From: Anoxybacillus amylolyticus
Lineage (GTDB): Bacteria; Bacillota; Bacilli; Bacillales; Anoxybacillaceae
Assembly (NCBI RefSeq): GCF_001634285.1
Contig: NZ_CP015438.1
Location: 306,501 to 370,500 of the forward strand
DNA length: 64,000 nt
Direction: 5' to 3'
Below are positions 1-64,000 of this stretch, piece by piece. Each line of letters starts with the position of its first letter. Position 1 is the first letter of the stretch. The notes beneath the pieces are model-generated. The model had not been told where the DNA came from, did not search any database, and was given only the letters and a program-made list of their open reading frames with translations. A program made the position numbers and the translations under genes.

Positions 1-104
1 AGCGAAGAACAGACCATAAACTATATTTTCCTTCGGATTTTTTATCGGATGGAGCGACGAAGCGAACGACAAAGAAAAAAATTTTAGAAATATTAGAGGG
101 TTAG
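1..104 (+). CDS. 3' end of an upstream gene (partial)
   Basis: Reading frame 3 is open from the window edge to a TAG at 102-104, encoding about 33 residues that include the stretch KLYFPSDFL. The stop overlaps the Shine-Dalgarno of the next gene, as expected for tightly packed genes. In B. subtilis the gene before ywgA is ywfO, an HD-domain phosphohydrolase, so this may be its tail; that identification is inference from gene order only. Frame 1 is also open to a stop at 85-87, so the choice of frame is not certain. Confidence 0.4.
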   Translation, partial: RRTDHKLYFPSDFLSDGATKRTTKKKILEILEG

Positions 105-117
105 GAGATGACTCGGG

Positions 118-624
118 GTGTTAACAGAACACGCAAAAGTGATGAAAGTATTGGAAGCGTCAGGGGAAATCGTCGGGCGAAAAAAGTTGCAAAAAATGAT
201 TTATATCGCGAAAAAGTTGCAATTTCCGTTTTATGAGAAATTTGATTTTCATTTTTACGGTCCATACTCCGAAGAATTAACGTGGCGCATCGAGGAGCTT
301 TGCAATTTAGGGTTTTTGCATGAAGCGAAAGAGAAAAAAGGCGGATATGTGCAATACCGCTATACGTTGACGGAAGCAGGGGAGCAATTTTTGTGCCACT
401 ATGACCTAGACATGCCGCATTTGCAAGATTGCTTGCAAGATATGAATGAACAGAACTCACGGTTTTTAGAGCTGGTTTCAACGGTGCTTTATTTTGAGCA
501 TTTGCCGAAAGAAGAGGTAGTAGAAAAAATTGTGTTGTTAAAAAGTAAGCAACGCTATACGGAAGAAGAAATCAACGCGGCGTATGCGTATATCAATAAA
601 CTTCGCGGCTACGTGCAGAGCTAG
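118..624 (+). CDS. ywgA: YwgA family protein
   Basis: A 168-residue cytosolic protein of unknown function, close in length and position to B. subtilis YwgA. The N-terminal part (residues ~15-60, with LQKMIYIAKKLQ followed by FHFYGPYSEEL) has the pattern 'KLQK..y.a...GP.s..L' that recalls the DUF4065/Panacea fold found in some antitoxin-like proteins; this is a resemblance by eye, not a proven relationship. No membrane segment or signal peptide. The GTG start at 118 follows the Shine-Dalgarno AGGAG (103-107) with a 10-base spacer. It is convergent with ywhB. Confidence 0.75.
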   Translation: MLTEHAKVMKVLEASGEIVGRKKLQKMIYIAKKLQFPFYEKFDFHFYGPYSEELTWRIEELCNLGFLHEAKEKKGGYVQYRYTLTEAGEQFLCHYDLDMPHLQDCLQDMNEQNSRFLELVSTVLYFEHLPKEEVVEKIVLLKSKQRYTEEEINAAYAYINKLRGYVQS

Positions 625-652
625 TCTTAGAAAAGAGAGCCCAAAAGGTCAT

Positions 653-679
653 GGGTGTCCCGGAAGCAAAAGGACACCC
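653..679. terminator. Hairpin between convergent ywgA and ywhB
   Basis: A perfect 8-bp inverted repeat GGGTGTCC / GGACACCC (653-660 and 672-679) with an 11-base loop lies between the two convergent stop codons. There is no clear T-run next to it on either strand, so it could be a weak bidirectional terminator or an mRNA 3'-end stabiliser. Confidence 0.45.
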
Positions 680-687
680 TGTGTACA

Positions 688-873
688 TTATTCGTCACTT
701 AGTCGTTTTCCGCCGACGGCGTAGTGGTTTTTCGCCATTTCTTCGATAAATACGACGATTTTTTCTTTTGGTGCGCCGGTTGTTTCTGCGACAGCTTCCG
801 TTACTTTTTCAACGAGCGCTTTTTTCTGTTCGTCTGTCCGTCCTTCGAGCATTTTAACTGTTACGTAGGGCAT
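688..873 (-). CDS. ywhB: 4-oxalocrotonate tautomerase family protein YwhB
   Basis: A 61-residue member of the 4-oxalocrotonate tautomerase family. The mature N-terminus would be Pro (MPYVTVKMLEGRT), the catalytic base of this superfamily once the Met is removed. Arg12, in the usual position for substrate binding, is also present, and length and sequence match B. subtilis YwhB. Family members form hexamers of small beta-alpha-beta subunits; the physiological substrate in bacilli is unknown. AGGAGG lies just upstream of the ATG on the minus strand. A TACAAT at 906-911 (minus strand) could be its -10 element. Confidence 0.9.
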   Translation of the reverse strand: MPYVTVKMLEGRTDEQKKALVEKVTEAVAETTGAPKEKIVVFIEEMAKNHYAVGGKRLSDE

Positions 874-940
874 AGCGATTCCTCCTTGTTTGACGTTTCA
901 TTGTTATTGTATCATGAAACCGACCATTTCAGGCGAATAG

Positions 941-949
941 TGGTATACT
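941..949 (+). promoter_or_regulatory. Candidate extended -10 promoter for ywhC-ywhD
   Basis: TGG-TATACT at 941-949 fits an extended -10 (TGn plus a hexamer one base off consensus), about 30 bases before the ywhC start. The expected -35 position (around 921-926) is poor, as often seen with extended -10 promoters. Confidence 0.45.
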
Positions 950-979
950 AAGTAATAAAGAAAAAAAGGGGTTTGTAGC

Positions 980-1648
980 GTGGATCAATTGTTACCGTAT
1001 TCATTAAGTGAAATTCCATATGTGTTGATGGCGCTGGCGATTGCTTTTTCCGTTCATGAATTTTCCCATGCGTACGTCGCTTACAAATTCGGCGACCCGA
1101 CGGCGAAAAATCAAGGGCGGTTAACATTGTCACCGCTTGCCCATTTAGACTTGTTGGGAATGTTGCTCATTTTTTTGGCTGGTTTTGGTTGGGCAAAGCC
1201 GGTGCCAGTCAATCCGTATCATTTCAAAAACCCACGTTTAGCTGGGATTCTTGTATCAGCGGCTGGGCCATTCAGCAATCTGCTTTTGACTGCTATCGGC
1301 TTTCTCGTTTGGTACAGCATGGTTCGTTTTGGTGTCATGAACATCATTCCGGACTGGTTTGCGGCAGGGTTTGAAACGTTCTTTTCCATTTTTATCGGGC
1401 TCAATGCGCTATTGTTTGTGTTTAATTTGTTACCGTTTCCGCCGCTTGATGGCTATCGCATTATCGAAGACTTGTCACCGCGTCATTTGCGGGCAAAAAT
1501 GACACAGTGGGAAAATTACGGAGCGCTTATTTTCCTTATTCTCGTTTTGACACCGCTTGATCGGTATACGATTCACCCGATTTTTAGCGTAGCGGTACCA
1601 TTTGTGCTTGAACGGATGCAATCGTTCTTTTCCGCAATCTTTTTTTAG
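980..1648 (+). CDS. ywhC: M50-family site-2-protease-like membrane peptidase YwhC
   Basis: A 222-residue integral membrane protein of the M50/S2P zinc metalloprotease family. The zinc-binding HExxH motif reads HEFSH (near residue 27) inside the first hydrophobic segment, and a later LDG motif (PFPPLDGYRI, near residue 156) supplies the third metal ligand as in the family. Three further hydrophobic stretches indicate a polytopic protein. The short form lacks a PDZ domain, unlike RasP. The GTG start at 980 follows an A/G-rich AAAAGGGG element. It probably forms an operon with ywhD, 12 bases downstream. The substrate is unknown. Confidence 0.88.
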   Translation: MDQLLPYSLSEIPYVLMALAIAFSVHEFSHAYVAYKFGDPTAKNQGRLTLSPLAHLDLLGMLLIFLAGFGWAKPVPVNPYHFKNPRLAGILVSAAGPFSNLLLTAIGFLVWYSMVRFGVMNIIPDWFAAGFETFFSIFIGLNALLFVFNLLPFPPLDGYRIIEDLSPRHLRAKMTQWENYGALIFLILVLTPLDRYTIHPIFSVAVPFVLERMQSFFSAIFF

Positions 1649-1660
1649 AGGGGTGGTTCG

Positions 1661-2167
1661 ATGGATAAAAAAAAGAAACCGATGGGATTTAATATTATTA
1701 AAAGCGATCCGACCGCCGGACACGGCGGATTTGGCGCCGGTGTCCTTAGCTTGGACAACGTATCGCCAGTCATTATCGACGTGGACGCTGGGGATGCGTT
1801 CGTTGATATCGGTGCCATGCATGCGCGCAGCGCTGTTGAAAAAGGCATTAAATTTACACCAAACCGCGACGAAGTACCAAACGGGAAGCCGTATTGGCTC
1901 GTTTGGGTAACGATTGACCGAAACGAATCCGGTCCTTATTATGCTGGGGTGACAGCGTGCGAAATGACCGTCGACCGCGAAGCACGGAGAGGGTATAAAT
2001 TGCTTCCAGATCACGTCAATAAGCTCGATAAATCGTTGAAGCGGCGCATTATCGTCGACCATATGGACGAAAAATCAAAACAAGTGTTGGCGTCGTTTTT
2101 ACAGCAGCACGACATCGAGATGTGGAACCGTTCGAGCGAGGAACTAAAGGTTGGTTTAGGAGAATAG
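1661..2167 (+). CDS. ywhD: YwhD family protein
   Basis: A 168-residue soluble protein that matches the YwhD family of bacilli in length and position, directly after ywhC. No catalytic motif is recognisable. It opens with a lysine-rich tail and a Gly-rich segment (GHGGFGAGV), then an acidic patch IIDVDAGDAF. The ATG follows AGAGGGG with good spacing. Function is unknown; it is presumably co-transcribed with ywhC. Confidence 0.8.
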   Translation: MDKKKKPMGFNIIKSDPTAGHGGFGAGVLSLDNVSPVIIDVDAGDAFVDIGAMHARSAVEKGIKFTPNRDEVPNGKPYWLVWVTIDRNESGPYYAGVTACEMTVDREARRGYKLLPDHVNKLDKSLKRRIIVDHMDEKSKQVLASFLQQHDIEMWNRSSEELKVGLGE

Positions 2168-2283
2168 GTATATTTATCCATAAGTGTGACGGTTTTGTGA
2201 ACGTATACAGACAAGGACTTGAGCTTTTTTTGGAAACGGAGTAAACTAAACCTACATGCATAACACAATAAAACTAGGACAAG

Positions 2284-2316
2284 AAAAACCTCAAGCAGCG
2301 AACGCTTGAGGTTTTT
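2284..2316. terminator. Bidirectional Rho-independent terminator (ywhD / pbpG)
   Basis: A perfect 13-bp inverted repeat (2284-2296 and 2304-2316), with arms A5-CCTCAAGC and GCTTGAGG-T5, carries A- and T-runs on both flanks. It sits between convergent ywhD and pbpG and can serve both. Confidence 0.9.
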
Positions 2317-2330
2317 CCTTATTTCCATAT

Positions 2331-4394
2331 TCAAAACCATTCGAACAGTTTTTCCAACCAATTGCTTGATTTCTCTCTATGCTCTTTCTTTTTCTTCTTT
2401 TTCTGCATGTGTTCGGTACAATATTCGGTCGGTTCTGTGCCCGTGATATAGTACGTGAGCCGTTTCACAGGACAGGCGTCCGTAGCGAGCTTTCCATTGT
2501 CAGGGTTGATGTATACACCGACGACCCCCTTTGTTGGAGTAAATGATTTTACAGGTTCTTTTTGCAAACTTTTTTCCATGAACTGCACCCAAATTTTTTT
2601 CGCGTATTGTTTTTCCGCTGGTTTCGTCATTTTTTCTCCGCGGTCATACCCAGTCCAGACGCCGGCAACAAGCTGTGGCGCGTAGCCAATCATCCAGCTA
2701 TCTGTTTCTGTTGTCCCTGATTTTCCAGCGTAAGGACGGGTGATGTCGCTTGCGATTGTTTGCCCAGTGACCGTTGTGTAGTCGTTTAATTTTGGGTCGA
2801 ACATGCCGGTCATTAACTCGGTCGTGACAAAAGCAGCGTCTTCGTCGAGCACTGGTTCCTCGTGTTGCTTTGCTTCGTAAATGGTTTCCCCACGATAGTT
2901 GACGATTTTTTTTATGAAGACCGGTTCGATTTTTTTGCCGCCATTGGCAAGAATACCGTAGGCGGTGACCATGTCAATCACTTTTACCGGCGACGTTCCG
3001 AGCGCAAGTGACGGTACTTTTTTCAGCTTGCTCGTAATGCCGAGTTTTTTCGCTGTTTCCACAAGCTGGTCTTCCCCGATAAACAAATGCGTTTTCACCG
3101 CAAATACGTTATCCGATAATGCAATTGCTTGCGCCAACGTAATCGTATCGTTTGCATAGTAATTGTTGTAGTTATGTGGCGTATACGTCGAGCCGTCATC
3201 AAGTGTAAATGTCGTCAACTCGCTACGCATTTCCGTGGATGGCGTAAATCCTTGTTTAATTGCCGCATAATAGAGAAACGGTTTAAACGTTGATCCAGGT
3301 TGCCGCTCAGCTTGTATCGCGCGGTTATACTGACTTTTTTCATAATCTCGTCCACCTACGAGCGCCCTTACTTCCCCCGTTCGTGGATCCATCGCGACTA
3401 ATGCTGCTTGAATAGCGGATGATGGATCAATAATTTGTTGGATTTGTTGCTCAGCGATTGCTTGCATGTTCGGATCTAATGATGTATAGACGCGCAATCC
3501 TCCCATTTCAATCGTTCGTTCATCGAGTCCGATTTTTGTCCGTAATACGTATTTTACAGTATCTTGGAAATAAGGAGCGATTGGTTTTTGGACCATTTCG
3601 TGATGATGCGAGTACAAAAGCGGTGTGCGGTACGCCTGTTCCGCTTCTTTTTTACTAATATAGCCGCTTGCCACCATCGCTTGTAACACCATTTTTTGGC
3701 GTTGCTTTGCTCTCGTTTCATTGACGAACGGCGAATAATACGACGGTCCTTTCGGAATGCCAGCTAGCATGCTTGCTTCACTTAATGTCAATTTGTTTGC
3801 TGATTTCCCAAAATAATAGCGGGCGGCAGCTTCTACCCCGTACACTCCGTGACCGTAATAAATCGTATTTAAATAGCCTTCTAAAATATCTTGCTTTGTA
3901 TAGTTTACTTCAAGCCGGATCGTATATAGTGCTTCTTGCAGTTTTCGTAACCATGTTTTATCTAATGTTAAAAATAAGTTGCGTGCATATTGCTGGGTGA
4001 TGGTGCTTGCCCCTTGCACTTTCCGCATCGCTTTTATATCAGCAATAACCGCAGCAGCGATGCGCTTTATATCAAATCCATAATGGTCGAAAAACTTTCT
4101 GTCTTCGACGGCAACGGTCGCATGAATAATAGCAGGAGACATGTCGTGCAAGCCCACCCAATAGCGCGTTTGTCCATTATCACTTTCCCCGATTTTTGTG
4201 CCATCATCAGCATAAAACACCGTTGTTTGTGGCACCGCTAACGGTGGTGCGCCTTCCCATTTTGCCAACGCGATAATGGCTGTAATACAAGCGGCAAATA
4301 GAAAGGTGAGGATGAGGCTAATAAAGATGAACGCCCGTATATATTTGACTGTTCCGCGAAACCGGCTACCTGGAATGAGCTCCAATTCTCTCAC
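2331..4394 (-). CDS. pbpG: Class A penicillin-binding protein PbpG
   Basis: A 687-residue bifunctional peptidoglycan synthase. After one N-terminal membrane anchor (~19-45) comes a GT51 glycosyltransferase domain with the catalytic EDRKFFDHYG (Glu97) and STITQQYARN. The transpeptidase follows, with SxxK (STFK near residue 366), SDN and KSGT motifs. The tail is lysine-rich (KKKKKK) with a final amphipathic segment. Length and locus match B. subtilis PbpG (YwhE), which acts in spore peptidoglycan synthesis with PbpF. The GTG start at 4394 has only a weak Shine-Dalgarno (GATGAG). The upstream region carries a sigma-G-like promoter, consistent with forespore expression. Confidence 0.93.
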   Translation of the reverse strand: MRELELIPGSRFRGTVKYIRAFIFISLILTFLFAACITAIIALAKWEGAPPLAVPQTTVFYADDGTKIGESDNGQTRYWVGLHDMSPAIIHATVAVEDRKFFDHYGFDIKRIAAAVIADIKAMRKVQGASTITQQYARNLFLTLDKTWLRKLQEALYTIRLEVNYTKQDILEGYLNTIYYGHGVYGVEAAARYYFGKSANKLTLSEASMLAGIPKGPSYYSPFVNETRAKQRQKMVLQAMVASGYISKKEAEQAYRTPLLYSHHHEMVQKPIAPYFQDTVKYVLRTKIGLDERTIEMGGLRVYTSLDPNMQAIAEQQIQQIIDPSSAIQAALVAMDPRTGEVRALVGGRDYEKSQYNRAIQAERQPGSTFKPFLYYAAIKQGFTPSTEMRSELTTFTLDDGSTYTPHNYNNYYANDTITLAQAIALSDNVFAVKTHLFIGEDQLVETAKKLGITSKLKKVPSLALGTSPVKVIDMVTAYGILANGGKKIEPVFIKKIVNYRGETIYEAKQHEEPVLDEDAAFVTTELMTGMFDPKLNDYTTVTGQTIASDITRPYAGKSGTTETDSWMIGYAPQLVAGVWTGYDRGEKMTKPAEKQYAKKIWVQFMEKSLQKEPVKSFTPTKGVVGVYINPDNGKLATDACPVKRLTYYITGTEPTEYCTEHMQKKKKKKEHREKSSNWLEKLFEWF

Positions 4395-4416
4395 CTCATC
4401 AATCGTTTGTTATAGT

Positions 4417-4447
4417 TAGTATGAAAAGATTTTTCCCATTTTAAACA
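4417..4447 (-). promoter_or_regulatory. Candidate sigma-G promoter of pbpG
   Basis: On the minus strand a -10 CATACTA (4417-4423) fits the forespore sigma-G/F-type element. It is preceded after 18 bases by TGTTTA (4442-4447), a fair match to the sigma-G -35 TGnATA. It lies 22 bases ahead of the pbpG start, and pbpG is sigma-G dependent in B. subtilis. Confidence 0.6.
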
Positions 4448-4466
4448 TTTTTCTAGCAACTTTTAC

Positions 4467-4494
4467 TTGAAATTTTGCTAGATTGCTCTATACT
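4467..4494 (+). promoter_or_regulatory. Sigma-A promoter of speE-speB
   Basis: TTGAAA (4467-4472), 16 bases, TATACT (4489-4494), located 74 bases upstream of the speE start and divergent from the pbpG promoter. Confidence 0.6.
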
Positions 4495-4567
4495 TTTTCA
4501 TGTTTAGTTTTTCTTTGTAAGGCTAAAATAAAGGCATGTGAATGAATAAAAGAAAGGGTGTTTACAC

Positions 4568-5395
4568 ATGGAATTATGGTTTACAGAAAAGCAGACGGAA
4601 CATTTTGGAATTACAGCACGAATTAAACGCACTTTACATACAGAACAGACGGAATTCCAAAAGCTTGATATGGTCGAAACGGAAGAGTTCGGAAATATGC
4701 TTATTTTAGACGGCATGGTCATGACGACGCAAAAAGACGAGTTCGTCTATCACGAAATGGTTGCCCATGTGCCGCTCTTTACACATCCGAATCCGGAAAA
4801 CGTGCTTGTCGTTGGTGGCGGAGACGGTGGTGTGATTCGCGAAGTGTTGAAACATCCGAGCGTAAAAAAAGCGACGCTAGTCGAAATTGATGGAAAAGTG
4901 ATCGAGTATTCGAAAAAATACCTTCCAGAAATCGCTGGGAAGCTAGACGACCCACGCGTGGAAGTAAAAGTCGATGACGGCTTTATGCACATTGCTCAAA
5001 GCGAAAACGAATACGATGTCATCATGGTCGATTCCACAGAGCCAGTCGGCCCAGCGGTGAATTTGTTTACGAAAGGGTTTTATGCGGGCATTGCGAAAGC
5101 GCTAAAAGAGGACGGTATTTTCGTGGCACAAACAGACAACCCTTGGTTTAAAGCGGATTTAATTCGTACGGTGCAGCGCGATGTACGTGAAATCTTTCCG
5201 ATTACACGCCTTTATATCGCGAACATTCCGACATACCCAAGCGGCATGTGGACGTTTACGATGGGCTCGAAAAAATACGATCCATTAGCAGTCAGCGATG
5301 CCCGTTTCCATGACATTGACACGAAGTATTACACAAAAGAGCTGCATAAAGCGTGCTTTGTGTTGCCAAAATTTGTCGCTGATTTAGTGAAATAA
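4568..5395 (+). CDS. speE: Spermidine synthase (polyamine aminopropyltransferase)
   Basis: A 275-residue enzyme that transfers aminopropyl from decarboxylated S-adenosylmethionine to putrescine or a related diamine. The N-terminal beta-domain ([18 protein letters not shown]) is followed by the Rossmann-like core with the glycine-rich dcSAM motif [13 protein letters not shown] and the active-site segment DSTEPVGPA. Full length for the bacterial family. A good Shine-Dalgarno (AAAGGGTG) precedes the ATG. It is the first gene of the speE-speB pair, 12 bases before speB, an arrangement conserved with B. subtilis. Confidence 0.95.
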
Positions 5396-5407
5396 GGGGG
5401 ATTTTTT

Positions 5408-6289
5408 ATGCGATTTGATGAAGCGTATTCTGGCAACGTCTTTATTAAAAGCCATCCAAACTTTGAAGAAAGCGAAGCGGTCATCTACGGGATGCCGATG
5501 GACTGGACGGTTAGCTACCGCCCAGGTTCTCGTTTCGGTCCAGCACGCATTCGCGAGGTATCGATCGGTCTCGAAGAGTACAGCCCGTATTTAGACCGCG
5601 AACTTGAGGAAGTGAAATATTTTGATGCAGGCGATATCCCGCTTCCGTTCGGCAACGCGCAACGCAGCCTAGACATGATTGAAGAGTTCGTGGACCGCAT
5701 TTTAACGGCAGGTAAATTTCCGCTTGGTCTTGGCGGCGAGCATTTAGTGTCGTGGCCGGTGATGAAGGCAGTATATAAGAAATATCCCGATTTAGCGATT
5801 ATTCATATGGATGCGCACACCGATTTGCGCGAGCATTACGAAGGAGAGCCTCTGTCGCACTCGACGCCTATTCGGAAAATTGCGGAGCTTATTGGACCAA
5901 AAAACGTATACTCCTTCGGCATTCGTTCAGGAATGAAAGAAGAATTCGAGTGGGCGAAACAAAACGGCATGTATATTGCCAAATTTGAAGTATTAGAGCC
6001 GTTAAAAGAAGTGTTGCCAACGCTTGCTGGTCGTCCGGTATATGTCACCATCGACATCGATGTACTAGACCCAGCGCATGCACCAGGCACAGGCACAGTA
6101 GATGCGGGAGGTATTACGTCAAAAGAATTGCTCGCGGCAATTCACGAAATTGCTCGTTCTGATGTGCACGTCGTTGGTGCCGACTTGGTTGAAGTCGCGC
6201 CTGTATACGACCATTCCGAACAAACAGCCAACACAGCAAGCAAACTCGTGCGCGAAATGCTTCTTGGTTGGGTCCAAAAACGGAAATAA
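5408..6289 (+). CDS. speB: Agmatinase
   Basis: A 293-residue ureohydrolase that splits agmatine to putrescine and urea, feeding the aminopropyltransferase encoded upstream. The binuclear manganese ligands are visible in GGEH, DAHTDLR and DIDVLDPAHAPGTGT, the arginase/agmatinase signatures. Length is normal. The Shine-Dalgarno AAGGGGGA precedes ATG at 5408. A terminator follows directly, so speE-speB is a two-gene operon. Confidence 0.95.
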   Translation: MRFDEAYSGNVFIKSHPNFEESEAVIYGMPMDWTVSYRPGSRFGPARIREVSIGLEEYSPYLDRELEEVKYFDAGDIPLPFGNAQRSLDMIEEFVDRILTAGKFPLGLGGEHLVSWPVMKAVYKKYPDLAIIHMDAHTDLREHYEGEPLSHSTPIRKIAELIGPKNVYSFGIRSGMKEEFEWAKQNGMYIAKFEVLEPLKEVLPTLAGRPVYVTIDIDVLDPAHAPGTGTVDAGGITSKELLAAIHEIARSDVHVVGADLVEVAPVYDHSEQTANTASKLVREMLLGWVQKRK

Positions 6290-6294
6290 TGCCA

Positions 6295-6326
6295 ATCTCC
6301 GTCTGAAAGGACGGGGATTTTTTTTT
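6295..6326 (+). terminator. Rho-independent terminator after speB
   Basis: A 9-bp stem ATCTCCGTC / GACGGGGAT (6295-6303, 6310-6318; one G-T pair) is followed by nine T residues (6318-6326). Confidence 0.88.
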
Positions 6327-6401
6327 GACATAGGACAAGGAGGGGACACATATAGTAAAGTACGGTTTCCATTTTGCCAATAGGAGAAAGGAGGGGAGAT
6401 G

Positions 6402-6767
6402 ATGGGGGTTCGCTTAATCAAAATTTCTGCCGTTTATTTTGCGGTCGGGGTTTGCTTAGGTCTTTATATGTCGATCGTACACTCATTTACACTCACGCCT
6501 GTGCACGTTCATATCAACCTACTTGGCTGGACAGCGCTGACGCTTGCTGGTATTATCTATCATTTATTTCCACAAATAGCGGCGACGACATGGGCAAAAG
6601 CACATTTTTGGCTTCATAATATCGGGTTGCCGGTCATGATGATTAGTCTTGCGTTTGTCGTTTCCGGCCACGAATCATGGATTCCGATTACTGCCGCTGG
6701 CGGCGTTCTCGTCACGCTTGGCGTGCTTAGCTTTGCGTGGAACGTGGTGAAAAACTTAAAATCATAA
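6402..6767 (+). CDS. Small heme-copper-oxidase subunit I-like membrane protein
   Basis: A 121-residue hydrophobic protein with about four membrane helices. The motif VHVHINLLGW, followed by IIYHLFP, resembles the helix II region of NorB/cbb3-type oxidase subunit I, where these histidines bind heme. At this length it can hold only a third of a catalytic subunit, so it is not a functional oxidase alone; it may be a stand-alone heme-binding or scaffold protein. Two adjacent ATGs exist (6399, 6402); AAGGAGG (6388-6394) is better spaced for 6402. A TTGACA at 6325-6330 overlaps the speB terminator but lacks a well-spaced -10. Monocistronic between two hairpins. Confidence 0.7.
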   Translation: MGVRLIKISAVYFAVGVCLGLYMSIVHSFTLTPVHVHINLLGWTALTLAGIIYHLFPQIAATTWAKAHFWLHNIGLPVMMISLAFVVSGHESWIPITAAGGVLVTLGVLSFAWNVVKNLKS

Positions 6768-6775
6768 AAAGGTCA

Positions 6776-6801
6776 AGGCGGTCTCTTTCTCGAGGCCGCC
6801 T
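6776..6801 (+). terminator. Hairpin after the small membrane protein gene
   Basis: A 10-bp stem AGGCGGTCTC / GAGGCCGCCT (6776-6785, 6792-6801; one G-T pair) with a six-base loop. There is no strong T-run, so it is an imperfect terminator. Confidence 0.55.
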
Positions 6802-6802
6802 A

Positions 6803-6831
6803 TTGCATGTGTTGCGGGCTTTTCTTATACT
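6803..6831 (+). promoter_or_regulatory. Sigma-A promoter of ywiB-argS
   Basis: TTGCAT (6803-6808), 17 bases, TATACT (6826-6831). The ATG at 6807 lies inside the -35 element, which argues that ywiB starts at the internal ATG at 6864. Confidence 0.6.
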
Positions 6832-6863
6832 TAATGAGAGTTCATATAGCAAGGTGTGAAACG

Positions 6864-7301
6864 ATGGAGAAAACGAACGGAACGCCGATTTTGCTGAAGC
6901 AAGTCACGGAAATTCGCGACGGTTTGCGAAAAGAAATTGTTGTCGTTGAAGCAAATGGTTTATACTACATAAAAGGGGATACGGTCTATTTAACATTTAA
7001 CGAGCAATATGAAGGTCGAACGGTAAAAAATGTGTTAAAAATTCACGAAGACGAAGTTGTTGTCCTTCGTTCTGGCGCGGTGCAAATGCGCCATACGTTC
7101 CGAAAGCATAAAGAAACGGTCGGGACGTATGAAAACGAAATGGCGCGATGGTTGTTGAAAACAAAAACAGATGAAGTGCGGTACCAATACAATGAAAAAG
7201 CGAAAAAAGGCCATCTATTTTTTTCTTACCTATTGCAGCTAGCAGATCGGGATGCTGGCCGGTATAAAGTAACGATTTTATTTAGGGAGGAACGAAGATG
7301 A
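6864..7301 (+). CDS. ywiB: YwiB family protein (DUF1934)
   Basis: A 145-residue protein of the YwiB/DUF1934 family, a small beta-barrel of calycin-like fold with no known function. I chose the ATG at 6864 ([11 protein letters not shown]) because it follows AAGGTGTG at proper distance, gives a length like B. subtilis YwiB, and the upstream ATG at 6807 falls in a promoter. The stop overlaps the argS start (ATGA), indicating translational coupling. No membrane segment is present. Confidence 0.8.
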
Positions 7302-8968
7302 ATATCGTGGAACAAATGAAAGAAAAGCTGAAAGAAGAAATTAAGCAGGCTGTTTTTAAAGCAGGGTTTGTCGCAGAAGGGGAACTACCGAACATCATTT
7401 TAGAAGTGCCGCGCGAAAAAGCGCACGGTGACTATTCGACGAATATGGCGATGCAGCTTGCCCGCGTTGCGAAAAAAGCGCCGCGCGTGATTGCCGAAGA
7501 AATCGTTCGTCATTTTAACCAAGACGCTGTTTCCGTCAAAAAAATTGACATTGCAGGCCCGGGCTTTATTAACTTTTACATGGACAACCGGTACTTAACG
7601 AATTTAATTCCGACCATTTTAGAAGCAGGAGCGTCGTATGGAGAAACAAACGTCGGCAACGGGCAAAAGGTGCAAGTCGAATTTGTGTCTGCCAACCCGA
7701 CCGGAAGCTTGCATTTAGGCCATGCGCGCGGGGCAGCGGTCGGTGACTCGTTGTGCAATATTCTAGAAAAAGCCGGATTTGACGTGACGCGCGAATATTA
7801 TATTAACGATGCCGGCAATCAAATTGCCAACTTGGCGAAGTCGGTTGAAGCTCGCTATTTCCAAGCGCTCGGTATCGAGAAAGAGATGCCGGAAGACGGC
7901 TATTACGGCGAGGATATTATCGAGTTAGGGAAAAAGCTAGCGGCAGAACATGGCGATAAGTTCGTTGGAATGGAGGAAACGGAGCGGCTGCAACAGTTCC
8001 GCGAATACGGGCTCGCCTATGAAATGGAAAAAATTAAAAAAGATTTAGCCGATTTCCGTGTAAACTTTGACGTATGGTATTCCGAAACGTCGCTGTACCA
8101 TAACGGAAAAATCGAAAAAGCGTTACAAGCATTGCGCGAAAAAGGGCACATTTACGAACAAGACGGGGCGACATGGTTCCGTTCGACGACGTTTGGCGAC
8201 GATAAAGATCGCGTGTTGATTAAACAAGACGGCTCGTATACGTATTTGTTGCCGGATATTGCGTATCATCAAGACAAGCTTGAGCGCGGATTTACAAAGC
8301 TGATTAACATTTGGGGCGCGGACCACCATGGCTACATTCCGCGCATGAAAGCAGCGATTGCGGCGCTCGGTTATGATCCAGACGTTCTAGAAGTAGAAAT
8401 TATTCAGCTTGTCAGCTTGTATCAAAACGGGGAAAAAGTCAAAATGAGCAAACGGACCGGTAAAGCGGTCACGATGCGCGATTTGATGGAAGAAGTCGGA
8501 TTAGACGCCACTCGCTATTTCTTTGCGATGCGTTCAAGCGATACGCATTTAGATTTTGATATGGATTTAGCCGTTTCGCAATCGAACGAAAACCCAGTGT
8601 ATTATGCGCAATATGCACATGCGCGCGTGTGCAGCATTCTTCGCCAAGGAGAGGAGCAAAATCTATCTTATGAAGGCGAATTGCAGCTAGAGTATATCCA
8701 GTCGGAAAAAGAAATCGAGCTGTTGAAAAAACTTGGCGAATTTCCAGCTGCGGTAGCGGAAGCTGCGCTTAAGCGCACCCCGCATCGCGTGACAAACTAT
8801 ATTTTTGAGCTGGCGTCAGCGTTGCATAGCTTCTACAATGCGGAGAAAGTCATCGACCAAGAAAACGTGGCAAAAAGCCAAGCACGCCTAGCGTTAGTGA
8901 AAGCCGTGCAAATCACGCTGCAAAACGCTCTGCAATTAATCGGCGTGTCGGCACCGGAAAAAATGTGA
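7298..8968 (+). CDS. argS: Arginyl-tRNA synthetase
   Basis: A 556-residue class I aminoacyl-tRNA synthetase that charges tRNA-Arg. The HIGH box reads HLGH ([10 protein letters not shown]), preceded by [10 protein letters not shown], and a KMSKR signature (VKMSKRTGK) lies near residue 385. The N-terminal additional domain (~1-110) and the helical DALR anticodon-binding domain at the C-terminus are both present, so the gene is complete. It overlaps ywiB by four bases and is followed by a strong terminator. Confidence 0.97.
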
Positions 8969-8998
8969 CATCGTTTTTGAAATATAATAATAAATAAG

Positions 8999-9042
8999 AA
9001 AAGTGGGTATATTTGTGTTAGGCAAATATATCCACTTTTTTT
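8999..9042 (+). terminator. Rho-independent terminator after argS
   Basis: A 17-bp stem (8999-9015 and 9023-9039, one G-T pair) with a seven-base loop and a seven-T run at 9036-9042. Confidence 0.9.
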
Positions 9043-9149
9043 GCCTCCCCATTTGAAAAAGAGTATGATAAGATGGGTAATGGCTGTCGATAGGAGTAGA
9101 TATTTGTCGAAAAAGTGGGACAGCGGAAAAATGGAGGAGATGTTTTACG

Positions 9150-9317
9150 ATGAAAGAAATTATTTTATCACTATTGACCGGTATGGTCGTTGGCTTTTTA
9201 TTTACGTTATTCCGCTTGCCGATTCCGGCACCGCCAGCGCTTGCAGGCATTTCCGGCATCGTCGGCGTCTATTTAGGCATGAAAGCATTTGAATGGATTA
9301 GCACGTTATGGAAGTAA
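9150..9317 (+). CDS. XapX-domain small membrane protein
   Basis: A 55-residue ORF (168 bases including the stop). The sequence has two hydrophobic stretches with the LTGMVVGFLFTLFRLPIP start and a PPALAGISGIVGVYLG segment that matches the short XapX (DUF1427) family. These proteins have two membrane helices and unknown function. A strong Shine-Dalgarno (GGAGG) sits 10 bases before the ATG. A TTGAAA at 9053-9058 could be the -35 of its promoter, with the -10 only weakly matched (GGTAAT, 9076-9081). Confidence 0.8.
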   Translation: MKEIILSLLTGMVVGFLFTLFRLPIPAPPALAGISGIVGVYLGMKAFEWISTLWK

Positions 9318-9633
9318 AACGTTGAGGAGAGTCGAAAGTATTTTGGACTGTCTAAAAGTTAAAAAAATAAAGTGGATGAAGAATAACAGATTATTTGTAT
9401 CCATCTGATTTTCCTCTTGGAGATGAGTGAAATCTATTTAAAAAAATCATCATTTGAAAATTTGGAAACAGAGCAGCATTACATGAGACATGAACTTCCT
9501 TACTAAAGAGCGGATTCATGTCTTTTTTGTATTTTGGTTGTAAGTTTATACTGGTTATTTTATTAAATTAAAGTAAAATATAACAAAAAACAATTGACAT
9601 ACTTTTTTATTTTTTTTAATATTCAAATTATAA
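9318..9633. other. AT-rich intergenic region before the accessory cassette
   Basis: About 315 bases without a convincing gene. It contains a tiny 27-codon ORF near 9423, a hairpin with T-run (listed separately) and long A/T runs (9560-9630). The base composition drops sharply relative to the flanking housekeeping genes, marking the edge of foreign or decaying DNA. Confidence 0.6.
9486..9528 (+). terminator. Hairpin terminator in the intergenic region
   Basis: A perfect 9-bp repeat AGACATGAA / TTCATGTCT (9486-9494, 9515-9523) with a 20-base loop and a six-T run at 9523-9528. It may end transcripts from the XapX gene or a lost gene. Confidence 0.6.
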
Positions 9634-9776
9634 GGTTCATCACCACAAAGTGCGCTTGACAGGTGATAGGTTTTACTGAACAAGGGTATGCATAAATCAT
9701 TAATTTATTTAATATCTTCTTTCGAGTGTAAGCAAGGTATGTTGTAAAAAATCGGGCGCAAATTTTGGGAAAGGAT
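9634..9776 (-). repeat. Transposon-end-like repeat, copy 1 (inverted)
   Basis: The left edge GGTTCATCACCACAAAGTG (9634 onward) and the following CTTGACAGGTGAT match, in reverse complement, the right edge of copies 2 and 3. The inner edge (near 9776, ATTTTGGGAAAGGATC) is a degenerate match to their left edge. Length is about 143 bp, like the other copies. The edges resemble terminal inverted repeats of the ISL3 type, but no transposase gene is present, so it is a MITE-like or relic element. Confidence 0.55.
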
Positions 9777-9802
9777 CAATTGTAATTTAGAGGGGGAATG
9801 AG

Positions 9803-10666
9803 ATGAGTTTTTTAAGATTTATTAGGAATTTTATTCCTATACTTACTTTTGGGTTCTGTGTAATCTTGCTGTCATCTAACCACGCTTCAGCTGCTTCTAA
9901 TGAAAAAATTTACTGGAACAAGAGTGAAAAAGAAAGATTTTATGAATTTGGATTTACAGACGATGAATTGGCTAACATGACTTACGATGAATATAAGAAA
10001 TTTAAAGATCTAAGCGGTAAGCTAGAGAATAAAGTAACTAAGTATTATAAAGTAACAAAATTAGGGATGATAGAGTACGACGAAGAAACGGCTGTTGCTG
10101 AAATAAGAAAAGAAGGTAAATTCAAGACAGAAAATATAAATGTAGCGGCAACTGCAGATAGTGGATGGATTAAATTAACCTTAACATCTACTAAAATATA
10201 TGATTCTTACGGTCGATATACAGGGGAGGTACAATTAAAAAACTCTTTCCAGTGGTTAACTAGCCCAACATGGAAACTGGTTGACACTTTAGCTATTTCT
10301 CACTCCACACATGTACTTCAAATACCTGGGACGGCTTTTGCTAAGTATTTGTGGGATGACGGAGTAGGCACTCACTCTGATAATTTATACTATCCAGATG
10401 CTCAAAATTCGTCTGGAATCGCATTTAAAATAGATATACGAGGCATTGGTACTAATGCTCCGCCAACCAATCATCGAGGGTATATGTATTTTAATGTAAA
10501 AAAATCAACTCCCAATAATAATGAAGCCAATGCTTACGGTCATTATAGCCACGTTTATTTTGGGGTAAGTTCATATTCGATCAATATTTATACAGGTAAT
10601 ATAAGTATAAGTGGAGCGCAACAAGTGAAAGAAGCAAAGGATGTTAGCATTCTATTCTCTCTATGA
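9803..10666 (+). CDS. Secreted protein of unknown function
   Basis: A 287-residue protein with a clear signal peptide: basic start (MSFLRFIRNF), hydrophobic core, and a cleavage region near SSNHASAASN (residues ~25-34). The mature part begins with an acidic/charged segment (residues ~35-100) and continues with a beta-rich domain (GWIKLTLTSTKIYDSYGRYT, FQWLTSPTWKLVDTL, HVYFGVSSYSINIYTG). No catalytic motif, cell-wall anchor or LPXTG is seen, and I do not recognise the family. AGAGGGGGA precedes the ATG. The gene is clearly richer in A/T than its neighbours and lies between two inverted repeat copies, so recent or foreign origin is likely. A small membrane-protein gene follows after 24 bases. 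Confidence 0.75.
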   Translation: MSFLRFIRNFIPILTFGFCVILLSSNHASAASNEKIYWNKSEKERFYEFGFTDDELANMTYDEYKKFKDLSGKLENKVTKYYKVTKLGMIEYDEETAVAEIRKEGKFKTENINVAATADSGWIKLTLTSTKIYDSYGRYTGEVQLKNSFQWLTSPTWKLVDTLAISHSTHVLQIPGTAFAKYLWDDGVGTHSDNLYYPDAQNSSGIAFKIDIRGIGTNAPPTNHRGYMYFNVKKSTPNNNEANAYGHYSHVYFGVSSYSINIYTGNISISGAQQVKEAKDVSILFSL

Positions 10667-10690
10667 CTTAATTAAAGAAAGGGATGAGAT

Positions 10691-10864
10691 ATGGGTTTCC
10701 CCTTCCTATTTCTAATTATCTTTTTTTCTGGATTGGCGGGATTCTTTTTAACGGGTTATTTAGGTGTAGTATATATCGGAATTTGTACAACCATTAACAC
10801 AGTCTTATTAATTTTGTTAGTACGTAAGGTTTACGGAAAATCGAACAATGGTAACGATATTTGA
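10691..10864 (+). CDS. Small two-helix membrane protein
   Basis: A 57-residue ORF. Two hydrophobic segments (FPFLFLIIFFSGLAGFFL and VVYIGICTTINTVLLILL) are separated by a short turn, and the polar C-terminus ends KSNNGNDI. AAAGGGATGAG precedes the ATG. It starts 24 bases after the secreted-protein gene and shares its AT-rich composition, so the two are probably co-transcribed. A partner role, such as immunity or a membrane receptor for the secreted protein, is possible but unproven. Confidence 0.6.
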   Translation: MGFPFLFLIIFFSGLAGFFLTGYLGVVYIGICTTINTVLLILLVRKVYGKSNNGNDI

Positions 10865-10893
10865 TTAATGAATGAGTTTTTTTAGCACAGGAG

Positions 10894-10944
10894 CCCCCAC
10901 TTCAACGAGTGGAAGGAGTAGAAGGGGGAGGAATTCGCTTTTTT
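10894..10944 (+). terminator. Hairpin after the cassette genes
   Basis: CCCCCACTTC (10894-10903) pairs with GAAGGGGG (10921-10928) with one bulged A; an inner CCACTT/GAGTGG can form too. Six T residues follow at 10939-10944. It can act as a terminator for the two cassette genes. The shape also recalls IS200/IS605 right-end palindromes, but no tnpA or tnpB is present. Confidence 0.5.
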
Positions 10945-10988
10945 AAGGGGTGTATTTTACTGATTTTTAACATACTTAAATAAGAATC

Positions 10989-11138
10989 GGCTCTTCACCG
11001 AAAGTCGAGTTTAATTTTTTAATAAAAATTTGATTTTGTTCTACTTGCACCTAGAAATACAAATAAAAAACTTATCTATACCGAGTCTTCAATCGGTGAA
11101 GTCCATTACTTATCAAGTACACTTTGTGGCGATGAACC
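10989..11138 (+). repeat. Transposon-end-like repeat, copy 2
   Basis: A 150-bp element running from GGCTCTTCACCGAAAGTCG at 10989 to CACTTTGTGGCGATGAACC ending at 11138. The two edges are inverted relatives of each other (GGCTCTTCACC vs GGTTCATCGCC), as in a MITE. It is inverted relative to copy 1, so the pair brackets the accessory genes. An internal AATCGGTGAAG (11090s) repeats the edge motif. No target-site duplication is obvious. Confidence 0.6.
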
Positions 11139-11207
11139 AAAAAAGGGGTTGACTCAAAAGTGTTCATATGAGCGCTTGTTTTTAGTTGCTTTTTTGAGGT
11201 AAAGAAA

Positions 11208-11257
11208 AAAACCATCCCTTTTATCGATTTGTTCCAATCGATAAAAAGGATGGTTTT
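11208..11257. terminator. Strong bidirectional terminator upstream of the cls 3' end
   Basis: A 22-bp stem (11208-11229 and 11236-11257, one wobble pair) with a six-base loop, flanked by A-runs and T-runs. It terminates the cls transcript on the minus strand and can also shield it from cassette transcription. Confidence 0.88.
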
Positions 11258-11295
11258 CTAACTAGAGCCATATTGTTTGTAAAAAAGGTTATTTT

Positions 11296-12474
11296 TTATA
11301 ACCATCGCTCAAGAAGCGCAGAGATGGACTCCTTTCCCCGCTCCCATACTGACCGCTTTTTCCACCAATCGAGCGTCAATCGTTCTGAACGGGACAGTTC
11401 ATATCGGATGACGTGCTTCATTTGTTGCGTAAACGCTCGGTCGTAAATAAAGCAGTTCATTTCCCCATTCAGAAAAAAGCTCCGTTTGTCAAAATTCGCT
11501 GTGCCGATATCGCATACATCGTCGTCAATAATAATCGTTTTGGCATGATAAAACCCTTGGTAAAACCGATAAATGTGCGCACCGTGTTTCAACAATCGAT
11601 AGAAGTACGGGAGGGCTGCTTCTTTTACCAACGGATGATCTGCTTTTAGCGGCACAAGAATGGTCACCGCTACGCCGTGCTTCAGTGCATCGATTAGTGC
11701 TTTCATCACTTTTTTGCTTGGAATAAAATACGGTGAACCGATAATAATTTCTCGCTTCGCTTGGCGGATAAGGTGAGCAAAATCTTCTTCTAGTCCATTC
11801 CCGTTTGTCGCGATGAACCGATGAACGATCGTTCCACGCGGCAATTCTGGAAAATACCGCGTTTCCTGCTGCAACACTTCTGCCGTTGCAGCTTTCCAAT
11901 CTGTCAAAAATTGCGTCTGTAAATCCATGACTCCTTCTCCGTTTATTTTCAAATGGTAATCCCGCCAATCGCCAAAATCGGTATCTTGTCCAATATATTC
12001 TTTCCCGATATTAAAACCACCGATATAGCCGATTTTTCCATCAATGACTGTAATTTTTCGATGGTTGCGACGGTTGAGCTGATAAAAAAAATACGGGAAT
12101 GACGGTTTTTGGCTAAACGCAAAGCGCACCCCACTTTCCTTTAAGGAGCGAATCGTTTTCCGTGATAGCCTAAAACCGCCAACCCAATCGACAAGCAACC
12201 GTACCTCGACCCCTTCTTTTGCCTTTTGTTGTAAAAAGAAAAAAAACTGTTGACTAATGTCGTCCGTTTTGACAATATAGAACAAAACGTGAATATGGTG
12301 CGTTGCCTTTTTTATTTCCAGGAAATAATCGGCGAATAAATGTTGTCCGTTCGTAAACAACGTTATGTTGCTTTGCCGCAGCGGATATTCTTTTTTTGGA
12401 GCATGTCGCTTTCGGCGGCGACCGAGCCACTCATCGAGAACGATAAGCAGCAATATGGCAACAACCCATATCAC
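11296..12474 (-). CDS. clsB: Cardiolipin synthase / phospholipase D-like protein
   Basis: A 392-residue membrane-anchored enzyme of the phospholipase D superfamily, matching B. subtilis YwjE. One N-terminal membrane helix (residues ~2-14) is followed by two catalytic HKD motifs: NHRKITVIDGKIGYIGG (~153) and YHAKTIIIDDDVCDIGTANF (~325). Family enzymes condense two phosphatidylglycerols into cardiolipin plus glycerol. Usual cardiolipin synthases have two long membrane helices; the single short one fits the YwjE type. The GTG start is chosen because AGGAGGG lies seven bases upstream. Confidence 0.88.
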   Translation of the reverse strand: MIWVVAILLLIVLDEWLGRRRKRHAPKKEYPLRQSNITLFTNGQHLFADYFLEIKKATHHIHVLFYIVKTDDISQQFFFFLQQKAKEGVEVRLLVDWVGGFRLSRKTIRSLKESGVRFAFSQKPSFPYFFYQLNRRNHRKITVIDGKIGYIGGFNIGKEYIGQDTDFGDWRDYHLKINGEGVMDLQTQFLTDWKAATAEVLQQETRYFPELPRGTIVHRFIATNGNGLEEDFAHLIRQAKREIIIGSPYFIPSKKVMKALIDALKHGVAVTILVPLKADHPLVKEAALPYFYRLLKHGAHIYRFYQGFYHAKTIIIDDDVCDIGTANFDKRSFFLNGEMNCFIYDRAFTQQMKHVIRYELSRSERLTLDWWKKRSVWERGKESISALLERWL

Positions 12475-12560
12475 GATACATCCCTCCTGTGTGATAAGTC
12501 ATTATGTCATTAATGTACCCGTTATGAAAAAAATTAACATGCTCTCCAGCAAAAACGTTG

Positions 12561-12589
12561 TTGACTGAATGCTCATTCATAATTAAAAT
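12561..12589 (+). promoter_or_regulatory. Sigma-A promoter of fadF
   Basis: TTGACT (12561-12566), exactly 17 bases, TAAAAT (12584-12589). The spacer is almost filled by the palindrome listed next, so a repressor bound there would block the polymerase. Confidence 0.7.
12566..12579. promoter_or_regulatory. Candidate FadR-type operator at fadF
   Basis: The palindrome TGAATG-CT-CATTCA matches the half-site (TGAATG/CATTCA) of the B. subtilis FadR box, though with a shorter centre. It sits between the -35 and -10 of the fadF promoter. A related palindrome precedes mmgA at 14861-14878, and a TetR-family regulator gene lies in that operon. Confidence 0.6.
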
Positions 12590-12672
12590 AAAATCAAGGG
12601 GCATAATTCTGAAAATTCCTTTTGTTGTTAATATTTTTTCTTTAGTGCCATAAAGGGGGAAAGGGGAGTTAC

Positions 12673-14769
12673 ATGGTGAATTCGTTACTGATTCTTAATT
12701 TTCTTGCATTTTTGTTTGTAACCGCTTACGCAGTTCATTTGTTTGTGTATTTGGTGAAAACGCGCATCGCCTATATTAAGCTAGGCAAAAAAGTCGAGTT
12801 TGACCAAAAAGTAAAAGAGCGCCTCGAAAACATTTGGGTGAATGTGTTTGGGCAGAAAAAGTTGTTAAAAGACAAAAAAAGCGGCTTGATTCACGTCATC
12901 TTTTTTTACGGGTTTATTCTCGTCCAGTTTGGAGCGATTGATTTTATTATTAAAGGACTCGTTCCGGGCGGCCATCTTCCACTAGGACCGCTTTATCCAG
13001 GCTTTACGTTTTTCCAAGAAATTGTGACATTACTTATTTTGATCGCTGTCTTTTGGGCGTTTTACCGCCGCTACATCGAAAAGCTTGTCCGTTTAAAACG
13101 TGATTTTAAAGCAGGGCTTGTGTTAATTTTTATCGGTGGGTTAATGCTTTCCGTACTATTCGGAAACGGTATGAGCATGATTTGGCATGGGGAAGGCGCA
13201 ACATGGAGCGAGCCAGTTGCTTCCCTTGTCGCCGGAGCGTTTTCTTGGGTCGGAAAAACAGGGGCGGCTGTTCTCTTTTACGTCGCTTGGTGGGTACACT
13301 TATTAATTTTGCTTACTTTCTTAGTGTACGTTCCGCAATCGAAGCACGCGCATTTAATCGCAGGACCGGTGAACGTCTTTTTTAGCCGATTGTCGCGTCC
13401 GAAACTAGAAAAAATTAATTTTGAAGACGAAACGCAAGAGTCGTTTGGCGTCGGGAGAATTGAAGACTTTAAGCAAACACAGCTCATTGATTTATATGCC
13501 TGTGTCGAATGCGGTCGCTGTACAAGCATGTGTCCTGCGACAGGAACAGGAAAAATGTTGTCCCCAATGGACTTGATTTTAAAAATGCGTGACCACTTAA
13601 CCGAAAAAGGAGCAGCGGTCACCTCAAAAGCGCCTTGGGTGCCGGTATTTGCGTTTAAAAACACCAAAGGCAACCAACTTGCGTTTGCAGGATATGGAGA
13701 ACAAGCGGCTACGGTGGAAATGCCAAGCTTAATTGGCGATGTCATCACAGAAGAAGAAATTTGGGCCTGTACGACATGCCGCAACTGCGAAGACCAATGT
13801 CCAGTCATGAACGAACATGTCGATAAAATTATCGACCTTCGCCGCTACCTCGTCTTGACAGAAGGAAAAATGAACGCGGATGCACAGCGGGCGATGACGA
13901 ATATCGAGCGCCAAGGCAATCCGTGGGGACTCAACCGAAAAGAAAAAGAAAACTGGCGCGAATTGCGTGAAGACGTGCATATTCCAACCGTGAAAGAAAT
14001 GCAAAAGGCAGGCGAAGAATTCGAATATCTATTTTGGGTTGGCTCGATGGGGTCGTTTGACAACCGTAGCCAAAAAATCGCGTTAGCCTTCGCTCGTTTA
14101 TTAAACGAAGCAGGCGTCAAATTTGCGATTTTAGGCAATAAAGAGAAAAACTCTGGCGATACGCCGCGCCGGTTAGGGAACGAATTTTTATTCCAAGAAC
14201 TAGCGACAAATAATATCGCCGAATTTGAAAAAGCCGGCGTGAAAAAAATCGTCACGATTGACCCGCATGCGTACAACACGTTTAAAAACGAATACCCAGA
14301 TTTCGGCTTCGAAGCAGAAGTGTACCATCATACCGAATTGTTAGCGAAGCTTGTGGAAGAAGGGCGACTAGTGCCGAAATACGAAGTAAACGAAACGATT
14401 ACTTTCCACGATTCTTGTTATCTTGGCCGCTACAACGAAGTGTACGAGCAGCCGCGCAACATTTTACGAGCGATTCCTGGTGTGAAACTTGTGGAGATGG
14501 AACGCAACCGCGAAAAAGGAATGTGCTGCGGTGCGGGTGGCGGCTTAATGTGGATGGAAGAAACGACAGGCACGCGAATTAACGTCGCACGCACGGAGCA
14601 GGCGTTAGCGGTCAACCCAACCGTCATCAGCTCCGGCTGTCCGTACTGCTTAACGATGTTAAGCGATGGAACGAAAGCGAAAGAGGTGGAGGACAAAGTC
14701 GCGACGTATGACATTGCGGAATTGTTAGAAAAAGCCGTGTTTGGGGACAAAAAAGAAGTTGCTTCATAA
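12673..14769 (+). CDS. fadF: FadF: membrane Fe-S oxidoreductase of beta-oxidation
   Basis: A 698-residue protein like B. subtilis FadF (YwjF). The first ~240 residues hold about six membrane helices of the nitrate-reductase-gamma type. Then come two 4Fe-4S ferredoxin motifs (CVECGRCTSMCP near 278, CTTCRNCEDQCP near 367) and two CCG domains (DSCYLGRYN; CCGAGGGLMW; SGCPYCLTM). The architecture is that of heterodisulfide-reductase-like ETF:quinone oxidoreductases, so it probably passes electrons from acyl-CoA dehydrogenases via electron-transfer flavoprotein to menaquinone. AAGGGGAG precedes the ATG. It has its own regulated promoter and lies just upstream of the beta-oxidation operon. Confidence 0.92.
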   Translation: MVNSLLILNFLAFLFVTAYAVHLFVYLVKTRIAYIKLGKKVEFDQKVKERLENIWVNVFGQKKLLKDKKSGLIHVIFFYGFILVQFGAIDFIIKGLVPGGHLPLGPLYPGFTFFQEIVTLLILIAVFWAFYRRYIEKLVRLKRDFKAGLVLIFIGGLMLSVLFGNGMSMIWHGEGATWSEPVASLVAGAFSWVGKTGAAVLFYVAWWVHLLILLTFLVYVPQSKHAHLIAGPVNVFFSRLSRPKLEKINFEDETQESFGVGRIEDFKQTQLIDLYACVECGRCTSMCPATGTGKMLSPMDLILKMRDHLTEKGAAVTSKAPWVPVFAFKNTKGNQLAFAGYGEQAATVEMPSLIGDVITEEEIWACTTCRNCEDQCPVMNEHVDKIIDLRRYLVLTEGKMNADAQRAMTNIERQGNPWGLNRKEKENWRELREDVHIPTVKEMQKAGEEFEYLFWVGSMGSFDNRSQKIALAFARLLNEAGVKFAILGNKEKNSGDTPRRLGNEFLFQELATNNIAEFEKAGVKKIVTIDPHAYNTFKNEYPDFGFEAEVYHHTELLAKLVEEGRLVPKYEVNETITFHDSCYLGRYNEVYEQPRNILRAIPGVKLVEMERNREKGMCCGAGGGLMWMEETTGTRINVARTEQALAVNPTVISSGCPYCLTMLSDGTKAKEVEDKVATYDIAELLEKAVFGDKKEVAS

Positions 14770-14820
14770 AAAAAATTGCATAAATAATTCGTATTTTTTA
14801 AAATAGTGAGTATAATAGAA

Positions 14821-14849
14821 GGAGAAGGTGTGCAAAAGCACCTTTCTCC
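14821..14849 (+). terminator. Hairpin between fadF and mmgA
   Basis: GGAGAAGGTG (14821-14830) pairs with CACCTTTCTCC (14839-14849) with one bulge. There is no T-run. It starts five bases after a TATAAT (14811-14816), so it could be either the fadF 3' hairpin or the 5' end of an mmgA leader. Confidence 0.45.
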
Positions 14850-14860
14850 TAACGATAAAT

Positions 14861-14878
14861 ACTGAGCGAACGTTCAGT
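14861..14878. promoter_or_regulatory. Candidate FadR-type operator upstream of mmgA
   Basis: ACTGAGCGAACGTTCAGT is an 18-base near-perfect palindrome whose core TGAGCG-AA-CGTTCA shares layout (six-base half sites, two-base centre) with the palindrome in the fadF promoter. It lies about 85 bases before the mmgA start. Confidence 0.6.
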
Positions 14879-14963
14879 CGGTGATTTGTAATCGCTTTCT
14901 TTCGCTCGAGCGGTAGCTTTGTTGGCAACGTTGGAGCGTCTATATATTTTTTAGGGGGAGAGA

Positions 14964-16148
14964 ATGATGGGGAAAACGGTCATTTTAAGCGGAGTACGCA
15001 CACCATTTGGGAAATTTGGTGGAGGTTTAAGTACGTTTACTGCTGCTCAGTTAGGAGGGATTGCAGTAAAAGAAGCGTTATCGCGTGCAAATGTAAGCGC
15101 TGAACAAGTAGACGAAGTGATTTTAGGCACGGTTCTGCAAGGGGGACAAGGGCAGCTTCCTTCCCGGCAAGCCGCTCGCTACGCCGGAATTCCATGGGAA
15201 GTGCGTACAGAAACGATCAACAAAGTATGTGCTTCTGGGATGCGTAGTGTCACATTAGCAGACCAAATTATTCGTGCAGGTGACGGGGAAGTAATCGTGG
15301 CTGGCGGAATGGAGTCGATGAGCAATGCGCCGTATGTGTTGCCGAAAGCACGCTGGGGATTGCGCATGGGCGATTCGACGGTCAAAGATTTAATGGTATA
15401 TGACGGATTAACGTGCAGCTTTACTGGGGTGCATATGGGCATTTACGGCGGGGAAACCGCAAAAGAACTAGAAATTTCCCGCGAAGCGCAAGACGCGTGG
15501 GCATATCGGAGCCATCAGCGGGCGATCGCTGCGATCGAGGCAGGGGTGTTTGCCGAAGAAATTGTCCCAGTCGAAATTCCGCAACGAAAAGGCGAACCGC
15601 TCATTGTAACAGACGATGAATCGCCACGCAAAGACACATCGCTTGAGAAATTAGCGAAGCTCTCCCCAGTATTCGATCCGATAGGAACAATTACTGCGGG
15701 AAACGCTCCGGGTGTTAATGATGGGGCAGCTGCGCTTGTGCTAATGAGCGAAGAGCGGGCGCTACGCGAAGGAAGAACACCGCTCGCAACGATTGTCGCT
15801 CACGCATCGATTGCGGTCGAAGCAAAAGACTTCCCAAAAACACCAGGGATTGTCATTAACGAGCTATTACGGAAAACGGGAAAAACAGCGGCAGATATTG
15901 ATTTGTTTGAAATTAACGAAGCGTTCGCCGCAGTCGCACTCGCGAGCATCCACATTGCAGGGCTTGATCCAGAGAAAGTGAACGTCAACGGCGGAGCAGT
16001 TGCGCTAGGACACCCAATCGGCGCAAGCGGTGCACGCATCATTATCACGCTCATTCACGAATTAAAACGCCGCGGCGGAGGGCTTGGCATCGCAGCGATT
16101 TGTAGCGGTGGTGGTCAAGGCGATGCCATCATGGTTCAAGTCGATTAA
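14964..16148 (+). CDS. mmgA: Acetyl-CoA C-acetyltransferase (thiolase)
   Basis: A 394-residue thiolase II/I family enzyme. The nucleophilic cysteine lies in [10 protein letters not shown] (Cys89), the catalytic histidine in [18 protein letters not shown], and the second cysteine in [11 protein letters not shown]. It cleaves 3-ketoacyl-CoA or acetoacetyl-CoA. Two ATGs (14964 and 14967) follow AGGGGGAG; either could be used. It is the first gene of a six-gene operon (mmgA, mmgB, acyl-CoA dehydrogenase, acdA, tetR, icmF) with short gaps throughout. Confidence 0.93.
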
Positions 16149-16190
16149 CGAATACGATAGAGGAAAAATCAGTAGATGGGGGATTTGAGG

Positions 16191-17042
16191 ATGGACGTTC
16201 AAAAAGTAATGGTAGTCGGTGCTGGTCAAATGGGATCTGGCATTGCCCAAGTATGTGCGATGGCAGGGTATGATGTGTTTTTGCATGATTTACAAGAAGC
16301 ATATGTCGAGCGCGGGCTTGCGACAATTAGGAAAAACTTAACGCGCCAAGTCGAAAAAGGAAAAATGACGGAAGAAGAAAAAGCAAACATTTTACAGCGC
16401 ATTACGCCATCGGTCGATTTGCACAATGCACGCGAAGTCGATTTAGTCATTGAAGCGGTTGTCGAAAACATGGAAGTAAAAACGAAACTGTTTGCGCAAC
16501 TCGATGAGATTACCCCGCCGGATACGATTTTAGCAACAAATACGTCGTCCCTTCCAATTACGGAAATTGCAGCAGCGACGAAGAGGCCAGAAAAAGTCAT
16601 CGGCATGCACTTTATGAACCCTGTGCCAGTGATGAAGCTCGTCGAAATTATTCGTGGGCTTGCGACCGCACCGGAAGTATATGAAACAATCGAAGCGATG
16701 ACGCGCAAATTAAATAAAGTGCCGGTGGAAGTGAATGATTTTCCAGGCTTTATTTCGAACCGCATTTTAATGCCGATGATTAACGAAGCGATTTACGCCC
16801 TATACGAAGGGGTGGCAACGAAAGAAGCAATTGACGAAGTGATGAAACTTGGCATGAACCATCCGATGGGGCCGTTGACGCTTGCTGATTTTATCGGCCT
16901 TGATACGTGCTTATACATTATGGAAACGCTTCATGAAGGATTTGGGGACGATAAATATCGCCCGTGCCCGCTGTTGCGTAAATACGTGAAAGCAGGCTGG
17001 CTAGGCAGAAAAACTGGTAAAGGGTTCTATACGTACGAATAA
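16191..17042 (+). CDS. mmgB: 3-hydroxybutyryl-CoA dehydrogenase
   Basis: A 283-residue NAD(P)-dependent enzyme that oxidises 3-hydroxyacyl-CoA to 3-ketoacyl-CoA. The Rossmann glycine motif [11 protein letters not shown] lies at the N-terminus. The catalytic His is in [16 protein letters not shown], and the C-terminal domain carries [11 protein letters not shown] and [16 protein letters not shown] chose the ATG at 16191 ([12 protein letters not shown]) over the in-frame ATG at 16176 because GGGGG is then eight bases upstream and the N-terminus matches the family. Confidence 0.93.
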
Positions 17043-17067
17043 ACGGACAGCAAAGAAGGTGGCATAC

Positions 17068-18201
17068 ATGAATTTACGTTTCACAGAAGAGCAAGAAATG
17101 ATGCGCAACATGGTACGTGAATTTGCGGCGAGCGAAATTACTCCATTTGTCGAGCGGATGGAAAAAGGGGAGTTTCCTCGCCCCATTTTAAAAAAAATGG
17201 CGGAACTAGGGTTAATGGGCATTACGATTCCAGAAGAATACGGCGGCGCCGGCATGGACTTTACATCATATATCATTGCCATTCATGAAATTTCAAAAGT
17301 CAGCGCAACCGTCGGCGTCATTTTATCGGTGCATACGTCCGTTGGCACCAATCCAATCCTCTATTTCGGGACAGAGGAACAAAAACGAAAATACGTGCCA
17401 AAGCTTGCGAGCGGGGAATATCTTGGCGCTTTTTGCCTTACCGAGCCAAGCGCTGGTTCTGACGCGAAAAGTCTAAAAACGAAAGCGGTTCGCCAAGGCG
17501 ACTATTACATTTTAAACGGTTCAAAAGTGTTTATTACAAACGGCGGCGAAGCGGGTACGTACATCGTATTCGCCCGCACGAATCCAGATGAAATCGGAAG
17601 CCGTGGCATTTCTGCTTTTATCGTCGAAAAAGATACACCAGGTTTTATCATTGGTAAAGACGAAAAGAAAATGGGCTTACACGGTTCACGAACGGTACAA
17701 ATTTCGTTTGAAGATGCGAAAGTACCAGTAGAAAATTTATTAGGCGAAGAAGGGCAAGGATTTAAAATTGCGATGGCAAACCTTGATGTCGGCCGTATCG
17801 GCATCGCCGCTCAGTCGCTTGGCATTGCCGAAGCTGCCCTCGAATACGCAACCGCCTACGCGAAAGAACGGGTTCAATTTGGCAAACCAATTGCCGAGCA
17901 GCAAGGGATTGCATTTAAATTAGCCGATATGGCGACAGCGGTTGAAGCTGCCAAATTATTAGTATATCGTGCTGCCTTTTTGCGGACAAACGGACGTTCC
18001 TGCAGCAAAGAAGCATCGATGGCGAAATTGTTCGCGTCAAGAGCAGCGATGGAAAATGCAATTGAAGCAGTGCAAATTTTTGGCGGCAACGGCTACACCG
18101 AAGACTATCCGGTGGAACGCTTATTCCGCGATGCGAAAATTTGCGAAATTTATGAAGGGACGAGCGAAATTCAGCGCTTAGTCATTAGCAAGCAACTATA
18201 A
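17068..18201 (+). CDS. mmgC: Acyl-CoA dehydrogenase (MmgC-like)
   Basis: A 377-residue FAD enzyme introducing the alpha-beta double bond into acyl-CoA. Family signatures are [15 protein letters not shown] (flavin/substrate), [16 protein letters not shown] and the C-terminal [12 protein letters not shown], which holds the usual catalytic Glu region of short-chain enzymes. The ATG at 17068 follows GAAGGTGG; an in-frame GTG at 17059 is less likely. Placement right after mmgB suggests the MmgC role; the chain-length preference (short or branched) cannot be read from the sequence. Confidence 0.88.
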
Positions 18202-18221
18202 CATGAGCGGGGGAGAGGACG

Positions 18222-19364
18222 ATGAATTTCCAATTAACAGAAGAGCATGAAATGATACGAAAAATGGTGCGCGAATTTGCGAAAAACGAAGTAGCACCGA
18301 CAGCAGCAGAGCGCGACGAAGAGGAACGGTTTGATCGCGAAATTTTTGAAAAAATGGCGGAGCTCGGATTAACGGGCATTCCGTGGCCGGAAGAATACGG
18401 CGGCATCGGCAGCGACTATTTGGCGTATGTTATCGCTGTAGAAGAATTATCGAAGGTGTGTGCTTCCACTGGGGTAACGTTATCGGCACACATTTCGCTT
18501 GCGAGTTGGCCGATTTATAAATTTGGCACAGAGGAACAAAAACAAACGTATTTACGGGCACTAGCGACTGGAGAAAAGCTTGGCGCATATGGCCTTTCGG
18601 AACCGGGCGCTGGTTCAGACGTTTCCTCGATGAAAACGAGAGCCGTATTGGACGGTGACCACTACGTCATTAACGGGTCGAAAGTATGGATTACAAACGG
18701 TGGCGAAGCGGACATTTACGTCGTCTTTGCTGTAACGAGCCCAGAGAAAAAGCATAAAGGTATTAGCGCTTTCATTATTGAAAAAGGCACGCCAGGCTTT
18801 TCGATCGGCAAAAAAGAGAAAAAACTAGGGATTCGTTCGTCGCCGACAACCGAACTTATTTTTGAAGATTGCCGTGTTCCGAAAGAAAACTTGCTCGGAC
18901 AAGAAGGCGAAGGATTTAAAATTGCGATGATGACGCTAGACGGCGGTCGTAACGGTATCGCGGCGCAAGCGGTCGGCATCGCTCAAGGGGCGCTTGATGC
19001 AGCGGTCGAATATGCGAAAGGGCGCGTGCAATTCGGCAAACCGATCGCCGAACAGCAAGGAGTAGGCTTTAAATTAGCAGACATGGCAACGGCAGTGGAA
19101 GCGGCTCGGTTATTGACGTACCAAGCAGCATGGCTTGAATCGAACAACCTTCCGTATGGAAAAGCATCGGCGATGGCGAAGTTGTTTGCAGGAGACACGG
19201 CAATGAAAGTCACGGTCGATGCAGTACAAATTTTTGGCGGATACGGTTATACGAAAGATTATCCGGTCGAGCGATTTATGCGCGATGCGAAAATTACGCA
19301 AATTTACGAAGGAACGCAAGAAATTCAGCGGCTTGTCATTTCACGAATGTTAACGAAAGAGTAA
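18222..19364 (+). CDS. acdA: Acyl-CoA dehydrogenase AcdA
   Basis: A 380-residue acyl-CoA dehydrogenase paralogous to its upstream neighbour. It carries [44 protein letters not shown] and [16 protein letters not shown]. In B. subtilis acdA lies between fadF and rpoE, as here, and the sequence style matches that protein. The Shine-Dalgarno GGGGGAGAGG lies six or more bases before the ATG. Electrons would go through ETF to FadF. The stop codon TAATG overlaps an upstream ATG of the next gene. Confidence 0.9.
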
Positions 19365-19378
19365 TGGAGCGATTGACG

Positions 19379-20014
19379 ATGAACATGAAAAAACGGGAAG
19401 TGCCGGCTTCGGTCAAAGATGAACGGCTCGTCAAAAAGCGGCGTAATGAAATGATTAAAGGCGCCATCGCTCTCTTTAAACAAAAAGGGTTTCACCGGAC
19501 GACAACGCGGGAAATTGCCAAAGCATCAGGGTTTAGCATCGGCACGTTGTACGAATATATTCGCCAAAAAGAAGATGTGCTTTATTTAGTGTGTGACCGC
19601 ATTTACGATGAAGTATACGAACGGCTCGAAAAAGATATCGGTACACACCATGGCACGATTGAAAGCTTAAAGCTTGCCATCGCTCGCTACTTCAAAGTCA
19701 TTGACGATTTGCAAGACGAAGTGCTCGTCATGTACCAAGAAGTAAAGTCATTAACGAAAGATTCGCTCCCGTATGTTTTAAATAAAGAGTTGCAAATGGT
19801 GAAGATTTTCGAAAACATTTTGCGGGAATGTGTGGAAAACGGAGCGTTCTCCTTAACGGAGCAGGAAATTCAGCTGTTTGCCCACGATATTTTCGTGCTC
19901 GGGCAAATGTGGGCGTTCCGCCGCTGGGCGCTTCATAAAATGTATACGTTAGAGGAATACATCGAACTGCAGACACAATTGTTGTTAAGGGGTATTTTGG
20001 AGAAACGGTCATAA
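19379..20014 (+). CDS. TetR/AcrR family regulator (FadR-like)
   Basis: A 211-residue repressor-type protein. The N-terminal helix-turn-helix (residues ~35-65, TTTREIAKASGFSIGTLYEY) is typical of the TetR family. The C-terminal helical domain (~75-211) would bind a ligand, perhaps an acyl-CoA, as in FadR and related regulators. The ATG at 19379 is chosen because GGAG lies nine bases upstream; an ATG at 19364 overlaps the acdA stop. Its position in the beta-oxidation operon and the palindromes at fadF and mmgA suggest it regulates both; this is inference. Confidence 0.85.
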   Translation: MNMKKREVPASVKDERLVKKRRNEMIKGAIALFKQKGFHRTTTREIAKASGFSIGTLYEYIRQKEDVLYLVCDRIYDEVYERLEKDIGTHHGTIESLKLAIARYFKVIDDLQDEVLVMYQEVKSLTKDSLPYVLNKELQMVKIFENILRECVENGAFSLTEQEIQLFAHDIFVLGQMWAFRRWALHKMYTLEEYIELQTQLLLRGILEKRS

Positions 20015-20035
20015 CGACAAAGGGGGAGAGAGAGG

Positions 20036-23000
20036 ATGGCACACATTTATCGGCCGAAACATCACGTTCGCTTTGTGACAGCCTCCAGCTTATTCGATGG
20101 CCACGATGCCTCAATCAATATTATGCGCCGCATTTTGCAAGCAAGCGGTGCGGAAGTCATTCACCTAGGGCATAACCGCTCGGCAGAAGAGATCGTCAAT
20201 GCCGCCATCCAAGAGGATGTGCAAGGCATCGCCGTCTCTTCTTACCAAGGGGGGCATGTCGAATTTTTTAAATATATGTATGACTTATTACAGGAACGAG
20301 GTGCTTCCCATATCCGTATTTATGGTGGTGGGGGCGGCGTCATTATTCCAAGGGAAATAAAAGAATTGCACGACTACGGCATCGCCCGTATTTTTTCTCC
20401 GGAAGACGGGCGCGTTCTCGGATTGCAAGGCATGATTAACGTCATGTTAGAAGAGTGTGATTTCCCGACGGTAAAGCAGCTGACGGACGAACTCGAACGT
20501 CTTCCAAACGGTGATGTGCAAGCGGTCGCTCGGCTTATTACCGTTTGTGAAAACTTGCTAGATGCAGACGATGAAGCAGCCGCGACGATCGAACGCATTC
20601 TTGGGAAAGTAAAAGAAATGGCAAAACGAGTGCCCGTCGTCGGCATTACCGGAACGGGCGGAGCGGGCAAAAGCTCATTAACCGACGAATTAGTGCGCCG
20701 CTTTTTAAACGAAATTCCGGAGAAAAAAGTGGCGATTTTATCGGTCGACCCGACGAAGCAAAAAACGGGCGGAGCGCTACTTGGCGACCGCATCCGCATG
20801 AATTCGATTAACTCGCCGCGCGTTTATATGCGCAGCTTAGCGACGCGCCATTCGCGCTCGGAGTTGTCGCTAGCGATTAAAGAAGCCATTCAAGTCGTCA
20901 AAGCGGCTGGATTTGACTTAATCATCGTGGAAACGAGCGGCATTGGCCAAGGCGATGCGGCGATTACCGAAGTGAGTGACATTTCGATGTATGTCATGAC
21001 GAGCGAGTTTGGGGCGCCTACACAGCTAGAGAAGATCGACATGATCGACTATGCCGACCTCATCGTCATTAATAAATTTGAACGAAAAGGCTCAGAAGAT
21101 GCCAAACGGCAAGTACAAAAACAATATCAACGCAGCCATCAACTATTTGATAAAGAGTTATCAGAAATGCCGGTGTACGGAACGATTGCAAGTCAATTTA
21201 ACGACCCGGGCACGAATACGCTCTTTGTCGCCTTGATTGATTTAATGAACAAAAAAGCAGGTACGAATTGGACGACAACGCTCGAAACCGTCACCGATGT
21301 GCAAAAACAAAACGTCATTATCCCGAACGAACGCCGCCATTATTTGCGCGAAATTGCTGATACGGTGCGCAATTATCATAAGTATGTGGAAAAGCAAAGC
21401 GAGCTTGCTCGCCGCTTGTTCCAAATTGAAGGGGCGATTGCGGCAGCGAAAGAGCGTGGGCAAGAAGAAGTGATCGCGTCACTAGAGACGTTAAAAGCGC
21501 ATTATGAAAACGAGTTGAGCGCCGAATCAAAACGAATTCTCGGATCGTGGGAAGACGTAAAGGCGAAATATCGTGCGAAACAACTTGTCACGAAAATTCG
21601 CGACAAAGAAATCGTCACCGAATTGACGACGAAAAGCCTTGCGGGGCTAGACATTCCGAAAGTTGCGTTGCCGAAATTTAAAGACTATGGGGAAATTTTG
21701 CGCTGGGTGTATAAAGAAAACGTGCCTGGTTACTTCCCATACACCGCTGGCGTCTTTCCATTCAAGCGACAAGGGGAAGACCCGAAACGGCAGTTTGCGG
21801 GAGAAGGAACACCAGAGCGGACGAATCGTCGCTTCCACTATTTATGCAAAGATGACCCGGCGAAGCGTTTAAGTACCGCGTTTGACTCGGTGACGCTATA
21901 TGGGGAAGACCCGCAATATCGTCCAGATATTTTCGGAAAAGTCGGTGAAAGCGGTGTCAGCGTCTGTACACTTGACGATATGAAACGATTATATAAAGGT
22001 TTTGACTTATGCCATCCGTCTACGTCGGTGTCGATGACGATTAACGGACCAGCGCCAATTATTTTGGCCATGTTTATGAATACAGCAATCGAACAACAAG
22101 TCGAAAAACGCGAACAAGAGCTTGGTCGTCCGTTGACGGAAGCGGAATACGAAGAAGTAAAAGCGTGGACGTTGCAGACAGTGCGCGGCACTGTGCAAGC
22201 CGATATTTTAAAAGAAGACCAAGGGCAAAATACGTGCATTTTCTCGACCGAATTTGCTTTAAAAATGATGGGCGACATTCAAGAATATTTTATTCAGCAT
22301 AAAGTGCGCAACTATTATTCTGTGTCGATTTCTGGCTATCATATTGCCGAAGCGGGCGCAAACCCGATTACGCAATTGGCGTTCACATTGGCAAACGGCT
22401 TTACGTATGTCGAATATTATTTAAGCCGGGGCATGCATATCGATGACTTTGCGCCCAACTTGTCATTCTTCTTTAGCAACGGTCTAGACCCAGAGTATTC
22501 TGTCATCGGTCGTGTTGCCCGCCGCATTTGGGCAGTCGTTATGCGGGAAAAATACGGGGCAAACGAGCGGAGCCAAAAATTAAAATATCACGTGCAAACG
22601 TCCGGTCGTTCACTCCATGCGCAAGAAATTGATTTTAACGACATTCGCACGACGTTGCAAGCGTTAATGGCATTGCATGACAACTGTAACTCCTTGCATA
22701 CAAACGCCTACGACGAAGCGATTACGACACCAACCGAAGAGTCGGTCCGTCGGGCGATGGCGATTCAGCTAATCATCACAAAGGAGCACGGGTTAACGAA
22801 AAATGAAAATCCGCTACAAGGTTCGTTCATTATTGAAGAATTGACCGATCTAGTGGAAGAAGCGGTATTGCAAGAATTTGAGCGGCTCAACGACCGCGGC
22901 GGCGTGTTAGGCGCGATGGAAATGCAATATCAGCGCGGCAAAATTCAAGACGAATCGATGTATTACGAAATGAAAAAACATAGCGGCGAATTGCCGATCA

Positions 23001-23290
23001 TTGGCGTCAATACGTATTTGAATCCGAATCCTCCATCGGAAGAAGAGTTGAACAACATTCAGCTTGCGCGCGCTTCTTACGAAGAAAAAGAATTGCAAAT
23101 TACAAATTTACGAGCTTTCCAAGAACGTAATAAAGATAAAGTAGAGGAAGCGTTGAAGCGGTTGAAGCATGTCGCGGTGAGCGGCGGCAACATTTTCGCC
23201 GAATTGATGGAAACGGTCAAAGTAGCGAGCCTTGGGCAAATTACAAAAGCGCTATACGAAGTGGGCGGTCAATACCGTCGCAATATGTAA
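20036..23290 (+). CDS. icmF: Fused isobutyryl-CoA mutase IcmF
   Basis: A 1084-residue adenosylcobalamin enzyme that interconverts isobutyryl-CoA and butyryl-CoA. The N-terminal B12-binding domain carries DGHDAS (Asp21-Gly-His23), where His is the lower cobalt ligand. A MeaB-like GTPase chaperone follows, with P-loop [12 protein letters not shown] near residue 203. The C-terminal half is the acyl-CoA mutase barrel ([40 protein letters not shown]). This B12-G-mutase order defines IcmF, known from Geobacillus kaustophilus. Last gene of the operon, it links valine/branched-chain products to beta-oxidation. AGAGAGG precedes ATG; a terminator follows. Confidence 0.96.
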
Positions 23291-23320
23291 GGCTGGTCGA
23301 TTGTCGATCAGCCCCTTTTT
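23291..23320 (+). terminator. Rho-independent terminator after icmF
   Basis: A 10-bp stem GGCTGGTCGA / TCGATCAGCC (23291-23300, 23304-23313; one wobble) with a three-base loop, then CC and five T residues. Confidence 0.88.
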
Positions 23321-23369
23321 CACGAAAAAGCAACAATTTTTTATAAAACGCTTGTCGAAGACCTAGCAT

Positions 23370-23393
23370 AAACAAAGGGAATTTGTTTATAAT
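23370..23393 (+). promoter_or_regulatory. rpoE promoter -10 with overlapping palindrome
   Basis: A perfect TATAAT at 23388-23393 lies about 60 bases before the rpoE start; the -35 region is weak. Just upstream and touching it is the inverted repeat AAACAAA-N5-TTTGTTT (23370-23388), a possible operator. TTGTCGAAG at 23353-23361 also resembles a Spo0A box. Confidence 0.45.
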
Positions 23394-23455
23394 GAATGGT
23401 ATGTATTTCATGCATTTATTTATTGGTAATATTACATAGAAAGGGAGTGCAGGAT

Positions 23456-24016
23456 GTGAGTTTGCAGCAATACTCTCCAGAAGAATTGCAAGAAATGTCG
23501 CTCGTTGAACTCGCTTATTTAGTAATGAGCGATAAAAAAGAAGCGATGCCTTTTCCACAGCTCGTTCAAGAAATTGCTGCTTTGGCGAATTTGACGGAGG
23601 ATCAAGTGCAAGCGCGCCTTGCGCAATTTTATACAGATTTAAATATTGATGGTCGCTTTATTTGTGTGAGCGAAGACCGTTGGGGGTTGCGTTCGTGGTA
23701 TCCATACGACCAAACAGAAGATGAAAACGTCACAACGTTCAAGCCGAAGAAAAAGAAAAAATTGGATGATGAATACGAAGATTATGACGAAATCATCGAT
23801 GAAGAATTGGATTATGACGACCTTGATGACTACGAAGACGTAGAAGACGTCTTAGACGATGAATTGCTCGACGAAGAGGAATTTGACCTCGATGAAGCTG
23901 AGGAATTTGAGGATGAACTGCTCGATGAAGAGTTTGAATTAGGGGACGAAGAATTAGAAGAGGAACTAGACGACGAGCTAATTGAACTAGAAGAAGAAAC
24001 AGAGGAAGAAGAATAA
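23456..24016 (+). CDS. rpoE: RNA polymerase delta subunit
   Basis: A 186-residue protein. The N-terminal ~90 residues form the HARE-HTH domain (SLQQYSPEELQEMSLVELAYLV, RIAQFYTDLNIDGRF-like segment, WGLRSWYPYD). The rest is an almost purely Asp/Glu-rich disordered tail after a short KKKKK patch. It binds RNA polymerase and speeds recycling and promoter selectivity in Firmicutes. I chose the GTG at 23456, preceded by AAGGGAG, because it matches the family N-terminus; the longer frame would add 20 unrelated residues. Confidence 0.92.
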   Translation: MSLQQYSPEELQEMSLVELAYLVMSDKKEAMPFPQLVQEIAALANLTEDQVQARLAQFYTDLNIDGRFICVSEDRWGLRSWYPYDQTEDENVTTFKPKKKKKLDDEYEDYDEIIDEELDYDDLDDYEDVEDVLDDELLDEEEFDLDEAEEFEDELLDEEFELGDEELEEELDDELIELEEETEEEE

Positions 24017-24024
24017 CAATCCCC

Positions 24025-24063
24025 TTGACTTTGTCAGTTTAGCTATGTAGAATCTTATTTGGG
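24025..24063 (+). promoter_or_regulatory. pyrG promoter and GGGC initiation site
   Basis: TTGACT (24025-24030), 17 bases, TAGAAT (24048-24053); seven bases later transcription would start with GGGC (24061-24064). This is the arrangement needed for CTP-sensitive reiterative G incorporation at the B. subtilis pyrG promoter. Confidence 0.75.
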
Positions 24064-24086
24064 CTCTTTTAAAATAGAACCGATAA

Positions 24087-25775
<1,689 letters not shown>

Positions 25776-25802
25776 GACGATCCCACGCGGATCGTCTTTT
25801 TT
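25776..25802 (+). terminator. Rho-independent terminator after pyrG
   Basis: A perfect 8-bp stem GACGATCC / GGATCGTC (25776-25783, 25789-25796), five-base loop, six T residues. Confidence 0.9.
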
Positions 25803-25843
25803 ATAAGGTAAGTAAGGATAAAATTTTTCGATTGGGTAGGATG

Positions 25844-26000
25844 TCTAGCTCCAAGCGCCATCGGTGTGATGCGCTCCGTCCCTTCTTTCGGCGGCGACGC
25901 ATGGATTGGCTTCACGGAGGTTACCAACGCAGAACCAAGCCATGCTTGGTTTGAGCCCTCGGTGGGGCTTGTGCGCTCTTCGCCGATAGGGGGGCGTTTC
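25844..26000. repeat. Interspersed intergenic repeat with internal palindrome
   Basis: A GC-richer non-coding block wedged between convergent pyrG and ywjG. It opens TCTAGCTCCAAGCGCC and ends GCGCTCTTCGCCGATAG. At its centre is the perfect hairpin AACCAAGC-CAT-GCTTGGTT (25933-25951) preceded by CACGGAGGTTACCAACGC. From memory it looks like a repeat seen many times in Geobacillus/Anoxybacillus genomes; only one copy is in this window. No coding potential was found. Confidence 0.55.
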
Positions 26001-26001
26001 C

Positions 26002-26526
26002 TTAATTGTACTCCTCCAAAATTTCATGCACCGTAAGCAATAAGCAATAATAGGCGAATAGCGCCGTAATCGTAGCAGGAAACCCAAAGCGCGTCCCGTC
26101 TTCACGCGGAAGGAGAGGCTTTGTGAGCTTGCTGTCGATATAAACATCGACGATATCGGCAAGCGAACGTTCTCCTTCTGTGGCCGCTGCAATAGCGACA
26201 ATCGGCACTTTTCCGCCCAACTGCTCTGCTAAACGTATCGCTTGCTCATCGTTGGCAAATGGTGCGATAAGTAGTAGACGGTCGGTTTCATCGATGTCGT
26301 CGCAAATGGCGCCGTTTTCTAACAATCGTGCGACTTTCGGCAAGGCGTCTCTCCCTTTTATCGCGTCTATGACGACCCCTTCCATTTCTTCCACCCCGTG
26401 CACGAAAATACGCCCTTCTCCTACTACTGCTTGCGCAAGCAAGCGAGCGCCATCTTCGATTGCCATTTCTTCTTCTGTAACCTTTTTCAAATAACCGTGT
26501 AATTGTGTTAGAAAAATTTTGAGCAT
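26002..26526 (-). CDS. ywjG: YwjG family protein (DUF2529)
   Basis: A 174-residue protein matching B. subtilis YwjG in size and location between pyrG and spo0F. It contains Gly-rich and acidic stretches (EGRIFVHGVEEMEGVVIDAI, LLLIAPFANDEQAI, VPIVAIAAATEG) compatible with a SIS-like sugar-isomerase fold; function is unknown. The start at 26526 (MLKIFLTQLHG) is preceded by GGAAGGTG on the minus strand; the longer frame to 26661 has no ribosome-binding site. A minus-strand TATACT (26553-26558) with TTGTGT 16 bases upstream may be its promoter. Confidence 0.8.
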   Translation of the reverse strand: MLKIFLTQLHGYLKKVTEEEMAIEDGARLLAQAVVGEGRIFVHGVEEMEGVVIDAIKGRDALPKVARLLENGAICDDIDETDRLLLIAPFANDEQAIRLAEQLGGKVPIVAIAAATEGERSLADIVDVYIDSKLTKPLLPREDGTRFGFPATITALFAYYCLLLTVHEILEEYN

Positions 26527-26627
26527 TTTTTCACCTTCCTTCCCATCATTAAAGTATACTTGTTTTAGAGGAGAACACAACTTTAGTTGTTCCCAACGAT
26601 TGTTTTTGGGATGATTATTCCAAAACG

Positions 26628-26656
26628 GCAGGAAAATAACAACAAAAGGCGAAGTA
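26628..26656 (+). promoter_or_regulatory. Candidate sigma-H promoter of spo0F
   Basis: GCAGGAAAA (26628-26636), 11 bases, GGCGAAGTA (26648-26656). This fits the sigma-H pattern RnAGGAwww-N11-RnnGAATww with one mismatch in the -10 (GAAG for GAAT). It is 36 bases before the spo0F start; spo0F has a sigma-H promoter in B. subtilis. Confidence 0.55.
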
Positions 26657-26691
26657 TACAAGCAGGAAACGAAAGAATAGAGGGTGAAAAC

Positions 26692-27054
26692 ATGGGAAAT
26701 AAGCTTTTAATTGTCGATGACCAATACGGTATTCGCATTTTATTGAACGAAGTATTTCAGCGGGAGGGGTATACGACGTTTCAAGCAGCCAACGGCGTGC
26801 AAGCGCTAGAAATTGTGCAAAAGCATCAGCCGGACTTAGTGCTGCTTGATATGAAAATTCCCGGCATGGATGGCATTGAAATATTAAAGCGCATTAAAGA
26901 AATCAACCGGGACATTAAAGTGATTATTATGACGGCTTACGGCGAGCTTGATATGATTCAAGAAACAAGGGAACTAGGCGCAGTCATGCATTTTGCAAAA
27001 CCGTTTGATATCGATGATATGCGTGATGCCGTGCGAAAATATATTTCGTTGTAA
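26692..27054 (+). CDS. spo0F: Sporulation phosphorelay response regulator Spo0F
   Basis: A 120-residue single-domain response regulator. The acidic pocket (IVDDQYG), phosphoacceptor Asp53 ([13 protein letters not shown]), and conserved Thr/Lys ([16 protein letters not shown]) are all present. It receives phosphate from sporulation kinases and passes it to Spo0B, which feeds Spo0A. There is no output domain. The ATG at 26692 follows AGAGGGTG. Length is two to four residues shorter than B. subtilis Spo0F at the N-terminus. Confidence 0.95.
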
Positions 27055-27059
27055 TGCGC

Positions 27060-27069
27060 TTTCGACAAA
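27060..27069 (-). promoter_or_regulatory. Spo0A-box-like site downstream of spo0F
   Basis: On the minus strand the sequence reads TTTGTCGAAA, containing the 0A-box core TGTCGAA with the preferred flanking T residues. It starts six bases after the spo0F stop and 31 bases before the fbaA -35, so it could act on fbaA or on transcription leaving spo0F. A single site can occur by chance. Confidence 0.35.
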
Positions 27070-27099
27070 TTATTGTTAAATTCACGTCTTTCCTCAAGG

Positions 27100-27128
27100 T
27101 TGCTGTTTTCATTGTAAGTTGGTATGCT
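27100..27128 (+). promoter_or_regulatory. Promoter of fbaA
   Basis: TTGCTG (27100-27105), 17 bases, TATGCT (27123-27128), with TGG directly before the -10 (extended -10). It lies 112 bases before the start codon. Confidence 0.6.
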
Positions 27129-27239
27129 TATAACGTAAGAAGCGCGCCTTTCATACATAATTTTACATAAAATGGCAATGCTACGCATAGCCTCTTGTTA
27201 GCGAAAGGCGAAGTTTAACGATTAAGGAGGATCTCGATC

Positions 27240-28100
27240 ATGCCTTTAGTATCAATGAAGGAAATGCTCGATAAAGCGTTAGCCGAAAAATATGCGGTCG
27301 GGCAATTTAACATCAACAACCTCGAATGGACGCAAGCGATTTTAGCAGCGGCAGAAGAAGAAAAATCCCCAGTCATTCTTGGCGTATCGGAAGGTGCAGC
27401 ACGCTACATGGGCGGCTTCAAAACAGTCGTTAACATGGTCAAAGGCTTAATGGAAGATATGAACATTACGGTTCCAGTGGCCATCCATCTCGATCACGGT
27501 TCTAGCTTTGAAAAATGTAAAGCAGCGATTGATGCTGGTTTTACATCTGTAATGATTGATGCTTCTCATCATCCGTTTGAAGAAAACGTGCAAATGACGT
27601 CAAAAGTTGTCGAATATGCCCATGCGCGCGGCGTATCGGTCGAAGCAGAACTTGGCACAGTGGGTGGACAAGAAGACGATGTCGTAGCGGACGGTGTCAT
27701 TTATGCAGATCCGAAAGAGTGCGAAGAATTAGTGAAGCGGACAGGCATCGACTGTTTAGCACCTGCGCTCGGTTCCGTTCACGGCCCGTATAAGGGGGAG
27801 CCGAAACTTGGATTTAAAGAAATGGAAATCATCCGCGATTTGACACGCATTCCGCTTGTATTGCACGGAGGTACAGGCATTCCGACAGAACAAATTCAAC
27901 GTGCGATTTCGCTCGGTACATCGAAAATTAACGTAAACACGGAAAACCAAATCGCTTTCACAAAAGTGGTTCGCGAAATTTTAGCGACAGACGAAAAAGT
28001 GTATGATCCGCGCAAATTTATCGGTCCTGGCCGCGATGCAATTAAATCGACCGTCATTGGCAAAATGCGCGAATTCGGTTCTTCAGGAAAAGCGTTGTAA
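27240..28100 (+). CDS. fbaA: Class II fructose-1,6-bisphosphate aldolase
   Basis: A 286-residue zinc-dependent aldolase of glycolysis and gluconeogenesis. Metal and substrate motifs are [12 protein letters not shown] (His/Asp), [26 protein letters not shown] and [10 protein letters not shown]. The strong AAGGAGG lies 11 bases before the ATG. It is followed by a terminator and stands as a single transcription unit, as in B. subtilis. Confidence 0.96.
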
Positions 28101-28106
28101 TTATTG

Positions 28107-28147
28107 ACCGCATCGTTCCGGCAAAGCCGGAGCGAGCGGTTTTGTTT
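28107..28147 (+). terminator. Terminator after fbaA
   Basis: A long imperfect stem: ACCGC...TCCGGC (28107-28122) pairs with GCCGGA...GCGGT (28126-28140) around an AAA loop, followed by T-rich TTTTGTTT. Confidence 0.8.
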
Positions 28148-28217
28148 CTATAAAGTGAATGGTAGCTTTTTTAGGTAAGGAAAGAAAGGAAAGAGGATAC
28201 CTTTTTTAGAAAAAGGA

Positions 28218-28359
28218 GAATCTTCGCCAAAAGTGGTGCTTGATTTTTATAACACGCTCTACTGACGCTTGTGAGGAAGAATCAGCCAATCAATGATTTT
28301 TGCACATTCTTGTTCAAGAAAGCGTATCACTTGTCAAGTATATGTTGTGGTGATGAACC
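28218..28359 (+). repeat. Transposon-end-like repeat, copy 3
   Basis: A 142-bp element from GAATCTTCGCCAAAAGTGG (28218) to TTGTGGTGATGAACC (ending 28359). It matches copy 2 at both edges and in the internal ATCAAGTA/GTCAAGTA segment. It ends 17 bases before the tal start codon, so it supplies the sequence just upstream of the tal ribosome-binding site and possibly its promoter. Confidence 0.6.
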
Positions 28360-28376
28360 AAAAAGGAGGAGAAAAC

Positions 28377-29021
28377 GTGAAATTTTTTATTGATACCGCC
28401 AATTTGGAAGAAATTAAAAAAGCGAATGAATTAGGAGTATTAGCGGGTGTGACGACAAACCCAAGCCTTGTAGCGAAAGAAAACGTGTCGTTTCACGATC
28501 GCCTTCGCGAAATTACGGAGATCGTATCCGGCTCTGTCAGTGCGGAAGTCATTTCTACTGATGCAGAAGGGATGATTAAAGAAGGAGAAGAACTAGCGAA
28601 AATCGCTCCAAACATTACGATTAAAGTGCCGATGACACCGGAAGGGTTAAAAGCGGTGAAAGTGTTCAGCGAAAAAGGAATTAAAACGAACGTAACGCTT
28701 ATTTTCAATGCGAACCAAGCGCTGCTAGCAGCCCGCGCAGGCGCGACGTATGTTTCTCCGTTCCTCGGTCGGTTAGACGACATCGGACATAACGGATTGG
28801 AACTCATCTCAACAATTGCCAACATTTTTGACATTCACGGCATTGAAACAGAAATTATAGCTGCATCCATCCGCCATCCATTGCATGTCACAGAGGCGGC
28901 GTTACGCGGAGCGCATATTGCGACCGTTCCTTACAAAGTATTAATCCAATTATGCCACCATCCGTTAACAGACCAAGGAATCGAAAAATTTTTAGCGGAT
29001 TGGAATAGCCAACAGCGATAA
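28377..29021 (+). CDS. tal: Transaldolase (TalC/YwjH type)
   Basis: A 214-residue small transaldolase of the pentose phosphate pathway. The Schiff-base lysine lies in [12 protein letters not shown], and the motif GVTTNPSLV is at the N-terminus. Its short length marks the fructose-6-phosphate-aldolase-like subfamily found in bacilli. I chose the GTG at 28377, preceded by AAGGAGGAG; an upstream extension to 28293 would run through the repeat element. Confidence 0.94.
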
Positions 29022-29105
29022 AAATCGACCATTTTTGTCTAAACTGTAACTGTTTCCTTATAAGTTGCGCAAACATCAGTCATCTTCGCTGGAAGGGAGA
29101 CTATA

Positions 29106-30392
29106 ATGGAAAAGTTAAAAATCATCGGCGGCGACCCATTAAACGGAACGGTGCGAATTAGCGGGGCGAAAAATAGCGCAGTCGCGCTCATCCCGGCAAC
29201 AATTCTTGCCGAATCGCCCGTAACGATTGAAGGCTTGCCGGATATTTCAGATGTTCGTGTATTAGGTGAGTTAATCGAAGAAATTGGCGGCACGTTTCAT
29301 TTTGATGGCAAGGAAGCAACGATTGACCCGACGAACATCGTGTCAATGCCTCTTCCAAACGGAAAAGTGAAAAAATTGCGCGCTTCTTATTATTTGATGG
29401 GGGCGATGATCGGACGGTTCCAAAAGGCAGTCATTGGGCTACCGGGCGGTTGCCACTTAGGGCCGCGCCCGATCGACCAACACATTAAAGGGTTTGAGGC
29501 GCTAGGGGTTAAGGTGACAAACGAACAAGGAGCGATTTATTTACGCGCCGATGAACTGCGCGGTGCACGCATTTACTTGGACGTGGTCAGCGTCGGGGCA
29601 ACGATTAATATTATGTTGGCGGCCGTTCGCGCCAAAGGGCGCACGATTATCGAAAACGCAGCGAAAGAACCGGAAATTATTGATGTTGCGACATTGTTAT
29701 CGAACATGGGCGCCAAAATTAAGGGGGCAGGGACGGATGTCATTCGCATTGACGGGGTGGACAAACTTTCCGGCTGCCGCCACTCGATTATTCCAGATCG
29801 AATTGAAGCGGGAACATTTATGATTGCCGCTGCGGCGATGGGAAAGGAAGTCATTGTCGACAATGTCATTCCGCAGCACGTAGAATCATTGACGGCGAAA
29901 CTGCGCGAGATGGGCGTGCACGTCGAAGCGAGCGATGACCAACTACTTGTGAAAAGCGTCCCATCGATGAAGGCGGTCGACGTCAAGACGCTTGTCTATC
30001 CAGGGTTTCCGACCGATCTCCAGCAGCCGTTTACGGCGTTGTTGACGAAAGCAAGTGGGACAAGCGTTGTCACGGATACGATTTATAGTGCTCGGTTTAA
30101 GCATATCGATGAATTGCGCCGCATGAATGCCAATATTAAAGTCGAAGGTCGTTCCGCGATTGTGACTGGACCTGTCCAGTTGCAAGGCGCAAAAGTGAAA
30201 GCGAGCGATTTACGAGCAGGCGCATCGCTTGTTATTGCAGGACTGATGGCGGAAGGGGTAACGGAAATTACCGGCCTTGAGCATATCGACCGCGGGTATA
30301 GCAACCTTGTCGAAAAGTTAGCGGGCTTAGGGGCAACGATTTGGCGCGAAAAAATGACCGATCAAGAAATTGAACAAATGCAAAATTCATAA
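29106..30392 (+). CDS. murAB: UDP-N-acetylglucosamine 1-carboxyvinyltransferase
   Basis: A 428-residue MurA-family enzyme that adds enolpyruvate to UDP-GlcNAc, the first step of peptidoglycan precursor synthesis. Lys in [10 protein letters not shown] and the phosphoenolpyruvate-binding Cys in [14 protein letters not shown] are present, so it should be fosfomycin-sensitive. Its position between tal and glpX corresponds to the second copy (murAB/murZ) of B. subtilis. GGAAGGGAG precedes the ATG. Confidence 0.94.
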
Positions 30393-30420
30393 GCAACGAA
30401 GGGGAGAGGGAGAAGTTACG

Positions 30421-31386
30421 ATGGAAAGAAGTTTATCAATGGAGCTTGTTCGCGTCACCGAAGCAGCCGCGCTAGCAGCGGCGCGTTGGATGGGACGCGG
30501 CAAAAAAGACGAGGCAGATGAAGCAGCGACGTCTGCGATGCGAGATGTGTTCGATACGATCCCGATGAAAGGGACGGTCGTCATCGGTGAAGGGGAAATG
30601 GACGAGGCACCGATGTTATATATTGGCGAAAAGCTTGGAAACGGCTACGGTCCGCGTGTCGATGTAGCTGTCGATCCGTTAGAAGGGACGAACATCGTCG
30701 CGTCAGGAGGCTGGAACGCTCTAGCGGTAGTGGCGGTAGCGGATCACGGGAATTTGCTTCATGCCCCCGATATGTACATGGACAAAATCGCAGTTGGACG
30801 GGAAGCGGTCGGCATGATCGACATTAACGCACCGATTATCGACAATTTGAAAGCGATTGCGAAAGCGAAAAATAAAGATGTCGAAGATGTGGTGGCGATT
30901 GTGTTAAACCGACCGCGCCATGAACGAATTATCGCCGAGTTGCGCGAAGCAGGGGCACGCATTAAACTCATTAACGATGGTGATGTCGCCGCAGCGATTA
31001 ATACCGCATTTGACCATACAGGCGTCGACATTTTATTTGGTTCTGGTGGAGCGCCAGAGGGCGTGTTGGCAGCAGTGGCGCTTAAATGCTTAGGTGGAGA
31101 AATTCAAGGAAAGCTGCTTCCGCAAAACGATGCTGAACTTGAACGTTGCAAAAAAATGGGTCTTGACGTCAACAAAGTGTTGCGTATGGAAGATTTAGTG
31201 AAAGGTGACGATGCAATTTTTGCAGCTACAGGAGTGACCGATGGCGAATTGTTGCGCGGCGTTCAGTTTAAAGGCTCTTACGGGGAGACGCATTCGGTCG
31301 TGATGCGTGCTAAATCGGGAACGGTTCGTTTTATCGATGGGCGTCATAGCTTGAAGAAAAAACCGCATTTAGTCATTAAGCCATAA
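30421..31386 (+). CDS. glpX: Class II fructose-1,6-bisphosphatase
   Basis: A 321-residue GlpX-type phosphatase that dephosphorylates fructose-1,6-bisphosphate in gluconeogenesis. Metal-binding motifs are [12 protein letters not shown] and [19 protein letters not shown] lies further on. The ATG at 30421 follows GGGGAGAGGGAG and gives the family N-terminus ([17 protein letters not shown]). It starts 28 bases after murAB and ends at a strong terminator. Confidence 0.94.
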
Positions 31387-31390
31387 ACCG

Positions 31391-31431
31391 ACAAGCGAGG
31401 GCTGCTTCCTCCATCGCCCTCGCTTGTTTTT
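31391..31431 (+). terminator. Rho-independent terminator after glpX
   Basis: A perfect 12-bp stem ACAAGCGAGGGC / GCCCTCGCTTGT (31391-31402, 31416-31427) with five T residues. Confidence 0.92.
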
Positions 31432-31471
31432 AGCTTTTTCGACTATTTAGTAGAATCCGAAAAAAAATATA

Positions 31472-31501
31472 TTGATTAAAAAATAAGAAAAAGGGTAAAA
31501 T
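31472..31501 (+). promoter_or_regulatory. Promoter and long leader of rho
   Basis: TTGATT (31472-31477), 18 bases, TAAAAT (31496-31501). This leaves a leader of about 140 bases before rho, containing a small GTGCGCAC palindrome and a pyrimidine-rich stretch (31566-31600). The leader could support the Rho autoregulation known from other bacteria. Confidence 0.5.
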
Positions 31502-31647
31502 AATCGTGCTGTGTGCGCACAAAATAAGCTCTGCGATTTGTTACTTCTTAAAAATGAGTAAACCTTCATGTTCTTCTTTATCCCATCATTTCATGCGATC
31601 CATTTGGTAGACATGGGACAGAAAAATAGTAAAAGTGTGGTGTTGAA

Positions 31648-32919
31648 ATGGAATTAACGATTTCCGTATTAGAAAATATGAAACTAAAAGAGTTGTACGA
31701 GCTTGCTCGGCAATATAAAATTTCGTATTACAGCAAACTAACGAAAAAAGAGCTTATTTTCGCGATTTTAAAAGCACGGGCAGAACAAGATGGACTCATG
31801 TTTATGGAAGGCGTCCTCGAAATTATCCAATCGGAAGGGTTCGGTTTTTTACGTCCAATTAACTACTCGCCAAGCACGGAAGATATTTATATTTCCGCTT
31901 CCCAAATTCGCCGCTTTGATTTGCGCAACGGCGATAAAGTATCGGGAAAAGTGCGTCCTCCGAAAGAAAACGAGCGTTATTATGGCTTATTGCACGTGGA
32001 AGCAGTGAACGGAGAAGACCCGGAAATTGCGAAAGAACGTGTGCATTTCCCAGCGTTGACCCCGCTTTATCCGAGCCGGCAAATGAAGCTAGAAACGACA
32101 CCGGATAAATTATCGACGCGCATTATTGATTTAATTGCCCCAGTTGGGTTTGGGCAGCGCGGCTTAATTGTCGCACCGCCAAAAGCGGGAAAGACGATGC
32201 TGTTAAAAGAAATTGCCAATAGCATTACGACGAACCATCCAGATGTAGAACTTATTGTGCTATTAATTGACGAACGTCCGGAGGAAGTGACGGATATTGA
32301 ACGTTCCGTCAACGGTGATGTCGTCAGCTCTACGTTTGACGAAGTGCCGGAAAACCATATTAAAGTGGCGGAGCTTGTGTTAGAGCGGGCGATGCGCCTT
32401 GTGGAGCATAAGCGCGATGTCGTTATTTTAATGGACAGCATTACGCGCTTAGCGCGTGCATATAACTTAGTCATTCCACCGAGCGGCCGTACTCTTTCCG
32501 GAGGGATTGACCCAGCTGCGTTTCACCGTCCGAAACGGTTTTTCGGTGCTGCGCGCAATATTGAAGAAGGCGGCAGCTTAACGATTTTAGCGACCGCGCT
32601 TGTCGATACAGGCTCGCGTATGGACGATGTCATTTACGAGGAATTTAAAGGAACGGGCAACATGGAGTTGCACCTCGACCGTTCGCTCGCGGAACGGCGC
32701 ATTTTCCCAGCCATCGATATTCGCCGCTCTGGTACACGTAAAGAAGAGTTGCTTATTCCCCGTGAACATTTGGAAAAATTATGGGCGATTCGCAAAACGA
32801 TGTCTGATACCCCAGACTTTATCGACCGCTTTTTAAACAAACTGCGCCAAACAAAATCAAACGAAGAATTTTTTGCGATGTTGGATGAGGAATGGAAAAG
32901 TATGGGGAATAGAAAATAA
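31648..32919 (+). CDS. rho: Transcription termination factor Rho
   Basis: A 423-residue hexameric RNA-dependent ATPase that ends transcription. The N-terminal Rho-N helical and cold-shock RNA-binding domains (residues ~1-125, with GFGFLRP) are followed by the RecA-like motor with P-loop [12 protein letters not shown], Walker [17 protein letters not shown] and the R-loop region. There is no large insertion, as in bacilli. The start ATG has only a weak Shine-Dalgarno (GTGGTG). Confidence 0.97.
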
Positions 32920-32923
32920 CTAG

Positions 32924-32952
32924 TTGCAAAACCCCCTTGCCCTTGTTATAAT
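32924..32952 (+). promoter_or_regulatory. Strong sigma-A promoter of rpmE
   Basis: TTGCAA (32924-32929), exactly 17 bases, perfect TATAAT (32947-32952). It starts four bases after the rho stop codon. Confidence 0.8.
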
Positions 32953-32958
32953 TTTGTC

Positions 32959-33035
32959 ATGTGTGTTTAAACGATGAAGCTACTCACAACGATAGAAAAA
33001 CTCTGTTTCGAAACGATTCAGGGCGGAAGGAGATG
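32959..33035 (+). promoter_or_regulatory. rpmE 5' leader, possible L31 autoregulatory leader
   Basis: The ~84-base untranslated region can fold (for example AACTCTGTTTCG with CGAAACGATT-type pairing) and ends in the Shine-Dalgarno GGAAGGAG. Structured L31 leaders are described in Firmicutes, but I cannot confirm the consensus fold by eye. Confidence 0.25.
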
Positions 33036-33042
33036 AAAGAGA

Positions 33043-33243
33043 ATGAAAGCAGGAATTCATCCAGCGTACAAAAAAGTAATCGTAAAATGTGCTTGTGGAA
33101 ACGAGTTCGAAAGCGGCTCTGTGAAAAACGAAGTGCGCGTAGAGATTTGCTCGGAGTGCCATCCATTCTACACAGGACGTCAAAAATTCGCTTCTGCGGC
33201 AGGACGTGTTGATAAATTCAACAAAAAATATGGCCTTAAGTAA
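33043..33243 (+). CDS. rpmE: 50S ribosomal protein L31
   Basis: A 66-residue L31 of the zinc-binding (C+) type: Cys residues in VKCACGNEF and ICSECHPF form the CxC...CxxC site. The C-terminal basic tail ends [21 protein letters not shown] precedes the ATG by 9 bases. It has its own promoter and terminator. Confidence 0.97.
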
Positions 33244-33244
33244 G

Positions 33245-33284
33245 AAAAAACAGGCAAGCGAACATGTTCCCTTGCCTGTTTTTT
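33245..33284 (+). terminator. Rho-independent terminator after rpmE
   Basis: A perfect 14-bp stem A6-CAGGCAAG / CTTGCCTG-T6 (33245-33258, 33271-33284) whose 3' arm is itself the T-run. Confidence 0.9.
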
Positions 33285-33359
33285 CACTGTTTATGAATAT
33301 AACGTCCATTGGGACGATGTGCTTTTCATGGAATGTTGGGAAGAAAGGGGACGCCCTCG

Positions 33360-33980
33360 ATGTATGTGATGACACAATCAGGTTGGCTAGAAGTGATTTG
33401 CGGAAGCATGTTTTCCGGCAAATCGGAAGAACTCATTCGCCGTGTGCGCCGTGCTACGTTTGCAAAGCAAGAGGTGAAAGTATTTAAACCGGCAATCGAT
33501 AACCGGTATAGCGAGGAAGCGGTCGTTTCCCATAACGGGACGTCTATTATTGCCATTCCGGTGCATTCGGCGAAAGAAATTTTTACGTACATATCGGAAC
33601 AAACCGATGTTATTGCGATCGACGAAGTCCAATTCTTTGATGAACAAATTGTTGATGTCGTACAAACGTTAGCTGATCGCGGCTATCGCGTCATTGTGGC
33701 CGGACTCGACCAAGATTTTCGCGGGGAGCCGTTCGGACCGGTGCCAACGTTAATGGCGATTGCCGAATCGGTGACGAAATTGCAAGCGGTGTGCACGGTG
33801 TGCGGTTCGCCGGCAAGCCGCACGCAACGGTTAATTAACGGCCAGCCAGCTTCTTATCATGATCCGATTATTTTAGTTGGCGCAAGTGAATCGTATGAAC
33901 CGCGTTGCCGCCATCACCACGAAGTGCCAGATAAACCAACCGAACACTACCTTCAGAAAAACGGACAAACGACTTGCTAA
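33360..33980 (+). CDS. tdk: Thymidine kinase
   Basis: A 206-residue type II thymidine kinase of the salvage pathway. The P-loop is [12 protein letters not shown], the Walker B-like DEVQFFD follows, and the zinc site consists of CTVCG and the C-terminal CRHHHEV. The ATG at 33360 is preceded by AAAGGGG; the longer frame from 33309 lacks a ribosome-binding site. No clear terminator follows. Confidence 0.94.
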
Positions 33981-34125
33981 TGGCACGTATCAAGTGAAAA
34001 TGTTCAACTTTCAAAGCGCACTTATATAGCTGTTCAGTTTTTGTCATGCGCAAAAATAACTGTCATATTCTTCTCCCAATATTTTTTTGCCTCACGGGAA
34101 AACTAGCAACAAGGAGGCGATTAAC

Positions 34126-34560
34126 ATGAAGCGCTTATTGCTAGTTTTTCCTTTATTTCTTGCTGCATGTACATTAAACCCGACCGATTCGCAATACCAT
34201 GCGCAAAACGAAGACCGTAACGGAAGAAAGCTAATGACAGCAAACGAAGCGCGTCCGAACGTCGACCGCATCTATAATCATTTCGACGATCCAGAGAAGA
34301 CAAATCAAAACCCAAATTTCATTAGTTTAACGGACGGCAGCGCAAACGACCGCGCTATAGTGCAAAAAGCGGTGCAAGTTGTCGGGCAATATAAAAACTA
34401 TCGTGCCCAATCAGTGTGGATGAACGGAAGCGACATGTGGGTGACCGTCGATGCCCCAGAGAATCGCTCGCACCACCAAAGACAAACCGACCGAACGAAG
34501 CTGTACGAACTGCTGGTGAAAGCCATCCCGACGTACAACATTCACGTCCGCCTCGATTAA
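34126..34560 (+). CDS. Putative lipoprotein
   Basis: A 144-residue secreted protein with a lipobox: MKRLLLVFPLFLAAC places Cys15 directly after LAA, so it should be lipid-anchored on the outer face of the membrane. The mature part is polar (many Asn, Asp, Arg) with a compact C-terminal region (AVQVVGQYKNYRAQSVWMNG and YELLVKAIPTYNIHVRLD) that has the feel of YhcN/YlaJ sporulation lipoproteins; I cannot confirm this. AAGGAGG precedes ATG 34126. Monogenic, with its own terminator. Confidence 0.75.
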   Translation: MKRLLLVFPLFLAACTLNPTDSQYHAQNEDRNGRKLMTANEARPNVDRIYNHFDDPEKTNQNPNFISLTDGSANDRAIVQKAVQVVGQYKNYRAQSVWMNGSDMWVTVDAPENRSHHQRQTDRTKLYELLVKAIPTYNIHVRLD

Positions 34561-34562
34561 TC

Positions 34563-34586
34563 ACGCCCTAAAAGGGGCGTTTTTTA
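34563..34586 (+). terminator. Terminator after the lipoprotein gene
   Basis: ACGCCC / GGGCGT (34563-34568, 34575-34580) with an additional wobble pair and a six-T run. Confidence 0.8.
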
Positions 34587-34599
34587 TTTTGCAACAAAA

Positions 34600-34628
34600 T
34601 AGACAAAAAATTTCTTAATAGTTATACA
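34600..34628 (+). promoter_or_regulatory. Sigma-A promoter of the Fe-ADH/two-component operon
   Basis: TAGACA (34600-34605), 17 bases, TATACA (34623-34628). No -24/-12 element is seen here, so the regulator operon appears to be vegetatively transcribed. Confidence 0.5.
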
Positions 34629-34661
34629 ATAAAAGAAAGATTATGAGTAAGGAGCGCATGT

Positions 34662-35810
34662 ATGAACATTCATAAATTTGTCATGCCGGAAGTAATTTTT
34701 GGAAAAAGTTCGATTCAACAAGTCGGGGAAAGTTGTTTACGGCTTGGCGCAACGAACGTACTTATCGTCAGCGACCCTGGCGTCATCGCCGCTGGTTGGC
34801 TTGATGTAATCGTGAAAAGCTGTCAACAAGCGGGACTACATTATACGACATTTTATGACGTTACGATTAACCCAAAAGATAGCGAAGTAGAAAAAGGATG
34901 CTGTGTGTATATCGAAAATGAATGTGATGCAATTATTGGAGTCGGTGGAGGAAGTCCGATTGATGTTGCGAAAGCGATAGCCATTTTAGCGACTAATGGA
35001 GGACAAATTCGTGACTATGAAGGGGTAGATAAAATTCACCATCCGCTCCCGCCACAAGTGATGGTTTCGACAACGGCAGGCTCAGGGTCAGAAGTGTCGC
35101 AATTTTCCGTGATCGTCGATACGAAGGAGAAAAAAAAGATGACGATCGTTTCTCGCTCGCTTATTCCTGATATTGCGATCATTGACCCGGAAACGTTATC
35201 GACAAAAAGCGCCCATTTAACGGCTTCGACAGGGCTTGACGTATTAACGCACGGCATTGAAGCGTACGTCAGCTTAGCGGCAACACCGTTAACAGACGTA
35301 CAAGCGAAAAACGCTATTTCCCTCGTTGCACAATATTTACGTCCTTCCGTAGCTTCCAAAATGAACGAAGAAGCGAAAACGAATATGGCGATGGCTAGTT
35401 TACAGGCAGGCTTAGCTTTTTCCAACGCCATTTTAGGGGCAGTTCACGCGATGTCCCACGCCGTAGGTGGAAAATATAACCTTCTCCACGGAGATGTGAA
35501 TTCGATTTTGCTGCCGCACGTCATGGAATACAACTTATTAGCTAACCCGAAAAAATTTGCCGATATCGCCCTTTTCCTTGGCGTCGATACTCGCGGACTT
35601 TCCGCAATGGAAGCTGGAAAAAAAGCAATCGACTATGTTAAGCAGCTCGCAATCGACATCGGAGCGCCTCAGCGGTTAGCCGATATCGGGGTGGAAAAAG
35701 ACGAGCTACAGAAAATGAGCGTTGTTGCGTTTCATGATGCGTGCATGATTACAAATCCACGGGATGTGACCGTCGAAGACATTCAGGAACTATTTAGAAA
35801 GGCATGGTAA
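34662..35810 (+). CDS. Iron-containing alcohol dehydrogenase
   Basis: A 382-residue group III alcohol dehydrogenase. The NAD-binding GVGGGSPIDVAKAI is followed by the four metal ligands Asp193, His197 (GLDVLTHGIEAY), His262 and His276 (VHAMSHAVGG, LLHGD). Members oxidise primary alcohols or diols to aldehydes, or run in reverse. It is the first gene of an operon with a histidine kinase and a sigma-54 activator, and a second ADH and an aldehyde dehydrogenase lie just beyond. The substrate (ethanol, butanol, diol or other) cannot be read from the sequence. Confidence 0.9.
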   Translation: MNIHKFVMPEVIFGKSSIQQVGESCLRLGATNVLIVSDPGVIAAGWLDVIVKSCQQAGLHYTTFYDVTINPKDSEVEKGCCVYIENECDAIIGVGGGSPIDVAKAIAILATNGGQIRDYEGVDKIHHPLPPQVMVSTTAGSGSEVSQFSVIVDTKEKKKMTIVSRSLIPDIAIIDPETLSTKSAHLTASTGLDVLTHGIEAYVSLAATPLTDVQAKNAISLVAQYLRPSVASKMNEEAKTNMAMASLQAGLAFSNAILGAVHAMSHAVGGKYNLLHGDVNSILLPHVMEYNLLANPKKFADIALFLGVDTRGLSAMEAGKKAIDYVKQLAIDIGAPQRLADIGVEKDELQKMSVVAFHDACMITNPRDVTVEDIQELFRKAW

Positions 35811-35814
35811 AACG

Positions 35815-37458
35815 ATGAACGAGCGGCAACAACTGATCACCATGTTAACCGGTGTACAATCTTCCAAACGAAGCTATTATACGGAATTAAAAAAAATGGT
35901 CGGCGAATTAAAAAAGAAAAATATGCAGCTAGAAATTATTAACGATATCACGAAAAGCTTCAATATCAATATGTCGATGGATGAAATGCTCAAAAACACG
36001 TTCGACAAACTAAAAGAAATTTTTCCGCTTGCAAGAATAAGTTTATCGCTATACGAACAAGAGCAGCTTATTTTAACAAACGTCTATCCAACACATGCCC
36101 TTTACTTTCCTATAGGATTTGCGCTGCCGAAAGAACGTTCGCTATATTGGAAAGCGATTCAATCGCTTGAAAAAATTTTTTATGAGGTAAAAAAAGAACC
36201 GGTATTTATTGAAACAAGCGTGTACGAAGCGTTAGGTATTCAAAGTGTACTACTTATTCCGCTCATGCGTAAAACCCAAGTGATCGGCGTCTTAAGCATC
36301 GGAAGCAAAGAAGTCGTTGCATACGACGAAGCAGACCTTTCTTTTTTTCAACAGTTTGGCGACCAACTAGCCGTTTGTATCGAGAATGCCCGCCTTTACA
36401 ATGAAGTATTAACGAGCAAAAAAGAATGGGAAGAAACGTTTCGCGCCGTTTCCGAAATGATTTTCGTCGTTGACTTAGACGGAAATATTTTGCGGTACAA
36501 CGACGCGGTCAAAACGTTTTTTTCTGACGTACAACAAACAAACATTTATGAGCTGCTAGAACTTGAACCAAGCGAGAATCCAATCATTGAAAATATCGAA
36601 ACGAAAAAACCAGTGCACCGACACTTGCGTATTCAACAACGCGTTTGCGAGTTGCACTCGTACCCTGTATGGAACGAACAGCAAAAAATGTATGCGGTCA
36701 TTATGTATATTAATGACATCACCGAAAAGCTACAAATCGAAGCCCAGCTCGTTCAATCTGGGAAGCTTGCCGCCATTGGGGAAATGGCGGCAGGCATTGC
36801 GCACGAACTGAACAATCCGCTCACGGCGATTCTTGGGAACGCTCAGCTGTTGTTGCGGTCAATGAAAGACGAGCGCTCCTACAAGTTATTATCCGACATT
36901 TATTCATGCGGAAAGCGGTGCAAAACGATCATTCAAAATTTATTGACGTTCTCGCGACAAGATGAATATATGTTTGCAGAATGCTCCATTAACGAGGCGG
37001 TCGAGCAAGTATTAGGGCTCATCGGCGATCAAATTCAAAAACAGAATATCACGATTCAAAAGCAACTAGATGATTCGCTCGAATTAATCGAAGGAAACAT
37101 TCAACAAATCGGACAAATTATTTTAAACTTTTTAATTAACGCAAAAGATGCGCTTGAAGAAATAGAGGACGAAAAGAAAACGATTACTATCGAAACGAAG
37201 CTAGTCACAGAGGCAGAAAAACGATGGGTTATTTTAAGCGTTAAAGACAACGGAAAAGGAATTAGCGAACAGCACTTGCAAGAAATTTTCCATCCGTTTT
37301 TCACGACAAAGCGACCGGGAAAAGGAACAGGACTTGGATTGTCTGTCAGTTTAGGAATCGCGCAAGCACACGGCGGCACGATTGAAGTCAGTAGCGAGCT
37401 CGGCAAAGGGAGCGAATTTCGGTTAAAATTACCGGCAAAAGAGGAAAGGGGAGGTTAG
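35815..37458 (+). CDS. Cytosolic sensor histidine kinase (GAF-PAS-HisKA)
   Basis: A 547-residue kinase without membrane helices. Order: N-terminal coiled coil (~15-45), GAF domain (~45-200, ending LAVCIENARLYNEV), PAS domain (~205-300), HisKA with phospho-His in GIAHELNNPLTAILGN (~331), and HATPase with N, G1 and G2 boxes (NFLINAKDALEE, DNGKGI, GTGLGLS). It likely senses a cytosolic signal such as an aldehyde, alcohol or redox cue and phosphorylates the response regulator encoded next. It starts four bases after the Fe-ADH stop and abuts the regulator gene (stop at 37458, ATG at 37459). Confidence 0.9.
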   Translation: MNERQQLITMLTGVQSSKRSYYTELKKMVGELKKKNMQLEIINDITKSFNINMSMDEMLKNTFDKLKEIFPLARISLSLYEQEQLILTNVYPTHALYFPIGFALPKERSLYWKAIQSLEKIFYEVKKEPVFIETSVYEALGIQSVLLIPLMRKTQVIGVLSIGSKEVVAYDEADLSFFQQFGDQLAVCIENARLYNEVLTSKKEWEETFRAVSEMIFVVDLDGNILRYNDAVKTFFSDVQQTNIYELLELEPSENPIIENIETKKPVHRHLRIQQRVCELHSYPVWNEQQKMYAVIMYINDITEKLQIEAQLVQSGKLAAIGEMAAGIAHELNNPLTAILGNAQLLLRSMKDERSYKLLSDIYSCGKRCKTIIQNLLTFSRQDEYMFAECSINEAVEQVLGLIGDQIQKQNITIQKQLDDSLELIEGNIQQIGQIILNFLINAKDALEEIEDEKKTITIETKLVTEAEKRWVILSVKDNGKGISEQHLQEIFHPFFTTKRPGKGTGLGLSVSLGIAQAHGGTIEVSSELGKGSEFRLKLPAKEERGG

Positions 37459-38898
37459 ATGCGTCATATTTTAGTCGTCGACGACGAACGCGAAGTTGGC
37501 ACATTTTTTCGCCACTTACTAGAAGAAAAAGGATATCACGTGACACTTGGGTTTAGTGGGCAAGATTTTTTCCAACTCATTCGCCAGCATCGCTTTGATT
37601 TGGCGTTGATTGATGTGAAGTTGCCGGATACGAACGGGTTAGATTTGTTAAAACAGCTAAAGCTTTCGCTTCCTGCTTGTAAGGTGGTGGTGATGACAGG
37701 CTACAGTACGGTAAAAACGGCGGTAGAAGCGATTAAATACGGGGCGAACGACTATGTTGAAAAACCATTTGATGACATCGACCAACTAGAGCAACTGATT
37801 GACGGACTGTTGCATAGCGGCGCTACGTCTGCCCAAAATGACATGTACAAGCTAGCCGAAACGCTTGGGTTCATGGTCGGGACAAATAAAGAAATGAATG
37901 ACTTGTTAAAGCTTGCCTACAAAATTGCGAAAAAAAACGTGAACGTGCTCATTGAAGGGGAAACAGGAACAGGGAAAGAGGTACTTGCCCATTTTATTCA
38001 TAGCGCGAGCATGCGCTACGACCAGCCGTTTATCGGCATCAATTGCGGTGCCGTTTCGGAAACGTTGTTGGAAAGCGAATTGTTCGGTCATGAAAAAGGG
38101 GCGTTTACTGGGGCGATAAAAGAAAAAAAAGGCATGTTCGAAATCGCCAATCGCGGCACGCTGTTTTTGGATGAAATTGGCGAAGCGACGCTAGCAACGC
38201 AAGTGAAATTGTTGCGCGTGCTAGAAACAGGGGAGTATATTCGCGTTGGCGGCGAAGCGATACGAAAAACGAATACGCGCATCATTGCCGCATCGCATGT
38301 GAATTTGGCAAAAGCGGTAGAAGAGAAAACGTTTCGCGAAGATTTGCTTTATCGGCTAGATGTCGTAAAACTAACGATTCCACCACTTCGTGAGCGGCTG
38401 GGAGACTTGCCGCTGCTTGTCGATTATTTCTTAAAAAAGTTGCATTCGCCACTATCGTTTTCGGAAGAAAGTCTTGCTTATATGAGCCAATACCATTGGC
38501 CAGGCAATGTCCGCGAATTGTTTAACGTCGTCAAACGCGCAGTAACATTGGCAGAAGGGGAAACAGCAGTGATTACCCCACCATACCTTCCGGAAAAACT
38601 GAAACCTTCGCACACTTCGATGCCAACGGTAGCAAAAAAGACGAGCGACACCGATTTGGAGACGTATTTGCATGAATGGACAAACGATGTTTTATCGTTA
38701 TGGAAAAAAAATGAGCCTATTGATTTAGAATATGTCCTGTCGTTAGTAAAAGAGCTTGAAACAACCATCGGACGTTCGTTTGTTATGAAAACGTTAAAAG
38801 AAACGATTGGCAATCGAAAAGAAACAGCCGAACGGCTCAACATTACCGTGCGCAAATTGAGGTATTTACTAAAAGAAAAAGGAGCTGACCAAAAATAA
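37459..38898 (+). CDS. Sigma-54-dependent response regulator (NtrC family)
   Basis: A 479-residue activator: receiver domain with Asp52 (LIDVKLPDTNG), AAA+ domain with P-loop GETGTGKEVLA (~165-175), GAFTGA loop (~214-219) contacting sigma-54, Walker B GTLFLDEIGE, and a Fis-type helix-turn-helix at the C-terminus (GNRKETAERLNITVRKLRYL). The intact GAFTGA means it should activate a -24/-12 promoter; a good one lies ahead of adhT. It is the third gene of the Fe-ADH operon. There is a ~60-residue linker between the AAA+ and DNA-binding domains. Confidence 0.93.
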   Translation: MRHILVVDDEREVGTFFRHLLEEKGYHVTLGFSGQDFFQLIRQHRFDLALIDVKLPDTNGLDLLKQLKLSLPACKVVVMTGYSTVKTAVEAIKYGANDYVEKPFDDIDQLEQLIDGLLHSGATSAQNDMYKLAETLGFMVGTNKEMNDLLKLAYKIAKKNVNVLIEGETGTGKEVLAHFIHSASMRYDQPFIGINCGAVSETLLESELFGHEKGAFTGAIKEKKGMFEIANRGTLFLDEIGEATLATQVKLLRVLETGEYIRVGGEAIRKTNTRIIAASHVNLAKAVEEKTFREDLLYRLDVVKLTIPPLRERLGDLPLLVDYFLKKLHSPLSFSEESLAYMSQYHWPGNVRELFNVVKRAVTLAEGETAVITPPYLPEKLKPSHTSMPTVAKKTSDTDLETYLHEWTNDVLSLWKKNEPIDLEYVLSLVKELETTIGRSFVMKTLKETIGNRKETAERLNITVRKLRYLLKEKGADQK

Positions 38899-38916
38899 GG
38901 TCAGCCCTTTCGTTTT
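38884..38916. terminator. Bidirectional terminator (regulator / aldehyde dehydrogenase)
   Basis: A 7-bp stem GCTGACC / GGTCAGC (38884-38890, 38899-38905) overlaps the regulator stop and is followed by CCTTTCGTTTT. The minus strand has CTCCTTTTTC, so both convergent genes could use it. Confidence 0.65.
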
Positions 38917-40432
38917 AGAAGAAGCCTAGAGCTCTCGGGTTGTAGCTAACGAGGATATTTTTCGTTTGTTGATAGTGTGCTAGCATCATATGGTGCGTTT
39001 CACGACCGATGCCGGACATTTTATAGCCGCCAAATGCCGCGTGCGCCGGATATGAATGATAGCAGTTCGTCCAGACGCGACCTGCTTGAATGCCCCGTCC
39101 GAATCGGTACGCGCGGTTAATGTTGCGCGTCCACACGCCTGCGCCTAGCCCGTATAACGTATCATTAGCAATTGCAAGCGCTTCGGCTTCGTCTTTGAAC
39201 GTCGTCACCGATACGACCGGACCAAAAATTTCTTCTTGGAAAATACGCATTTTATTATGGCCTTTAAAGACGGTCGGTTGAATATAGTAGCCATTTTCCA
39301 AGCCGGCAATCACATTTTTCTCCCCGCCAATGAGGCATTGCGCTCCTTCTTGTTTTCCGATATCGATATACGAAAGAATTTTCTCCATCTGTTCCGCTGA
39401 AGCTTGTGCCCCCATCATTGTCGAGGTGTCGAGCGGGTTTCCTGTTTTAATGTTTTGAACGCGCTCAAGCGCCCGTTCCATAAACGCCTCATAAATCGAC
39501 TCATGAATTAACGCTCTAGAAGGGCATGTGCACACTTCCCCTTGGTTAAGTGCGAACATGACAAATCCCTCGATCGCTTTATCCAAAAAGTCATCGTCGG
39601 CTTCCATGACGTCTGGGAAGAAAATATTCGGCGATTTCCCCCCTAACTCAAGCGTTACAGGGATAATATTTTGCGACGCATATTGCATAATTAAACGACC
39701 GGTTGTCGTTTCGCCCGTAAAGGCGATTTTGGCGATGCGCGGGCTAGATGCTAACGGCTTCCCTGCTTCGAGCCCGAAGCCATTGACGACGTTTAGCACG
39801 CCAGGCGGCAATAAGTCGCCAATCAACTCCAACAGCACCATAATCGATGCCGGCGTTTGTTCTGCTGGTTTTAGCACGATGCAGTTTCCAGCAGCGAGAG
39901 CAGGGGCGATTTTCCACGCCGCCATTAATAATGGGAAATTCCACGGGATAATTTGCCCGACAACGCCAAGCGGCTCGTGGAAATGATAGGCGACGGTATC
40001 GTCGTCCAATTGGCTAATCGTTCCTTCTTGGGCGCGAATCGCGCCAGCAAAGTAACGAAAATGGTCGATGGCCAGCGGCAAATCGGCGTTTAACGTTTCA
40101 CGAATCGGTTTGCCGTTATCCCATGTTTCTGCCACCGCGAGCATCTCTAAGTTTTCTTCCATGCGGTCCGCAATTTTATTTAAAATGAGCGCTCTTTCTG
40201 CGGGCGACGTTTTTCCCCACGCCTCTTTTGCTGCATGAGCAGCGTCGAGCGCTAACTCTATGTCTTCGGCTTGGGAGCGGGCGACTTCGCAAAATACTTC
40301 CCCAGTTACAGGCGTAATATTTGCGAAATATTGCCCGGAAATAGGCGGCACCCATTCCCCGTTAATATAGTTATCGTATCGTTTTTTAAATTGAACTTTT
40401 GCGTCTTTTTCTCCCGGTTGTCGATAAATCAC
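38915..40432 (-). CDS. NAD-dependent aldehyde dehydrogenase
   Basis: A 505-residue aldehyde dehydrogenase superfamily member that oxidises aldehydes to acids. The catalytic Cys301 ([11 protein letters not shown]) and general base Glu262 (LELGGKSPN) are present, with the NAD-binding [12 protein letters not shown]. The CTC pair and the C-terminus ([19 protein letters not shown]) match the AldB/AcoD acetaldehyde-dehydrogenase type. The GTG start at 40432 is preceded by GGGGGG on the minus strand. It lies 55 bases after adhT, so the two probably form an alcohol-to-acid pathway operon read from the sigma-54 promoter. Confidence 0.93.
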
Positions 40433-40458
40433 GTGAACCCCCCCTTATTTTTTTGCTA

Positions 40459-40481
40459 GGATGCCCCGAAGCGGGACACCC
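40459..40481 (-). other. Intercistronic hairpin between adhT and the aldehyde dehydrogenase gene
   Basis: An imperfect 10-bp stem (arms 40459-40468 and 40472-40481, two mismatches) with no T-run on the minus strand. Read on the minus strand it begins GGGTGTCCCG, the same ten bases found in the ywgA/ywhB hairpin. It may stabilise the adhT mRNA or partly reduce read-through. Confidence 0.5.
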
Positions 40482-40487
40482 TAAAGG

Positions 40488-41498
40488 TTACATTGTTAAA
40501 ACGATGCGACCGTTAATTTGTCCTTTTTCCATTTTCTCAAAAACATCATTAATTTTTTCTAGTGGAACCGCTTCCACGATTGGGCGAACTTTTCCGCGCG
40601 CTGCAAAATCTAACGCTTCTTGCATATCTTTTCTTGTGCCGACGATTGACCCTTTCACTGTCACACCGTTTAAGACTGTATCGAAAATCGGAATTGGCAA
40701 TTCATCGTGCGGCAAGCCGACAACGACCAGGCATCCACCGCGTTTAACTGAGCGATAGGCTTGCTCGAACGCTTTCTTCGTTACAGCGACGCTAATGGCA
40801 GCTTGGACACCACCTACTTTTTCTTGAATCGTTGCGACAGGGTCTTCTTTTAATCCGTTAATGGCAATATCTGCCCCTAATTTTGTCGCTAGTTCTGCTT
40901 TATCATCGCTAATGTCGACAGCGACGACATTGAATCCCATCGCTTTAGCGTATTGCAGCGCGATATGCCCCAAGCCGCCGATGCCGTAAATCGCCACCCA
41001 ATCGCCTGGCTTGGCATTTGATACTTTCAATGCTTTGTACGTCGTGACCCCTGCGCAAAGAATCGGTGCGACTTCGACTGGATCGAGATTTTCTGGGATG
41101 CGTGCGACATAATCGGCTGGCGCTTTGCAATATTCGGCATATCCGCCGTCAACGGAATACCCGCCGTTTAATTGGTGTGGACAAAGCGTTTCTTGTCCAC
41201 TTAAACAATATTCACATTCGCCGCATGCTGAGTATAGCCAAGGAATACCGACGCGGTCGCCAACTTTCAGCGATTTTACCCCTTCCCCAACTTCGACTAC
41301 AACTCCAACCCCTTCGTGACCAGGAATGAGCGGAAGCTTCGGTTTGACCGGCCAGTCCCCGTGGGCAGCGTGCAAGTCGGTATGGCAGACGCCACAAGCT
41401 TCAATTTTGACAAGCACCTCGCCATACTCGAGTGTCGGCTTTTCCACTTCCTCGATTCGAAGTTTTTGTTTGAACTCGTGAACAACTGCTGCTTTCAT
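40488..41498 (-). CDS. adhT: Zinc-dependent alcohol dehydrogenase (ADH-T type)
   Basis: A 336-residue medium-chain dehydrogenase closely resembling the thermostable ADH-T of Geobacillus stearothermophilus. Catalytic zinc ligands are Cys38 (CGVCHTD) and His61 (GHEGVG); structural zinc Cys92, 95, 98 and 106 (ACGECEYC...C). The NAD-binding Gly motif is [12 protein letters not shown]. It oxidises ethanol and similar primary alcohols. It is first in the operon with the aldehyde dehydrogenase and is preceded by a -24/-12 promoter, so likely under the sigma-54 activator encoded nearby. AAGGGGATAGGGAG precedes ATG. Confidence 0.95.
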
Positions 41499-41545
41499 TC
41501 TCCCTATCCCCTTTCCAAAAAATTTTTTGTTCGCCTATCTTAAAA

Positions 41546-41562
41546 TGCAAAAAGTATGCCAA
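41546..41562 (-). promoter_or_regulatory. Sigma-54 (-24/-12) promoter of adhT
   Basis: The minus strand reads TTGGCATACTTTTTGCA: GG of the -24 element and GC of the -12 element are exactly 12 positions apart, as required for RpoN promoters (consensus TGGCAC-N5-TTGCw), with a single mismatch (T for C after TGGCA). It lies 48 bases upstream of the adhT ATG. Confidence 0.8.
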
Positions 41563-41595
41563 TTCAAAAAAAAGAAAACAAAGCTGTTAGTAGGG

Positions 41596-41621
41596 AAAAA
41601 TGCCGAAATTACGGCATTTTT
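41596..41621. promoter_or_regulatory. Palindrome between adhT and prfA, likely activator site
   Basis: AAAAATGCCG / CGGCATTTTT (41596-41605, 41612-41621) is a perfect 10-bp inverted repeat with a six-base centre. It lies between divergent genes, 34 bases upstream of the adhT -24 element, so no gene ends here that would need a terminator. It fits a binding site for the NtrC-type regulator. Confidence 0.5.
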
Positions 41622-41744
41622 GAACGAATGATCGGCAGGTTGTTCACAAAATTGTCACATACGAATCAAACCTTTCTCCTTTCCCTAAACTGTAGTATAA
41701 TTAGAAATTAGACTGTGCATGGACAAAGGTAGAGGTGAATAAGT

Positions 41745-42818
41745 GTGTTTGACCGTCTTCAAGCAGTAGAAGAACGTTATGAAAAGTTGAATCAGTTGTT
41801 AATGGACCCAGAAGTGATTAATGACCCGAAAAAGCTTCGGGACTATTCGAAAGAGCAGTCCGATTTAGAAGAAACGGTGCTTACGTATCGGGAATATAAA
41901 TCTGTTCGCGAGCAGCTTCTTGATGCCAAAGCGATGTTAGAGGAGAAATTGGACGCAGAGATGCGTGAGATGGTGAAAGAAGAAATTAGCGAACTAGAAG
42001 AACGGGAAGAAGAGCTTGTCGAAAAGTTAAAAGTCCTCTTGCTTCCAAAAGACCCGAACGATGACAAAAACGTTATTATGGAAATTCGCGGGGCGGCTGG
42101 CGGTGAAGAGGCGGCATTGTTTGCGGGCGACTTGTACCGCATGTATACGCGCTATGCCGAATCGCAAGGATGGAAAACCGAAGTCATCGAGGCAAGCCCG
42201 ACAGGATTGGGCGGCTATAAAGAAATTATTTTTATGGTGCAAGGAAAGGGAGCGTATTCGAAACTGAAGTTTGAAAACGGTGCCCATCGCGTCCAGCGCG
42301 TACCAGAAACGGAATCGGGCGGCCGCATTCATACATCAACAGCGACCGTTGCCTGCTTGCCGGAAATGGAAGAAGTCGAAGTCGAGATTCACGAAAAAGA
42401 TATCCGCGTCGATACGTTCGCATCCAGTGGACCAGGTGGGCAAAGCGTCAACACGACGATGTCGGCCGTACGCTTAACACACATTCCAACTGGCATCGTC
42501 GTTTCCTGCCAAGACGAAAAATCGCAAATTAAAAACAAAGAGAAGGCGATGAAAGTATTGCGCGCCCGCATTTACGACAAATATCAACAAGAAGCGCGCG
42601 CTGAATACGATCAAACGCGTAAACAAGCCGTCGGTACGGGCGACCGCTCCGAGCGCATTCGCACATACAACTTCCCGCAAAACCGCGTCACTGACCATCG
42701 CATCGGATTGACGTTGCAAAAGCTCGACCAAGTGTTAGAAGGCAAGCTCGACGAAATTATCGATGCGCTCATTTTAGACGACCAATCGAAAAAGCTGGAG
42801 CAAGCAAATGAAGCGTAA
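41745..42818 (+). CDS. prfA: Peptide chain release factor 1
   Basis: A 357-residue class I release factor recognising UAA and UAG. The peptidyl-tRNA hydrolysis motif GGQ lies in [12 protein letters not shown], and the anticodon-like recognition region is present upstream of it. The GTG start at 41745 is preceded by AGAGGTG. A TATAAT at 41696-41701 probably belongs to its promoter. The 3' end overlaps prmC by 11 bases, coupling the factor to its methyltransferase. Confidence 0.96.
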
Positions 42819-43671
42819 TAAACTGTACGAAGTCCTTCACCGGGCTTCTTCTTTTTTAAAAAAACACGAAAAAGAAGAGCGTGTCGCCGAGCTATTATTA
42901 TGCCATCATTTGCGCATGACGCGGGCGCAACTATTCGCCAATTTGCGCGAGGAGTTGGACGAGCCAATCGAACAAGCACTGATTGCCGACTTAGAAAAAC
43001 ACGTATACGAACATATTCCCGTCCAGTATTTAATCGGCTCCGAAACGTTTTACGGGCGGAAGTTTCACGTCAATCCCGCCGTCCTTATTCCACGGCCGGA
43101 AACAGAAGAACTAGTCGCAGGGGTGCTCAAACGAATCGCCCGTCTTTTTCCGGAGGGGCAAGTCGATGTCGTGGATGTCGGAACAGGAAGTGGCGCGATT
43201 GCGGTCACGCTTGCGTTAGAAAACGAATCACTATATGTTCGCGCGATTGATATTTCGAAAGAAGCGCTTCTCGTTGCTAGCGAAAACGCTCGCCGTCTTG
43301 GGGCGCCCGTCCAATTTTTGCACGGTGATTTATTAAAGCCGCTTATCGAGGCGAACGGTCGCGTCGATGTTGTCGTATCGAATCCGCCGTATATTCCAGA
43401 ACAGGACATCGCTTCGCTCTCCCCAATTGTGCAAAAAGAGCCGCGGCAAGCGCTTGTCGGAGGGGTCGATGGGCTTTTCTTTTACCGCCGCTTGATGAAC
43501 GAATTGCCGCTTGTGCTAAAAGAAAGGGCGTTGGTGGCGTTTGAAATCGGCGCTGGGCAAGGCGAAGCAGTCGCCCACTTGCTTTCGCAAACGTTTCCTC
43601 ATGCTGCAGTGGATGTTGCTTACGACATGAACGGGAAAGACCGGATGGTGTTTGCCGAAATAGCGCCATAA
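42808..43671 (+). CDS. prmC: Release factor glutamine methyltransferase
   Basis: A 287-residue SAM-dependent enzyme that methylates the glutamine of the GGQ motif in RF1 and RF2. The N-terminal helical domain is followed by the methyltransferase core with [15 protein letters not shown] and the catalytic NPPY ([12 protein letters not shown]). The start ATG lies inside the end of prfA. Full length. Confidence 0.95.
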
Positions 43672-43697
43672 CTTCTAAAAATTTTTTTAGATTACTA

Positions 43698-43727
43698 GTT
43701 TAAAAAGATGTTGCCATGTCCACACTG
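43698..43727 (+). promoter_or_regulatory. Candidate sigma-F promoter of spoIIR
   Basis: GTTTA (43698-43702), exactly 15 bases, GTCCACACTG (43718-43727). This fits the sigma-F pattern GYwTA-N15-GGnnAnAhTR with one mismatch (T for the second G). spoIIR is transcribed by sigma-F in B. subtilis. Confidence 0.6.
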
Positions 43728-43753
43728 ACATAGTGAAAGGACGGTGCAACGAT

Positions 43754-44407
43754 ATGAATAAAAATAAAATGGGTATTATTTTATATATCTTATTGTTAAT
43801 TACTGGTGTGTTTGTCAATGTGTACGGTCAGCAAACGGAAGCAGGGGCGAATGCACAAGTGATGATTCCAAACGAAGCGATTCGGCTCCGCATTTTAGCC
43901 AATAGCGACTCCGCGGAAGACCAAGCGCTGAAACGAAAAGTGCGCGATGCGGTCAATGCGCAAATTAATGAATGGGTCGAACACTTAACGTCATTCGCCG
44001 AAGCGAAACAAGTCATTCAAGCACATTTGCCAGCGATTGAACAAACAGTAGCGGAAGTGTTGCGAAAAGAAAAAAGCAATCAATCGTATCGTGTCGAATT
44101 TGGCAACGTTCATTTTCCAACCAAAATTTACGGGAACTACATTTATCCTGCGGGGCAATACGAGGCAGTATTAATTACACTTGGTGACGGCAAAGGGGCA
44201 AACTGGTGGTGCGTGTTGTTTCCGCCATTATGCTTTCTCGATTTTTCTAACGGGGAAGCAGTGGCGCAACACGAAGCGAACGATCCACAAACGGCATCAA
44301 CTACTGTTTCCGCACCAGCAGAATCATCGCCTCTAGTAGTCAACGAGGAGCAAGAAGTACATGTCAAATTTTTGTGGAAAGAACTATGGGATAAACTGAC
44401 GGAATAG
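43754..44407 (+). CDS. spoIIR: Stage II sporulation protein R
   Basis: A 217-residue secreted signalling protein. The N-terminal hydrophobic segment (GIILYILLLITGVFVNVY) acts as signal/anchor; the conserved domain follows (MIPNEAIRLRILANSDSAED, WWCVLFPPLCFLD). Made in the forespore, it crosses to the intermembrane space and triggers SpoIIGA to process pro-sigma-E in the mother cell. The ATG at 43754 is favoured over 43733, which overlaps the predicted transcript start; the Shine-Dalgarno is GGACGG. It is followed by a DnaA-box-rich gap. Confidence 0.93.
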   Translation: MNKNKMGIILYILLLITGVFVNVYGQQTEAGANAQVMIPNEAIRLRILANSDSAEDQALKRKVRDAVNAQINEWVEHLTSFAEAKQVIQAHLPAIEQTVAEVLRKEKSNQSYRVEFGNVHFPTKIYGNYIYPAGQYEAVLITLGDGKGANWWCVLFPPLCFLDFSNGEAVAQHEANDPQTASTTVSAPAESSPLVVNEEQEVHVKFLWKELWDKLTE

Positions 44408-44414
44408 TGGATAT

Positions 44415-44704
44415 TGTGGACAAAAACAATCATATCCACAAAGTTATAAACAAAAAATCGATAGTTATCAACAAAATGTGGATAACATTCCTTTCGTTAA
44501 GCGAGTACGTCGTTATATCCCGTCATAACGGGCGTAATGGAGGTGAACAACATGGAAACGAAACAATGGTATGTGGATAATTTTGTGGACATAAACGATA
44601 GTTGTCCACAAATTTCACAGGCAGCAGCACTACTGCGTGCGGGGGAAGTCGTTGCTTTTCCAACAGAAACGGTGTATGGGCTCGGAGCGAACGCATTATC
44701 CACA
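44415..44704. promoter_or_regulatory. DnaA-box cluster at ywlC
   Basis: Three perfect DnaA boxes (TGTGGATAA at 44477-44485 and 44572-44580; TTATCCACA at 44696-44704) and four single-mismatch boxes (44415-44423, 44432-44440, 44465-44473, 44602-44610) plus weaker ones (44444-44452, 44584-44592) lie within 290 bases. They cover the spoIIR-ywlC gap and the first codons of ywlC. B. subtilis has a DnaA-box cluster at the same gene. An inverted repeat CGTTAT/ATAACG (44511-44530) sits in the middle. Confidence 0.8.
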
Positions 44705-45592
44705 ACGGCGGTCAACAAAATTTTTGCAGCCAAAGGTCGGCCGAGCGATAATCCACTCATTGTGCATATTGCAGAGTTTTCCCAGCTAGAAGACATCGCA
44801 TCTATTTCACCTGTCGCCAAAACACTTATCGAGCATTTTTGGCCAGGCCCATTGACGCTTGTACTAAAAAAGAAAGGAAATATTTCGGATGCGGTAACAG
44901 CAGGACTTTCGACGGTAGCCGTGCGGATGCCGGCCCATCCAGTGGCGCTTTCACTCATTCGCGCAAGCGGTTTGCCGATTGCGGCACCGAGCGCCAATCG
45001 TTCTGGGCGACCGAGCCCGACGAGCGCAAAGCACGTATGGGATGATTTGCACGGCAAAATTGCCGGCATTGTCGATGGAGGAGAGACAGGAGTTGGTGTC
45101 GAATCGACGGTGCTCGATTGCACGACGGACATCCCGACGATTTTACGGCCAGGAGGGGTGACGAAAGAACAATTAGAACAAGTCATTGGTCGTGTCGCCG
45201 TAGATGCAGCACTAACTGATGAACAACAGCCTCCGAAATCGCCAGGCATGAAATATACGCACTACGCGCCAAAAGCGCCGTTAGTCATCGTTGACGGCTC
45301 CCTTTCATTTTTTCAACAGCTTATCGATAAAGCGCGGGCGCAAGGGAAAAAAGTCGGGGTGCTCACGACGAGTGAGCGACAGACGATGTATCATGCCGAT
45401 GTTGTCTTTACATGTGGAAAACGCTCTGATTTGTCCACCGTTGCTCGCCAATTGTATGATACGTTGCGGGCGTTTGACGAAACGGATGTCGATGTGATTT
45501 ATAGCGAAAGTTTTCCAACTGCCGGCATTGGGGAAGCGATTATGAACCGGCTAAAGAAAGCGGCAGGCCATCGGGTCATGATGGAAAGCTAA
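44552..45592 (+). CDS. ywlC: L-threonylcarbamoyladenylate synthase
   Basis: A 346-residue Sua5-type enzyme that makes threonylcarbamoyl-AMP for t6A37 modification of tRNAs. The N-terminal YrdC domain (~20-210) includes [13 protein letters not shown] and [12 protein letters not shown]; the C-terminal Sua5 domain (~235-346) follows a [14 protein letters not shown] linker. Length equals the long form of bacilli. The ATG at 44552 follows GGAGGTG. DnaA boxes lie inside its 5' coding region. Confidence 0.94.
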
Positions 45593-45659
45593 CCCTCCTA
45601 TTCTAAATCGCTTCGGACGTGCATATGGTACAAATAGGCAAGTCCGGGGAGGGAATGCG

Positions 45660-46205
45660 ATGATTGGGGAATTAATGACGCTATGCATGATGGCGTTTGC
45701 GCTAGGGATGGACGCCTTTTCCGTCGGGTTAGGCATGGGCTTTTTTCGGTTGCGCTTAAAGCAAATGTTTTATATCGGCTTTACGATTGGTGTTTTTCAT
45801 ATTGTCATGCCGCTATTAGGAATGATCGTTGGCCGATTTTTATCCGAACAGTTTAGCGGCATCGCTTCATACATTGGCGGCGCGCTTTTGCTTATATTGG
45901 GCGTGCAAATGATTGCAACTTCCTTCAAACAAGAAAGCGACCCGCTCATCTCCCCGGTCGGAATCGGGCTCCTTTTTTTTGCTTTAAGCGTCAGCCTAGA
46001 CAGTTTTTCTGTTGGATTGAGCCTCGGTATTTATGGGGCACGTACGCTTGTGACGATTTTTTTGTTTGGGTTTTTTAGTATGTGGCTCACGTGGCTCGGG
46101 CTGCTTTTAGGCCGTCGTTTCCAAAAATGGCTCGGCATTTATGGAGAAATGCTTGGCGGCACCATTTTATTTATGTTTGGTATGAAACTACTATTTCCGA
46201 TCTAA
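45660..46205 (+). CDS. mntP: Manganese efflux pump MntP
   Basis: A 181-residue membrane protein with six helices built as a duplicated three-helix unit. The Asp-containing signatures [14 protein letters not shown] and [14 protein letters not shown] mark the two halves. It exports excess manganese. GGGAGGG precedes the ATG. No yybP-ykoY riboswitch is visible in the 67 bases upstream. Confidence 0.9.
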
Positions 46206-46289
46206 AGGCAGCGAGGAGCTGTCAGGCGTGTTGAATAACCATTAAAAACTATGTACAGGCAACTAGGGAAGTTTAACTTATTTTTTCGA

Positions 46290-46400
46290 CTGTCGGAGGC
46301 AAGCTAAAGGCTTGCCTTCGTCACGCGTTCGCGTGACGGAGAACTGAACAACGAGCCGCCTCTCAGACAAATTCATTTGTCCGTCTTCGTTCTTGTTTGA
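46290..46400. repeat. Hairpin-rich intergenic block
   Basis: Three adjacent perfect hairpins: AGGCAAGC/GCTTGCCT (46297-46304, 46310-46317), CGTCACGC/GCGTGACG (46319-46326, 46331-46338) and GACAAA/TTTGTC (46366-46371, 46376-46381). No ORF of note crosses them. They lie in the 357-base gap between mntP and ywlE. The block could be a repetitive palindromic element or a structured RNA; the first stem-loops may also end mntP transcription. Confidence 0.5.
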
Positions 46401-46460
46401 AGGAAGAGGAAGAAAAGCTTATGTTCATTCAACTGATTCTATTTTTTAGGAAAATAGTGG

Positions 46461-46492
46461 ACAACCACCACGCGTAGTGCGCTGTCTTTTTT
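46461..46492 (+). terminator. Possible terminator before ywlE
   Basis: A weak stem around CACCACGCGTAGTG, enclosed by GACA/TGTC, is followed by seven T residues. Strength is doubtful. Confidence 0.3.
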
Positions 46493-46562
46493 TACACTAT
46501 ACTTTCCATTTCGATTTCCATATAATAATAGTATGAATCTTTTGACGGATAAGGAGGGAACT

Positions 46563-47033
46563 ATGCCGGTTCGCATTTTGTTTGTTTGTACAGGCAACAC
46601 GTGCCGTAGTCCGATGGCAGAAGCATTATTAAAAAGTAAGAAGCTGCCACATGTAGAAGTGAAATCAGCCGGCGTCTTTGCGATGGACGGTAGCGATGCT
46701 TCGGAACATGCGAAAACGGTGCTAGCGGAAAAAGGGATTGATACGTCGCACCGTTCATCGTTGCTGACGAAAGACGATATCCAATGGGCAACGTACGTGT
46801 TAACGATGACCGCTGGGCATAAGCAGCATGTCATTAGCCGCTTTCCAGAAGCAAAAGGGAAAACATTTACACTAAAAGAATTCGCTGTAGGACAAGAAGG
46901 GGATGTACTCGATCCATTCGGCGGTCCGGTCGATGTATATCGGCAAACGCGAGAAGAGCTGGAGCAGCTTATTGGGCAGTTGATTCCACAGCTACAGGGG
47001 GAGAAGGGGAATGAAGGAGAAACACAAGTTTAG
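46563..47033 (+). CDS. ywlE: Protein-arginine phosphatase YwlE
   Basis: A 156-residue low-molecular-weight phosphatase. The P-loop [10 protein letters not shown] holds nucleophile Cys9 and Arg15; Thr13 in the GNTCR position is the residue that gives B. subtilis YwlE its phospho-arginine specificity, reversing McsB kinase marks. The general acid lies in [17 protein letters not shown] precedes ATG 46563. A TATAAT at 46521-46526 is probably its promoter -10. The gene overlaps the downstream chemoreceptor gene by 23 bases. Confidence 0.92.
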
Positions 47034-48297
47034 TTTGCGGCTGAAGCTCGTTATTTTCACCACTGTACTAGCAATCATTACGTACTCCACGAGCGCTTTG
47101 TTTATTTATGTGTTTTATAACTTATTTTTCAGCGCATTTAACAAAAGCTTATTTACGATTATTATTTTATTGCTTGGTATTTTTTGGTCTGGGCTACTGG
47201 CTTACGTCGCCGCTGGGTTTATTACTCGCCCGCTGAAGCAGCTTGAGCAAGCGGCAATCAAGGCAGCGAACGGACAAATCGACCAAGACGTCCCGCTTGC
47301 TAAATCTGATGATGAAATTCGCGCCTTAGGGTTGGCGTTTAATGAAATGCTAAAAAACTTGCGCACAATGGTGCGAAACATTGAAGAGAACTTTGCATTA
47401 ACGAATGAGAAAGTGATTGAAATTACGAACGCTTCAAGCGTGGCGGTGGAACGCTCGCAAAGCATTGCACAAACGATCGAAGAAATCTCCAAAGGTGCGA
47501 ACGATTCGGCAGTGTCCATGCAGACGACGGCGGAATCGGTCGAAGATGTGCTTCATATCGCCAATGAAGTACAGAAAAAAGCAGAGCAATCCGAGCAACT
47601 AGCAACCGATATGGTCGAAACACTTCATACAAGCAAAGAAGTCATCGACTCGCTCGTCAATGGCATTCAACAACTAGCAAAAGACAACCAAGCGTCATTA
47701 AGCGCGGTGCGCCGCTTAGAACAACATGCCAAAGAAGTCGAAAATATCATTTCGCTTGTGGGCGACATTGCTGGGCAGACGAACCTTTTGGCGCTCAATG
47801 CTTCGATTGAAGCAGCACGTGCAGGCGAACACGGTAAAGGGTTTGCGGTCGTCGCCGAAGAAGTGCGGAAACTCGCGGATGAAAGTGCGAGGGCGGTGCA
47901 AGGGATTTCTGAGTTGATTCAGAATATCCAGAAGGAGGTCATACATGTCGTTGCCCAAATTAATGCACAAGTAAAAGCGGCGAATGAGGAAGCTGCGAAA
48001 GGGAATGATACGAATGCAGCGATTACCGAGATGACGAACTCGATCCATGAAGTGGCCGCTTCCGTTCATCAAATCGCTGAATTAGTGAAAGAACAGATGA
48101 AACACATCGAAAAAACGTCGATTCAGTCGCAAGAAGTAGCAGCGATCGCTGAAGAAACATCGGCAGGAGCGCTTGAAGTCACTGCCGCGACACAAGAACA
48201 GACAGCGATGATTCATCATGTCAACGAACTGGCAGGGCAACTAGCAGAACAAGCAAAAAAACTTAAAAATACAATCGATAGTTTTTGCACAAAATGA
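47011..48297 (+). CDS. Methyl-accepting chemotaxis protein without sensory loop
   Basis: A 428-residue chemoreceptor. Two membrane helices (~13-34 and ~44-67) are separated by only about ten residues, so there is no extracellular ligand domain. A HAMP domain (~68-120) and a long cytoplasmic coiled coil with the conserved hairpin tip ([19 protein letters not shown] and [13 protein letters not shown]) follow. It may sense membrane state or cytosolic signals. The ATG lies inside ywlE, preceded by GGGGGAG, so translation is coupled. A terminator follows. Confidence 0.9.
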
Positions 48298-48300
48298 TGA

Positions 48301-48345
48301 AAAAGCCGCCTTTTCCCATTACAATTAAAAAGAAAGGCGGCTTTT
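48301..48345 (+). terminator. Rho-independent terminator after the chemoreceptor gene
   Basis: A 14-base arm pair AAAAGCCGCCTTTC-like / GAAAGGCGGCTTTT (48301-48314, 48332-48345) ends in T residues. Confidence 0.88.
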
Positions 48346-48371
48346 AGTTTACAACAAAGGAGGAAACAAAC

Positions 48372-48812
48372 GTGAAAGTAGCAATTGCCTCAGACCATGG
48401 GGGTATTCGAATTCGCCAAGAAATAAAACAGTTGATGGAAGAAATGGGGATTGAGTACATTGACCTTGGTTGTGCATGTGAAGGGTCTGTTGATTATCCA
48501 GATTATGCCCTGCCAGTGGCGGAAAAAGTGGCAAGTGGAGAAGTGGACCGTGGCATTTTAATTTGTGGAACAGGCATTGGGATGTCGATTGCCGCAAATA
48601 AAGTAAAAGGAGTGCGCTGTGCGCTCGTTCATGATGTCTACAGCGCTCGCTTGACGCGCGAACATAATGATAGCAACGTCTTAGCGATGGGCGAACGTGT
48701 CATTGGTCCAGGATTGGCGCGCGAAATAGCGAAAGTATGGTTGACGACTGAATTTGAAGGTGGACGCCATGCTAACCGTATCAACAAAATTCATCAGTAC
48801 GAACAAAACTAA
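48372..48812 (+). CDS. rpiB: Ribose-5-phosphate isomerase B
   Basis: A 146-residue RpiB/LacAB family isomerase of the pentose phosphate pathway. Signatures are AIASDHGG at the N-terminus and [14 protein letters not shown], which supplies the catalytic Cys. AAAGGAGG lies 9-10 bases before the ATG. It is followed closely by ywlG (11-base gap). Confidence 0.95.
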
Positions 48813-48823
48813 GGGGGGATAGG

Positions 48824-49396
48824 ATGCTTTCCGAATGGAAGCAACAATGGCAGACGATTTTAACAGAATTTAAACAGCAAGCTCCCCTTTCTGCTGAGCA
48901 TATACTCGTCATCGGCTGCAGTACAAGCGAAGTAATCGGAAAAAAAATCGGCACCGCTGGCTCAATGGATGTGGCGGAAATGATTTTTGTGGAATTAAAA
49001 AAATGGCGCGACGAAACCGGGGTTCAGCTAGCGTTTCAATGTTGCGAACATTTAAACCGCGCCCTTGTCGTCGAAAAAGAAACCGCGCTTGCCAAAAACT
49101 TAGAAATTGTTTCTGTCATCCCTGTTCGTTCCGCTGGCGGCGCCATGGCGGAATATGCATATAACGCCATGAACAACCCAGTCGTTGTAGAATTTATGAA
49201 AGCAGACGCTGGCATTGACATTGGCGATACGCTCATTGGCATGCATTTAAAGCACGTCGCTGTACCAGTGCGCACGTCGCTTCAGCAAATTGGACATGCT
49301 CATGTCACGCTGGCGAAAACGCGCCCGAAGCTCATCGGCGGCGCCCGCGCCGTGTATTCAAAGGAAAATCCGAACGCTTCATGCACTTTTTCGTGA
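48824..49396 (+). CDS. ywlG: YwlG family protein (TIGR01440)
   Basis: A 190-residue conserved protein found next to glyA in bacilli. Recognisable stretches are [19 protein letters not shown] and the Gly/Ala-rich [16 protein letters not shown]. No enzymatic motif is known to me and the function is unknown. AAGGGGGGA precedes the ATG. It probably shares a transcript with rpiB. Confidence 0.88.
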
Positions 49397-49413
49397 TTTT
49401 GTTCACTTTTCCT

Positions 49414-49443
49414 TTGAATCATCCATTGAAAAGTTGGTAAAAT
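49414..49443 (+). promoter_or_regulatory. Candidate promoter of glyA
   Basis: TTGAAT (49414-49419), 18 bases, TAAAAT (49438-49443) with TGG directly before the -10. Confidence 0.5.
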
Positions 49444-49485
49444 AGAAAGGAATATTCTCATATTTCGAAAAAGGGGGAGCTTGTG

Positions 49486-50721
49486 ATGAACTACTTGCCA
49501 CAGCAAGATCCGCAAGTGTTTCAAGCGATTCAACAAGAACTTAAACGGCAACAAACAAAAATTGAACTAATTGCATCGGAAAACTTCGTCAGCCAAGCAG
49601 TGATGGAAGCGCAAGGCTCGGTATTAACGAACAAATATGCCGAAGGATACCCAGGTCGCCGTTATTACGGGGGGTGCGAGCATGTAGACGTCGTAGAAGA
49701 GTTGGCGCGCGAACGGGCGAAGCAACTATTTGGAGCAGAACATGCCAACGTTCAGCCGCACTCCGGGGCGCAAGCAAACATGGCCGTTTATTTTACGATT
49801 TTAAACCATGGCGATACAGTGCTTGGCATGAATTTGTCGCACGGGGGACACTTAACGCATGGCAGCCCAGTAAACTTTAGCGGCATGCAGTACAACTTCG
49901 TGGAATATGGTGTAGATCCGGAAACACACCGCATCGACTACGAGGATGTGTTAGAAAAGGCGCGTTTACATAAACCGAAGCTTATCGTTGCCGGCGCAAG
50001 CGCCTACCCGCGCGTCATTGATTTTGCACGGTTCCGCGAAATTGCCGATGAAGTCGGTGCATATTTAATGGTAGACATGGCGCACATCGCAGGTCTTGTT
50101 GCGGCAGGTCTTCATCCTAATCCAGTGCCGTATGCCCACTTTGTGACGACAACGACGCATAAAACGTTGCGCGGTCCGCGTGGCGGCATGATTCTTTGCA
50201 AAGAAGAATTTGCTAAACAAATCGACAAAGCGATTTTCCCTGGTATTCAAGGTGGTCCACTCATGCACGTTATTGCAGCGAAAGCAGTGGCACTTGGTGA
50301 AGCGTTGCAAGACGATTTTAAAGCATATGCACAACGTATTGTCGATAACGCGAAACGGTTAGCCGAAGCGCTCGTTCGCGAAGGCTTTACGCTCGTGTCG
50401 GGCGGAACCGATAACCATTTATTGCTTGTTGATTTGCGTTCGCTACAGCTGACGGGGAAAGTAGCGGAGAAAGTGTTGGACGATATCGGCATTACCGTCA
50501 ATAAAAACACGATTCCATACGACCCAGAAAGCCCGTTTGTGACAAGCGGTATCCGCATCGGTACTGCCGCTGTGACGAGCCGTGGATTCGGTTTAGCAGA
50601 AATGGAAGAAATCGCGAGCATCATCGCGCTTGCGCTAAAGCATCATGACGACGAAGAAAAGCTAGAAGAAGCGCGCCGCCGTGTCGCTATGCTCACAGAA
50701 AAATTCCCGCTTTACGCCTAA
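49486..50721 (+). CDS. glyA: Serine hydroxymethyltransferase
   Basis: A 411-residue PLP enzyme that interconverts serine and glycine with tetrahydrofolate. The PLP lysine lies in [14 protein letters not shown]; the substrate segment [10 protein letters not shown] is near the N-terminus. The ATG at 49486 is preferred over the adjacent GTG at 49483 because GGGGGAG is then eight bases away. A perfect terminator follows. Confidence 0.97.
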
Positions 50722-50726
50722 GTGCT

Positions 50727-50758
50727 TGCCTCGTATCATTTGATACGAGGCAGTTTTT
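50727..50758 (+). terminator. Rho-independent terminator after glyA
   Basis: A perfect 12-bp stem TGCCTCGTATCA / TGATACGAGGCA (50727-50738, 50741-50752) with a two-base loop, then G and five T residues. Confidence 0.92.
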
Positions 50759-50778
50759 GGATAAAATCGCCACTGTCA

Positions 50779-50807
50779 TTGAACATAGATTACTTTTTCG
50801 GTAAAAT
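50779..50807 (+). promoter_or_regulatory. Promoter of upp
   Basis: TTGAAC (50779-50784), exactly 17 bases, TAAAAT (50802-50807), 39 bases before the start codon. Confidence 0.7.
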
Positions 50808-50828
50808 GGAAAGAAACGCACCATGTGA

Positions 50829-51476
<648 letters not shown>

Positions 51477-51487
51477 TAAAGTGATGC

Positions 51488-51525
51488 AAGCGCCAAGCAT
51501 CTTTTTTAGGATGTTTGGCGCTTTT
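51488..51525 (+). terminator. Rho-independent terminator after upp
   Basis: A 14-bp stem (51488-51501, 51510-51523, one wobble) with a T-rich loop and a short T-run. Confidence 0.85.
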
Positions 51526-51637
51526 GTATGAAAAACGCCAAAAAGCAAATATTATATTATACAACAATTACATGAAAAAGAAATGAACAAATGTCACAAA
51601 TTCTTAATAATTTGTTTTATTTTATTTCCTAAATTCG

Positions 51638-51666
51638 TTGACATTGACGGGTGCCTATTGTATGCT
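51638..51666 (+). promoter_or_regulatory. Sigma-A promoter of the atp operon
   Basis: Perfect TTGACA (51638-51643), 17 bases, TATGCT (51661-51666), about 65 bases before atpZ. A TATAAT at 51676-51681 lacks a matching -35. Confidence 0.75.
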
Positions 51667-51730
51667 TACAGGGGATATAATGATAAGGTTTTCATGAGGA
51701 AAAAAGTAAAAAGAGCGAGGATGGATATGT

Positions 51731-51949
51731 ATGTCGAAACAGCGCCATCCTTTTCAAGCGATCGGCTTAATGTCCGCGATCGTTTCGCAATTGGTCGGCT
51801 CGATCTTAATCGGAATTTTCAGTGGGAAATGGATGGATGAAAAATTTGGCACCGATCCGCTCTTTCTCATTATCGGTCTGTTGATCGGACTTGCGGCGGG
51901 CGTGTATGCCATGTTACGTTTAATCCGCCAATATTTCCCGGGGGAGTAA
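51731..51949 (+). CDS. atpZ: AtpZ/AtpQ-type ATP synthase accessory protein
   Basis: A 72-residue protein with two membrane helices (MSAIVSQLVGSILIGIFSG; LFLIIGLLIGLAAGVYAML) of the AtpZ family, found at the head of many atp operons. It has been linked to magnesium or calcium transport together with AtpI. GAGGATGG precedes the ATG. An overlapping longer ORF in another frame (51583-51840) is a shadow. Confidence 0.85.
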   Translation: MSKQRHPFQAIGLMSAIVSQLVGSILIGIFSGKWMDEKFGTDPLFLIIGLLIGLAAGVYAMLRLIRQYFPGE

Positions 51950-51953
51950 CAGC

Positions 51954-52316
51954 ATGCAGCAAATGGTGCAAAGGCAACAGAAATACCTCTTTTATTTGTT
52001 GTCGCTCTATACGCTAGGCTGGGGATTTACGAACTATAAAACTGTTTTTGCCAGCCTTATTCTCGGAACAGCGATAAGTTTGTTTTTGTTATGGAATCTG
52101 GTTCGAAAGGTCGCAAAATTCGGACGAGCGGTCGCTCAAGGAAAAAAAGTTCGTTCCCTCGGAACGTTTACCCGGTTAGCAGCGGCTGTACTAGCAGCGG
52201 CAATCGCGGTTGAATATCCGCAATATTTCTCCATCATCCCAGTTGTGATAGGATTAATGACATCCTATGCTGTCATTATAATAGATTTTCTTTTGCACAG
52301 AAAACACCCTTCATGA
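51954..52316 (+). CDS. atpI: ATP synthase subunit I (AtpI)
   Basis: A 120-residue membrane protein with four hydrophobic segments, matching the AtpI family, which helps assemble the c-ring. It follows atpZ after four bases and precedes atpB by 17. Sequence conservation in this family is low; assignment rests on position, length and helix pattern. Confidence 0.88.
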   Translation: MQQMVQRQQKYLFYLLSLYTLGWGFTNYKTVFASLILGTAISLFLLWNLVRKVAKFGRAVAQGKKVRSLGTFTRLAAAVLAAAIAVEYPQYFSIIPVVIGLMTSYAVIIIDFLLHRKHPS

Positions 52317-52327
52317 AAGAGAGGTGA

Positions 52328-53044
<717 letters not shown>

Positions 53045-53053
53045 ACACTATAA

Positions 53054-53302
<249 letters not shown>

Positions 53303-53319
53303 TGAAATACTCGATGGAT

Positions 53320-53356
53320 AATGGCGAAGTTCGTGCAGACGATCACCTTCGCCATT
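53320..53356 (+). other. Intercistronic hairpin between atpE and atpF
   Basis: A perfect 10-bp stem AATGGCGAAG / CTTCGCCATT (53320-53329, 53347-53356) with a 17-base loop and no T-run, inside the operon. It may stabilise the upstream atpE mRNA segment. Confidence 0.65.
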
Positions 53357-53395
53357 CCTTTATGCACATAATTACACAGCGGCTGAAGGGAGTGA

Positions 53396-54468
<1,073 letters not shown>

Positions 54469-54478
54469 AGATTTATAG

Positions 54479-56002
<1,524 letters not shown>

Positions 56003-56010
56003 AAGAAGGA

Positions 56011-56034
56011 ACAGAAGCCCGCTTCTGTTCCTTG
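56011..56034 (+). other. Intercistronic hairpin between atpA and atpG
   Basis: A perfect 11-bp stem GGAACAGAAGC / GCTTCTGTTCC (56011-56021, 56024-56034) with a two-base loop and no T-run. It lies between two genes of one operon, so termination is unlikely; an mRNA processing or stability role is more plausible. Confidence 0.7.
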
Positions 56035-56065
56035 CCCATCACTAGAGCGCAAAAAAAGGTGGTGA

Positions 56066-56926
<861 letters not shown>

Positions 56927-56939
56927 GTTAAGCAGTTAG

Positions 56940-58376
<1,437 letters not shown>

Positions 58377-58389
58377 ACAAGGGACATAG

Positions 58390-58802
<413 letters not shown>

Positions 58803-58803
<1 letters not shown>

Positions 58804-58835
58804 AAAGGCAGGGGAATGTTTCCCTGTCTTTTTTT
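58803..58835 (+). terminator. Rho-independent terminator of the atp operon
   Basis: A 10- to 11-bp stem around GGCAGGGGAA / TTTCCCTGTC (two wobble pairs) with a two-base loop and a seven-T run. Confidence 0.9.
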
Positions 58836-58898
58836 TATGCTGAATCGAATAGATTAACACTGTAACGATATTTATTACAAGTAAAATTCGTCGTTCTG

Positions 58899-58927
58899 TC
58901 GACACCTCTGGATATAAATGTTATAAT
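58899..58927 (+). promoter_or_regulatory. Sigma-A promoter of the nuo operon
   Basis: TCGACA (58899-58904), exactly 17 bases, perfect TATAAT (58922-58927), 73 bases before nuoA. Confidence 0.75.
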
Positions 58928-59000
58928 GATATCGGTTACAAGGCAAAATTGTTTGATATTTTTCACAATTTATGGATACGAACGAACAAAGGGGGCGGGC

Positions 59001-59375
59001 ATGACGTTGCTTAATGTGTACTTAAATAACTATTTAATTGTTTTTGTCTTTTTATGTTTAGGAATTTTGCTTCCGGTTGTGGCGTTGACAGCAGGTCGCT
59101 TCCTTCGGCCGCATGTGCCGACAGCAGCAAAAGAAACGACGTATGAAAGCGGAATTGAGCCGTTTCATGATTCGCGCGTGCAATTTAACGTACGCTATTA
59201 TATGTTTGCGCTTTTGTTTGTCATTTTTGATGTCGAAACGGTCTTTTTATATCCGTGGGCGGTGGCGTATAACCATCTCGGCCTGTTTGCCCTTATTGAA
59301 ATGTTAATTTTTGTGGCAATGCTTGTCATTGGGCTTGTGTATGCTTGGAAGAAGAAGGTGTTAAAATGGATGTGA
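59001..59375 (+). CDS. nuoA: NADH-quinone oxidoreductase subunit A
   Basis: A 124-residue membrane subunit of complex I with three helices. The conserved [20 protein letters not shown] loop segment and [12 protein letters not shown] mark the family. The ATG at 59001 follows GGGGGCGGG; the longer frame upstream crosses the promoter. It is first of the nuo operon and overlaps nuoB. Confidence 0.95.
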
Positions 59376-59878
59376 AATTGTTAAATATACCGGAAGAAGA
59401 GATGGAAGAGTTGCGGCGCAACGTCTTTTTAACGACGCTCGAACAATTGAAGGCTTGGGCGAGAAGCAATTCGCTATGGCCACTAACGTTCGGGCTTGCT
59501 TGCTGTGCGATTGAAATGATGGGCGTCGGCTCGTCCCATTATGATTTAGACCGATTCGGTTCATTTTTCCGGACGTCTCCGCGCCAATCGGACGTGATGA
59601 TTGTTTCGGGGACAGTAACGAAAAAAATGGCGCCAATCGTTCGCCGGTTGTATGATCAAATGCCGGAGCCGAAATGGGTTATTGCGATGGGTTCATGTGC
59701 GACGGCAGGTGGACCGTACGTCCATTCGTACTGCGTTGTCAAAGGGGTTGACCAAATTGTACCCGTTGACGTCTACATCCCAGGCTGTCCACCAAACCCA
59801 GCGGCATTAATTTATGGAATTAATAAATTAAAAGAAAAGATCCGTTATGAAGCGAAGACAGGAAAGAAGGTGCTGTAG
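59366..59878 (+). CDS. nuoB: NADH-quinone oxidoreductase subunit B
   Basis: A 170-residue peripheral-arm subunit that holds the terminal 4Fe-4S cluster N2. The ligands are in [19 protein letters not shown] and YIPGCPPNP. The ATG at 59366 lies inside the end of nuoA, preceded by AGAAGGTG. Confidence 0.95.
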
Positions 59879-59881
59879 TCG

Positions 59882-61162
59882 ATGAGTGAGGAAAAAGATA
59901 TACAGCAACGGAAAAAAGAAGCGGCTGAACGGGCGAAACAGTTAGCGCGCGAACGGCTAGCTGCGAAACAAGCGGGCGGCGAAACTGAACAGACGCTCGA
60001 AGCAAAAGCGGACGCAACGGACGACGTGGAATTAGCGAAGAAAAAAGCGGCAGCAGCAGCGAAAGCAAAAGCGGCGGCGCTAGCGAAGCAAAAAGCAGCG
60101 GAAGAAGCAGGCGCTGAAGAAAGTGAGTCGGACGACGTAGAATTAGCAAAGAAAAAAGCGGCGGCAGCAGCGAAAGCAAAAGCGGCAGCGCTAGCGAAAC
60201 AAAAAGCAGCGGAGCAACCAGGCGCTGAAGAAAGTGAGTCGGACGACGTAGAATTAGCAAAGAAAAAAGCGGCAGCAGCGGCGAAAGCAAAAGCGGCAGC
60301 GCTAGCGAAACAAAAAGCAGCGGAGCAACCAGGCGCTGAAGAAAGTGAGTCGGACGACGTAGAATTGGCAAAGAAAAAAGCGGCAGCAGCGGCGAAAGCA
60401 AAAGCGGCGGCGCTAGCGAAACAAAAAGCTGCCGGACAAGCAGAAGGAGAAGAAAACGCTAGCGACGACATTGCACTGGCGAAGCAAAAAGCGATTGCGG
60501 CCGCGAAAGCAAAAGCCGCAGCACTAGCAAAACAAAAGGCATCAGCGCAAGGAGAAGGTGGCGAGGAGGACGTTGCGGCTGCGAAAGCAAAGGCAATTGC
60601 CGCCGCAAAAGCAAAAGCCGCGGCTGCAGCAAAAGCAAAAGCAGCTGGCGAAGCAGAAGCGCCGAAACAGTCGGAAGCCCCGTCGCCAAACCAGCCACTT
60701 CTTGATAAATACGTCAAAGTCATTAAAGAACATCTCGGCGAAGAAGTATTGGAAGATGCGTATATTAACCGTCTATCCAAAGATGTACCAACACTGGTGG
60801 CGAAAAAAGATACATACTTTAAAGTCGCCCAATTTTTAAAATATAACGAGCAGCTCGGTTTTGATTATTTATCGGAACTCCATGGAACAGATTTCCAAAC
60901 ACATATGGAAGTATACGTTCATTTATACTCTTATAAAAACAATCAGGCAGTCGCTTTAAAAGTGAAAATCGACCGAAACGAGCCGGAAATCGATTCGCTC
61001 GTTCCGCTTTGGCAAGGAGCGAACTGGCCGGAGTGCGAAGCGTACGATTTATTAGGCATTCGCTTTAACGGGCATCCAAACTTAATTCGCATTTTTTTAG
61101 GAGAACAATGGGTCGGCCACCCGCTCCGTAAAGACTACGTGCCGTATGATATGGAGGTGTAG
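59882..61162 (+). CDS. nuoC: NADH-quinone oxidoreductase subunit C with repeat-rich N-terminal extension
   Basis: A 426-residue protein. The C-terminal ~165 residues are a normal NuoC/30-kDa subunit (PLWQGANWPECEAYDLLGIRF and HPLRKDYVPY). The first ~260 residues are low-complexity Ala/Lys/Glu sequence made of about five 37-residue tandem units, with elements DDVELAKKKAAAAAKAK and AALAKQKAAE; units 2-4 are nearly identical. It should form a long charged alpha-helix. Ordinary NuoC is about 160-200 residues, so the extension more than doubles it. GAAGGTG precedes the ATG, three bases after nuoB. Confidence 0.92.
   Translation: MSEEKDIQQRKKEAAERAKQLARERLAAKQAGGETEQTLEAKADATDDVELAKKKAAAAAKAKAAALAKQKAAEEAGAEESESDDVELAKKKAAAAAKAKAAALAKQKAAEQPGAEESESDDVELAKKKAAAAAKAKAAALAKQKAAEQPGAEESESDDVELAKKKAAAAAKAKAAALAKQKAAGQAEGEENASDDIALAKQKAIAAAKAKAAALAKQKASAQGEGGEEDVAAAKAKAIAAAKAKAAAAAKAKAAGEAEAPKQSEAPSPNQPLLDKYVKVIKEHLGEEVLEDAYINRLSKDVPTLVAKKDTYFKVAQFLKYNEQLGFDYLSELHGTDFQTHMEVYVHLYSYKNNQAVALKVKIDRNEPEIDSLVPLWQGANWPECEAYDLLGIRFNGHPNLIRIFLGEQWVGHPLRKDYVPYDMEV
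60020..60570 (+). repeat. 111-bp tandem repeat array inside nuoC
   Basis: The codon pair GAC-GAC opening each unit recurs at 60020, 60131, 60242, 60353 and 60464, a strict period of 111 bases (37 codons). The middle copies differ at only a few third positions; the last is diverged and shortened. The frame is kept throughout. Confidence 0.9.
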
Positions 61163-61165
61163 CTG

Positions 61166-62266
61166 ATGCTTCGGACGGAAGAAATGCTGTTGAACGTAGG
61201 ACCACAACATCCGAGCACGCACGGCGTCTTTCGCCTCGTGTTAAAAATCGATGGAGAAATTATTAAAGAAGCTACACCGGTCATCGGGTATCTTCATCGA
61301 GGAACGGAAAAAATTGCGGAAAATTTACAATATACACAAATCATTCCTTATACTGACCGAATGGACTATTTGTCAGCGATGACGAACAACTACGTCATTT
61401 GCCACGCCGTCGAAACGATGATGGGCATTGAAGTGCCGGAGCGGGCAGAATATTTGCGTGTTTTGGCGATGGAACTCGGTCGGATTGCGAGCCACCTCGT
61501 TTGGTGGGGAACGTATTTATTAGACATCGGTGCCATTAGCCCGTTTTTATATGCGTTCCGCGAGCGGGAGATGATTATCAACTTGCTAAACGAGTTATCA
61601 GGAGCGCGCTTGACGTTTAACTACATGCGCGTTGGTGGCGTGAAATGGGATGCGCCGGACGGCTGGATTGAGAAAGTAAAAGAGTTTGTGCCATATATGC
61701 GCAAACAGCTGGCGGGATACCATGAGCTCGTAACTGGAAACGAAATTTTTCGCCATCGCGTTATTGGTGTCGGCAAATATACGAAAGAAGAAGCGCTTAA
61801 CTATTCGTTAAGCGGCGTCAATTTGCGCTGCACCGGCGTGAAATGGGACCTTCGCAAAAACGAACCGTACTCGATTTACGATCGGTTTGATTTTGATGTT
61901 CCAGTGCGCGAAGAAGGCGACTGCTTTGCTCGCTATGAATGCCGCTTGGCGGAAATGGAAGAATCGCTCAAAATTATTGAGCAAGCATGTGAGCAGTTTC
62001 CGAAAGATGGAGAAATTATGGCGAAAGTGCCACGCATTATTAAAGCGCCACCAGGGGAGGCGTTCGTCCGCATCGAATCGCCGCGTGGCGAAATAGGTTG
62101 CTATATTGCGAGCGACGGAAAAAAAGAGCCGTACCGCTTGAAGTTCCGTCGGCCATCGTTTTATAACTTGCAAATACTCCCGAAATTATTACAAGGTGAA
62201 AATATTGCGAACTTAATTGCGATTCTTGGGGCGATTGATATTGTGCTCGGGGAGGTAGATGGTTGA
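61166..62266 (+). CDS. nuoD: NADH-quinone oxidoreductase subunit D
   Basis: A 366-residue 49-kDa subunit homologue that forms the quinone site with NuoB. Family motifs are NVGPQHPSTHGVFRL, GYLHRGTEKIAE, MDYLSAMTNNY and the C-terminal AILGAIDIVLGEVDG. AGGTGTAG precedes the ATG. It is directly followed by nuoH, without nuoE, F and G. Confidence 0.96.
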   Translation: MLRTEEMLLNVGPQHPSTHGVFRLVLKIDGEIIKEATPVIGYLHRGTEKIAENLQYTQIIPYTDRMDYLSAMTNNYVICHAVETMMGIEVPERAEYLRVLAMELGRIASHLVWWGTYLLDIGAISPFLYAFREREMIINLLNELSGARLTFNYMRVGGVKWDAPDGWIEKVKEFVPYMRKQLAGYHELVTGNEIFRHRVIGVGKYTKEEALNYSLSGVNLRCTGVKWDLRKNEPYSIYDRFDFDVPVREEGDCFARYECRLAEMEESLKIIEQACEQFPKDGEIMAKVPRIIKAPPGEAFVRIESPRGEIGCYIASDGKKEPYRLKFRRPSFYNLQILPKLLQGENIANLIAILGAIDIVLGEVDG

Positions 62267-63264
62267 TGGAACAATTGTTGCACTCGGCGCCGAGTTGGAC
62301 GAATGTGGCGATCTTTTTTGGCCTTGGGACGCTGTTGTTGCTTGTTGTGTTAGGGTTTGTGACGTACGGCATTTTGGCAGAACGGAAAGTGATGGGCTTT
62401 ATGCAAGGGCGGATCGGTCCGAACCAAGTCGGCGGACGGTGGGGGCTGTTGCAGACGGTCGCAGACGTCTTAAAGCTTTTATTAAAGGAAGATACGATTC
62501 CGAAAGCGGCCGATAAACCGTTATTTATTATCGCACCAGTCATTGCGTTCGCGCCGGCGTTTATGGTGTTGGCGACGCTGCCGTTTACAGATGCATTGCA
62601 GTTTGCCGATATTGGCGTTGGGTTGCTTTATTATATCGCTGTATCTGGGTTGACAACGGTTGGAGTGGTGACGGGTGCATGGGCGTCCAACAACAAATAC
62701 GCACTTCTTGGCGGCATGCGGGCGGCAGCGCAAATGATTTCGTACGAAATTCCGCTCGTTATGTCCGTGCTCGGCGTTATTCTATTAACCGGAAGTTTAA
62801 ATTTAAACGACATCGTCGAAGCGCAAAAACACGTATGGTACATTTTCGTGCAGCCCATTGGCTTTCTTGTCTTTTTAGTCGCAGCGGTTGCAGAGTTAAA
62901 CCGGACGCCGTTTGACCTTCCGGAAGCAGAGTCGGAACTTGTCGCTGGCTTTCATGTCGAATATTCCGGCTTTCGCTGGGCGTTTTTTATGCTTGCGGAA
63001 TACGTCTATTTCTTTGCGATGGCGACGCTCACGACCGTTCTCTTTTTAGGCGGCTGGCAGCCGGTCACGTTCCTTGGCTTTATTCCAGGAGCCGTTTGGT
63101 TCTCGTTAAAATTTAGCCTTGTTGTCTTCGTGCTCATTTGGTTCCGTTCGACGTTCCCACGGTTGCGTGCCGATCAGTTAATGGAATTCGGATGGAAGGT
63201 ATTGCTTCCAGTCGCATTGGTCAATATTTTTCTTACAGCACTTATTAAAAGCGTATTCTTTTAA
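62266..63264 (+). CDS. nuoH: NADH-quinone oxidoreductase subunit H
   Basis: A 332-residue membrane subunit with about eight helices at the quinone channel. Motifs are AERKVMGFMQGRIGPNQVGG and AAVAELNRTPFDLPEAESEL, both diagnostic. The ATG at 62266 overlaps the nuoD stop (TGATG) and follows GGGGAGG; the in-frame TTG at 62263 is less likely. Confidence 0.96.
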   Translation: MEQLLHSAPSWTNVAIFFGLGTLLLLVVLGFVTYGILAERKVMGFMQGRIGPNQVGGRWGLLQTVADVLKLLLKEDTIPKAADKPLFIIAPVIAFAPAFMVLATLPFTDALQFADIGVGLLYYIAVSGLTTVGVVTGAWASNNKYALLGGMRAAAQMISYEIPLVMSVLGVILLTGSLNLNDIVEAQKHVWYIFVQPIGFLVFLVAAVAELNRTPFDLPEAESELVAGFHVEYSGFRWAFFMLAEYVYFFAMATLTTVLFLGGWQPVTFLGFIPGAVWFSLKFSLVVFVLIWFRSTFPRLRADQLMEFGWKVLLPVALVNIFLTALIKSVFF

Positions 63265-63279
63265 AAAGGGGGGAATATC

Positions 63280-63699
63280 GTGCTCGGCTTAGCGAAAGGG
63301 TTAAAGTACACCCTCAAAAACTTAACGAAACAAAAAGTCACCTACGACTATCCGAACGAGCCGCTCGCGCTTCCGGACCGGTTTCGCGGAATTCAAAAAT
63401 TTTATCCGGAAAAATGCATCGTCTGTAACCAATGTGCGACGATTTGCCCGACAAACTGTATTCAGCTGACCGGCAAAAAACATCCCGATCCGACGAAAAA
63501 AGGGAAAATCATTGACACGTACGACATCAATTTCGAAATTTGCATTTTGTGCGATCTTTGTACGGAAGTATGTCCGACCGAAGCAATCGTCATGACGAAC
63601 AACTTCGAGTTGGCGGAATATAGCCGCGATGCCCTATTTAAAAACTTAGAATGGCTGGACGAAAATGATACGAATGTGCGAAAGGGGAATAAACCGTGA
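63280..63699 (+). CDS. nuoI: NADH-quinone oxidoreductase subunit I
   Basis: A 139-residue ferredoxin-like subunit with two 4Fe-4S motifs (CIVCNQCATICP and CILCDLCTEVCP) carrying electrons to NuoB. The start is GTG at 63280 after AAGGGGGGAA. The stop overlaps the GTG of nuoJ. Confidence 0.95.
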   Translation: MLGLAKGLKYTLKNLTKQKVTYDYPNEPLALPDRFRGIQKFYPEKCIVCNQCATICPTNCIQLTGKKHPDPTKKGKIIDTYDINFEICILCDLCTEVCPTEAIVMTNNFELAEYSRDALFKNLEWLDENDTNVRKGNKP

Positions 63700-64000
63700 G
63701 CGGAGAATATGTCGCGTTTTTAGGGCTCGCATTAGTTGCGATTGCCGGCGGTGTCCTTATGTTGAACACGACGAAAGTCATGCATATGTTCGTGTCGCTC
63801 GTGTTTACGTTTGTCAGCATCGCCGGGGTGTATGTGCTATTGTCGGCAGAGTTTGTCGCTGCGGTGCAAGTGTTAATTTATTCAGGCGCGATTACGATTA
63901 TTATGCTATTTGGCATTATGTTAACCCGCCCGAAAGAAGATGGAAGATCGACAACAGGCGGATTTGTGCGGAAGTCGCTCACTGCGTTGGCAGTATTGGC
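63696..64000 (+). CDS. nuoJ: NADH-quinone oxidoreductase subunit J (partial)
   Basis: The first 101 codons of NuoJ, cut by the window end. Three hydrophobic helices and the conserved VQVLIYSGAITIIMLFGIMLT segment identify it. The GTG at 63696 follows AAAGGGG and overlaps the nuoI stop by four bases. The nuoK-N genes are expected beyond the edge. Confidence 0.92.
   Translation, partial: MSGEYVAFLGLALVAIAGGVLMLNTTKVMHMFVSLVFTFVSIAGVYVLLSAEFVAAVQVLIYSGAITIIMLFGIMLTRPKEDGRSTTGGFVRKSLTALAVL

What the first reader, a model, noticed from the sequence alone, without database searches (positions are those of the whole stretch)
34662..41562. Sigma-54 two-component module controlling alcohol oxidation
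An Fe-ADH, a soluble GAF-PAS histidine kinase and a GAFTGA-bearing NtrC-type regulator form one operon facing a convergent operon of ADH-T and an aldehyde dehydrogenase. A well-formed -24/-12 element (41546-41562, minus strand) precedes adhT. This implies alcohol-to-acid conversion is switched on by a cytosolic signal through RpoN. The genes and promoter are seen; the regulatory link is inferred. A phospho-signalled RpoN control of an ADH-T/ALDH pair would differ from the better known AcoR-type one-component control.
Basis: partly seen in the sequence, partly recalled or inferred. Interest (0 to 1): 0.7.

Follow-up and report, generated by a model that had tools for sequence, protein, structure and literature searches.

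The report
Sigma-54 two-component switch for alcohol dehydrogenase
A heat-loving Bacillus relative carries a three-gene signalling set (an alcohol-dehydrogenase-like protein, a sensor kinase and an activator) that very probably switches on a neighbouring alcohol dehydrogenase, and the same set recurs in many related bacteria, as if the dehydrogenase-like protein were part of the sensor.

Summary
Fe-ADH, soluble GAF-PAS kinase and NtrC-type regulator adjoin on the + strand, convergent with adhT-ALDH; TGGCATACTTTTTGCA precedes adhT. The genome has one RpoN, two full sigma-54 activators, and two intergenic, correctly oriented -24/-12 matches (adhT; ptb, beside the other activator). In 41 family genomes the element precedes 22 of 22 adhT orthologs and 0 of 16 paralogs; 20 of those 22 genomes carry kinase and regulator (one kinase split), none has them without adhT. 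In 40 further Bacillales loci Fe-ADH-HK-RR adjoin in 40, and 37 of 37 neighbouring ADH targets carry the element, even where another Fe-ADH replaces adhT. I also found the likely enhancer: tandem dyads GCCGAAnnTTCGGC, 21 bp apart, at helical steps from the promoter in 12 of 13 Bacillales families with a near dyad, and missing in the genome that lacks the regulators. The triad's Fe-ADH matches the regulatory family ErcA best (below its cut-off), so it may be part of the sensor (inferred). Two-component sigma-54 control of ADH has a precedent (Desulfovibrio DVU2394), so this is a new variant, not a new kind. Signal, reaction direction and phosphotransfer are untested.

The parts
34662..35810 (+). 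ErcA-like iron-containing alcohol dehydrogenase, first gene of the signalling triad; proposed sensor subunit
   Evidence: Pfam Fe-ADH; best NCBIfam match ErcA, 479 bits against 345 for the next, below the curated cut-off of 550; D193, H197, H262, H276 invariant in 19 aligned Fe-ADHs
35815..37458 (+). Soluble histidine kinase: N-terminal LTGV-SSK-YY-ELK stretch, GAF, PAS, HisKA (H330), HATPase
37459..38898 (+). NtrC-type response regulator: receiver (D52), GAFTGA AAA+ domain, Fis-type HTH
   Evidence: one of two full sigma-54 activators in the genome
38882..38907 (.). Hairpin between the convergent operons, terminator-like on both strands
   Evidence: the scan as a whole finds 7 terminator-like sites against 11.2 in shuffles
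38915..40432 (-). Acetaldehyde dehydrogenase, ExaC family; second gene of the target operon, lineage-variable
   Evidence: NF050026 ExaC 988 bits, over the cut-off of 900; absent or broken in 8 of 22 family loci
40488..41498 (-). adhT, zinc-dependent alcohol dehydrogenase (AdhP family); the conserved target
   Evidence: PRK09422 AdhP 435 bits, over the cut-off of 344; orthologs in 22 of 41 genomes
41546..41561 (-). Sigma-54 -24/-12 promoter element TGGCATACTTTTTGCA
   Evidence: an element of this kind stands upstream of 22 of 22 adhT orthologs and 0 of 16 paralogs
41601..41616 (-). Promoter-proximal enhancer dyad (UAS) TGCCGTAATTTCGGCA
   Evidence: 11 of 12 core positions, 54 bases before the -24 T; only exact match in the genome; the one other place within one mismatch lies in a coding gene, six places with two mismatches were not examined
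41622..41637 (-). Distal, degenerate enhancer dyad TGCCGATCATTCGTTC, 21 bp from the first
   Evidence: 21-bp register kept in most relatives

Best explanation
The triad is an alcohol- or aldehyde-responsive two-component system. The soluble kinase autophosphorylates on H330 and passes phosphate to D52 of the NtrC-type regulator. The regulator binds two GCCGAAnnTTCGGC dyads 21 bp apart upstream of adhT, forms a hexamer, and by DNA looping or contact on the same helix face drives RNA polymerase-RpoN at the -24/-12 element to transcribe adhT (with the ExaC-type ALDH where present). The ErcA-like Fe-ADH encoded in front of the kinase is proposed to be part of the sensor, binding or turning over alcohol or aldehyde with NAD and signalling to the kinase, perhaps through its conserved N-terminal LTGVxSSKxxYYxELK segment. 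Shown here: genes, domains, promoter, enhancer motif, conservation and spacing. Inferred: phosphotransfer, binding, activation, signal, and the role of Fe-ADH.
For: One RpoN and only two full activators in the genome, and two -24/-12 matches that are intergenic and point at a gene: adhT, and ptb beside the other activator. Element in 22 of 22 adhT orthologs against 0 of 16 paralogs. Of 41 genomes, adhT ortholog with HK and RR 20 (one kinase split), adhT without the full set 2, HK/RR without adhT 0, neither 19 (species are not independent). In 40 out-of-family Bacillales loci Fe-ADH-HK-RR 40 of 40, and an element before 37 of 37 neighbouring ADH targets (35 as TGGCAY-N5-YTGC; 2 as TGGTAC), including 8 where a second Fe-ADH stands in adhT's place. 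Dyad score at least 9 of 12 in 58 of 61 target promoters against 7.9% of shuffles; in the 39 of these outside the family 39 of 39, and in 5 more Bacillales promoters 5 of 5. Near dyads lie within 2 bp of a 10.5-bp comb in 12 of 13 families. Prediction met: in two genomes without a nearby target, adhT was found about 15-16 kb off with element and dyad. ErcA as best family for 6 of 6 HK-linked Fe-ADHs against 0 of 4 neighbouring second Fe-ADHs.
Against: No expression, binding or phosphotransfer data. G023 keeps adhT and the -24/-12 element without triad or dyad, so either the element is a relic or another activator serves it. The dyad was first seen by eye in the family set, scores only 8 in 3 of 22 there, and its scored core was trimmed by one base at each end. 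One other -24/-12 match of the genome, inside a coding gene, also has a 9 of 12 dyad (L006). Beyond Bacillales the dyad reaches 9 in 2 of 9 promoters tested, and neither is on the comb. One of two adhT promoters found by prediction (G079, dyad at 63) is 3 bp off the comb. Genomes are related, so Fisher p-values are optimistic. Fe-ADH as sensor rests on linkage and an HMM ranking below the curated cut-off.
Confidence: 0.85

Rival explanations
1. The triad's Fe-ADH is an ordinary metabolic enzyme that merely shares the operon; the kinase senses its ligand directly through GAF or PAS.
For: Residues recalled as metal ligands are kept, and the kinase has GAF and PAS domains of its own. Outside the order 12 of 28 related kinases have no Fe-ADH within 1.5 kb.
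Against: Fe-ADH adjacency in 40 of 40 Bacillales loci while the target enzyme is swapped; retained even where the target is itself a second Fe-ADH; ErcA-type against YiaY-type split. Three Fe-ADH-linked kinases (L186, L188, L201; 392-398 aa) lack the GAF region but keep the LTGV N-terminus.
Confidence: 0.38
2. Another activator (the 688-aa protein at the ptb-bcd-buk locus) or cross-talk, not this regulator, works the adhT promoter.
For: It is the only other full activator found in the genome, and G023 keeps the element without the triad.
Against: The ptb promoter lacks the dyad (best 7 of 12); in G023, which lacks the triad, the dyad is not above chance.
Confidence: 0.07
3. The palindrome is a transcription terminator or prfA-related element and the -24/-12 is chance; adhT uses a sigma-A promoter.
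For: AAAAATGCCG...CGGCATTTTT can fold as a hairpin with a T run; 8 of 10 genome matches to the -24/-12 pattern lie in coding sequence.
Against: Conserved across families, mostly in a tandem 21-bp register and at helical steps from the promoter; the terminator scan does not report this palindrome.
Confidence: 0.04

Closest known systems
Desulfovibrio vulgaris DVU2394 (with DVU2395, DVU2396) controlling DVU2405 adh-hdr-flx
   Same: Two-component sigma-54 regulator (GSFTGA) with an ADH operon as target (PMC3333781 and PMC4641369, passages); DVU2396 is an iron-containing ADH (PMC10920352, table passage); DVU2394, DVU2395 and DVU2396 all acquire mutations in evolved lines (PMC7439460, passages).
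   Different: Target is adh-hdr-flx, not adhT-ALDH; the reported binding site is a direct repeat, here inverted repeats in tandem. Sequence relation not tested (no Desulfovibrio locus held). That DVU2395 is the kinase is recalled.
Pseudomonas ErcA/YiaY with co-cistronic kinase ErcS/PP_2683 (ethanol oxidation, ped/exa cluster)
   Same: Fe-ADH co-transcribed with a histidine kinase, both needed to induce alcohol-oxidation genes; an NAD-site mutation impairs induction (PMC12997753, one section and passages). Best NCBIfam match of the window Fe-ADH is ErcA.
   Different: There a hybrid kinase and the regulator AgmR with PQQ-ADH targets; here a non-hybrid kinase, NtrC-type regulator and RpoN. Window Fe-ADH falls below the ErcA cut-off.
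Clostridium beijerinckii AdhR
   Same: Sigma-54 activator of ADH genes with several upstream sites; GAF and PAS domains in the signalling path (PMC7017808, outline and passages).
   Different: One-component: GAF and PAS are in AdhR itself; no kinase. UAS of TGT-N10-12-ACA type (PMC6615313, passage).
AcoR/BkdR-type SigL activators of Bacillus (recalled)
   Same: RpoN (SigL) control of a small catabolic operon in Bacillales.
   Different: Ligand-binding one-component activators rather than a phosphorylated response regulator.

Membership tests
NtrC-type sigma-54 response regulator | Receiver with phosphorylatable Asp, AAA+ with GAFTGA, Fis-type HTH | tested here: met
   Pfam; D9, D52, T80, K102 invariant, GAFTGA in 14 of 15 aligned regulators, GSFTGA in one
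NtrC-type sigma-54 response regulator | RpoN present and a -24/-12 promoter at the target | tested here: met
NtrC-type sigma-54 response regulator | Upstream activator sites, helically placed | tested here: met
   (sequence only; Bacillales only)
NtrC-type sigma-54 response regulator | Phosphorylation-dependent activation | not testable with these tools
   needs protein
ErcA regulatory Fe-ADH | NCBIfam NF041833 score over the curated cut-off of 550 | tested here: not met
   479 bits; 451-513 in five relatives; still the best-scoring family in 6 of 6
ErcA regulatory Fe-ADH | Co-encoded with a histidine kinase | tested here: met
ErcA regulatory Fe-ADH | Required for induction of alcohol genes | not testable with these tools
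   needs a deletion
AdhR / AcoR one-component activator | Sensory domain in the activator itself, no receiver | tested here: not met
   receiver domain at the N-terminus
DVU2394 triad | Orthology of RR, HK and Fe-ADH | not tested
ExaC acetaldehyde dehydrogenase | NF050026 over the cut-off of 900 | tested here: met
   988 bits

The most novel reading that the evidence does not exclude
The Fe-ADH is the alcohol sensor: a dehydrogenase that docks on a kinase through the kinase's conserved LTGVxSSKxxYYxELK N-terminus and reports substrate or NAD(H) occupancy. Fe-ADH-HK-NtrC would then be one old 'enzyme as sensor' module, found here in Bacilli, in other Bacillota and in a Desulfuromonadaceae contig, that controls whichever ADH lies nearby and that unifies the unexplained ErcA/ErcS of Pseudomonas with the Desulfovibrio DVU2394-2396 genes. 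(Raised from 0.45 to 0.5: kinases that lack the GAF region still keep the N-terminal segment next to the Fe-ADH.)
Probability: 0.5. Interest if true: 0.75.

Novelty: new variant of a known kind. Interest (0 to 1): 0.56.

Why it matters
It gives a named promoter, enhancer and regulator for adhT, a gene type that I recall as used in biotechnology of thermophiles, and shows a phospho-signalled RpoN system in Bacillales, where the SigL activators known to me are one-component. It makes an open question testable in a simple setting: how does an alcohol-dehydrogenase-like protein (ErcA) act in signalling? In this genome one clear target promoter was found, so the readout is clean. The stepped enhancer positions are also a natural experiment on helical phasing of sigma-54 enhancers.

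Tried and rejected
A possible second regulon member (dyad at genome position 626129) lies inside the homoserine dehydrogenase gene (named by eye) and was rejected as chance; six places with two mismatches were not examined. Of the ten -24/-12 matches in the genome, eight are inside coding sequences and were rejected. Searching plasmids for the kinase and the Fe-ADH gave no relative of 60% identity or more and no record covering 80% of the kinase (40 of 2269 and 40 of 1986 records listed). The AlphaFold model of the kinase (12-sequence alignment, mean pLDDT 74, pTM 0.37; residues 13-19 under 50) was too weak to argue docking from, and no fold search was run on it. The sigma-70 and terminator scan of the region finds no clear excess over shuffles (11 against 10.0 and 7 against 11.2), so I claim no sigma-A promoter. 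Of the 80 loci of the genome-contig scan I compared L189-L208 with the five proteins; L209-L268, mostly partial kinase matches, were not examined. Papers: no description of this triad in Bacillales was seen in search listings 14, 26, 27, 35, 45, 46, 55 and 92; only open-licence papers are held. The original ercA paper (10.1128/JB.00531-13) is not held; I rely on the review PMC12997753.
Full report
The window lies at G000:C1:306501-370500 of a 3.16-Mb genome held as three contigs. Among named kinase hits the nearest is Anoxybacillus tengchongensis (81% identity); others are Heyndrickxia (57%), Neobacillus and Shouchella (50%) (a capped list). Counts below are for all items a call examined unless said otherwise.

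ANATOMY. On the + strand Fe-ADH (34662-35810), histidine kinase (35815-37458) and regulator (37459-38898) follow each other with 4 and 0 bases between them; on the - strand adhT (40488-41498) is followed by an aldehyde dehydrogenase (38915-40432), and the two sets converge on a hairpin at 38882-38907. The ALDH is over the curated cut-off for the acetaldehyde dehydrogenase ExaC and adhT for AdhP. The Fe-ADH scores best against ErcA, 'alcohol dehydrogenase-like regulatory protein' (479 bits, cut-off 550, next family 345). The regulator keeps D52 and GAFTGA, the kinase H330, and the kinase has no clear membrane helix.

PROMOTER AND GENOME CONTEXT. TGGCATACTTTTTGCA (41546-41561, -) starts 63 bases upstream of the adhT start. 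By pattern alone it is not rare: TGGCAYNNNNNTTGCW has 10 matches genome-wide against 6 for the reversed pattern. But 8 of the 10 lie inside long ORFs; two are intergenic and point at a gene: adhT, and ptb of a ptb-bcd-buk-lpd-like locus (named by eye). The genome has one RpoN. Of six Sigma54_activat hits only two are full activators (over 200 bits): this regulator and a 688-aa protein beside ptb; the other four score 32-43 bits, and the family finds matches in all 14 control genomes. Two activators and two promoters pair off by position.

FAMILY TEST. In all 41 genomes held of the family: kinase (E up to 1e-60) in 20, regulator (E up to 1e-120) in 21, one of these truncated (G038), adhT orthologs (88-100%) in 22. 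Both sets 20, adhT without the full set 2 (G023, G038), HK/RR without adhT 0, neither 19 (Fisher 9e-10; species are related, so read this as a guide). G025, counted among the 20, has its kinase gene interrupted by about 1.4 kb. Fe-ADH precedes the kinase in 19 of 20 loci and, with the wider stretch of G025, in the twentieth. An element TGGCAY-N5-TTGC stands 56-65 bases before 22 of 22 adhT orthologs (seven of them end in TTGCG rather than TTGCA or TTGCT). None is found before 16 of 16 copies of a 72-75% identical adhT paralog (8, 8; one with only 99 bases of upstream sequence). ALDH is next to adhT in 14 of 22, broken in 1, not seen in 7.

ORDER. Of 397 genomes of the order, 47 have the kinase at E up to 1e-80 (three candidates scored per genome, so a lower bound), 41 of them outside the family; I fetched 40 of these 41 (G148 left out). 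Fe-ADH, HK and RR are neighbours in that order in 40 of 40. Within the stretch there is an adhT ortholog in 29, a second, different Fe-ADH in 8, no target in 3; an ALDH stands beside the target in 14. A -24/-12 element precedes 35 of the 37 targets as TGGCAY-N5-YTGC and the other two as TGGTACGCTTTTTGCA and TGGTACGGTTCTTGCA. The 40 loci hold 37 sites of the first form against 1-10 in ten Markov nulls, and 35 of the 37 are at the targets. No such site stands directly before the triad's Fe-ADH, though in L123, L124 and L140 the target lies upstream on the same strand and could read into it. So the target gene has been exchanged between unrelated enzyme families while the regulators and the promoter type stayed.

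Two of the three loci without a target were used as a prediction test (G223 was not). In G118 all 25 pattern matches of the genome were fetched, in G079 15 of 27. In both an adhT ortholog (83-84%) turned up about 15-16 kb from the triad with the element and a dyad of 11 and 10 of 12. These were not the top dyads: in G118 one site scored 12 (L342) and one tied at 11 (L343), in G079 one scored 11 (L367). L343 and L367 precede the same kind of gene, an acyl-CoA synthetase by eye, with the dyad at -215 in both genomes, and may be a second target.

ENHANCER. Upstream of the element lie two dyads, TGCCGATCATTCGTTC and TGCCGTAATTTCGGCA, 21 bp apart (two helical turns). A tandem pair spaced 19-24 bp is matched by at most 1 of 200 shuffles in 21 of 22 family promoters, with best spacing 21 in 20 of the 21 (20 in G031); in G023, the one genome with adhT but no trace of kinase and regulator, 76 of 200 shuffles match it. 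The consensus was read from these promoters by eye, so the fairer test is outside the family. There the 21-bp pair is matched by at most 1 of 100 shuffles in 34 of 39 Bacillales promoters and by 3-9 in five. The single dyad, scored on a core that I trimmed by one base at each end, reaches 9 of 12 in 39 of 39, against 7.9% of shuffled regions; in the family 19 of 22 do (G023, G032 and G039 score 8), and 0 of 8 paralog regions do. Five more Bacillales promoters (L123, L124, L200, L341, L359) all score 10-11. In the own genome the ptb promoter scores 7, and of the other nine pattern matches one, in a coding gene, reaches 9. Outside Bacillales only 2 of 9 promoters of second Fe-ADHs reach 9 (L285, L287), so the motif is a Bacillales trait as far as tested.

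Among Bacillales promoters, dyads within 115 bases of the -24 T stand at 54-56, 65-67, 76-77 and 85-89 (R = 0.90 at 10.5 bp for 28 genus-level positions); all were within 2 bp of a 10.5-bp comb in the 12 families with a near dyad (five further families have only far dyads). With the promoters the count is 12 of 13: G079 stands at 63, 3 bp off, and G118 at 64, 2 bp off. The cut at 115, the origin of the comb and its tolerance were chosen after seeing the positions, and part of the comb (55 against 76, 66 against 88) follows from the tandem register itself; the step from 55 to 66 does not. Eleven far positions (120-226) show no phasing (R = 0.20), as expected if short DNA must present the activator on one face and long DNA need not. 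I take this as good evidence that the motif works as an enhancer of this promoter.

NATURAL LOSSES. G038 has lost Fe-ADH and HK and keeps a truncated RR between tdk and prfA, with adhT, element and dyad still there. G023 carries adhT elsewhere, beside ORFs that look like transposases by eye, with the element but without dyad or triad.

THE Fe-ADH. In 398 genomes of the phylum 35 have the kinase at E up to 1e-70 (also a lower bound). Of 28 loci from outside the order, with 1.5-kb flanks, 16 have the Fe-ADH beside the kinase. Twenty were fetched wider: among nine without an adjacent Fe-ADH two have it after the regulator (L269, L273), and 8 of 11 Fe-ADH-adjacent loci also have a second Fe-ADH with its own -24/-12. 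A Desulfuromonadaceae contig has the triad too (L198). HK-linked Fe-ADHs score best as ErcA in 6 of 6 scanned; neighbouring second Fe-ADHs score best as PRK09860 (E. coli YiaY type) in 4 of 4, with ErcA third (all below cut-offs). Residues that I recall as metal ligands (D193, H197, H262, H276) are invariant in 19 of 19, so the protein could still be catalytic.

The kinase's N-terminus (LTGVxSSKxxYYxELK, where Pfam reports no domain) is a candidate docking segment. LTG[VI] is there in 22 of 22 Fe-ADH-adjacent kinases from L161-L206 whose start was read (14, 8) and in 9 of 15 non-adjacent ones (two of the nine have an Fe-ADH after the regulator). Among the 40 Bacillales kinases 39 have it; in L149 the frame as read starts too late. 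In L186, L188 and L201 the kinase is only 392-398 aa and lacks the GAF region, yet the segment is kept directly before PAS and beside the Fe-ADH. This speaks for an input that is not the GAF domain. In Pseudomonas, yiaY/ercA and its co-cistronic kinase are both required for induction of alcohol genes, and a direct N-terminal contact has been modelled (PMC12997753, one section and passages read). Docking remains a hypothesis.

NOVELTY. Sigma-54 control of ADH is known (AdhR, PMC7017808; Clostridiales regulons, PMC6615313, where 387 of 431 activators are one-component; passages). A two-component sigma-54 regulator of an ADH operon is known in Desulfovibrio vulgaris (DVU2394; PMC3333781, PMC4641369, passages), two locus numbers from an Fe-ADH gene (DVU2396; PMC10920352, passage). 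A 2025 survey lists class IV ADH and ALDH among sigma-54 targets of Bacilli in general terms (PMC12316311, passages). I saw no description of this triad in Bacillales in search listings 14, 26, 27, 35, 45, 46, 55 and 92. I file it as a new variant: the same kind of control, in Bacillales, with an ErcA-like Fe-ADH built into the operon and a defined, stepped enhancer.

UNCERTAIN. No experiment shows binding, phosphorylation, activation, the inducer or the direction of the reaction. Species are related, so p-values are guides.

Noticed in passing
L299 (G025:C1:672000-690000), about 6600-7970: The kinase gene is split by about 1.4 kb of inserted sequence after residue 99, while Fe-ADH, regulator, ALDH, adhT and the promoter remain.
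   Followed up: partly
L052 and L077 (G035): The ALDH beside adhT lacks roughly residues 63-250: a decaying target gene while adhT and the regulators are present.
   Followed up: no
L343 (G118) and L367 (G079): An acyl-CoA synthetase gene (by eye) with a -24/-12 element and a dyad of 11 of 12 at -215 in both genomes: possible second member of the regulon.
   Followed up: partly
L342 (G118:C1:1926193-1927808): A perfect 12 of 12 dyad at -134 from a -24/-12 match before a gene that resembles an Orn/Lys/Arg decarboxylase (by eye): chance or a further target.
   Followed up: no
L168, L170, L171, L172, L177: Kinases with the LTGV N-terminus preceded by a ThiF/MoeB-like gene (by eye) instead of an Fe-ADH.
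   Followed up: no
L186, L188, L201: Short relatives of the kinase (392-398 aa) without the GAF region, with the LTGV N-terminus joined directly to PAS and an Fe-ADH next door.
   Followed up: partly
window 383-398 (-): A second match to the -24/-12 pattern, inside a coding ORF; taken as chance.
   Followed up: yes
G000:C1:2465034-2468049 (L011, L300): -24/-12 match 52 bases before ptb, beside a 688-aa activator: probably a SigL/BkdR-type bkd operon as in other bacilli (names recalled).
   Followed up: partly
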